Assembly: GCA_003062205.1 (NCBI GenBank)
Contig: PQCP01000119.1
Span: forward strand, 1-38,887
Reading direction: 5' to 3'
Length of the DNA: 38,887 nt
Source: Candidatus Sedimenticola endophacoides
Lineage (GTDB): Bacteria > Pseudomonadota > Gammaproteobacteria > Chromatiales > Chromatiaceae
Under the pieces are notes generated by a model. That model had not been told where the DNA came from, did not search any database, and saw only the letters and a program-made list of their open reading frames with translations. A program made the translations under genes and the position numbers. Position 1 is the first letter of the stretch. Each line of letters opens with the position of its first letter. This document shows positions 1-38,887 of the stretch, piece by piece.

Positions 1-231
1 TTCTTGGGTAGACTTGGACATGGGGCGACCTCGTTTAGCTTCACCGAAGCGTTTTTGGCGAAATACCAATTATATCAATTGGTTGAACGAGGTGCGCCCT
101 TTTTTATGAATAATTCGGGCTATATCAACGGCGGCCGGCGCGGCTACATCATCTCCCTGCGCAGCGAGGATCTGGCACGGGTGCTGAACCCGGTGCCGGT
201 AACCGCCACCCAGGGGAAAGAGCCCGCCTGA
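1..231 (+). CDS. C-terminal part of a possible YbaK/EbsC-type aminoacyl-tRNA deacylase (partial)
   Basis: The reading frame is open from the window edge to a TGA at 229-231, so the start is not in view. The segment around INGGRRGYIISL followed by EDLARVL resembles the C-terminal end of YbaK/EbsC proteins. These hydrolyse mischarged tRNAs and typically end in a Gly-Gly-(K/R)-Arg-Gly strand and a D-L-x-R/K-hydrophobic helix. The part before about base 110 is more AT-rich and does not obviously resemble that family, so the 5' side may be a junction with foreign or rearranged DNA. A perfect inverted repeat (CCAATT, 5-nt spacer, AATTGG) lies at about 65-81, inside this odd part. The family call is tentative because only about 35 residues carry the similarity. 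Confidence 0.35.
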   Translation, partial: FLGRLGHGATSFSFTEAFLAKYQLYQLVERGAPFFMNNSGYINGGRRGYIISLRSEDLARVLNPVPVTATQGKEPA

Positions 232-258
232 GCCCGCATCGCGGGCCCGCTCCACCGC

Positions 259-450
259 TCACTCGTCACCGCGTTTGCGCGACACCCATGCCACCATCGC
301 CAGGGCGCCGAAGAAGGCGGCGATGATGGCGTTGTCGCGTGTCATCCCCAGGTAGAGCGCCCCATAGCCGCCGATCGCACCACCGATGGCGCTGAAGGCG
401 AGGCCGCGCATGAAGCGGCAGAAGGCGCAGGACTGGTAGTGGGCCGACAT
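259..450 (-). CDS. small two-helix membrane protein, hypothetical
   Basis: This 63-residue protein starts with ATG at 450, 6 bases downstream of the TAA of the RNB ribonuclease gene. The G-rich end of that gene can serve as its ribosome binding site, so it is probably co-transcribed and translationally coupled. It has a Cys-rich N-terminus (residues 8-11, CAFC) followed by a Gly/Ala-rich hydrophobic stretch (about 17-34) and a second hydrophobic segment (about 41-56). A basic end (SRKRGDE) suggests a cytoplasmic C-terminus. No family is recognised. An overlapping frame starting at 457 gives an Arg/Pro-rich product and is not credible. Confidence 0.55.
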   Translation of the reverse strand: MSAHYQSCAFCRFMRGLAFSAIGGAIGGYGALYLGMTRDNAIIAAFFGALAMVAWVSRKRGDE

Positions 451-456
451 CGTGCA

Positions 457-2295
457 TTACCCCCCTTTCGGTAGCGACTCCAAAACCCGGAACCAGGCGC
501 TCAGATCAGCGGGATCGACCTCCCGCACGGCGAGCCGCAGACGCTGGTCCGGGTAGGCCTTATCCCGCAGCCGCACCCGGGTCTCCAGGGCCAGCTCCGG
601 GATGATGACGGTGGCCCGGTTGTCGTTGCACTCGACCACCACCGCCTCCCCCTCCCAGGCGGGATTGCGTTGCAAATAGAGCATCTTCCAGTGGGTGTTG
701 GAGAGCCGTTCAGCACGGCGGATGCCGCCGCTGGCCGCGTCGCTGACACCGATGCGCGCCGCGATCTCGCTCACCGGCATGGGCGGCAGCTCCCGCAGGT
801 AAGCCCGCAGCTGCTGGTGGGTAACCAGGTCGAGGTAGCGCCGCAGGGGGCTGGTGGCGCGGGTATATGCCGCCAGCCCGAGACCGGCATGGGGCGCCTC
901 CAGGGTCTTCGACTGAGAGGGCCGCATCTGCCGACGATAGGCGTACATCGCCGCCATCCCTTCGGGCCGCCGGGGCGCCTCCGGCGCCGGCTGGGAGGCG
1001 AACGGCAGCGCGATCCCGTTCTCCAGGGCGTAACGGGCCACCGCCTCGCCGGCCATCAACATCGCCTCGGTTACCATGCGGCGGCTCTCCAGGCGCTCCA
1101 GGGGTTTGATCAGGATCTGACCCTCGCGCACCCGCACACTCACCTCCGGCAGGTCGATGTGCGCGGCGCCGGCGGCGTCGCGCCGCCCGCGATATGCCTG
1201 GGCAAGCCGTTTCAGGGTGGCGAAGGGCGCCTCGTCCATTCGCCCCTCGATCTCTTCGTAGGTGTGCCGGCTGGCACGAATCCGGCTGGGCCTGATCAGG
1301 ATATCGTACGGACTGACCGCCTCATCCAGGCAAAAACCGATGGAGAGGGCCGGAGAGACCTCCTGCAGGCCCAGTCCCAGCTGACCGGTGATGGCCGGGG
1401 GCAGCATGTGGACGATGCCCTCGGGCAGATAGAGGTTGGCGCCACGGCCGCGCGCCTCCAGGTCGAGGGGGGAGTCCGGGGTCACCAGCGCCGCCACATC
1501 CGCCACGTGTACCCAGATGCGCTCGCCGTCGAGGCTGATGGCATCGTCCGGGTCGTCGCTCCCGGCGTCGTCGATGGCGAAGGCGGGCAGCGCGGTGAGG
1601 TCCAGGCGCGGCTCCTCGGGCAGCGGCGGCACCTCCTGTCGCGGATCCTCCAGAGGCGCGCCCTGACGCCTCGGGTGGGGGTTGTGGTCGGCGCTCCAGT
1701 AGCCGACATCGACCAGCATCCGATGCGCGTTTTCCGGGTTTTCCTGGCGCCCCAGGGCCTGCATGATCCGGCTGGCGGTGCTTTGGTTGAGGGCCAGCCG
1801 TTCGACCTCGATCAGACGCCGGTGGTCCTCCTCGAACAGCTGCCCCGCGCCGAGACGTTGCAGAAAGGCGTCCCACTCCCGCTGCGCAGCCTGCTTACGC
1901 TCGCGCTCCTCCCGGTCATGGCGGATCTGCGCCTCGCTTCTGGCCCGAATCGCCCCGGGGGTGCCCTCGAAATAGAGCCCCTCATCCAGCAGCCGCCAGG
2001 CGGCCCAGGCGCTGGCCGGGGAGTACTCCCCGAACACCAGCTCCGCCAGCTCCTCCAGGTGGGTCTCGCCCTCTTCGAGCAGCTCCCAGGCCTCGGTGAC
2101 ATCCCCGGGCGGGGGATCCAGCTCCCCCAGGCTGCGCAACGGCCCTGGGTGCAGCAGGGTGATATCCTTGGGGCGCACACGCTTGCTCGTGCCCCCCTCC
2201 AGCTCGATGTCGATCTTGTCGCTGACCTGGGTGATCAGGGCCGGTCGCACCTTGTACAGGGCGAGGCCGCCGGGGGCGGGACGATATTCTGGCAT
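457..2295 (-). CDS. RNB-domain (RNase II/R family) exoribonuclease
   Basis: This is a 3'-to-5' hydrolytic exoribonuclease of the RNase II superfamily, expected to act on single-stranded RNA in the cytoplasm. The RNB catalytic signature is visible as AIDDAGSDDPDDAIS, which carries the clustered Asp residues that bind two Mg ions. The family also has RATSPLRRYLDLVTHQQL near the end of the domain, before a short S1-like C-terminal part. The N-terminus lacks the usual pair of cold-shock domains of RNase II and R. Instead it has a strand-rich region (LYKVRPALITQV, ELEGG, RVRPKDI), as in the smaller RNB proteins of many proteobacteria. I chose ATG 2295, where the family-like sequence MPEYRPAPGGLALYK begins with a weak GGAAA upstream. 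The frame stays open to a TTG at 2403 and an ATG at 2388, so up to 36 more residues are possible. Confidence 0.85.
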   Translation of the reverse strand: MPEYRPAPGGLALYKVRPALITQVSDKIDIELEGGTSKRVRPKDITLLHPGPLRSLGELDPPPGDVTEAWELLEEGETHLEELAELVFGEYSPASAWAAWRLLDEGLYFEGTPGAIRARSEAQIRHDREERERKQAAQREWDAFLQRLGAGQLFEEDHRRLIEVERLALNQSTASRIMQALGRQENPENAHRMLVDVGYWSADHNPHPRRQGAPLEDPRQEVPPLPEEPRLDLTALPAFAIDDAGSDDPDDAISLDGERIWVHVADVAALVTPDSPLDLEARGRGANLYLPEGIVHMLPPAITGQLGLGLQEVSPALSIGFCLDEAVSPYDILIRPSRIRASRHTYEEIEGRMDEAPFATLKRLAQAYRGRRDAAGAAHIDLPEVSVRVREGQILIKPLERLESRRMVTEAMLMAGEAVARYALENGIALPFASQPAPEAPRRPEGMAAMYAYRRQMRPSQSKTLEAPHAGLGLAAYTRATSPLRRYLDLVTHQQLRAYLRELPPMPVSEIAARIGVSDAASGGIRRAERLSNTHWKMLYLQRNPAWEGEAVVVECNDNRATVIIPELALETRVRLRDKAYPDQRLRLAVREVDPADLSAWFRVLESLPKGG

Positions 2296-2801
2296 CTGTT
2301 TTCCGTAAAAACTGCTGGGTCTGTTGATGCGCCGCATGCGATGGGGAGCGTTGAATCTTTGTAACTCTTCCGGCACCAGGGAATCCATACCGAATAAAAT
2401 CAATCAGTTATGTATTACCTCCACCCTCCCCCGGCGCGAACGGGAATTCGTCCCTGCTTTCCCGGATGACTATGATACCCTGTCGCGGCCCAAAGTGGGC
2501 ACCTTGAAATCGGGGATTTGGACAACATCTACCCTGCATCGCTCCCCGAGCGAGGCGAATCCTCAAGGAGAGCGGCCATTATTCAATCGGCGACACCCGA
2601 CCTCCGGCCACCGGCCGCATCACAGGCGGTCGTATCCGGTTTCCGCAGCGGTCTGAACATGCGGCCTGCGCGATCGCCCCTGCGCCATGGAGTCAGAGAT
2701 GGCTTTGCGGGCGACCACGTGATCCGCCCCGTCAGACGGCCTGAAACCCCGGATCCCGGCGTGCCCCGCGGGCCGGGTGAACCCAGCACAGGACATCAGC
2801 A
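2296..2801. other. 500-bp divergent intergenic region between the RNB gene and ygfZ
   Basis: This region must hold the promoters of both neighbours. On the plus strand a TATGAT -10-like hexamer sits at 2471-2476, but no good -35 is present. Downstream are two short perfect stems, GCCCA-AAG-TGGGC near 2490-2503 and CGCTC-CCC-GAGCG near 2541-2553, which could form a structured ygfZ leader. A possible 95-codon frame ending in an ATGA overlap with the ygfZ start is rejected on composition. No repeats or RNA genes are recognised. Confidence 0.4.
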
Positions 2802-3833
2802 ATGAACCACGAGTGGAAGCAGTTTCTCGAATCCGTCGGCGCCCGCGTCGACGATGGGGTGGCGCGGTTTGACGGGGCGCCGTGCGACGAGTCCGGGCTG
2901 TTGTGCGACCTGAGTCACCTCGGCCTGATCCGGGTCGGGGGCGAGGACGCCACGGGGTTTCTCCAGGGGCAGTTCACCAACGATGTCACCCGGGTCGACG
3001 AACAGCATGCCCAGTTGAGCAGCTACTGCACGCCCAAGGGGCGCATGCTGGCCAACTTCCGGCTGTTCCGGCTCGGCACCGACTATCTGCTGCAGCTGCC
3101 CCGGTCCACCCACGCCAGGGTGCTGAAACGCCTGCCGATGTTCGTGTTGATGTCCAAGGTGGAGATCCGTGACGCCAGCGATGAGCTGGCGAGCATCGGC
3201 CTGATCGGCGAGGCGGCACGCACGGCGCTGGAGGCGGAGTTCCCGCGCCTGCCGGAGTCACCCGACGAGGCGCTGAATGAAAAGGCCATGTCCCTGATCC
3301 GCATGCCGGGCAGCGGGGGCCGCTTTCTGCTGAGCGGTCCGGTCCCGGCGCTGACCGGGGTGTGGAATCGAGCCGTGGCCGCCGGCGCCAGGCCGGGCAA
3401 CGCCGTCTGCTGGGCGTTGCACGAGATCCGCGCCGGTATCCCCTGGGTGGATGAAAAGACCATCGAGGCGTTCGTCCCGCAGATGCTCAACCTGCAACTG
3501 ATCAATGGGGTGAGCTTCAAAAAGGGCTGCTACACCGGTCAGGAGGTGGTGGCCCGCATGAAGTACCTGGGCAAGCTGAAGCGGCGCATGTACCTGGCAC
3601 GGGTGGAGAGCGACACCCCGCCCCGGGCGGGAGACGCATTGTTCTCGTCCACCAGCAGCTCCGGACAGGGGGCCGGCCGGGTGGTCAACGCGGAGCGCTC
3701 GCCGCAAGGTGGTTACGAACTGCTGGCGGTGGCTGAGATCGCCGCCCGGGAGGGTGACGGCCTGCACTTGTGGGAGAGCGACGGCCCACGTCTCGAATTC
3801 ATGCCCCTGCCCTACCCCTTCGAGGAGGCGTGA
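2802..3833 (+). CDS. ygfZ: YgfZ, folate-binding protein for Fe-S cluster enzymes
   Basis: YgfZ (IbaA57/GcvT-like fold) is a tetrahydrofolate-binding protein that maintains certain Fe-S enzymes such as MiaB and is linked to oxidative stress. The 343-residue product has the family signature KGCYTGQEVVAR, with the essential Cys at residue 243, followed by LGKLKRR. The N-terminal half has the GFLQGQFTNDV and TPKGRMLANFRLF segments typical of the family. The ATG at 2802 has an AGGA about 8 bases upstream. The gene converges on the RRM-like gene with only 8 bases between the stop codons. A 5-bp hairpin (3834-3838 with 3845-3849) spans that junction without a T-run. Confidence 0.92.
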   Translation: MNHEWKQFLESVGARVDDGVARFDGAPCDESGLLCDLSHLGLIRVGGEDATGFLQGQFTNDVTRVDEQHAQLSSYCTPKGRMLANFRLFRLGTDYLLQLPRSTHARVLKRLPMFVLMSKVEIRDASDELASIGLIGEAARTALEAEFPRLPESPDEALNEKAMSLIRMPGSGGRFLLSGPVPALTGVWNRAVAAGARPGNAVCWALHEIRAGIPWVDEKTIEAFVPQMLNLQLINGVSFKKGCYTGQEVVARMKYLGKLKRRMYLARVESDTPPRAGDALFSSTSSSGQGAGRVVNAERSPQGGYELLAVAEIAAREGDGLHLWESDGPRLEFMPLPYPFEEA

Positions 3834-3841
3834 CCGGCCGC

Positions 3842-4291
3842 TCAGCCGGAGAGGTCGGTGGGCGGCAACATCGCCGCCACACCCCCGCCGCTGTCGGAGA
3901 CGATCTCGATGCGCAGGCTGCCGCGGCGGCGCTCGCCCCGGCGCCGCTCAGCGAACGCCGCCGCGGCCTCCGGGTGCTGGTGCTGGCGCCGGTCGCGCAG
4001 GCGCGAGCGCCACTGGAACTTGCGCACCTGCAACGGCCTGCCGTGGATGCTCACCCCCTGCAGATTGCCAATGGTCTGCCTGGCGGCACCCGCCGGCGCC
4101 ACCTCGGCCCACCCATGGTATTCGGTGCCACCGCCGTCGATATCGGTGATGCGGATCACCTGTACCTGGAGCAGCTCGCCCTCGGGCACCCGCCCCCTAA
4201 GGGTCCATCTGACAGGGATCCCGCGCCGGATCAGGCGCGCGAGTTCTTCATGGGTCATGGACTCCGCTAGCCGCCCAAGATAGATCTCCAT
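3842..4291 (-). CDS. small RRM-like RNA-binding protein
   Basis: The product is 149 residues. It opens with MEIYLGRLAESMTHEELARL, which fits the first strand (RNP2-like, IYLGRL) and first helix of an RNA recognition motif. EYHGWAEV fits an RNP1-like strand, and LQGVSIHGRPLQVRKFQ fits the last helix and strand. The C-terminal third is a basic, Arg-rich tail. I chose ATG 4291 because GGAGG lies just upstream; a longer frame reaching 4405 would run into the neighbouring insertion sequence. That element's left inverted repeat lies only 93 bases upstream of this start, so the native promoter may have been displaced. RNA binding is inferred from these motifs alone. Confidence 0.6.
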   Translation of the reverse strand: MEIYLGRLAESMTHEELARLIRRGIPVRWTLRGRVPEGELLQVQVIRITDIDGGGTEYHGWAEVAPAGAARQTIGNLQGVSIHGRPLQVRKFQWRSRLRDRRQHQHPEAAAAFAERRRGERRRGSLRIEIVSDSGGGVAAMLPPTDLSG

Positions 4292-4383
4292 TGCTGCCTC
4301 CAACCAGAAAATTGAGATGGAAACCGCAACCTTGCTCTGTGTATCGGAAACATCCGACTTCCTACCACAAGCATAGACCGTGT

Positions 4384-4397
4384 ATGGACTCCTCCCC
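4384..4397 (+). repeat. IS1111-type inverted repeat, transposase-distal end
   Basis: ATGGACTCCTCCCC is an exact inverted match to 5657-5670 and marks the distal end of the element. In IS1111 elements these repeats are subterminal, so the true tips may lie a few bases further out. Confidence 0.7.
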
Positions 4398-4658
4398 GTT
4401 TGCAAGCTTTTTTGCTCGTCTGGCCGACAATGAGTCGACTGCCAACGTGTATCCGGTCTCTTGGTGATGCCACATCCGGCATCGGACCCTGATGGGCTAT
4501 CCGCACGTCAGTTCCCTCTCGCTTACACGAGCTTCAAGCTCTGCGCTCTAATCGGGTTTTACCGACGTCGGTCTGACCTGTTGGCCATCAAAGCAAATGG
4601 CTCTGCAATCGAGTGATTGGTTCCTGCTCTTTCTCCTCAGCGAACGTCTCGCTAGTCT
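4398..4658 (-). ncRNA. probable remnant of the IS1111 guide (bridge/seek) RNA region
   Basis: IS110-family elements encode a structured noncoding RNA that guides the recombinase to target and donor DNA. In the IS1111 subgroup it lies downstream of the transposase gene. The 260 bases between the transposase stop (4659-4661) and the distal inverted repeat occupy exactly that position and contain no reading frame of note. Stem-forming sequences are present: GATGCC (4466-4471) with GGCATC (4478-4483), the quasi-palindrome GAGCTTCAAGCTC (4529-4541), and the 12-base palindrome ACCGACGTCGGT (4561-4572). RNA boundaries and guide loops cannot be set from one copy. The assignment rests on position and structure. 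Confidence 0.4.
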
Positions 4659-4867
4659 TCAGGCGGCCGCCAGCTCCGCTCTGTAGGACTCCTCCCCGGC
4701 GACCATCGCCCACGCCATTCTCGCCATCTTGTTCGCCAGCGCCACCGTCACCACGTTGACATGCTTGCGCATACCCATTGCACGCAGCCAGCAACTGAGA
4801 TTGTCCTCCTTGTCGCCAACATGGCGTATGACCGCTCTGGCACCATGCACAAGCAGCTTGCGCAGAT

Positions 4868-4920
4868 GTAACTATTCACCATACAAAATCGAAAAAAGTG
4901 CTTGACAGGTTTTTTGCGAA
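4868..4920 (+). repeat. 53-bp direct repeat, copy 1
   Basis: The repeat begins GTAACTATTCACC and contains a perfect TTGACA hexamer and a T6 run before GCGAA. It is identical to 4952-5004, with an 84-bp period. The flanks CAGAT/CAGAC extend the similarity 5 bases to the left with one mismatch. It abuts the C-terminal transposase piece. Confidence 0.85.
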
Positions 4921-4951
4921 AATCTTCCAGTCTTAGCAACAAATCTCAGAC

Positions 4952-5004
4952 GTAACTATTCACCATACAAAATCGAAAAAAGTGCTTGACAGGTTTTTTG
5001 CGAA
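4952..5004 (+). repeat. 53-bp direct repeat, copy 2
   Basis: This is the second copy of the repeat at 4868-4920. It ends exactly where the 300-bp repeat begins (5005), so the large repeat appears to have been joined after the GCGAA of this copy. The 31 bases between the copies (4921-4951) do not recur elsewhere in the window. Confidence 0.85.
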
Positions 5005-5304
5005 CGCTAACCGCCATGGAGAGCGAAGCGAAGGCGGTTAGTCCCCGATAGGCGTAGGCGCGGTTGTATGGCCGCAGTTACGACCGATAGGGAGTGACGT
5101 AGGGCATACAAATAGCGCATTCGACACGCCGTAGAGTCATTGTGGTCATCATGACGGAGTTGCGCACGAGCAGCTTTGCTGCAATGTGCGGGACGGAGTC
5201 GTGATGAGCGCAGGACGGTCGGGGCAGTAACGGCTGTCGCGTTGGCGAGTCGATTTTGGGGACTGGGATGTCCCAAAATCTTTCACGAGGTAGCGACACT
5301 CTTG
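5005..5304 (-). repeat. 300-bp hairpin-ended repeat, copy 1 (inside IS1111 transposase)
   Basis: This is the reverse complement of 22925-23224, with no difference that I can find. In the orientation of copy 2 it starts CAAGAGTGTCGC and ends GGCGGTTAGCG. One flank is transposase sequence (KSNKQ codons) and the other is the 53-bp repeat, so its two sides do not rejoin into a continuous gene. The copy therefore either arrived together with a deletion or is a recombination junction between two copies. Short frames cross it in several phases but show no protein-like pattern. Confidence 0.9.
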
Positions 5305-5656
5305 CTTGTTGCTCTTGACATAGGGCTTGACGAAACGTGCGTCGATCAGCCTGACCGTGTAACCGCGCGCCTGCAGCACCCTGGCCCAGTGATGGGCGCC
5401 GGCACAAGACTCCATCGCGATCACGGCTGTGGCCGGTACCTTCTCGCACAGCTTGTCGATCCACTGTGAGCGAGATAGCTTAACCCGCCACAGGGCCTTG
5501 CCCAGCCGATCGGCAGCGTGGATCTGGAAAACGGACTTTGCAATATCAACTCCGACGTGGCTAATCTTCATGGTGGACTTCCTCCTCATCTGTTTCGTGT
5601 GAATGGTGCTAGTTCAGCTCCCATTCTGACGCCTCGACGCCGTTTGTCGTAGGGGT

Positions 5657-5670
5657 GGGGAGGAGTCCAT
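5657..5670 (-). repeat. IS1111-type inverted repeat, transposase-proximal end
   Basis: GGGGAGGAGTCCAT is the exact reverse complement of 4384-4397. It lies 85 bases upstream of the transposase start and 32 bases from the lysS stop codon. The first 12 of its 14 bases recur at 4686-4697, inside the C-terminal transposase coding region. Confidence 0.7.
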
Positions 5671-5702
5671 CCCATTGCTTTTCGAAACCCGGCGCTGGCC
5701 GG

Positions 5703-7199
5703 CTACTCGGGCCGCATGTGCGGGAACAGCAGCACATCGCGAATCGACGGTGCGTCGGTGAACAGCATCACCAGCCGGTCGATACCGATGCCCTCGCCGG
5801 CGGTCGGCGGAAGGCCGTGCTCCAGGGCGGTGACATAGTCGGCGTCGAAGTGCATCGCCTCGTCATCGCCCGCCTCCTTCTCCTCGACCTGGCGTTGGAA
5901 GCGCTCGGCCTGATCCTCCGCATCGTTGAGCTCGGAGAAGCCGTTGGCGATCTCGCGGCCGCCGACGAAGAATTCGAAACGGTCGGTGACGAAGGGGTCC
6001 TGATCGTTGCGCCGCGCCAGGGGTGAGACCTCGGTGGGATAGGCGGTGATGAAGGTCGGGTGCATCAGACGGTGTTCGACCGTCTTCTCGAAGATCTCGA
6101 TCAGCACCTTGCCAAGCCCGTAGCTATCCTTCAGCGGGATCTGCAGACGCTCGGCGATGGCCCGCGCCCGCTGCGGGTCATCCAGCTCCCGCGACTCGAT
6201 ATCGGCGTTGAAGCGCAGGATCGACTCCTTGACCGTCATCCGCTCGAAGGGTTTTCCGAAGTCGTAGCGCTCGCCCTGGTAGTCGATGGTGCTCGAACCC
6301 AGGATCTCCAGCGCCATGGCGCGCAGCATCCCCTCGGTCAGATCCATCAGATCATGATAGTCCGCATACGCCTCATAGAATTCGAGCATGGTGAACTCGG
6401 GGTTGTGACGGGTGGAGAGCCCTTCGTTGCGGAAGTTACGGTTGATCTCGTAGACCCGCTCGAATCCCCCCACCACCAGGCGTTTCAGGTAGAGCTCCGG
6501 GGCGATGCGCAGAAACAGCTGCATATCCAGCGCGTTGTGGTGGGTGGCGAAGGGGCGCGCCGTGGCGCCGCCTGGGATCGCCTGCATCATCGGCGTCTCC
6601 ACCTCCAGGAATCCCCGGCCGTTGAGGTGGTCGCGAATGAACTGGATCATCCGGGTGCGTATCCGGAAGGTCTCCTTGGAGGCCTCGTTCATGATCAGGT
6701 CGAGGTAGCGCTGGCGATAACGCTGCTCCTGGTTGGTCAGGCCGTGGAACTTCTCCGGCAACGGACGCAGGGATTTGGTCAATAACTGTAGCTCATCGAC
6801 CCGCACCGACAGCTCGCCGGTCTTGGTCTTGAACAGCTGCCCCTCGGCGCCGATGATATCCCCCACATCCAGCTCCTTCTTGAACTGCTGGTTGTAGAAG
6901 CCCTCCGGAAGCGCGTCGCGCTGCACGAACAGCTGAATGGTGCCGGACATGTCCTGGACATGGGCGAAACTCGCCTTGCCCATGACGCGGCGACTCATCA
7001 TGCGCCCGGCCACCTTCACCCGGACCGCCTGGGACTCCAGCTCCTCGGGGGTCCTGCCGCCGTATTCGGCATGCAGCTCGCCCGCCATCACGTTGCGCCG
7101 GAAGTCGTTGGGAAAGGCGACGCCGCGTTCGCGGATCTGGTTCAGCTTCTCCCGCCGCTGGGCGATCAGTTTGTTTTCGTCCAACACCTGTTCATTCAT
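5703..7199 (-). CDS. lysS: lysyl-tRNA synthetase (class II)
   Basis: LysRS charges tRNA-Lys with lysine using ATP. The 498-residue product has an N-terminal OB-fold anticodon-binding domain (about 55-150, including [20 protein letters not shown]). The class II core follows, with motif 2 ([18 protein letters not shown]) and motif 3 ([15 protein letters not shown]) near the end. I chose ATG 7199 ([16 protein letters not shown]), the usual family start; the open frame extends far upstream through the prfB tail but is not coding there. It follows prfB by 79 bases, as in E. coli and many relatives, and the pair is probably one operon. The degenerate IS1111 element sits directly behind its stop. 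Confidence 0.97.
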
Positions 7200-7278
7200 G
7201 GTCACGATCCAAACTCTATCGTTGCAGCCGGGTTCGGTTCCGGCGTGGTTGATTAGACTGAGCGCCCGCCGGTACCAG

Positions 7279-8377
7279 CTACAGGCCGCTCTTGAGGCTG
7301 GCCTCGATGAAAAGATCCAGCCCACCGTCGAGCACCGCCTGGGTGTTTCCGGTCTCGATCCCGGTACGCAGGTCCTTGATCCGCGACTGATCCAGCACGT
7401 AGGAGCGGATCTGACTGCCCCAGCCGATGTCCGACTTGCTCTCTTCCAGGGCCTGTTGGTCGGCGCTGCGCTTCTGGATCTCCAGCTCATAGAGCTTGGC
7501 CTTGAGCTGCTTCATCGCCTGGTCCTTGTTCTTGTGCTGGGAGCGGTCGTTCTGGCACTGCACCACGATCCCGGTCGGGTTGTGGGTGATGCGCACCGCC
7601 GACTCGGTGCGGTTGACGTGCTGGCCGCCCGCGCCGCTGGCGCGATAGACATCGATGCGCAGATCCGCCGGATTGATCTCGATCTCGATCGAGTCGTCAA
7701 TCTCGGGAGAGACAAACACCGATGAGAAGGAGGTGTGGCGGCGATTGCCCGAATCGAAGGGGGACTTGCGCACCAGGCGGTGAACACCGATCTCGGTGCG
7801 CAACCAGCCATAGGCGTACTCACCCTCGAAACGGACCGTGGCCGATTTGATCCCCGCCACCTCGCCCGCCGAACACTCCATCAGCTCGGTCTTGTAGCCG
7901 TGGGCCTCACCCCAGCGCAGGTACATGCGCAGCAGCATCTCCGCCCAGTCCTGGGCCTCGGTACCCCCGGAACCGGCCTGAATGTCGAGGAAGGCGTTGC
8001 TGGGGTCCATCTCCCCGGAGAACATGCGCCGAAACTCCAGCTCGGCGACCCGCGCTTCGTAGCCCTGGAGATCGTCCACCACGGCATCCACCGTTTCGGC
8101 ATCGCCCTCCTCCACCGCCATCTCCAGCAGATCGGAGGCATCGGCCAGCCCCTTGTCGAGCTGCTCGATGGTCAACACCACCCCTTCGAGCAGCGCGCGC
8201 TCCCGGCCCAGGGCCTGGGCTCGCTCGGGCTCATTCCAGACCGTCGGGTCCTCCAGCTCGCGCAACACCTCGATCAGGCGTTCTTTTTTCTCAGCGTAGT
8301 CAAAGGTACCCCCTAAGGGAGTTGGCACGCCCCTGTAATTCGCTGATTTTATTAGTAATGGGATTCAAATCCTGCAT
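7279..8377 (-). CDS. prfB: peptide chain release factor 2, with programmed +1 frameshift
   Basis: RF2 recognises UGA and UAA stops. Translation starts at ATG 8377 and reads 25 codons, ending LRGYL, to an in-frame TGA at 8302-8300. An AGGGGGT Shine-Dalgarno-like element and the CTTTGAC slip site precede it. A +1 shift skips one base, and GAC (8301-8299) continues into DYAEKKERL, for 365 residues in all, the standard RF2 length. The SPF tripeptide that reads the stop codon ([14 protein letters not shown]) and the GGQ peptidyl-hydrolysis motif ([15 protein letters not shown]) are both present. Frameshifting depends on how fast RF2 itself terminates at the UGA, so expression is self-regulated. 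It is an ordinary functional gene, not a pseudogene. Confidence 0.97.
8298..8312 (-). promoter_or_regulatory. RF2 programmed frameshift signal
   Basis: On the minus strand the order is AGGGGGT, AC, CTT, TGA, C. The Shine-Dalgarno-like run sits 3 bases before the CUU slip codon, and UGA-C is a poor termination context. This matches the known prfB autoregulatory signal. Confidence 0.95.
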
Positions 8378-8547
8378 AACCGGCCTCGCTTGAAACGAAG
8401 CGCGAATAGTACACCACATCGCCCCTGGACGGAAATTGCCAAGCGCTACCCGCCAGGGCAAAACCGCTTAACAGAAGGATGGAAATGACTTAAGGTAAGG
8501 CTGATGCCGACCCCCGCCCTCCGGGAGGCACGAACCCTCACGACGCC

Positions 8548-9594
8548 ATGGACCTCGACCTCAACATTTTCAAATCCCTGATCCCGATCAATACGTTATA
8601 CGACACCAACCTGCAGCAGTTGGCGCAGAGTGTGCGTGTCGAGCAGCACCGTCGGGGCGAGTTGCTGTTCGATATCGGGGATCACGACCCCGACTCCATT
8701 TTTCTCCTCTCCGGGGAGATCGTCGAGACCAACGCCGAGGAGCACCAGAACCGGATCCGGGCGGGGAGCGAGGCGGCCCGCTATGCCCTGGCCAACCTGC
8801 GCCCACGCCAGTTCCGTGCAGAGGTGACATCCGGCGAGGCGACCATCGCCCGGGTCAACGCACAGCTGCTGGAGAAGCTGCTGGCCTGGGACCAGGTGAC
8901 CCCGGATGTCGACTCCGGCATGGAGGTGGCGGAGTTCGACGGCAGCACCATCGGCGACGGCGACTGGATGCTGGCGATGCTCCAGACCTCCGCCTTTCTG
9001 CGGCTCCCGGCGGGTAACATCCAGCGCCTGTTCGAGCACATGGAGCCCATGGAGGTGAAAAACGGACAGGTCATCGTCCGTATTCATGAACCGGGCGACT
9101 ACTTCTACATGATCAAGGAGGGCAGCTGCAAGGTGACCCGCCCCACCGGCGGTGGCGAGGCGCTCCTGGCCACCCTGGGGCGCTGCGACAGCTTCGGCGA
9201 GGAGGCGCTGATCTCCGACACCACGCGCAACGCCACCGTTACCATGACCAGCGACGGCACGCTGATGCGGGTGTCGAAACAGGATTTCCTGGAGCTGCTC
9301 GAAGAGCCCCTGCTGCATTGGGTCCAGGCAGAGGAGGCGGCGCGCCTGGTGCGTGGCGGGGCGCTGCTGATCGATGTGCGCCTGGAGAGCGAGTTCAAGC
9401 AGACCCGCATGAAGGGGGCGCTCAACATCCCCCTCTACATGCTGCGCCTCAAGGCCCCGGTACTCGAACGGGGGCGCGCCTACGTTCTCTACTGCGACAC
9501 CGGCCAACGCAGCGCGGCGGCGGCCTTTATCCTGAGCGAGCTGGGCTACCAGGTTTCGGTGCTCTCCGGCGGACTCCAGGCCTTCAGGGGATAA
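8548..9594 (+). CDS. cyclic-nucleotide-binding domain and rhodanese fusion protein
   Basis: The 348-residue protein has three parts. Residues about 10-115 look like a degenerate cNMP-binding barrel (HRRGELLFDIGDHDPDSIFLLSG). Residues about 135-245 form a better one, with VIVRIHEPGDYFYMIKEGSCKV and FGEEALISDTTRNATVTM resembling the phosphate-binding cassette. Residues about 255-348 form a rhodanese domain with LLIDVRLESEF and the active loop YCDTGQRSA (Cys 316). There is no DNA-binding helix-turn-helix, so it is not a CRP-type regulator. A cytoplasmic sensor coupling a nucleotide signal to persulfide or redox chemistry is inferred. No clear Shine-Dalgarno precedes ATG 8548. The 3' end overlaps the convergent tilS gene by 11 bases. 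Confidence 0.85.
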   Translation: MDLDLNIFKSLIPINTLYDTNLQQLAQSVRVEQHRRGELLFDIGDHDPDSIFLLSGEIVETNAEEHQNRIRAGSEAARYALANLRPRQFRAEVTSGEATIARVNAQLLEKLLAWDQVTPDVDSGMEVAEFDGSTIGDGDWMLAMLQTSAFLRLPAGNIQRLFEHMEPMEVKNGQVIVRIHEPGDYFYMIKEGSCKVTRPTGGGEALLATLGRCDSFGEEALISDTTRNATVTMTSDGTLMRVSKQDFLELLEEPLLHWVQAEEAARLVRGGALLIDVRLESEFKQTRMKGALNIPLYMLRLKAPVLERGRAYVLYCDTGQRSAAAAFILSELGYQVSVLSGGLQAFRG

Positions 9595-10915
9595 ACCGGA
9601 TCGCCACCGCCTCTTCCCCGTCGGCGGCCTGGAACGGCTCACAGACGGCGATATCGCCCACCGCCGCCAAGGCGTCGCCGATGTAGATCAGGGGGTAGCG
9701 CTCACGCTCCCAGGGGGGGATGCCCCGCTCCTGAAACAGCTTCTTCAGCGAACGGGAGCCGCCACGGCCCGCCGGACGGCAGCGCATCCCGGGGGCGCGA
9801 AAGCGCACCTGCACCGGACCCCGGCTCCAGTGACCGAGCCCAATACCATGCGCGGCGCGGCGGGCCTCCAGGATCCCCCGGCCCGCAGGCAGCAGCAGCC
9901 GCTCGCGCCCGGATTTCCAGGCGATGGTCCGCTCCCCCGCCTCCCGCGGCCAGGGCGGCAACAGATAGAGCGCACCCCGATAGCGGCGCACCTCGGCGCC
10001 GGCCCAGGCGACCAGCGGCGCACGCTCCTCCCCCGCCATCAGCAGATCCGCGCTGATCGACTCCAGCTTGGCCGCCGAGGGGAGAGGGAAGCCCGACGAG
10101 CGGATCCAGTGGCGCAACAGGGCATTGCGCCGCTCCCGTCCCAGGCCCATCAGCCCCTCACGGCACAGGGTGTTGCCCCCCCCGCCTCGAAGCCCCTCGA
10201 GATCCCGCGCCGCCATCTCCTCGATCAGACCCAGGGCCTCGGCGCAGTGACCTGCACTGCGGGCGATGGTCTTGCCGATGCCGGGCCAGCGCTGGCGCAA
10301 CTGGGGCAGGATATGGAGGCGGAGAAAATTGCGGTCGAAGCGCTGATCGCGATTGCTGGGATCCTCGATCCAGGAGAGGCCCTTGCGTTGCGCGTAATCG
10401 CGCAGAGCCGCGCCGTCATAGTCCAGCAGGGGACGCAGGTGGTAACCGTCGCCGAGGGGGGCGCGGGCGGGCATCGCCGCCAGCCCCCCCACCCCGGCCC
10501 CGCGAAACAGCTGCAACAGCAACGTCTCCGCCTGGTCATCGCGGTGGTGGGCGGTGAGCAGTGCATCCCCGGGGCGCAGCACTCCCGCGAGCGCCTGGTA
10601 GCGCGCCTGCCGGGCCAGCGCCTCGACGCTCTCACCGGCCCGCGGCCGCAACGCCAGCCCGATCACCTCGCAGGGGATCTCCAACGCCTCGCAACAGGCA
10701 CGGCAATGCTCCGCCCAGAGCGCGGATTCGTCCTGCAGGCCATGCTCCACATGCACCGCGCTCAGCCCGGCACCCAACTGTGGCTGTAGCCGGTACAGGA
10801 GATGCAGCAGGACCAGAGAGTCACACCCCCCGCTGAAGGCGACCACATAGCGGGGGGTTCCTGCGGGGGCCAGACGTTGCAGGCTCCGCAGTAGCTGATC
10901 CGAGTCTAATTCCAT
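9584..10915 (-). CDS. tilS: tRNA(Ile)-lysidine synthetase
   Basis: TilS converts C34 of the minor tRNA-Ile (CAU anticodon) to lysidine with lysine and ATP, so that it reads AUA; it is normally essential. The 443-residue product carries the PP-loop ATP motif FSGGCDSLVLLHLL (residues 28-33 are SGGCDS). The family segment HHRDDQAETLLLQLFRGAG and the DPSNRDQRFDRNFLR region follow, with C-terminal TilS substrate-binding domains. ATG 10915 is preferred over an upstream TTG at 10936; the upstream sequence is AT-rich with only a weak ribosome site. It lies downstream of accA but beyond the accA terminator, so it probably has its own promoter in that AT-rich stretch. Confidence 0.95.
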   Translation of the reverse strand: MELDSDQLLRSLQRLAPAGTPRYVVAFSGGCDSLVLLHLLYRLQPQLGAGLSAVHVEHGLQDESALWAEHCRACCEALEIPCEVIGLALRPRAGESVEALARQARYQALAGVLRPGDALLTAHHRDDQAETLLLQLFRGAGVGGLAAMPARAPLGDGYHLRPLLDYDGAALRDYAQRKGLSWIEDPSNRDQRFDRNFLRLHILPQLRQRWPGIGKTIARSAGHCAEALGLIEEMAARDLEGLRGGGGNTLCREGLMGLGRERRNALLRHWIRSSGFPLPSAAKLESISADLLMAGEERAPLVAWAGAEVRRYRGALYLLPPWPREAGERTIAWKSGRERLLLPAGRGILEARRAAHGIGLGHWSRGPVQVRFRAPGMRCRPAGRGGSRSLKKLFQERGIPPWERERYPLIYIGDALAAVGDIAVCEPFQAADGEEAVAIRFIP

Positions 10916-11106
10916 GATATTTATCTGCTTAATCAAATAATAAACGGATATTTTTCATGTTATTGATAAATTTTAACGGCCGCCAGATCCATGCGATCCT
11001 CCGGGCAATTCCAGAGAGATTTCCAGGCCGCGGCATCCCCCTTCCCAGCGTCCTTCGACACCGCCCCGGCGGCGGCGCAACCGTCCGCTCTGTCAGCGCT
11101 CACCCG
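10916..11106. other. intergenic region between the accA terminator and tilS
   Basis: The 65 bases next to tilS are strikingly AT-rich (AAATAATAAACGGATATTTT and similar) against a GC-rich background and are the likely site of the tilS promoter. No single -35/-10 pair stands out. The rest is GC-rich and shows no gene or repeat. Confidence 0.4.
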
Positions 11107-11140
11107 AAAAAAAACCGGCGGTCATGATGACGCGCCGGTT
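11107..11140 (-). terminator. rho-independent terminator behind accA
   Basis: On the minus strand an 8-bp stem, AACCGGCG (read from 11140) with CGCCGGTT, closes a 12-base loop. A run of eight T follows, shared with the stem end. It lies 24 bases after the accA stop and ends the long rpsB-to-accA transcription train. Confidence 0.9.
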
Positions 11141-11164
11141 CGTATCTTGCGCCCCCAGGCGCCC

Positions 11165-12121
<957 letters not shown>

Positions 12122-12245
12122 GTGCGGAATATACCGGAATCGGCCTTGTTGTTACAGTGCGTGAGGGGGCTATTGTAGCCGCATTTCACTCCGGACACGG
12201 ATGCCCGAGGGGCATTTGAGCGCACCGGGCGGGCCGCCGGAAATC

Positions 12246-15842
<3,597 letters not shown>

Positions 15843-15942
15843 GTTCAGATAATGGTGGCGATTGAGGCGCTAATGCCTGATTTTCGTCCTTCAGCCACGC
15901 CAGTGCAAGGCGGCGCCCCGTGCCCCCGGTGGTACGCCGCGC

Positions 15943-16515
15943 TCATCCGCCGAGCAGCCGTTTCACCGGGCCGAAGGAGCGGCGGTGAATCGGACTCGGC
16001 CCCAGCACCTCCAGGGCCTGCAGGTGGGCCTTGGTGGGGTAACCCTTATGGCCCGCCAGACCATAGCCCGGATAGCACCGGTCCAGCTCCACCATCTCCT
16101 GATCGCGGGCCACCTTGGCCAGGATCGAGGCGGCGCTGATCACCGCCACGGTGGCGTCCCCCCGTACCACCGCCTCGGCACTGCAGGGCAGTGACGGACA
16201 GCGATTGCCATCGATCAGGGCGTGGTCGGGCACCAGGGCCAGCGCCTCGACGGCGCGCTGCATCGCCCGCAGGCTCGCCTGCAGGATATTGATCCGGTCG
16301 ATCTCCTGCGCTTCCGCCCGACCCAGGGCCCAGGCCAGGGCGTGCTGCCTGATCTCCTCGGCGAGGATCAGACGCCGCTTTTCACTCAAACGCTTGGAGT
16401 CGGCCAGCCCATGGATCGGCCGCCCCGGATCCAGGATCACCGCCGCGGCAACCACGGCCCCGGCCAGCGGCCCCCGCCCGACCTCATCGACACCCGCGAT
16501 CAGCAGGCCGCTCAC
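15943..16515 (-). CDS. rnhB: ribonuclease HII
   Basis: RNase HII cuts RNA-DNA hybrids and single ribonucleotides embedded in DNA. The 190-residue product has the active-site [10 protein letters not shown] motif (Asp-Glu at 10-11), [16 protein letters not shown] and [13 protein letters not shown] chose GTG 16515, which overlaps the lpxB stop as GTGA and gives the standard start [15 protein letters not shown]. The open frame continues far upstream antiphase to lpxB, but that part is not coding. Translational coupling to lpxB is likely. Confidence 0.96.
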
Positions 16516-17663
16516 CCGCGCCACCCGCGCCGCGCGCACAGATCGAGCAGCCGACCGGCGGCATTGTCCGCGGCATCCTGGCGCATCGTCCGATGGGTCT
16601 GCCGATAGGTGGCCCGGATCAGCTCGCGGCGTGGCGCATCGTCGAGCAGCGCCAGCAACGCCCCCCCCAGCACCTCGGGCCGGCACTGCTCTTGAAGAAA
16701 CTCCGGCGCCAGGGGCTCGGGGGTGAGCAGGTTGGCCATGGCGAAGTGGGGTATCTTGACCAGGTTGAAGCGCTTGACCAGCCAGTGGGTGAGCCAGTGC
16801 AGACGATAGGCGACGACCATCGGACGCCCCAGCAGCAAGGCCTCCAGGGTCGCCGTACCCGAGGCGGTGAGGACCAGCTCGGCGCTGCGAATCACATCCC
16901 GCGACCGGCCGTCGACCATCCGCAGCGCCAGCTCGGGGGCGCTGGCCTCGAGCCGTCGCGTAAACTCGGCACGCAGCTGCGGATTGACCAGGGGGACGAT
17001 GAAGCGCAGGTCGGGCCGTCGTTCGGCGCACCAGCGGGCGGTCTCGATAAAGGCCGTTCCCAGGCTCCTCAGCTCGCTCATGCGACTGCCCGGCAACAGG
17101 GCGATGAGTGGACCGCCCGGGCCGATGTCCAGGCGCTCCCGGGCGGCGGCCCCCTCGTCCTCAAGGCCGATCTCATCGGCCAGGGGGTGGCCGACGAACA
17201 CCGCCGGAACCCGGTGCCGAGCCAGAAACTCGGCCTCGAAGGGAAAGATGCACAGCATCAGGTCGACCGCCTCGCGGATCGCCTTGACCCGCCGCTCGCG
17301 CCAGGCCCAGACCGTGGGGCTGACGAAATGGGCGGTGGGAATGCCGGATGCCTTCAGGCGACGCTCCAGCCGCAGATTGAAGTCGGGGGCGTCGACGCCG
17401 ACAAACAGATCCGGGGGGTGGTCCATAAAGTGGCGCTCCAGCCCCTTTCTGATGCGCAGCAGGCCACGCAGATGCCGGAGCACCTCGACCAGCCCCATCA
17501 CCGGCTCGATGCGTGCCAGGGAGCGGCAACCCGCCGCCTCCATCTCGGGGCCGGTCATCCCCTCGAACACCGCATCGGGATGGCGCGCCCTGATGGCGGC
17601 GATAAGAGAGGCACCGAGCTGATCCCCGGACACCTCGTTGGCGACGATCCCGACTCTCAGCAT
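16512..17663 (-). CDS. lpxB: lipid-A-disaccharide synthase
   Basis: LpxB condenses UDP-2,3-diacylglucosamine with lipid X to form the beta-1,6 disaccharide of lipid A at the inner membrane. The 383 residues match the family length. Seen are the N-terminal [48 protein letters not shown], the nucleotide-binding [11 protein letters not shown], and [20 protein letters not shown]. Its ATG shares one base with the lpxA stop (TGATG) and its stop overlaps the rnhB start. Confidence 0.97.
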
Positions 17664-18433
17664 CAGCGTACGATACTGCGCGCGCTCCGTTGCAGGAACT
17701 CGATGTAGAGGGCCAGATCGGGCGAATCGGCCGCCAGATCCCGGAGCTGCTCGGTGGCCTGCTCCAGGGTGAGACCCTGCTTGTAGAGGACCTTGTAGCC
17801 CTTCTTGATGGCGGTGATGGCGGCACTGGAGAAGCCCCGCCGCCGCAGCCCTTCCGAATTGATCCCGTGGGGCCGGGCCGGCTGCCCGCTGACCATGGTA
17901 TAGGGCGGTATGTCTTTCTGCAGTTGACTGCCCATGGCGCAGAAGGCATGGGCACCGATGCGGCAGAACTGATGCACGATGGTAAAACCGCCAAGGATCG
18001 CCCAGTCACCCACCTGGACATGCCCACCCAGAGAGGCGGCGTTGGCCAGAATCGTGTGGTCGCCAAGGACGCAGTCGTGAGCCACATGGGTGTAGGCCAT
18101 CAGCAGGTTGTCGTTGCCGATGCGGGTCACGCCGGCATCCTGTACCGTGCCGCGGTTGATGGTCGTGAATTCGCGGATCACATTGCGCTCACCGATCTCC
18201 AGACGGGTCGGCTCGCCGGCGTATTTCTTGTCCTGGGGATCCTCCCCCACCGAGGCGAACTGAAAGATCTGGTTGTCGGCCCCGATACAGGTATCTCCCC
18301 GGATCACCACGTGGGGCCCGATCCGGGTGTCGCGCCCGATCCGCACGCCGGCGCCAATCACCGAGAACGGACCCACGCTGACCCCCTCGTCAAGTTCGGC
18401 GGCCGGATCGATGATGGCGCGGGAATGGCTCAC
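17663..18433 (-). CDS. lpxA: UDP-N-acetylglucosamine acyltransferase
   Basis: LpxA transfers a hydroxyacyl chain from ACP to UDP-GlcNAc, the first step of lipid A synthesis. The 256-residue product is a left-handed parallel beta-helix made of hexapeptide repeats ([16 protein letters not shown] and similar). The catalytic His lies in [12 protein letters not shown], and [14 protein letters not shown] is present near the C-terminal helices. I chose GTG 18433, which overlaps the fabZ stop as GTGA and starts [14 protein letters not shown]; an upstream frame to 18457 lies inside fabZ. It is translationally coupled on both sides. Confidence 0.97.
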
Positions 18434-18879
18434 GCGGCGATGTCCCGCGCGGTGCACATGATCTCCGCGGTGGAGACCACCCTGCCGTCAACCCGCGCGG
18501 TACAGGCGAAGACGCCGATGCCGCGTTTGAAGTTCTGCTGGATCACCTCGATCTCCAGCTGATCCCCCGGCTCGACCGGGCGTTTGAACCGCGCCTTGTC
18601 GATTCCCACGAACAGATAGACCGAGGTCTCACTGACGGTGGATGGGTCGGACTCCATGGCCAGCAGGCCGGTCGCCTGGGCCATCGCCTCGACGATCAAT
18701 ACCCCAGGCATCACCGGACGGATCGGGAAATGTCCGGTGAAAAAGTGTTCGTTGATGGTAACGTTCTTCAGCGCCACCAGACGCTTATCCTTCTCGAACT
18801 CGGTCACCCGGTCGATCAGCAGAAAGGGGTAACGGTGCGGCAGCAGCCGCATTACCCGGTTAATATCCATGACGCTCAA
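18430..18879 (-). CDS. fabZ: 3-hydroxyacyl-ACP dehydratase FabZ
   Basis: FabZ dehydrates 3-hydroxyacyl-ACP in fatty acid elongation and competes with LpxA and LpxD for hydroxyacyl-ACP, which explains its place here. The hot-dog fold product has [14 protein letters not shown] and the catalytic [20 protein letters not shown] with its His and Glu. The start is debatable: TTG 18879 has GGGAGGAG 5 bases upstream and gives 149 residues. ATG 18870 is too far from that site, and GTG 18903 would place the site inside the gene. I favour the rare TTG. Confidence 0.95.
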
Positions 18880-18968
18880 ATCGTCTCCTCCCGTCGCGTT
18901 CACGCTCGTAGTCTTCTCTGCCGGCGATCACCGCCCGGCCGCCCCGCCACCCACACCCCCCGGGGGGC

Positions 18969-20042
18969 TCAGGTGTCGTCGTCGCCGTGCCGTACCGACT
19001 CAAGTTCCAGCAGACGCCGCTCCAGCCGCCGCAGCCGCCGCGCCATCTCATCCAGTTGCCGGGTCCGGACCGTGGCCTTCTTCCACTCGCCGTTGGGCAG
19101 GGCGGGAAAGTTACCGCTGTAGTACCCGGGTTCGGGAAATGAACGGGTCACCAAAGTTTGCGCGGAAAAGTGGGTGTTGTCGCCCAACTCCAGGTGTCCC
19201 ACCACCCCGACGCCGCCGCCCAGGGTGCAGTTGCTGCCAATGGTAGTGGAGCCGGCGATGCCGACACAACCGGCAATGGCCGTATCGCGACCGATGCGCA
19301 CATTATGCGCAATCTGAATCTGGTTATCGAGCTTGACCCCCGACTCGATCCGGGTGTCGCGCAGGGCACCCCGGTCGATGGTGGTGTTGGCACCGATCTC
19401 CACATCGTCCCCGATCACCACGCCACCCAACTGGGGCACCTTCACCCAGCCCCCCCCGTCGTTGGCCAGGCCAAAGCCGTCGCTGCCAATCACCACGCCG
19501 GGGTGAAGCAGGGCCCGCTCCCCGATCACGCTGCCGCTACAGACCACCACGTTGGCGACCAAGCGTGAGCCTGCCCCGATCCGGCTGTCACGCTCGATCA
19601 CGCAACCGGGACCGATATAGCTTCCGGCGCCGATCCGCACCCCCTCGCCAAGCACGGCGCAGGGACCGATCCAGACCCCGTCATCGATCCGTGCGCTCTG
19701 CGCCACCACCGCCGAGGGGTGGATGCCCGCCGGGTGGCGGGGGCGCGGATAGAGCAGCCCGGATATCCTGGCGTAGGCCAGATAGGGATTATCACAGACC
19801 AGGGCATTGACCGGACAGGCATCGCGGTCGCCGGCCGCCAGGATCACCGCCGACGCGCGGGTGTGCGCGAGGTGCTTGCGGTACTTGGGATTGGCCAGGA
19901 AACAGATGGCGCCGCCCGTGGCGTCCTGGATGGTATCCACCCGCTCGATCAGGCACTCCGGATCACCGAGCAGTTGCGCACCCACATGCCGGGCGAGTTC
20001 CCCCAGGCGCACAGCCACTTCACCCGCTTCGGCTCCGGGCAC
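18969..20042 (-). CDS. lpxD: UDP-3-O-(3-hydroxyacyl)glucosamine N-acyltransferase
   Basis: LpxD adds the N-linked hydroxyacyl chain, the third step of lipid A synthesis. The 357-residue product has an N-terminal uridine-binding domain (VRLGELARHVGAQLLGD, ending near HPAGIHPSAVV). A long run of hexapeptide repeats follows, with the catalytic His in IQIAHNVRIGRDTAIAG. A charged, coiled C-terminal helix (DEMARRLRRLERRLLELE) resembles the ACP-contacting helix. GTG 20042 shares a base with the TAG stop of skp (TAGTG), indicating coupled translation. The 90 bases between this gene and the fabZ start show nothing else. Confidence 0.97.
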   Translation of the reverse strand: MPGAEAGEVAVRLGELARHVGAQLLGDPECLIERVDTIQDATGGAICFLANPKYRKHLAHTRASAVILAAGDRDACPVNALVCDNPYLAYARISGLLYPRPRHPAGIHPSAVVAQSARIDDGVWIGPCAVLGEGVRIGAGSYIGPGCVIERDSRIGAGSRLVANVVVCSGSVIGERALLHPGVVIGSDGFGLANDGGGWVKVPQLGGVVIGDDVEIGANTTIDRGALRDTRIESGVKLDNQIQIAHNVRIGRDTAIAGCVGIAGSTTIGSNCTLGGGVGVVGHLELGDNTHFSAQTLVTRSFPEPGYYSGNFPALPNGEWKKATVRTRQLDEMARRLRRLERRLLELESVRHGDDDT

Positions 20043-20569
20043 TACTTCTTCTCGGACGCGGCCTTGAACTGCTCCCTCAGCCGCTCAAGCACCCGGTCGG
20101 TGAGATCGACGCGCTGACTGGCAAAGACGATACCCTGGCTCAGTACCACGTCCAGGTTCTCCTCGCGCGCCACCTGATGCACCACCTCGGAGACGTGCCG
20201 CAACAGCTTGTTGAACTCCTCGGTGCGGCGCACATTGAGGTCCTCGCGGAACTCCTCCTTGACCAGATTGAGGTGGCGGCGGTGGGAGCGGATATCCTGT
20301 TCCAGGCGATTGAGTCCGACGTCGCTCATTACGGCGGAGTCGGTCGCCTTCTTCTCCTCCAGCACCTTCAGCTGCTTCTGCTTGTCCAGCATATTCTGAT
20401 TGCGCTGCTGGAACTCTTTCTCAAGATCCCGGCGCACCTGGTCGTACTGGGGCGAGCGCTCGACCAGCTTGTTCGGGTTGACCACGCCGATGCGGACCCC
20501 TTCAGCCAGCGCCGCGCCCGCCAAGCCCATCAGAAATGCCGCCGTCAGGAATGCTACGAATCGCTTCAC
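20042..20569 (-). CDS. skp: periplasmic chaperone Skp (OmpH family)
   Basis: Skp holds unfolded outer-membrane proteins in the periplasm for BamA. I chose GTG 20569, which follows TGGAG at 7 bases and gives a clean signal peptide: MKRFVAFLTAAFLMGLAGA, cut after ALA before EGVRIGVVN. ATG 20587 would add six residues directly behind the bamA stop. The mature part is a strand (RIGVVNPNKLVE), a long charged helical hairpin typical of the jellyfish tentacles (residues about 50-130), and a final VVLSQGIVFASQRVDLTD strand region. Length 175 residues is slightly above E. coli Skp. Confidence 0.93.
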   Translation of the reverse strand: MKRFVAFLTAAFLMGLAGAALAEGVRIGVVNPNKLVERSPQYDQVRRDLEKEFQQRNQNMLDKQKQLKVLEEKKATDSAVMSDVGLNRLEQDIRSHRRHLNLVKEEFREDLNVRRTEEFNKLLRHVSEVVHQVAREENLDVVLSQGIVFASQRVDLTDRVLERLREQFKAASEKK

Positions 20570-20589
20570 ATCAAATCTCCAGCCCATCG

Positions 20590-22884
20590 TCAGAAGGCGG
20601 TGCCAAAGGTGAATTGAAAGATCTCCGTCTCATCGCCGCTCTTTTCATTCAGCGGCATACTCAGGCTGGCCCCGAGCGGACCCATGGGGGAGAGCCAGAA
20701 GAAGGAGAGCCCGGTAGAGTAGCGCAGGCCGTCAAAATCGATATCCGCGCCGCCCGCCGTGTCGAACACGCCGCCGGCATCGAGGAACACGCCCAGGCGC
20801 ACCGAGCGGTCCACCATCTTGAACGGAGCCGGGAAGAACAGCTCCGCGCCACCGGCCAGGCGCACGTTGCCGCCCAGCGGATCGTTGGCGCTGTCCCTGG
20901 GCCCCAGGCTGTAGTCCTTGTAGCCCCTCACGCTCTTGGTACCGCCGGCAAAATAGTTCTCCCAGTAAGGGAGGCGGGTGGTGTCGCCGTAGACATCCCC
21001 ATAGCCCAGGTCACCGTTGAGCGCCAGGGTGAAGGTGTCGCTGAGCGGGAAGTAGCGCTTTTGATTGTAGGCCAGTTTGTAGTACTCCAGGTCACTGCCC
21101 GGCACGGTGATATCGGCGGAGAAGCTCTGGCGCGCCCCCTTGGTCGGCAGCAGCGCCGAGTCGCGGGAGTCCCTCACCCAACTGCTCCCCAGCTTGAAAT
21201 CCAGGAAGGAGTCGCCGTTGTCGGTGGCGAAGGCGGCGATCTCGGTAGAGGGCGAGGCACCCAATTTGTAATCGGTCCCCACCAGATCAAGGGTGAAGTT
21301 GACCCGGTCGGTCTCGGTGATCGGAACGCCGAAATTGATCCCCGCCGTGGTTGTATCGGTCAGGTAGTTGGCGGTATCGACTTCGTCGAAATCGGTTTTC
21401 CGGTAACTGAGGTTGAAGCCCCGGCTGACGCCGTCCAGGGTGTAGTAGGGGTTGGTATAACCGAAACGGTAATAGGTGTTGGAGTCGCTGTTGTCGAAGG
21501 CGACACTGACCCGCTTGCCGGTCCCCAGGAAGTTGTTCTGGGTCAAGCTGGTGCTGAAGATGAAGCCCGCCGACTGGGAAAACCCAAGGCCCGCGGTCAA
21601 CTGCCCCATCGGCTTCTCGACCACCTTGAAGTTGACATCGACCTGATCGGTGGAGCCCGGAACCGCCGGGGTCTCGACATTCACCTCGTCGAAATAGCCC
21701 AGGCGCTGGAGGCGCTCCTTGGAGCGGGTCACCGCATCGGTGGAGAACCACCCCGCCTCCATCTGCCGCATCTCGCGGCGCAACACCTCGTCGCGGGTCT
21801 GGCTGTTGCCGCGGACGTTGATGCGCCGCACATAGACGCGCTTACCGGGATCGACGAAATAGGTGATCGCCACCTGGCGGTTCTCCTCATCGATCTCGGG
21901 GATGCTGTTGACGTTGGCGAAGGCATAACCGTTGTTGCCCAGCAACTGGGTCACCCGCTCGGCGCTGCCGATCACCACCTTGCGCGAAAAGACTTCGCCG
22001 CGGCGCAGGCGGATCATGGGGAAGATCTCCTCCTTCTCCACCACCAGTTCGCCGGCGAGCTTGATATCACTGATGGTATAGACCTCTCCCTCGGTCAGGT
22101 TGACCGTGACGTAGATATCCTTTTTATCGGGGGTGATGGATACCTGGGTCGAGTCGATCTTGAAGTTGAGGTAGCCGCGATCGAGGTAGTAGGTGCGCAG
22201 CCGTTCCAGGTCGCCACCGAGCTTCTCGCGTGAATACTGGTCGTCCTTGGTGAATGATGAGAGGTAGCCGGTGGTGCTCAAGGTGAACTCATCCAGCAGA
22301 TCCTCCTCCTCGAAGGAGTCGTTGCCGATGAGATTGATCTTCTTGATACGGGCGCTCACCCCTTCCGAGATATCGATATTGACCGCGACACGGTTGCGCT
22401 CCAGGGGCGTCACGGTCGATTCGAGCCGGACCCCGTACTTGCCCTGGCTGAAGTACTGCCGCTGTAGCTCCTGCTCGATCTTGTCCAGGATCGAGCGGTT
22501 GAATACCCGCCCCTCGGCCAGGCCGATGTCCTTCAGGGCCAACAGCAGATTCTCGCTCTCGATCGATTTGTTACCCTCGATCTCGATCTTGGCGATAGCG
22601 GGCCGTTCGCTGACGAAGACGATCAGCACCTCCTCCTCGCGCTCCAGGCGCACATCCTGGAAAAAGCCCGTCTTGAACAGTTCGCGGATGATCGATGAGG
22701 TCTCGGACGCCTCGATCCGCTGCCCGATTTTCACCGGAAGATAGTTGAACACCGTGCCCGGAGAGATCCGCTGTAGTCCCTCCACGCGGATATCCTTGAC
22801 GACGAACGTCTCGGCCATCACCGGCAGGGGCCCGAGGGCCAACAGCAACAGCGCGTATCTGACAAATTTCAGAAAAAGACTCAT
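20590..22884 (-). CDS. bamA: outer membrane protein assembly factor BamA
   Basis: BamA is the Omp85 core of the BAM complex that inserts beta-barrel proteins into the outer membrane. The 764-residue product begins with a signal peptide (hydrophobic YALLLLALGPL, cut after VMA). Five POTRA domains follow (about 22-420), then a C-terminal 16-strand barrel ending in Phe (FQFTFGTAF). The conserved loop-6 motif is KSVRGY, a VRGY variant of the usual VRGF. Only a weak AAGAA precedes the ATG. A TATAAT hexamer lies 11 bases upstream of the ATG, too close for a normal leader. In the standard order rseP should directly precede it; here a 300-bp repeat lies between. Confidence 0.97.
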   Translation of the reverse strand: MSLFLKFVRYALLLLALGPLPVMAETFVVKDIRVEGLQRISPGTVFNYLPVKIGQRIEASETSSIIRELFKTGFFQDVRLEREEEVLIVFVSERPAIAKIEIEGNKSIESENLLLALKDIGLAEGRVFNRSILDKIEQELQRQYFSQGKYGVRLESTVTPLERNRVAVNIDISEGVSARIKKINLIGNDSFEEEDLLDEFTLSTTGYLSSFTKDDQYSREKLGGDLERLRTYYLDRGYLNFKIDSTQVSITPDKKDIYVTVNLTEGEVYTISDIKLAGELVVEKEEIFPMIRLRRGEVFSRKVVIGSAERVTQLLGNNGYAFANVNSIPEIDEENRQVAITYFVDPGKRVYVRRINVRGNSQTRDEVLRREMRQMEAGWFSTDAVTRSKERLQRLGYFDEVNVETPAVPGSTDQVDVNFKVVEKPMGQLTAGLGFSQSAGFIFSTSLTQNNFLGTGKRVSVAFDNSDSNTYYRFGYTNPYYTLDGVSRGFNLSYRKTDFDEVDTANYLTDTTTAGINFGVPITETDRVNFTLDLVGTDYKLGASPSTEIAAFATDNGDSFLDFKLGSSWVRDSRDSALLPTKGARQSFSADITVPGSDLEYYKLAYNQKRYFPLSDTFTLALNGDLGYGDVYGDTTRLPYWENYFAGGTKSVRGYKDYSLGPRDSANDPLGGNVRLAGGAELFFPAPFKMVDRSVRLGVFLDAGGVFDTAGGADIDFDGLRYSTGLSFFWLSPMGPLGASLSMPLNEKSGDETEIFQFTFGTAF

Positions 22885-22924
22885 TTCTTAATTATATCTT
22901 GCTGATTTTATTGATATATGAGAC

Positions 22925-23224
22925 CAAGAGTGTCGCTACCTCGTGAAAGATTTTGGGACATCCCAGTCCCCAAAATCGACTCGCCAACGCGACAGCCGTT
23001 ACTGCCCCGACCGTCCTGCGCTCATCACGACTCCGTCCCGCACATTGCAGCAAAGCTGCTCGTGCGCAACTCCGTCATGATGACCACAATGACTCTACGG
23101 CGTGTCGAATGCGCTATTTGTATGCCCTACGTCACTCCCTATCGGTCGTAACTGCGGCCATACAACCGCGCCTACGCCTATCGGGGACTAACCGCCTTCG
23201 CTTCGCTCTCCATGGCGGTTAGCG
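22925..23224 (+). repeat. 300-bp hairpin-ended repeat, copy 2 (between rseP and bamA)
   Basis: This complete copy matches 5005-5304 base for base in inverted orientation. Its left end (CAAGAGTGTCGC) is followed by a 9-bp perfect stem, GATTTTGGG (22949-22957) with CCCAAAATC (22969-22977). Its right end is a second 9-bp perfect stem, CTAACCGCC (23188-23196) with GGCGGTTAG (23214-23222), finishing two bases from the boundary. Smaller internal stems include GCAGC-AAA-GCTGC. No target duplication is seen at its edges. Short frames cross it, but none has protein-like composition. Confidence 0.9.
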
Positions 23225-23345
23225 ATGGAGTCCGCCACCACGCCCCTCCCTTCCCCGTTCCCCGCCAGCAAATTCCCTGCGCCGGGAGCAGCCTATCTTG
23301 TATGGCATTCCGCCGAAGGAATCAAGTATAAAGAATCTTCCGCCG
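23225..23345 (-). promoter_or_regulatory. rseP-bamA intergenic remainder with a weak candidate bamA promoter
   Basis: On the minus strand TTGATT (23325-23320) and TACAAG (23302-23297) are 17 bases apart and could be a weak sigma-70 promoter pointing at bamA. A 5-bp hairpin (ATTCC-TTCGGC-GGAAT) lies within the spacer. No sigma-E type GAACTT/TCTGA pair is visible. The 300-bp repeat lies between this site and the bamA start. Confidence 0.25.
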
Positions 23346-24707
23346 CTAGCCCAGCAGTCTGGCGATATCCACGTAAAAGGCCAGCCCCATGAGCGCCAGC
23401 AGGATCGCGATGCCAACCTTCTGCCCCTGAATCTGCACCGCTTCCGAGACCGGCCCGCCCTTGAGCGCCTCGATCAGGTAGAACAGGAGGTGGCCGCCGT
23501 CCAGGACCGGGATGGGAAGCAGGTTCAACACCCCGAGACTGATGCTCACCAGCGCCAGAAACTTAAGAAAATAGATCGCCCCGTAGCTGGCGCTCTTGCC
23601 GGCGGTCTGGGCGATGGAGATGGGACCACTGAGATTGTCGACGGATGCGCTCCCACTCACCATGCGCCACAGCATCTTCAGCGTGAACAGCGACATGTCG
23701 GCGGTCTTGACGGTGGATCGCCACAAGGCATCGAGCGGTCCGTAGCGCACTTCGACGCGATAGTCGTCAGCATACCCCGGGGGGGCGTAGACCCCGGCGC
23801 CGATCCGCCCGACCCGCTCCTGCCCATTGCGCAATTCACCGATCACCAGGTGCATCTGGCGCACCTCTCCGGTCCGCTCAACCTCCAGGGCCACGCGCCG
23901 GTGGGGGCGTTCACGAATCGAGAGGACCAGCGCCTCCCAGTCCGCCATCGCCACCCCGTCCACGGAGAGTATCCGGTCCCCGCTGCGCAGCCCCGCCAGG
24001 TCCGCGGCCTCGCCGGGGACGATCTCCCCCAGCACCGGTGGCAACACCGGGCGCTTGAGCTTCAGCCCCAGCCCCCGAAACAGCGCCCCCCCCTCGCCCA
24101 GCTCCACCAGCTTGCGCCCTGGCAGCAGCAGTGTCTGCGCGGTGCCGTGCTCCGAACGTACCCGCACCGGCATCTGGCTGTCGGCATCGGCCTCCAGCAT
24201 CAGGGCGAAGTAGACCGCCTCCATGGTGGGGGTCTCGCTCCCCGCCACGGCGACGATCCGGTCTCCGGCCCGAAATCCCGCCTGCTCCGCCACCGAACCG
24301 GCGGCCACCTCGCCGATCAGCGGGCGCGTACCGCTATCACCGACCACCAGGACCACCCAGAAGGCGAGGATAGCGAACAGGAAATTGAACAGTGGCCCGG
24401 CGGCGACCACGGCGAAGCGGACGCCCAACGGCTTGCGGTTGAAGGCCTGCTCCAGCTCCGCCTCCGGCACCTCGCCCTCGCGCTCGTCGAGCATCTTCAC
24501 ATAGCCGCCGAGGGGTATGGCGGCCACCACATACTCGGTGCCGTCACGCCCGACCCGGCGCCACAGGCTGCGCCCGAAGCCGATGGAGAAGCGCAGCACC
24601 CGGACCCCGCTCTTTTTGGCCACCCAGAAGTGGCCGAACTCGTGCACCGCGATGAGGATGCCGAGGGCGACGATGAAGGATGTCAGTGTGAAGAAAAAAC
24701 CGTCCAT
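23346..24707 (-). CDS. rseP: site-2 protease RseP
   Basis: RseP is the inner-membrane zinc protease that cleaves the anti-sigma factor RseA within the membrane, releasing sigma-E during envelope stress. The 453 residues contain HEFGH at 22-26 in the first membrane segment, as in E. coli. Two periplasmic PDZ domains follow (about 120-190 and 210-290; AGFRAGDRIVAVAG and AGLRSGDRILSVDG). The second zinc motif, LLPIPVLDGGHLLFYLIEAL, precedes a final membrane helix. The start is ATG 24707, 9 bases after the dxr stop. Its 3' neighbour would normally be bamA. Confidence 0.97.
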   Translation of the reverse strand: MDGFFFTLTSFIVALGILIAVHEFGHFWVAKKSGVRVLRFSIGFGRSLWRRVGRDGTEYVVAAIPLGGYVKMLDEREGEVPEAELEQAFNRKPLGVRFAVVAAGPLFNFLFAILAFWVVLVVGDSGTRPLIGEVAAGSVAEQAGFRAGDRIVAVAGSETPTMEAVYFALMLEADADSQMPVRVRSEHGTAQTLLLPGRKLVELGEGGALFRGLGLKLKRPVLPPVLGEIVPGEAADLAGLRSGDRILSVDGVAMADWEALVLSIRERPHRRVALEVERTGEVRQMHLVIGELRNGQERVGRIGAGVYAPPGYADDYRVEVRYGPLDALWRSTVKTADMSLFTLKMLWRMVSGSASVDNLSGPISIAQTAGKSASYGAIYFLKFLALVSISLGVLNLLPIPVLDGGHLLFYLIEALKGGPVSEAVQIQGQKVGIAILLALMGLAFYVDIARLLG

Positions 24708-24716
24708 ATCGAGTCG

Positions 24717-25895
24717 TCAGACCAATTTCCGCGCCTTTTGTTCAGCCAGGGCGCGCGCCTCGCGATCGGCCTCCAGCAGTGTCTCCAGGCTGTCGGCGGC
24801 AACCGGGGTGAGGTCGTTCAGGACCGCCTCGATGAGCGCCGGGATGGCATCGAAGCCGATGTGCTCCTCCAGGAACGCGGCAACCGCCACCTCATTGGCC
24901 GCGTTGAGAAGCGCCGGCGCGGTTCCCCCCGCCGTGATCGCCTGGGAGGCGAGCGACAGGCAGGGGAAACGGCGCGGATCAGGCGGCTCGAAATCGAGCC
25001 GCGCCACCTCGAACAGGTCCAGCCCGGAGACCCCCGAGGTGATGCGCTCGGGCCAGGCCATGGCGTGGGCGATAGGGGTGCGCATATCGGGGTGACCGAG
25101 CTGTGCCAGCACCGAACCATCGACGTACTGCACCATGGAGTGGATGACGCTCTGGGGATGGACCACCACCTGGACCCGCTCCGGGGTGGTATGAAACAGC
25201 CAGCACGCCTCGATCAGTTCCAGTCCCTTGTTCATCATGGTCGCGGAATCGACCGAGATCTTGCGTCCCATGCTCCAGTTGGGATGCGCGCAGGCCTGCT
25301 CCGGCGTAACCCGGCTCAGACGCTCCAGGGGCAACTGCCGGAATGGGCCGCCCGAGGCGGTAAGCAGGATCCTCTCGACCCCTACCCGCGCAAAACCACG
25401 GCGGTAGTCGTGGGGCATGCACTGAAAGATCGCGTTGTGTTCGCTGTCGATGGGCAGGATCAGGGCATTGTTGCGATCGGCCTCCTGCATGAACAGCTGC
25501 CCCGCGACCACCAGGGCCTCCTTGTTGGCCAACAGGATACGCTTGCCCGCGCGCACCGCGGCCAGGGTTGGCAGCAGTCCCGCCGCGCCGACGATCGCCG
25601 CCATCACAAACTGCACCTCGGCCAGGGCGGCCACGCTCTCCAGCCCCTCGACGCCCGACAACACCTCGGTGGGGCAGGCCACCTGCGCGAGGCGCCGCGC
25701 CAGTTCGCGGGCACACTCCGCATCGGCCATCACCGCGTAGCGGGGTTGAAACTGCCGGCACTGGGCAAACAGCTTCCCGACATCCCGGTTGGCGGTCAGC
25801 GCCACCACCCGGAAACGCCGCGGGTGCCTGGCGGCCACATCCAGCGTGCTGACCCCGATGGAGCCGGTTGAGCCCAGCACCGTCAAACCGATCAT
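24717..25895 (-). CDS. dxr: 1-deoxy-D-xylulose 5-phosphate reductoisomerase
   Basis: DXR (IspC) makes 2-C-methyl-D-erythritol 4-phosphate with NADPH, the committed step of the MEP isoprenoid pathway, which feeds UppS upstream. The 392-residue product has the NADPH motif [14 protein letters not shown] at the N-terminus and the metal and substrate region [11 protein letters not shown]. The family segments [13 protein letters not shown] and [20 protein letters not shown] are also present. Its ATG overlaps the cdsA stop (ATGA). Confidence 0.97.
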
Positions 25896-26719
25896 TGCAG
25901 CCGCTCCAGGAGCATCAGACCGAAGGCGAAGACGGGTGCCACGGCGGTCAGACTGTCGATCCGGTCAAGCACGCCGCCGTGACCGGGCAACAGGTTGCCG
26001 CTATCCTTGATTCCGGCCTGGCGCTTGAGCAGGCTCTCGAACAGATCCCCCACCACCGATACCGCGCAGACGATCAGACAAAACAGGATCAGCACCGGCG
26101 CGGAGGCGATCTCCGGGGCGTACCAGGCGAGCAGCGCACCCCACAGGGCGGCCCCGGCGAGGGCGCCATAGACCCCTTCGATGCTCTTCCCGGGGCTGAT
26201 GGCCGGGGCCAGTTTGCGCCGCCCCCAGCGGCGCCCTGCGAAATAGGCCCCGCTGTCGGCCACCCAGGTCAGGGTCAGGGCGAACAGCAGCAGCACCGGC
26301 CCCTTGTCGCCGGAGCCGTGCAGCGCCACCAGCGCCGCCCAGCAGGTGACGAGGATAAATACGCCGAGCAGGGATTTCCCCAGCCTGCCAAGCGGCAGGC
26401 GCAGATCCGGCCGGGTGCGGATGCGCGCCATCAGCAGTGTCAGCAACAACCACCAGAGCGATGCCAGGCCCAGCATCCAGAGCGCCAGGGAGGGGTGCCG
26501 CAACGCCCCGTATCCGCCGATCAGCCCGAGGGTCAGCACCAGGTAGAATGCGACACGCCAGGCCACCCCCTCCAGTCCGGCCAGGGTGGTCCACTCACGG
26601 GCGGCCAGCAGGACCACGGCACACAGCGCCACCGCCAGCGACGGCGTAGAGAGCTCAAGGACTCCGAGCAGAACCACCGGAATGAGTACCAGTGCTGTAA
26701 TCAAACGGTGCAGGAGCAT
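25892..26719 (-). CDS. cdsA: phosphatidate cytidylyltransferase (CDP-DAG synthase)
   Basis: CdsA makes CDP-diacylglycerol from CTP and phosphatidic acid for all phospholipids. The 275-residue product is a multi-pass membrane protein with about eight hydrophobic segments. The signature lies near the C-terminus: [20 protein letters not shown], followed by [17 protein letters not shown] chose ATG 26719 ([14 protein letters not shown]), which has GAGGAGG just upstream; the longer open frame to 26929 lies antiphase to uppS and is not coding. The gap to uppS is 13 bases. Confidence 0.96.
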
Positions 26720-26732
26720 GCCCCCTCCTCGG

Positions 26733-27485
26733 TTAGCGATCCCCTGAGCCCAGCCTTTCACCCATAAGCTGCTCCCCGGTCCGGCCGAAACGCCGCTGCC
26801 GCCCGTCGAACCAGCGCAGTGCCTCCATGAAGGCCGGTTGGTCGAAATCGGGCCACAGCCGATCGGTGAAATAGAGCTCGGCGTAGGCTGTCTGCCAGAG
26901 GATGAAGTTGCTGATCCGCCGCTCCCCACCGGTACGGATCATCAGATCCGGGTCGGGGAGATCGGCGAACGCCAGGGCGGAGGCGATCCGCGTCTCGTCG
27001 ATGTCGGCGGCGCGGAGTTCACCCGCCTCGACGCGCCGGGCGAGTTGACCGACCGCCTGGGTGATATCCCAGCGCCCGCCATAATTCGCGGCGATCTGCA
27101 GAATCAGCCCTGTACAACCGGCGGTGGCCGTCTCCGCCTCCGCGATCTTGCGCTGCATTTTTCCGGAAAAGGCTTCCCGCTCGCCGATGATGCGCAGCCG
27201 TACATCGTTGCGGACCAGGCGCTTCACCTCACCCCGCAGGGCGGTCATGAACAGGTCCATCAGCATCCCCACCTCTTTCTCGGGACGCTTCCAGTTTTCG
27301 CTGCTGAAGGCGAACAGGGTGAGGACCTCGATCCCATGAAGGGCGCACTGTTCGACAGCGGTGCGCACGGAGGCGACACCCGCCTTGTGTCCGGCAGATC
27401 GCGGCAGACCGCGCTGCCGGGCCCAGCGGCCGTTGCCATCCATGATTATGGCCAGATGCCGGGGCAGTTGGGAAAACTCCGTCAT
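26733..27485 (-). CDS. uppS: undecaprenyl diphosphate synthase
   Basis: UppS condenses isopentenyl diphosphates on farnesyl diphosphate in cis to give the C55 carrier lipid for peptidoglycan and O-antigen. The 250-residue product has the catalytic Asp in IIMDGNGRWARQRG (Asp 16). HKAGVASVR, TLFAFSSENWKRP and the C-terminal DPDLMIRTGGERRISNF complete the cis-prenyltransferase pattern. It follows frr closely and precedes cdsA in the standard order. Confidence 0.97.
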   Translation of the reverse strand: MTEFSQLPRHLAIIMDGNGRWARQRGLPRSAGHKAGVASVRTAVEQCALHGIEVLTLFAFSSENWKRPEKEVGMLMDLFMTALRGEVKRLVRNDVRLRIIGEREAFSGKMQRKIAEAETATAGCTGLILQIAANYGGRWDITQAVGQLARRVEAGELRAADIDETRIASALAFADLPDPDLMIRTGGERRISNFILWQTAYAELYFTDRLWPDFDQPAFMEALRWFDGRQRRFGRTGEQLMGERLGSGDR

Positions 27486-27492
27486 CGAGCGA

Positions 27493-28050
27493 TCAGATCG
27501 ACATCAGATCCTTCTCTTTCTCCCCCAGCACACCATCCACTTCCTTGACGTGCTGGTCGGTCAGCTTCTGGATGATCTCCTGCCCGCGCCGTTCGTCATC
27601 CTCGGAGATCAGCTTCTCCTTGACCAGACTCTTGAGCTCGGTGTTGGCATCACGGCGGATATTCCTGATCGCCACCCGGGACTGCTCGGCCTCGGCCCTG
27701 ACCACCCGGATCAGGTCCTTGCGCCGCTCTTCTGTCAAGGGTGGCAGGGGCACCCGGATCACCATCCCCGCGGTATTCGGATTCAACCCCAGATCGGAGT
27801 TCATGATCGCCTTTTCGATCGGCTGAACCATGGTCTTTTCCCAGGGGGTGATGGCCAGGGTTCGGGCATCGTCGACGGTGACATTGGCGACCTGATTCAG
27901 CGGCGTGTCGTTGCCGTAGTAGGAGACTGAGATGTGATCCAGCAGACTGGGATGAGCGCGGCCGGTCCTCACCTTTGCCAGTTCGTGACCCAGGGCATCG
28001 ACACTCTTACCCATGCGTTCAGCAGCGTCTTTCTTGATGTCGTCAATCAT
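27493..28050 (-). CDS. frr: ribosome recycling factor
   Basis: RRF splits post-termination ribosomes together with EF-G. The 185 residues equal the E. coli length. Seen are [59 protein letters not shown] and the C-terminal helix [18 protein letters not shown] chose ATG 28050, which has GGAG upstream and overlaps the end of pyrH by 8 bases. Confidence 0.97.
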
Positions 28051-28774
28051 TCGCTTCTCCACTCTCCACCAGAGAGCCCACCTCGCCACCGCGCACCAAC
28101 CGCATCAGCGCGCCCGGCTCATTGATATTCATTACCCGCAGGGGCATGGCGTGGTCGCGGCACAACACAATGGCCGTGGCATCCATCACCTTGAGCCCTT
28201 CAGTCAAGGCCCGATCATAACTCAGGCGGGGATAAAATTCCGCATCCGGTTCCCGCACCGGATCGGCCGCATAGATGCCGTCCACCTTGGTCGCCTTGAT
28301 CAGCAGATCCGCTCCGATCTCAATCGCGCGCAGGCTGGCCGCCGAGTCGGTGGTGAAGAAGGGGTTTCCGGTGCCCGCGGCAAAGAGGGTCACCTCGCCG
28401 TTTTCCAGGTGGCGCAGTGCATCGCGGCGCACATAGAAGTCGCACACCTGATCCATTCGGATCGCCGACAGGGTTCTGGCGGCCACACCGATCTTGCCCA
28501 GTGCATCCTGCATGGCCAGGGAGTTCATCACGGTCGCCAGCATCCCCATGTGATCACCCGACACCCGGTCGATACCGGCGCGCGCAAGCCCCTCGCCGCG
28601 GAAGATATTGCCACCGCCGATCACCACCCCGACCTGTACCCCGGCCTCCACCAGCTCCTTGATATCGCCCGCTACCCGGGCGATGACTGACGGATCGATG
28701 CCGAAGTCGCTGCCCCCCATCAGCGCCTCGCCGCTGAGTTTGAGCAATATGCGCTGACAGACTAACTCCGTCAT
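28043..28774 (-). CDS. pyrH: UMP kinase
   Basis: PyrH phosphorylates UMP to UDP and belongs to the amino acid kinase fold; it is usually hexameric and controlled by GTP and UTP. The 243-residue product has [45 protein letters not shown] and [17 protein letters not shown]. The start is ATG 28774, preceded by GGGGGAT. A 185-base gap and a strong terminator separate it from tsf, so pyrH probably starts its own transcript. No convincing promoter hexamers were found in the gap. Confidence 0.97.
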
Positions 28775-28915
28775 GGCGAATCCCCCACTGCGTTTGATTG
28801 GACACGAAAGGCCGGGGCTACCCGGAGGAGCCGTCGCGGCAGGCCACGCTCGTCCTGCCGTCCGATGGCCCGCGCCGATCCACCATCGGCCAGCCTTTGT
28901 ATTGAAGCACCCCAC

Positions 28916-28948
28916 AAAAGACAGACCCCGGTAATCCGGGGTCTGTCT
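28916..28948 (-). terminator. strong terminator behind tsf
   Basis: A 13-bp perfect stem, AGACAGACCCCGG with CCGGGGTCTGTCT, closes an ATTA loop and leads into TTTTG on the minus strand. It lies 12 bases after the tsf stop and should end most rpsB-tsf transcripts before pyrH. The stem is symmetric, but only the minus side has a T-run. Confidence 0.85.
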
Positions 28949-28959
28949 GCTTGATGTGA

Positions 28960-29844
28960 TCAGCCGCGAACCTGGGCCATCACCTCATCGGCGAAATTCT
29001 CCTGCCTCTTCTCGATGCCCTCGCCCACCTCGTAGCGTCTGAAGTTGACGACCTTGGCACCGCTGGCGGCGAGCAGCTTCTCGACGCTCTGATCGGGGTC
29101 TTTGACGAAGGGCTGGCCCAGCAGGGTGATCTCGGAGAGGTACTTGCGCATCCGCCCCTCGATCATCTTCTCCACGATGTTCTCCGGCTTGCCGCTCTCC
29201 AGGGCCTGGGCCTTGAAGATCTCACGCTCCTTCTCCAGCAGATCGGCGGGCACCTGCTCGGCGCCGACACAGACCGGATTGGAGGCGGCCACATGCATGG
29301 CGATGTCCTTGCCCAGATCGGCGTTACCACCCTCCAGGTCGACCACGACACCGATGCGCACGCCATGGTTGTAGCTGTAGAGCTGACCACTGTCCGTGGC
29401 AAAGCGTTCGAAGCGGCGCACGTTCATGTTCTCGCCAATCTTCACGATGAGCGCCTCGCGCGCCATGTTGACTGTGGTGTCCTCTCCATCGTGCAGGGGC
29501 TGCTCAAGCAGCTCCTCGACGCTGGCGGCACTACCATCGAGTGCGCGCTCGGCGACCGCGTTGGCGAATGAGGTAAAGTTTTCGTCCTTGGCCACGAAGT
29601 CGGTCTCGCAGTTCACCTCGACCATGGCGGCCTGCTTGCCATCATCGCTGAATTTGATGACGATGATGCCCTCGGCGGCGATCCGGCCCGCCTTCTTGGC
29701 GGCTTTCGCCTGGCCGGACTTACGCATGTTTTCGATCGCGGCGTCGATGTCGCCGTTGGTTTCAACCAGTGCTTTCTTGCACTCCATCATGCCGGAACCG
29801 GTGCGATCACGCAGCTCCTTAACCAAAGAGGCGGTAATGGCCAT
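28960..29844 (-). CDS. tsf: translation elongation factor Ts
   Basis: EF-Ts exchanges GDP for GTP on EF-Tu. The 294 residues include the N-terminal UBA-like part ([20 protein letters not shown]), the core segment [15 protein letters not shown] and the usual C-terminal subdomain. GAGGA lies 10 bases before ATG 29844. It follows rpsB by 111 bases and the two form the classic operon. Confidence 0.97.
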
Positions 29845-29930
29845 GATTTGATTATCCTCTGTAAAACAATCTTATCGAAATGGATCCGCTCCCGCCCCTG
29901 CGAACGGGCAGCGGAGTGCTGGGGTAGGAC

Positions 29931-29952
29931 GGGCGGCCGAAGGTGGCCGCCC
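29931..29952 (-). other. stable hairpin between rpsB and tsf
   Basis: GGGCGGCC (read from 29952) pairs perfectly with GGCCGCCC across a 6-base loop, directly after the rpsB stop. There is no T-run, so it is more likely a partial attenuator or an mRNA-stabilising hairpin that sets the S2 to EF-Ts ratio than a full terminator. Confidence 0.5.
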
Positions 29953-29955
29953 CCC

Positions 29956-30726
29956 TTATTCGGCTGCGGCTGCGGCTGCGGCCTCGGCCTTGGGTTCGTC
30001 AGCGACCTCAACGAACTCGTCGGCCGCGCCACCGAGATGGGCGGCGCTGGCGCGCCCCTCAAGGACCGCCGCGGAGACTCCCTGGACATAGAGCTGAATT
30101 GCGCGGATGGCGTCATCGTTGCCCGGGATCACATAATCGATACCCTCCGGATCGTTGTTGGTATCGACCACGCCCACCACGGGAATACCCAGCTTCCTGG
30201 CTTCGGCGATGGCGATATCCTCATGCCCGGTGTCGACCACGAACAGCACATCAGGGAGACCGTTCATATCCTTGATGCCGCCCAGGCTCAGGTTCAGCTT
30301 GTCCATTTCCCGGCGCAGACCGAGGGCCTCTTTCTTGTTGAAGCGCTCGACCGAGCCATCCTCGAACATCGCCTCCAGGTCCTTCAGGCGCTTGATCCGC
30401 TGCTTGATGGTCTTGTAGTTGGTCAGCATGCCACCGAGCCAACGATAGTTGACAAAGGGCATACCACAGCGCTCGGCCTCCTCTTTGATGGTCTCGCGCG
30501 CGGCGCGTTTGGTGCCGACAAACAGGATCTTGCCACCGTTGGCGGCCAGGGAACCGATGAAGTTCATCGCGTCCTTGAACAGGGGCAGCGTCTTCTCCAG
30601 GTTGACGATGTGGATCTTGTTGCGATGACCGAAGATGTAGGACCCCATCTTGGGGTTCCAGTAGCGGGTCTGATGCCCGAAGTGCACGCCAGCCTCAAGC
30701 ATCTGACGCATAGAAACGTTGCTCAT
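29956..30726 (-). CDS. rpsB: 30S ribosomal protein S2
   Basis: S2 sits on the back of the 30S subunit. The 256-residue product shows [20 protein letters not shown], the S2 signature [31 protein letters not shown] and [20 protein letters not shown]. It ends in an Ala/Glu-rich tail ([10 protein letters not shown]). GGAG precedes ATG 30726. The gene opens the long minus-strand train and is divergent from map. Confidence 0.98.
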
Positions 30727-30880
30727 TGAAAACTCCGAATTGTACGGGTTGGTCCTCCACGCATCCCGGCTGCCGACCCGGTTTCCCAGGCACCCCAGCA
30801 GGCGTGTCGATACGTGTGTGTAGTCGTTTCGGGCCGCCGGACGCGGCCCTTCTCTCGGATCGTTTGCGATTCCAAGGCGC
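30727..30880 (-). promoter_or_regulatory. rpsB structured leader, candidate S2 autoregulatory site
   Basis: The leader can form a 7-bp stem, GGGCCGC (30849-30843) with GCGGCCC (30837-30831). Nearer the start it can form CCUGG-GAAA-CCGGG, a GNRA-type tetraloop hairpin. In gammaproteobacteria S2 represses its own rpsB-tsf mRNA through a conserved leader structure. That this leader does the same is inferred from position and structure. Confidence 0.4.
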
Positions 30881-30892
30881 GCTTTATATCAT
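30864..30892 (+). promoter_or_regulatory. candidate map promoter
   Basis: TTGCGA (30864-30869) and TATCAT (30887-30892) are 17 bases apart, 80 bases upstream of the map ATG. This site overlaps the divergent rpsB promoter candidate. Confidence 0.35.
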
Positions 30893-30911
30893 AATGCGCC
30901 TACCGGCACAA
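30883..30911 (-). promoter_or_regulatory. candidate rpsB promoter
   Basis: On the minus strand TTGTGC (30911-30906) and TATAAA (30888-30883) have a 17-base spacer. The leader would be about 150 bases long. Its -10 region overlaps that of the map promoter on the other strand. Confidence 0.4.
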
Positions 30912-30971
30912 ACGGCCAGGACCAGCCACCACAGCCTTTTCTTCCCACCCGAACACCGGAAGCAGCGCCAC

Positions 30972-31739
30972 ATGAGCGTAGTCATAAAAACAGCAGACGA
31001 GATAGAGAAGATGCGCGTGGCGGGCCGCCTGGCCGCCGAGGTGCTGGAGATGATCGCCCCGCGCGTCGTCCCCGGCGTCACCACCGATGAGCTCGATAGC
31101 CTGTGCCACCGCTACATCGTGGAGGAGCAGAAGGCGGTTCCCGCCCCCCTCAACTACCGGGGCTTTCCAAAGTCGATCTGCACCTCTGTCAACCATCAGG
31201 TCTGCCACGGCATCCCCGGACCCAAGCGGTTGAAGAAAGGAGATATCGTCAATATCGACATCACGGTCATCAAGGACGGCTTTCACGGCGACACCAGCAA
31301 GATGTTCTTCGTCGGCGAGCCCTCGATCCTCGCCCGGCGGCTGACCAAGACCGCCCACGAGGCCCTCTGGATCGGGATCGAGCAGGTCAGGCCCGGCGCC
31401 CACCTCACCGACATCAGTCACGCCATCCAGGGGCATGTGGAGGGGTGCGGCTACTCCGTGGTGCGCGAGTACTGCGGCCACGGGATCGGTCGCGAATTCC
31501 ATGAGGAGCCCCAGGTCCTGCACTACGGCGCCCCCGGGGGGGGCGTGATCCTGCAACCGGGGATGTGTTTCACCATCGAACCGATGATCAACGCCGGTAA
31601 GCGCCAGGTGAAGCTGCTGCCCGACGCCTGGACCGTGGTCACCAGGGACCGCAGCCTCTCCGCCCAGTGGGAACACACCATCCTGGTCACCGAGGCGGGA
31701 CATGAGGTACTCACCCTGCGGGCGGAAGAGCGCAGCTAG
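30972..31739 (+). CDS. map: methionine aminopeptidase, type I
   Basis: Map removes the initiator methionine from new proteins. The 255-residue product starts at ATG 30972 (MSVVIKTADEIEKMRVAG); the open frame extends upstream, but the family start is clear. The metal ligands are recognisable in VNIDITVIKDGFHGDTSKMF (two Asp), GHGIGREFHEEP (His), FTIEPMINAG (Glu) and QWEHTILVT (Glu). It is the first gene of the plus-strand arm, 9 bases before glnD, an order shared with E. coli. Confidence 0.97.
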   Translation: MSVVIKTADEIEKMRVAGRLAAEVLEMIAPRVVPGVTTDELDSLCHRYIVEEQKAVPAPLNYRGFPKSICTSVNHQVCHGIPGPKRLKKGDIVNIDITVIKDGFHGDTSKMFFVGEPSILARRLTKTAHEALWIGIEQVRPGAHLTDISHAIQGHVEGCGYSVVREYCGHGIGREFHEEPQVLHYGAPGGGVILQPGMCFTIEPMINAGKRQVKLLPDAWTVVTRDRSLSAQWEHTILVTEAGHEVLTLRAEERS

Positions 31740-31748
31740 GCCGCGCCG

Positions 31749-34418
31749 ATGCTCGACAAACTCCTCGACCGCGAGGCATTCCGCCAGGCACTGAGCTCGG
31801 GCGAGCCGCCGTTGCCGCTGTTCCGCGATGCCCTCGGCCAGGGCGCCGAGGCCCTGCGACTGCTGTTCGAGCAGGGCGAACCAGTCACCGACCTGGTCAG
31901 GCTGCGCGCCAATCTGATCGATTTTCTGCTGATCGAGGCGTGGGAGCGGACCCTGCCGTACCAGGCCGACGCGGCCCTGATCGCCGTCGGCGGCTACGGC
32001 CGCGGGGAGCTGCATCCGCGCTCCGATATCGACCTGCTGATCCTGCTCGGCGACCAGGCCCCGGATACCCTCGATGAACGCCTCGCCGAACTGCTCACCT
32101 TTTTCTGGGACATCGGGCTGGAGGTCGGCCACAGCGTCCGCACCCTGGAGCAGTGCGTGGAGAGCGCCGGCGGCGACGTCACCATCGCCACCAACCTGAT
32201 CGAGTCACGGCTGCTGAGCGGGCCGCGCGAACTCTACACGCGCCTCAAACAGGCCACCGCACCGGGCAGGATCTGGCCCAGCGACCGCTTCTTCGAGGCC
32301 AAGTGGAGCGAACAGCGTGAACGCTACGCGAAATACGAGGGGACCATCAGCAACCTCGAACCGAACGTCAAGGAGAGCCCTGGCGGACTGCGCGACATCC
32401 AGATGATCGGCTGGGTGGTGAAGCGCCACTTCGGTGCCGAGACCCTGCACGAGCTGGTGGCGCATGAGTTTCTCACCCCGGATGAGTACCGCCAGCTGAT
32501 GGAGTCGCAAGAGTTCCTGTGGCGGGTGCGTTTCGCCCTGCACCTGCTGACCGGACGCCACGAGGATCGCATCCTGTTCGACTACCAGCTCGCCCTGGCC
32601 GAGCAGTTCGGCCATACCGACGACGAGAACGGTCTTGGAGTCGAGAAGTTCATGCAGGAGTACTACCGCACGGCGATCCGCCTCAACCGGCTCAACGAGA
32701 TGCTGCTGCAACTGTTTCAGGAGGTGATCCTTCTGAAGTGCCACCTCGACCCGCCCAAGGCGATCAACCGCCGCTTCCAGTCCCGCAGCGGCTTCCTGGA
32801 GGTAATCCACGACCGGGTCTTCATCAACACCCCCCTGGCCCTGCTGGAGCTGTTTCTGATCATGGAGCAGCATCCCGAGCTGCAGGGGGTGAGGGCCAAC
32901 ACCATCCGCCTGGTGCGCCAGTACCGGCACCTGATCGATGACCGCTTCCGCGCCGACCTCGGGGCGCGCAGCCTGTTCATGGAGATCCTGCGCCAACCCG
33001 ACGGCATCACCCATGAGCTGCGCCGGATGAATCGCTACGGCATCCTCGCCCGCTACATACCCGCCTTCAACAACATCGTCGGACGCATGCAGTACGACCT
33101 GTTCCACGCCTTCACGGTGGACGAGCACACCCTGTTGATCATCCGCGCCCTGCGCCGCTTCGCCATCGAAAAACACCGGGCTGAATCACCCATGTGCAAC
33201 GACATCATGGAGCGCCTGCCCAAGCAGGAGTTGATCTACCTGGCGGCCCTGTTCCATGACATCGCCAAGGGCCGTGGCGGCGACCATTCGATCCTCGGCG
33301 CAGCGGATGCCCTGACCTTCTGCCGGCTGCACAACCTGAGCGAGTACGACAGTCAGCTGGTCTCGTGGCTGGTCGAGAAGCACCTGCTCATGTCCATCAC
33401 CGCCCAGCGCATGGACACCAGCGACCCCAGGGTGATCTACGAATTCGCCAGGGAGATCGGCAGCCCGATCCGCCTCGACTACCTCTACCTGCTGACCGTG
33501 GCCGACGTACGCTCCACCGACCCCAAGAAGTGGAACAGCTGGAAGAGCGCCCTGCTCAGGGACCTCTACCTGGCGGCGAAACAGGCATTGCTGCGCGGGC
33601 TTCAAAACCCCCTGGAGCGCGACGAGGTGATCCAGAACAAGCAGGCCGGGGCGCGCCATCTGTTGAGGGCCGACGGCTACGACCCGGCGCTGGCCAACGA
33701 GCACTGGCTGACCCTCAGCATGGACTATTTCCTGCAAAACACCTGGGAGGAGATCGCCTGGCAGACCAAGATGGTCCTGAACACCGAGGAGGGGGGGCTT
33801 CCCCTGGTGCTGGTGCGCAAGTCCAACACCCGCGGCGGCAGCGAGGTATTCATCTATATCCGCGACCGCGACAATCTGTTCGCGCTGACCACCGGCCTGC
33901 TCGATCAGCTCGGCCTCAACATTGTCGACGCGCGCATCGACACCACCCACACCGGGTTCACCCTCAATAGTTATCTGGTGCTGGAGGAGGACGGCGAACC
34001 GATCAGTGACATCGGCCGTGTCGATGAGGTGCGGGAGACAATTCGCGAGGCTTTGCTCACATCGGACTTCACCGACCTGAGTGTCTCGCGCCGCGTGCCA
34101 CGCCGCCTGAAACACTTCTCGATTCCAACCCGGGTCGACTTCGTGCAGGACTTCGGCAACCAGCGCACAATCATGAAGCTGCTGGCGGACGACCGCCCCG
34201 GCCTGCTGTGCCAGGTCGGCCAGGCCTTTACTGCCTGCGGCATACGCCTGACCAACGCCAAGATCGCCACCATCGGCGCCGAGGCACGGGATATCTTCTT
34301 CATCACCGACCGCCAGGACCGGCCGCTCAAGGATCCGGCCCAGTTCGACTGCATCGAGGAGCAGATCAAGCGACGCCTCGATGCGGAACAGCCCTCCCGG
34401 GGGGGCACCGGGCGATAG
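31749..34418 (+). CDS. glnD: PII uridylyltransferase/uridylyl-removing enzyme
   Basis: GlnD senses glutamine and uridylylates or deuridylylates PII proteins, controlling glutamine synthetase and nitrogen genes. The 889 residues match the family. The nucleotidyltransferase site is GGYGRGELHPRSDID (residues 81-95). The HD hydrolase motif is LFHDIAKGRGGDHS (His-Asp near 503-504). Two C-terminal ACT domains (about 700-785 and 810-885) should bind glutamine. It lies between map and dapC, probably co-transcribed with map. Confidence 0.97.
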   Translation: MLDKLLDREAFRQALSSGEPPLPLFRDALGQGAEALRLLFEQGEPVTDLVRLRANLIDFLLIEAWERTLPYQADAALIAVGGYGRGELHPRSDIDLLILLGDQAPDTLDERLAELLTFFWDIGLEVGHSVRTLEQCVESAGGDVTIATNLIESRLLSGPRELYTRLKQATAPGRIWPSDRFFEAKWSEQRERYAKYEGTISNLEPNVKESPGGLRDIQMIGWVVKRHFGAETLHELVAHEFLTPDEYRQLMESQEFLWRVRFALHLLTGRHEDRILFDYQLALAEQFGHTDDENGLGVEKFMQEYYRTAIRLNRLNEMLLQLFQEVILLKCHLDPPKAINRRFQSRSGFLEVIHDRVFINTPLALLELFLIMEQHPELQGVRANTIRLVRQYRHLIDDRFRADLGARSLFMEILRQPDGITHELRRMNRYGILARYIPAFNNIVGRMQYDLFHAFTVDEHTLLIIRALRRFAIEKHRAESPMCNDIMERLPKQELIYLAALFHDIAKGRGGDHSILGAADALTFCRLHNLSEYDSQLVSWLVEKHLLMSITAQRMDTSDPRVIYEFAREIGSPIRLDYLYLLTVADVRSTDPKKWNSWKSALLRDLYLAAKQALLRGLQNPLERDEVIQNKQAGARHLLRADGYDPALANEHWLTLSMDYFLQNTWEEIAWQTKMVLNTEEGGLPLVLVRKSNTRGGSEVFIYIRDRDNLFALTTGLLDQLGLNIVDARIDTTHTGFTLNSYLVLEEDGEPISDIGRVDEVRETIREALLTSDFTDLSVSRRVPRRLKHFSIPTRVDFVQDFGNQRTIMKLLADDRPGLLCQVGQAFTACGIRLTNAKIATIGAEARDIFFITDRQDRPLKDPAQFDCIEEQIKRRLDAEQPSRGGTGR

Positions 34419-34453
34419 TCGGCAGGATCCACGGATTTCGCACCCGCAGCACA

Positions 34454-34482
34454 TTGGTCTGAAGGCGCGAATGGCCTATACT
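34454..34482 (+). promoter_or_regulatory. candidate dapC promoter
   Basis: TTGGTC (34454-34459), a 17-base spacer and TATACT (34477-34482) lie 30 bases upstream of the dapC ATG. This is the best promoter-like pair of the plus-strand arm apart from the small RNA promoter. Confidence 0.6.
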
Positions 34483-34511
34483 ACGCGCTTTTCGTCCACA
34501 CATCCGCTCCC

Positions 34512-35708
34512 ATGAACCCGAACCTGGAAAAGCTCCAACCCTATCCCTTTCAAAGACTTGCGCAACTGAAAGCGGATATAGAGCCACCCCGGGGGCTTGA
34601 ACACATCGCCCTGTCGATCGGCGAACCCAAGCACGCCACGCCGATCTTCATCCGGGACGAGCTGCAGCGCCAACTCAGTGGCGTGGCCAATTATGCCGGC
34701 ACCCGGGGCACCACCGGACTGCGCCAGTCGATCGCCGACTGGCTCGACCGGCGCTACGCCCTGCCCCCAGGCCGCCTCGATCCGCAGCGCCACATCCTGC
34801 CGGTCAACGGAACCCGCGAAGCCCTCTTCGCCTTCGCCCAGGCGGTGGTCGATGCCTCGCGCGACCCGCTGGTGATGATGCCCAACCCCTTTTACCAGAT
34901 CTACGAGGGGGCGAGCCTGCTCGCCGGGGCCGAGCCCCACTACCTCGACTGCAATCCCGACAACGGCTTCCTGCCCGACCTGGACCGGGTCACCGACGCG
35001 GCCTGGGAGCGCTGCCAGCTGCTCTATCTCTGTTCCCCGGGCAATCCCACCGGGGCGGTCGCCGGGCTCGATACCCTGAAGCGGCTGATCCATCTGGCGC
35101 AGCGACACGACTTCATCATCGCCGCCGACGAGTGCTATTCGGAGATCTACCCCGATGAACAGGCCCCGCCACCGGGCCTGCTGCAGGTGGCCGCCGCGAT
35201 GGGAAATCTGGAGTTCCGCCGCTGCGTGGTCTTCAACAGCCTCTCCAAGCGCTCCAGTGTCCCCGGACTGCGCTCGGGCTTCGTCGCCGGTGACGCCCGC
35301 CTCATCGAGCCCTTTTTCCTCTACCGCACCTACCACGGCTGCGCCATGCCACTGCACCACCAGGCAGCCAGCGCCAAGGCCTGGGAGGATGAACTGCATG
35401 TCGAGGAGAACCGCGCCCTGTATCGCAAGAAACTCGAAGCGGTGCACGACATCCTGTACGATGTACTGCCTGTGCCGCGCACCGAGGCCGGATTCTACCT
35501 GTGGCCGCAGACCCCCATCAGCGACACCGAATTCGCCCGACGGCTGTATGCGCAACAGAATGTGACCGTCCTGCCCGGAAGCTTCCTCTCACGCCGGGGC
35601 CGCGATGGCGATCCGGGCGCGAACCGGATCCGCATGGCGCTGGTGGCCTCCCATGACCAATGCGTCGAGGCCGCGCGCCGCATCAGGACCTTTATCGAAT
35701 CGTTATAA
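34512..35708 (+). CDS. dapC: succinyldiaminopimelate aminotransferase
   Basis: DapC is a PLP-dependent fold-type I aminotransferase that makes N-succinyl-LL-diaminopimelate, between DapD and DapE in the lysine/DAP pathway. The 398-residue product has the substrate-side segment IALSIGEPKHATP, LCSPGNPTGAV, AADECYSEIY and the PLP Lys in FNSLSKRSSVPGLRSGF. A related aspartate or alanine aminotransferase would look similar. The position directly before dapD and dapE supports dapC. The dapD gene starts 21 bases after its stop. Confidence 0.9.
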   Translation: MNPNLEKLQPYPFQRLAQLKADIEPPRGLEHIALSIGEPKHATPIFIRDELQRQLSGVANYAGTRGTTGLRQSIADWLDRRYALPPGRLDPQRHILPVNGTREALFAFAQAVVDASRDPLVMMPNPFYQIYEGASLLAGAEPHYLDCNPDNGFLPDLDRVTDAAWERCQLLYLCSPGNPTGAVAGLDTLKRLIHLAQRHDFIIAADECYSEIYPDEQAPPPGLLQVAAAMGNLEFRRCVVFNSLSKRSSVPGLRSGFVAGDARLIEPFFLYRTYHGCAMPLHHQAASAKAWEDELHVEENRALYRKKLEAVHDILYDVLPVPRTEAGFYLWPQTPISDTEFARRLYAQQNVTVLPGSFLSRRGRDGDPGANRIRMALVASHDQCVEAARRIRTFIESL

Positions 35709-35729
35709 GTGGAAAATCTGGAGAACAAC

Positions 35730-36551
35730 ATGAGCGATATCCAATCGATCATCGTCGAAGCCTTCGAGGCGCGTGCCGAGATCACCCCCCGCACCGTCGA
35801 CACCATCGTCAAGGATGCGGTGTCCGAGGCCATCGAGCAGCTCGATCGCGGCGAGATCCGCGTGGCGGAGAAAAAAGAGGGTGACTGGGTGGTCAACGAC
35901 TGGGTCAAAAAGGCGGTGCTGCTCTCCTTCCGTATCCACGATAACGAATTCATGAAGGGCGGCTTCACCAACTATTACGATAAGGTCCAGTCCAAGTACG
36001 CCGACATGAACTCGCGTGAATTCCGCGAGACCGGGGTACGGGTGGTCCCCCCGGCCACAGCGCGCAAGGGCTCCTATATCGCCCCCAGCACCGTGCTGAT
36101 GCCCTGCTACGTCAACATCGGCGCCTATGTCGACAGCGGCACCATGGTCGACACCTGGGCCACCGTCGGCTCCTGCGCCCAGATCGGCAAGAACGTCCAC
36201 CTCTCCGGCGGGGTCGGTATCGGCGGGGTACTCGAACCCCTGCAGGCGGCGCCCACCATCATCGAGGACAACGCCTTCATCGGCGCCCGTTCCGAGATCG
36301 TCGAGGGGGTGATCGTCGGCGAGGGCGCGGTCATCTCGATGGGCGTATACATCGGCCAGTCCACCAAGATCTACAACCGGGAGACCGGCGAGATCAGCTA
36401 CGGCCGGGTGCCCCCGGGCGCGGTCGTGGTACCGGGCAACCTGCCCTCCAAGGATGGCAAATACAGCCTCTACTGCGCGGTCATCATCAAGCAGGTGGAC
36501 GAAAAGACGCGCGGCAAGGTCGGTATCAACGAGCTGTTGCGCGATATCTGA
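35730..36551 (+). CDS. dapD: tetrahydrodipicolinate N-succinyltransferase
   Basis: DapD succinylates tetrahydrodipicolinate to open the succinylase route to DAP. The 273-residue product has an N-terminal helical domain and a left-handed beta-helix ([56 protein letters not shown]). I chose ATG 35730, which has GGAGAAC upstream and gives the family length; an in-frame start at 35709 would add seven residues. Confidence 0.97.
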
Positions 36552-36621
36552 AACCGTGGCGGGCGCGGGCCGTGGCAGGCACGCCCGCCTCCGCGCCACC
36601 GCCCATACCCGGGACAGATCA

Positions 36622-38129
<1,508 letters not shown>

Positions 38130-38185
38130 CTCTTCCCCCCCTCGCCAGGGTCACCCCGCAACTCAGTCATGTGTACAAAAAACGC

Positions 38186-38214
38186 TTGACGGAATGCTAA
38201 TATTAGAATATTAT
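38186..38214 (+). promoter_or_regulatory. strong sigma-70-type promoter of the small RNA
   Basis: TTGACG (38186-38191), a 17-base AT-rich spacer and TATTAT (38209-38214) form the best promoter in the window. Transcription would start near 38221. It lies 57 bases after dapE in an AT-rich patch. Confidence 0.8.
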
Positions 38215-38220
38215 TATTAA

Positions 38221-38391
38221 ACCGATTGCCTATATGCAGCTTCTCAGTTGCTGGTGATTGCAAGGGGTTGGATCTTCAAGGCCCGGCCAAAGGCCGTATC
38301 GCAGTAGCGTCGGACCTTGTGAGATCCTTATCTCCTCCATCCTCCTTTGGTGGTTATGTTGAGCCCGGCTTCCCCAGTCGGGCTTTTTTTT
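38221..38391 (+). ncRNA. candidate orphan small RNA, about 170 nt
   Basis: This stretch has its own promoter and intrinsic terminator and no credible reading frame. A long outer helix pairs GGATCT (38270-38275) with AGATCC (38322-38327) and CAAGG (38277-38281) with CCTTG (38315-38319). It encloses two hairpins, CGGCC-AAA-GGCCG (38284-38296) and CGC-AGTA-GCG (38300-38309). A pyrimidine-rich single-stranded run TCTCCTCCATCCTCCTTT (38331-38348) then precedes the terminator; it resembles an anti-Shine-Dalgarno seed. It does not look like 6S RNA, tmRNA, the SRP RNA or any riboswitch I know. It could also be a leader with an attenuator for the cheX-like gene. Confidence 0.6.
38362..38391 (+). terminator. 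rho-independent terminator of the small RNA
   Basis: AGCCCGGC pairs with GTCGGGCT (one G-U pair) over a 7-base loop, followed by a run of eight T (first shared with the stem). It lies 84 bases before the cheX-like ATG. Confidence 0.9.
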
Positions 38392-38475
38392 GGATCTGCG
38401 AGTCCGAAGCCTGTACTCTGAAAGAAAAACGGTATGATCGCCGTTCCTCTCGCAAACCAGAGCGCAACCAACAGT

Positions 38476-38767
38476 ATGCAGGCCCTATTCATCAATCCCT
38501 TCCTTCACGCCATACAGGACGTCATGACGACCATGGCCAGGATCGATGCGACCCCCGACAAACCCACCTTGAAACGCGACAGTCACGCCTTCGGCGACGT
38601 CACCGGGCTGATCGGTCTGAGCGGCAAGCAGGCCCAGGGCTCACTCGCCATCTCCTTCCCCGAGTCGGTAATCCTGGATATCACCCGGCGCATGATCGGA
38701 GAGCGGCAGAGCCAATTGAACGACACCGTAACCGATATGGTGGGAGAGATCACCAACATCGTCTCCG
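38476..38767 (+). pseudogene. CheX-like chemotaxis phosphatase, 5' part, interrupted by the 300-bp repeat
   Basis: From ATG 38476 the frame reads MQALFINPFLHAIQDVMTT, then GDVTGLIGLSGKQAQGSLAI, SFPESVILDITRRMIGE and DMVGEITNIVSA. This matches the CheX family, CheY-P phosphatases, including the E-x-x-N catalytic motif (EITN). CheX proteins have about 155 residues; here only about 97 native residues precede the repeat, and the frame continues into repeat sequence without similarity. The missing part is the last strands and helices of the fold. A TATGAT hexamer about 43 bases upstream may be its -10 element. Whether the 3' remainder survives beyond the window cannot be seen. Confidence 0.75.
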
Positions 38768-38887
38768 CAAGAGTGTCGCTACCTCGTGAAAGATTTTGGG
38801 ACATCCCAGTCCCCAAAATCGACTCGCCAACGCGACAGCCGTTACTGCCCCGACCGTCCTGCGCTCATCACGACTCCGTCCCGCACA
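38768..38887 (+). repeat. 300-bp hairpin-ended repeat, copy 3 (cut by the window end)
   Basis: The first 120 bases match copy 2 (22925-23044) without a difference that I can see. They include the left-end stem GATTTTGGG/CCCAAAATC. The repeat enters the cheX-like gene after the codons for NIVSA, in the same orientation as copy 2. Confidence 0.88.

Follow-up and report, generated by a model that had tools for sequence, protein, structure and literature searches.

A candidate anti-Shine-Dalgarno small RNA with a near-invariant 5' loop in Candidatus Sedimenticola endophacoides and its relatives

The window, by which we mean the whole stretch of 38,887 nucleotides analysed here, carries a small-RNA gene with its own promoter and terminator at 38186-38391, between dapE and a cheX-like gene (Table 1). 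The dapE stop codon at 38129 is followed by the promoter, about 170 non-coding bases and the terminator, which ends at 38391; the RNA start, predicted from the promoter sequence only, lies near 38221 and gives a predicted RNA of about 170 nt. An earlier sequence-only reading of this DNA had proposed a near-consensus promoter and a textbook terminator, and both held up on comparison: the promoter arrangement recurs as TTGAYR-N17-TATTMT in four homologues, and a terminator comes after the anti-Shine-Dalgarno (aSD) sequence in every homologue not ended by a contig edge. As sequence patterns alone, however, neither exceeded chance expectation (one promoter found compared to 0.5 expected; two terminators compared to 1.5), and the two calls are credible because they are conserved in homologues.

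Table 1 Features of the small-RNA gene and the adjoining cheX-like gene in the window
Feature	Positions	Strand	Description
Sigma70-type promoter	38186-38214	+	-35 TTGACG (38186), N17 spacer, -10 TATTAT (38209-38214); 10/12 matches
5' leader hairpin of long (sigma70-driven) forms	38221-38262	+	Predicted by folding; sequence not conserved
New 5' domain	38263-38327	+	Long imperfect stem closing a near-invariant loop of ~21 nt; core CCAAAGGCCGTATCGCAGTAGCG at 38287-38309
aSD1	38332-38338	+	CTCCTCC; reduced or absent in several homologues
aSD2 hairpin	38337-38353	+	CCATC-CTCCTTT-GGTGG; contains CCTCCTTT at 38341-38348; loop predicted accessible
Intrinsic terminator	38361-38391	+	10-bp stem (38361-38385) and U8; part of model R2
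cheX-like gene, 5' part	38434-38767	+	Pfam CheX, 3.8e-12; outside the RNA unit; interrupted at ~38768

The RNA folded better than 197 of 200 shuffled sequences (z -2.6; 3/200). The closed multi-branch helix first described gives way across homologues to a single long stem capped by a large conserved loop. For the run TCTCCTCCATCCTCC, described as unpaired, the full-length fold divided the claim: CTCCTCC was mostly paired (mean unpaired probability 0.06), whereas the loop CTCCTTT was open. Elsewhere in the window, a t44 RNA (RF00127) at 30748-30838 on the minus strand (66.1 bits) was the sole Rfam match.

The description of the RNA as an orphan was wrong because it belongs to a multi-copy family, with two related copies elsewhere in the same genome. 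A search of 142 related genomes matched it in 82, mostly over query positions 112-171, which correspond to the 3' module, and the loci that were read fall into three classes. The window RNA typifies class A; in the short class B RNAs, CTCCTCCATCCTCCTTTGGTGG and a terminator come after a variable hairpin; class C RNAs have the 5' domain in common with the window copy, but a single CTCCTCCTTT. All three are present in the window genome, class A at 38221-38391, class C on contig C151 and class B on contig C162. The class C paralogue (L108, G000:C151) sits between the genes for DAHP synthases II and I, and its loop carries an A-to-C change (GGCCGTATCGC) that is also found in the window copy, so that both deviate identically from the consensus. 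The class B copy (L109, G000:C162:7189-7251, minus strand) lies between queA and tgt, antisense to both; its promoter reads TTGACG-N17-GAAACT, and many genera have class B genes with a TTGACA-N17/18-GAAAnT layout.

The 3' part of the RNA (38331-38391) is an aSD module, usually present in one to three copies per genome. Model R2 scored 80.2 bits for 38331-38389 and matched 49 of 57 family genomes and 95 of 274 class genomes. Nearly all members contain the 8-nt CCTCCTTT, which we take to be the sequence of the 16S rRNA tail, and the motif CCUCCUUU is kept in nearly all class A and class C homologues and in the loop-less class B RNAs. The aSD2 stem is CCATC/GGTGG in most homologues, AATCACC/GGTGATT in L074 and ATCAATC/GATTGAT in L035, which shows that this hairpin is kept by compensatory change. 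By comparison across relatives and fold prediction, the window RNA has the features of a trans-acting aSD sRNA, namely its own promoter, a terminator and a conserved, accessible aSD. A self-standing sRNA with an aSD element is well supported by the conserved promoter and terminator, by compensatory stem changes and by the presence of the 8-nt copy of the 16S tail in nearly all homologues. No curated family of its own exists for the aSD module, which is found widely in Gammaproteobacteria and may deserve an Rfam entry.

Upstream of this module, the loop of the 5' domain has the near-invariant consensus CAAAGGCAGUAUCGYAGYRGY (~21 nt) and is closed by a 12-bp stem. Covariance model R1, which counts the window copy among its building sequences, matched the window at 38263-38342 with 58.8 bits. 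When 24 class A and class C homologues were aligned around CCAAAGGCAGTATCGNAGTAGYG, changes on both sides were seen in 11 of the 12 stem pairs, and 85.4% of stem cells were paired compared to 63.3% in shuffles and at most 49.5% in every slid version. Stem covariation was 0.683 compared to 0.293 in shuffles, a value reached by 0 of 500; as the sequences are related, such counts cannot be read as probabilities, though the margin is wide. The stems of paralogues are wholly rewritten while the loop is almost unchanged. A scan of 84,980 species gave 30 matches, of which 20 proved on reading to be followed by an aSD and the other ten look unrelated; the aSD-bearing matches come from Sedimenticola, the Solemya velesiana gill symbiont (G001, of the window's genus) and two Chromatiales/Gammaproteobacteria MAGs. 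R1 matched 17 of 126 family genomes, including two weak and apparently spurious matches that were discounted for want of a terminator or aSD (G015 and G071), and gave no convincing match outside the family across 274 class genomes, where a match in G288 was set aside as apparently lying within coding sequence.

Promoters of the family are of more than one kind. A CRP/FNR-like palindrome, TTGN8CAA, lies 19-20 nt 5' of an extended -10 element, TGnTnnnAT, in 20 of 26 homologues. The palindrome is typically TTGCG-AATT-CGCAA in class C and TTGAT-AATT-ATCAA in class A, with half of it kept in L074, and the class C copy of the window genome reads TTGCGAATTATCAA-N20-TGC-TCTTAT. Judged by position, TTG-N8-CAA near -41.5 with no -35 box would be the layout of class II activation by CRP/FNR, and transcription of most homologues looks dependent on an activator that is presumably of this family. 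Five class A members (the window copy, L045, L059, L065 and L075) have TTGAYR-N17-TATTMT further upstream and hence a longer RNA; by its promoter sequence, the window copy has lost the CRP/FNR-like box and moved to a sigma70-type promoter. The exact palindrome TTGCGAATTMKCAA was found at 15-16 sites in 12 genomes, nine of them at these RNA genes, compared to zero control matches. Palindromes of the TTGCGAATT type also lie 5' of other genes (L140, L148), for example at the start of a gene identified by eye as a TehA/SLAC1-like transporter, a hint that a small regulon may exist. Among the proteins encoded by the window genome are Hfq and six that score above the Crp/FNR helix-turn-helix cut-off; in one of the six (L130), the cysteine cluster and the recognition helix are FNR-like. 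The TTGCG half-sites differ from canonical FNR.

The genomic surroundings bear on whether the RNA belongs to a neighboring gene. The RNA genes occupy two fixed syntenic sites: class A copies have a PaaI-type thioesterase gene or dapE on one side and cheX, a QueG-like gene or ppk1 on the other, and class C copies have a class II DAHP synthase gene upstream on the same strand and a convergent class I gene. A ligand-sensing leader of the cheX-like gene had been offered as a second reading, and cheX does lie 3' of the RNA on the same strand in the window and in six other loci (L063, L069, L071, L074, L075 and L077). A cis-acting riboswitch or attenuator is contradicted, however, by the terminator with U8 that separates the RNA from cheX and by the position of class C copies between two DAHP synthase genes. 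Moreover, no cheX adjoins the RNA in L041, L059 and L065, and none was found within the 1.5 kb downstream of it that the shorter sequences of L035 and L045 cover. A repeat starting at 38767/38768 interrupts the cheX of the window but leaves the RNA intact. The RNA is independent of cheX because cheX is missing or broken by an insertion sequence where the RNA persists, and the leader is already refuted as a general explanation; we give it next to no weight. The repeat itself runs off the contig (38768-38887) and has 41 identical 118-bp copies in the genome, several of them at the ends of contigs, a pattern suggestive of an insertion sequence that expanded recently. Processing of the RNA from the dapE 3' UTR would suit the window, where dapE is directly upstream on the same strand and no clear terminator precedes the RNA, but the RNA's own promoter is conserved in five loci and the upstream gene varies between dapE and PaaI. 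In L045 the upstream gene is divergent and the RNA there cannot derive from it, and we consider this origin very improbable. The presence of several copies in many genomes could also reflect a mobile repeat or terminator element that regulates nothing; few copies, fixed syntenic sites, compensatory changes, dedicated promoters and an unchanged unpaired loop speak against this reading, which is very unlikely. A plasmid or phage origin was dropped when no match was found.

We therefore favor, with a probability of roughly 0.75, a free-standing trans-acting sRNA of about 170 nt that would block ribosome-binding sites with CCUCCUUU. The RNA would be transcribed from its own promoter and ended at its own terminator, and in its 3' module the loop of a small hairpin would expose CCUCCUUU, the copy of the 16S anti-Shine-Dalgarno tail, close behind a second motif, CUCCUCC, on the 5' side. 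Pairing of CCUCCUUU with purine-rich ribosome-binding sites of target mRNAs, probably assisted by Hfq, would then block translation, and analogy with the RF02278 and ar14 RNAs supports translational repression, the best reading. The ~21-nt loop may form a second contact, as an mRNA seed or a protein-binding site, which would confer specificity beyond a generic aSD. An activator of the CRP/FNR family would drive most homologues, and the window copy would rely on its sigma70-type promoter. Counted against this explanation are the predicted pairing of aSD1 in the window copy and its degeneration or absence in L063, L069, L071 and L077. A search for complements of the aSD also found no target: with the 14-nt aSD complement and one mismatch allowed, nearly all exact matches in seven genomes were the sRNA genes themselves, and extended complementary aSD targets were dropped for this reason.

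The conserved loop could instead be the business end of a mainly protein-binding (sponge) RNA, in which the CU-rich stretch would only contribute to stability, autoregulation or Hfq binding. Conservation is highest in the loop, even between paralogues whose stems have nothing in common, aSD1 decays in several class A copies, and the loop segment CAAAGG is complementary to CUUUG of the aSD hairpin and could mask the aSD. This complementarity shows no convincing covariation, however, and class B RNAs, which have no loop, retain CUUUGG, so that a pseudoknot between the two is unproven. The retention of CCUCCUUU throughout the family, class B included, likewise argues against a sponge, which we regard as unlikely. 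Within the aSD-sRNA reading, it is possible, and we propose it tentatively, that the loop constitutes an RNA recognition element of a new kind, with no relation to any Rfam family. In two paralogous CRP/FNR-controlled sRNAs of Sedimenticola-type bacteria it may contact a specific protein or RNA partner and so make a generic aSD module a targeted or switchable translational repressor. Adjacent genes were ruled out as targets of the loop, since pairing in the start regions of neighboring genes was no better than with shuffled loops.

While the class of aSD sRNAs is already known, the literature searched, most subscription journals lying outside it, appears to contain no description of the 5' domain, its restricted phylogenetic range or its promoter architecture; one search, whose results were mostly unrelated papers, found no sRNA work on Sedimenticola. 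These results define a family of structured sRNAs shared by a gill symbiont of clams and sediment-dwelling bacteria of the Sedimenticola group, and they extend an RF02278-like aSD architecture to many Gammaproteobacteria. They make two questions testable: the source of specificity in an sRNA that carries little beyond the ribosome's own tail, for which the invariant loop is a candidate, and the swap of an activator-dependent for a sigma70-type promoter in a homologous sRNA of a symbiont-related lineage.

Several characterized sRNAs resemble the window RNA in part. FnrS of E. coli and PaiI of Pseudomonas are controlled by oxygen or nitrate and might serve as functional analogues should the palindrome at -41.5 be an FNR-type site; the likeness is functional, with no sequence or structural relationship shown, and the window copy has no such box. 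The Neisseria NmsR sRNAs differ in their tandem arrangement, and the part of the NmsR source available mentions no invariant loop of ~21 nt. The alphaproteobacterial ar14/NfeR1 RNAs contain the ultraconserved aSD motif CCUCCUCCC (PMC10746234). Together with cuckoo and CcsR, they are like the window RNA in having conserved aSD motifs in unpaired regions and variable stems; in ar14, cuckoo and CcsR, however, CCUCCUCCC is repeated in hairpin loops, whereas the window RNA lacks it and has CCUCCUUU and CUCCUCC. CcsR loci adjoin a DUF1127 (CcaF1-type) gene, none of which was seen among the neighbors of the window RNA, and the ar14 model scored 17.3 bits on the window RNA, which is chance level.

The closest likeness is to RF02278, the Betaproteobacteria toxic small RNA or Burkholderia double-hairpin. 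The claim that no known RNA family fits was correct at curated thresholds, since neither the window RNA nor its counterparts at six homologous loci reached any Rfam gathering score, but the 3' 63 bases of the window RNA resemble RF02278 below threshold (38.5 bits against a cut-off of 50; E 2e-6); anti-hemB gave 31.2 bits for the same bases at the relaxed threshold. RF02278 was found above its 50-bit cut-off in 0 of 38 related genomes, and genuine members, which score 70-73 bits on their own model, reach a weak 20-27 bits with R2. The two also differ in the 5' domain, which R1 did not find in four genuine RF02278 loci: RF02278 RNAs are almost wholly two hairpins (57-67 nt, or processed thereto), whereas the window RNA is predicted at ~170 nt. 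The Burkholderia double-hairpin RNAs are expressed, overexpression of ncS27 slows growth and its silencing speeds growth, and 55-80% of predicted interactions lie around start codons (PMC5688073; PMC4603805). RF02278 RNAs also occur in several copies per genome, and their predicted targets are ribosome-binding sites. The window RNA has the same architecture of two hairpins with a CU-rich aSD between and within them, in the order CUCCUCC, hairpin with the aSD in its loop, and terminator. On this sequence comparison the 3' module, though a non-member by the curated test, is built like RF02278.
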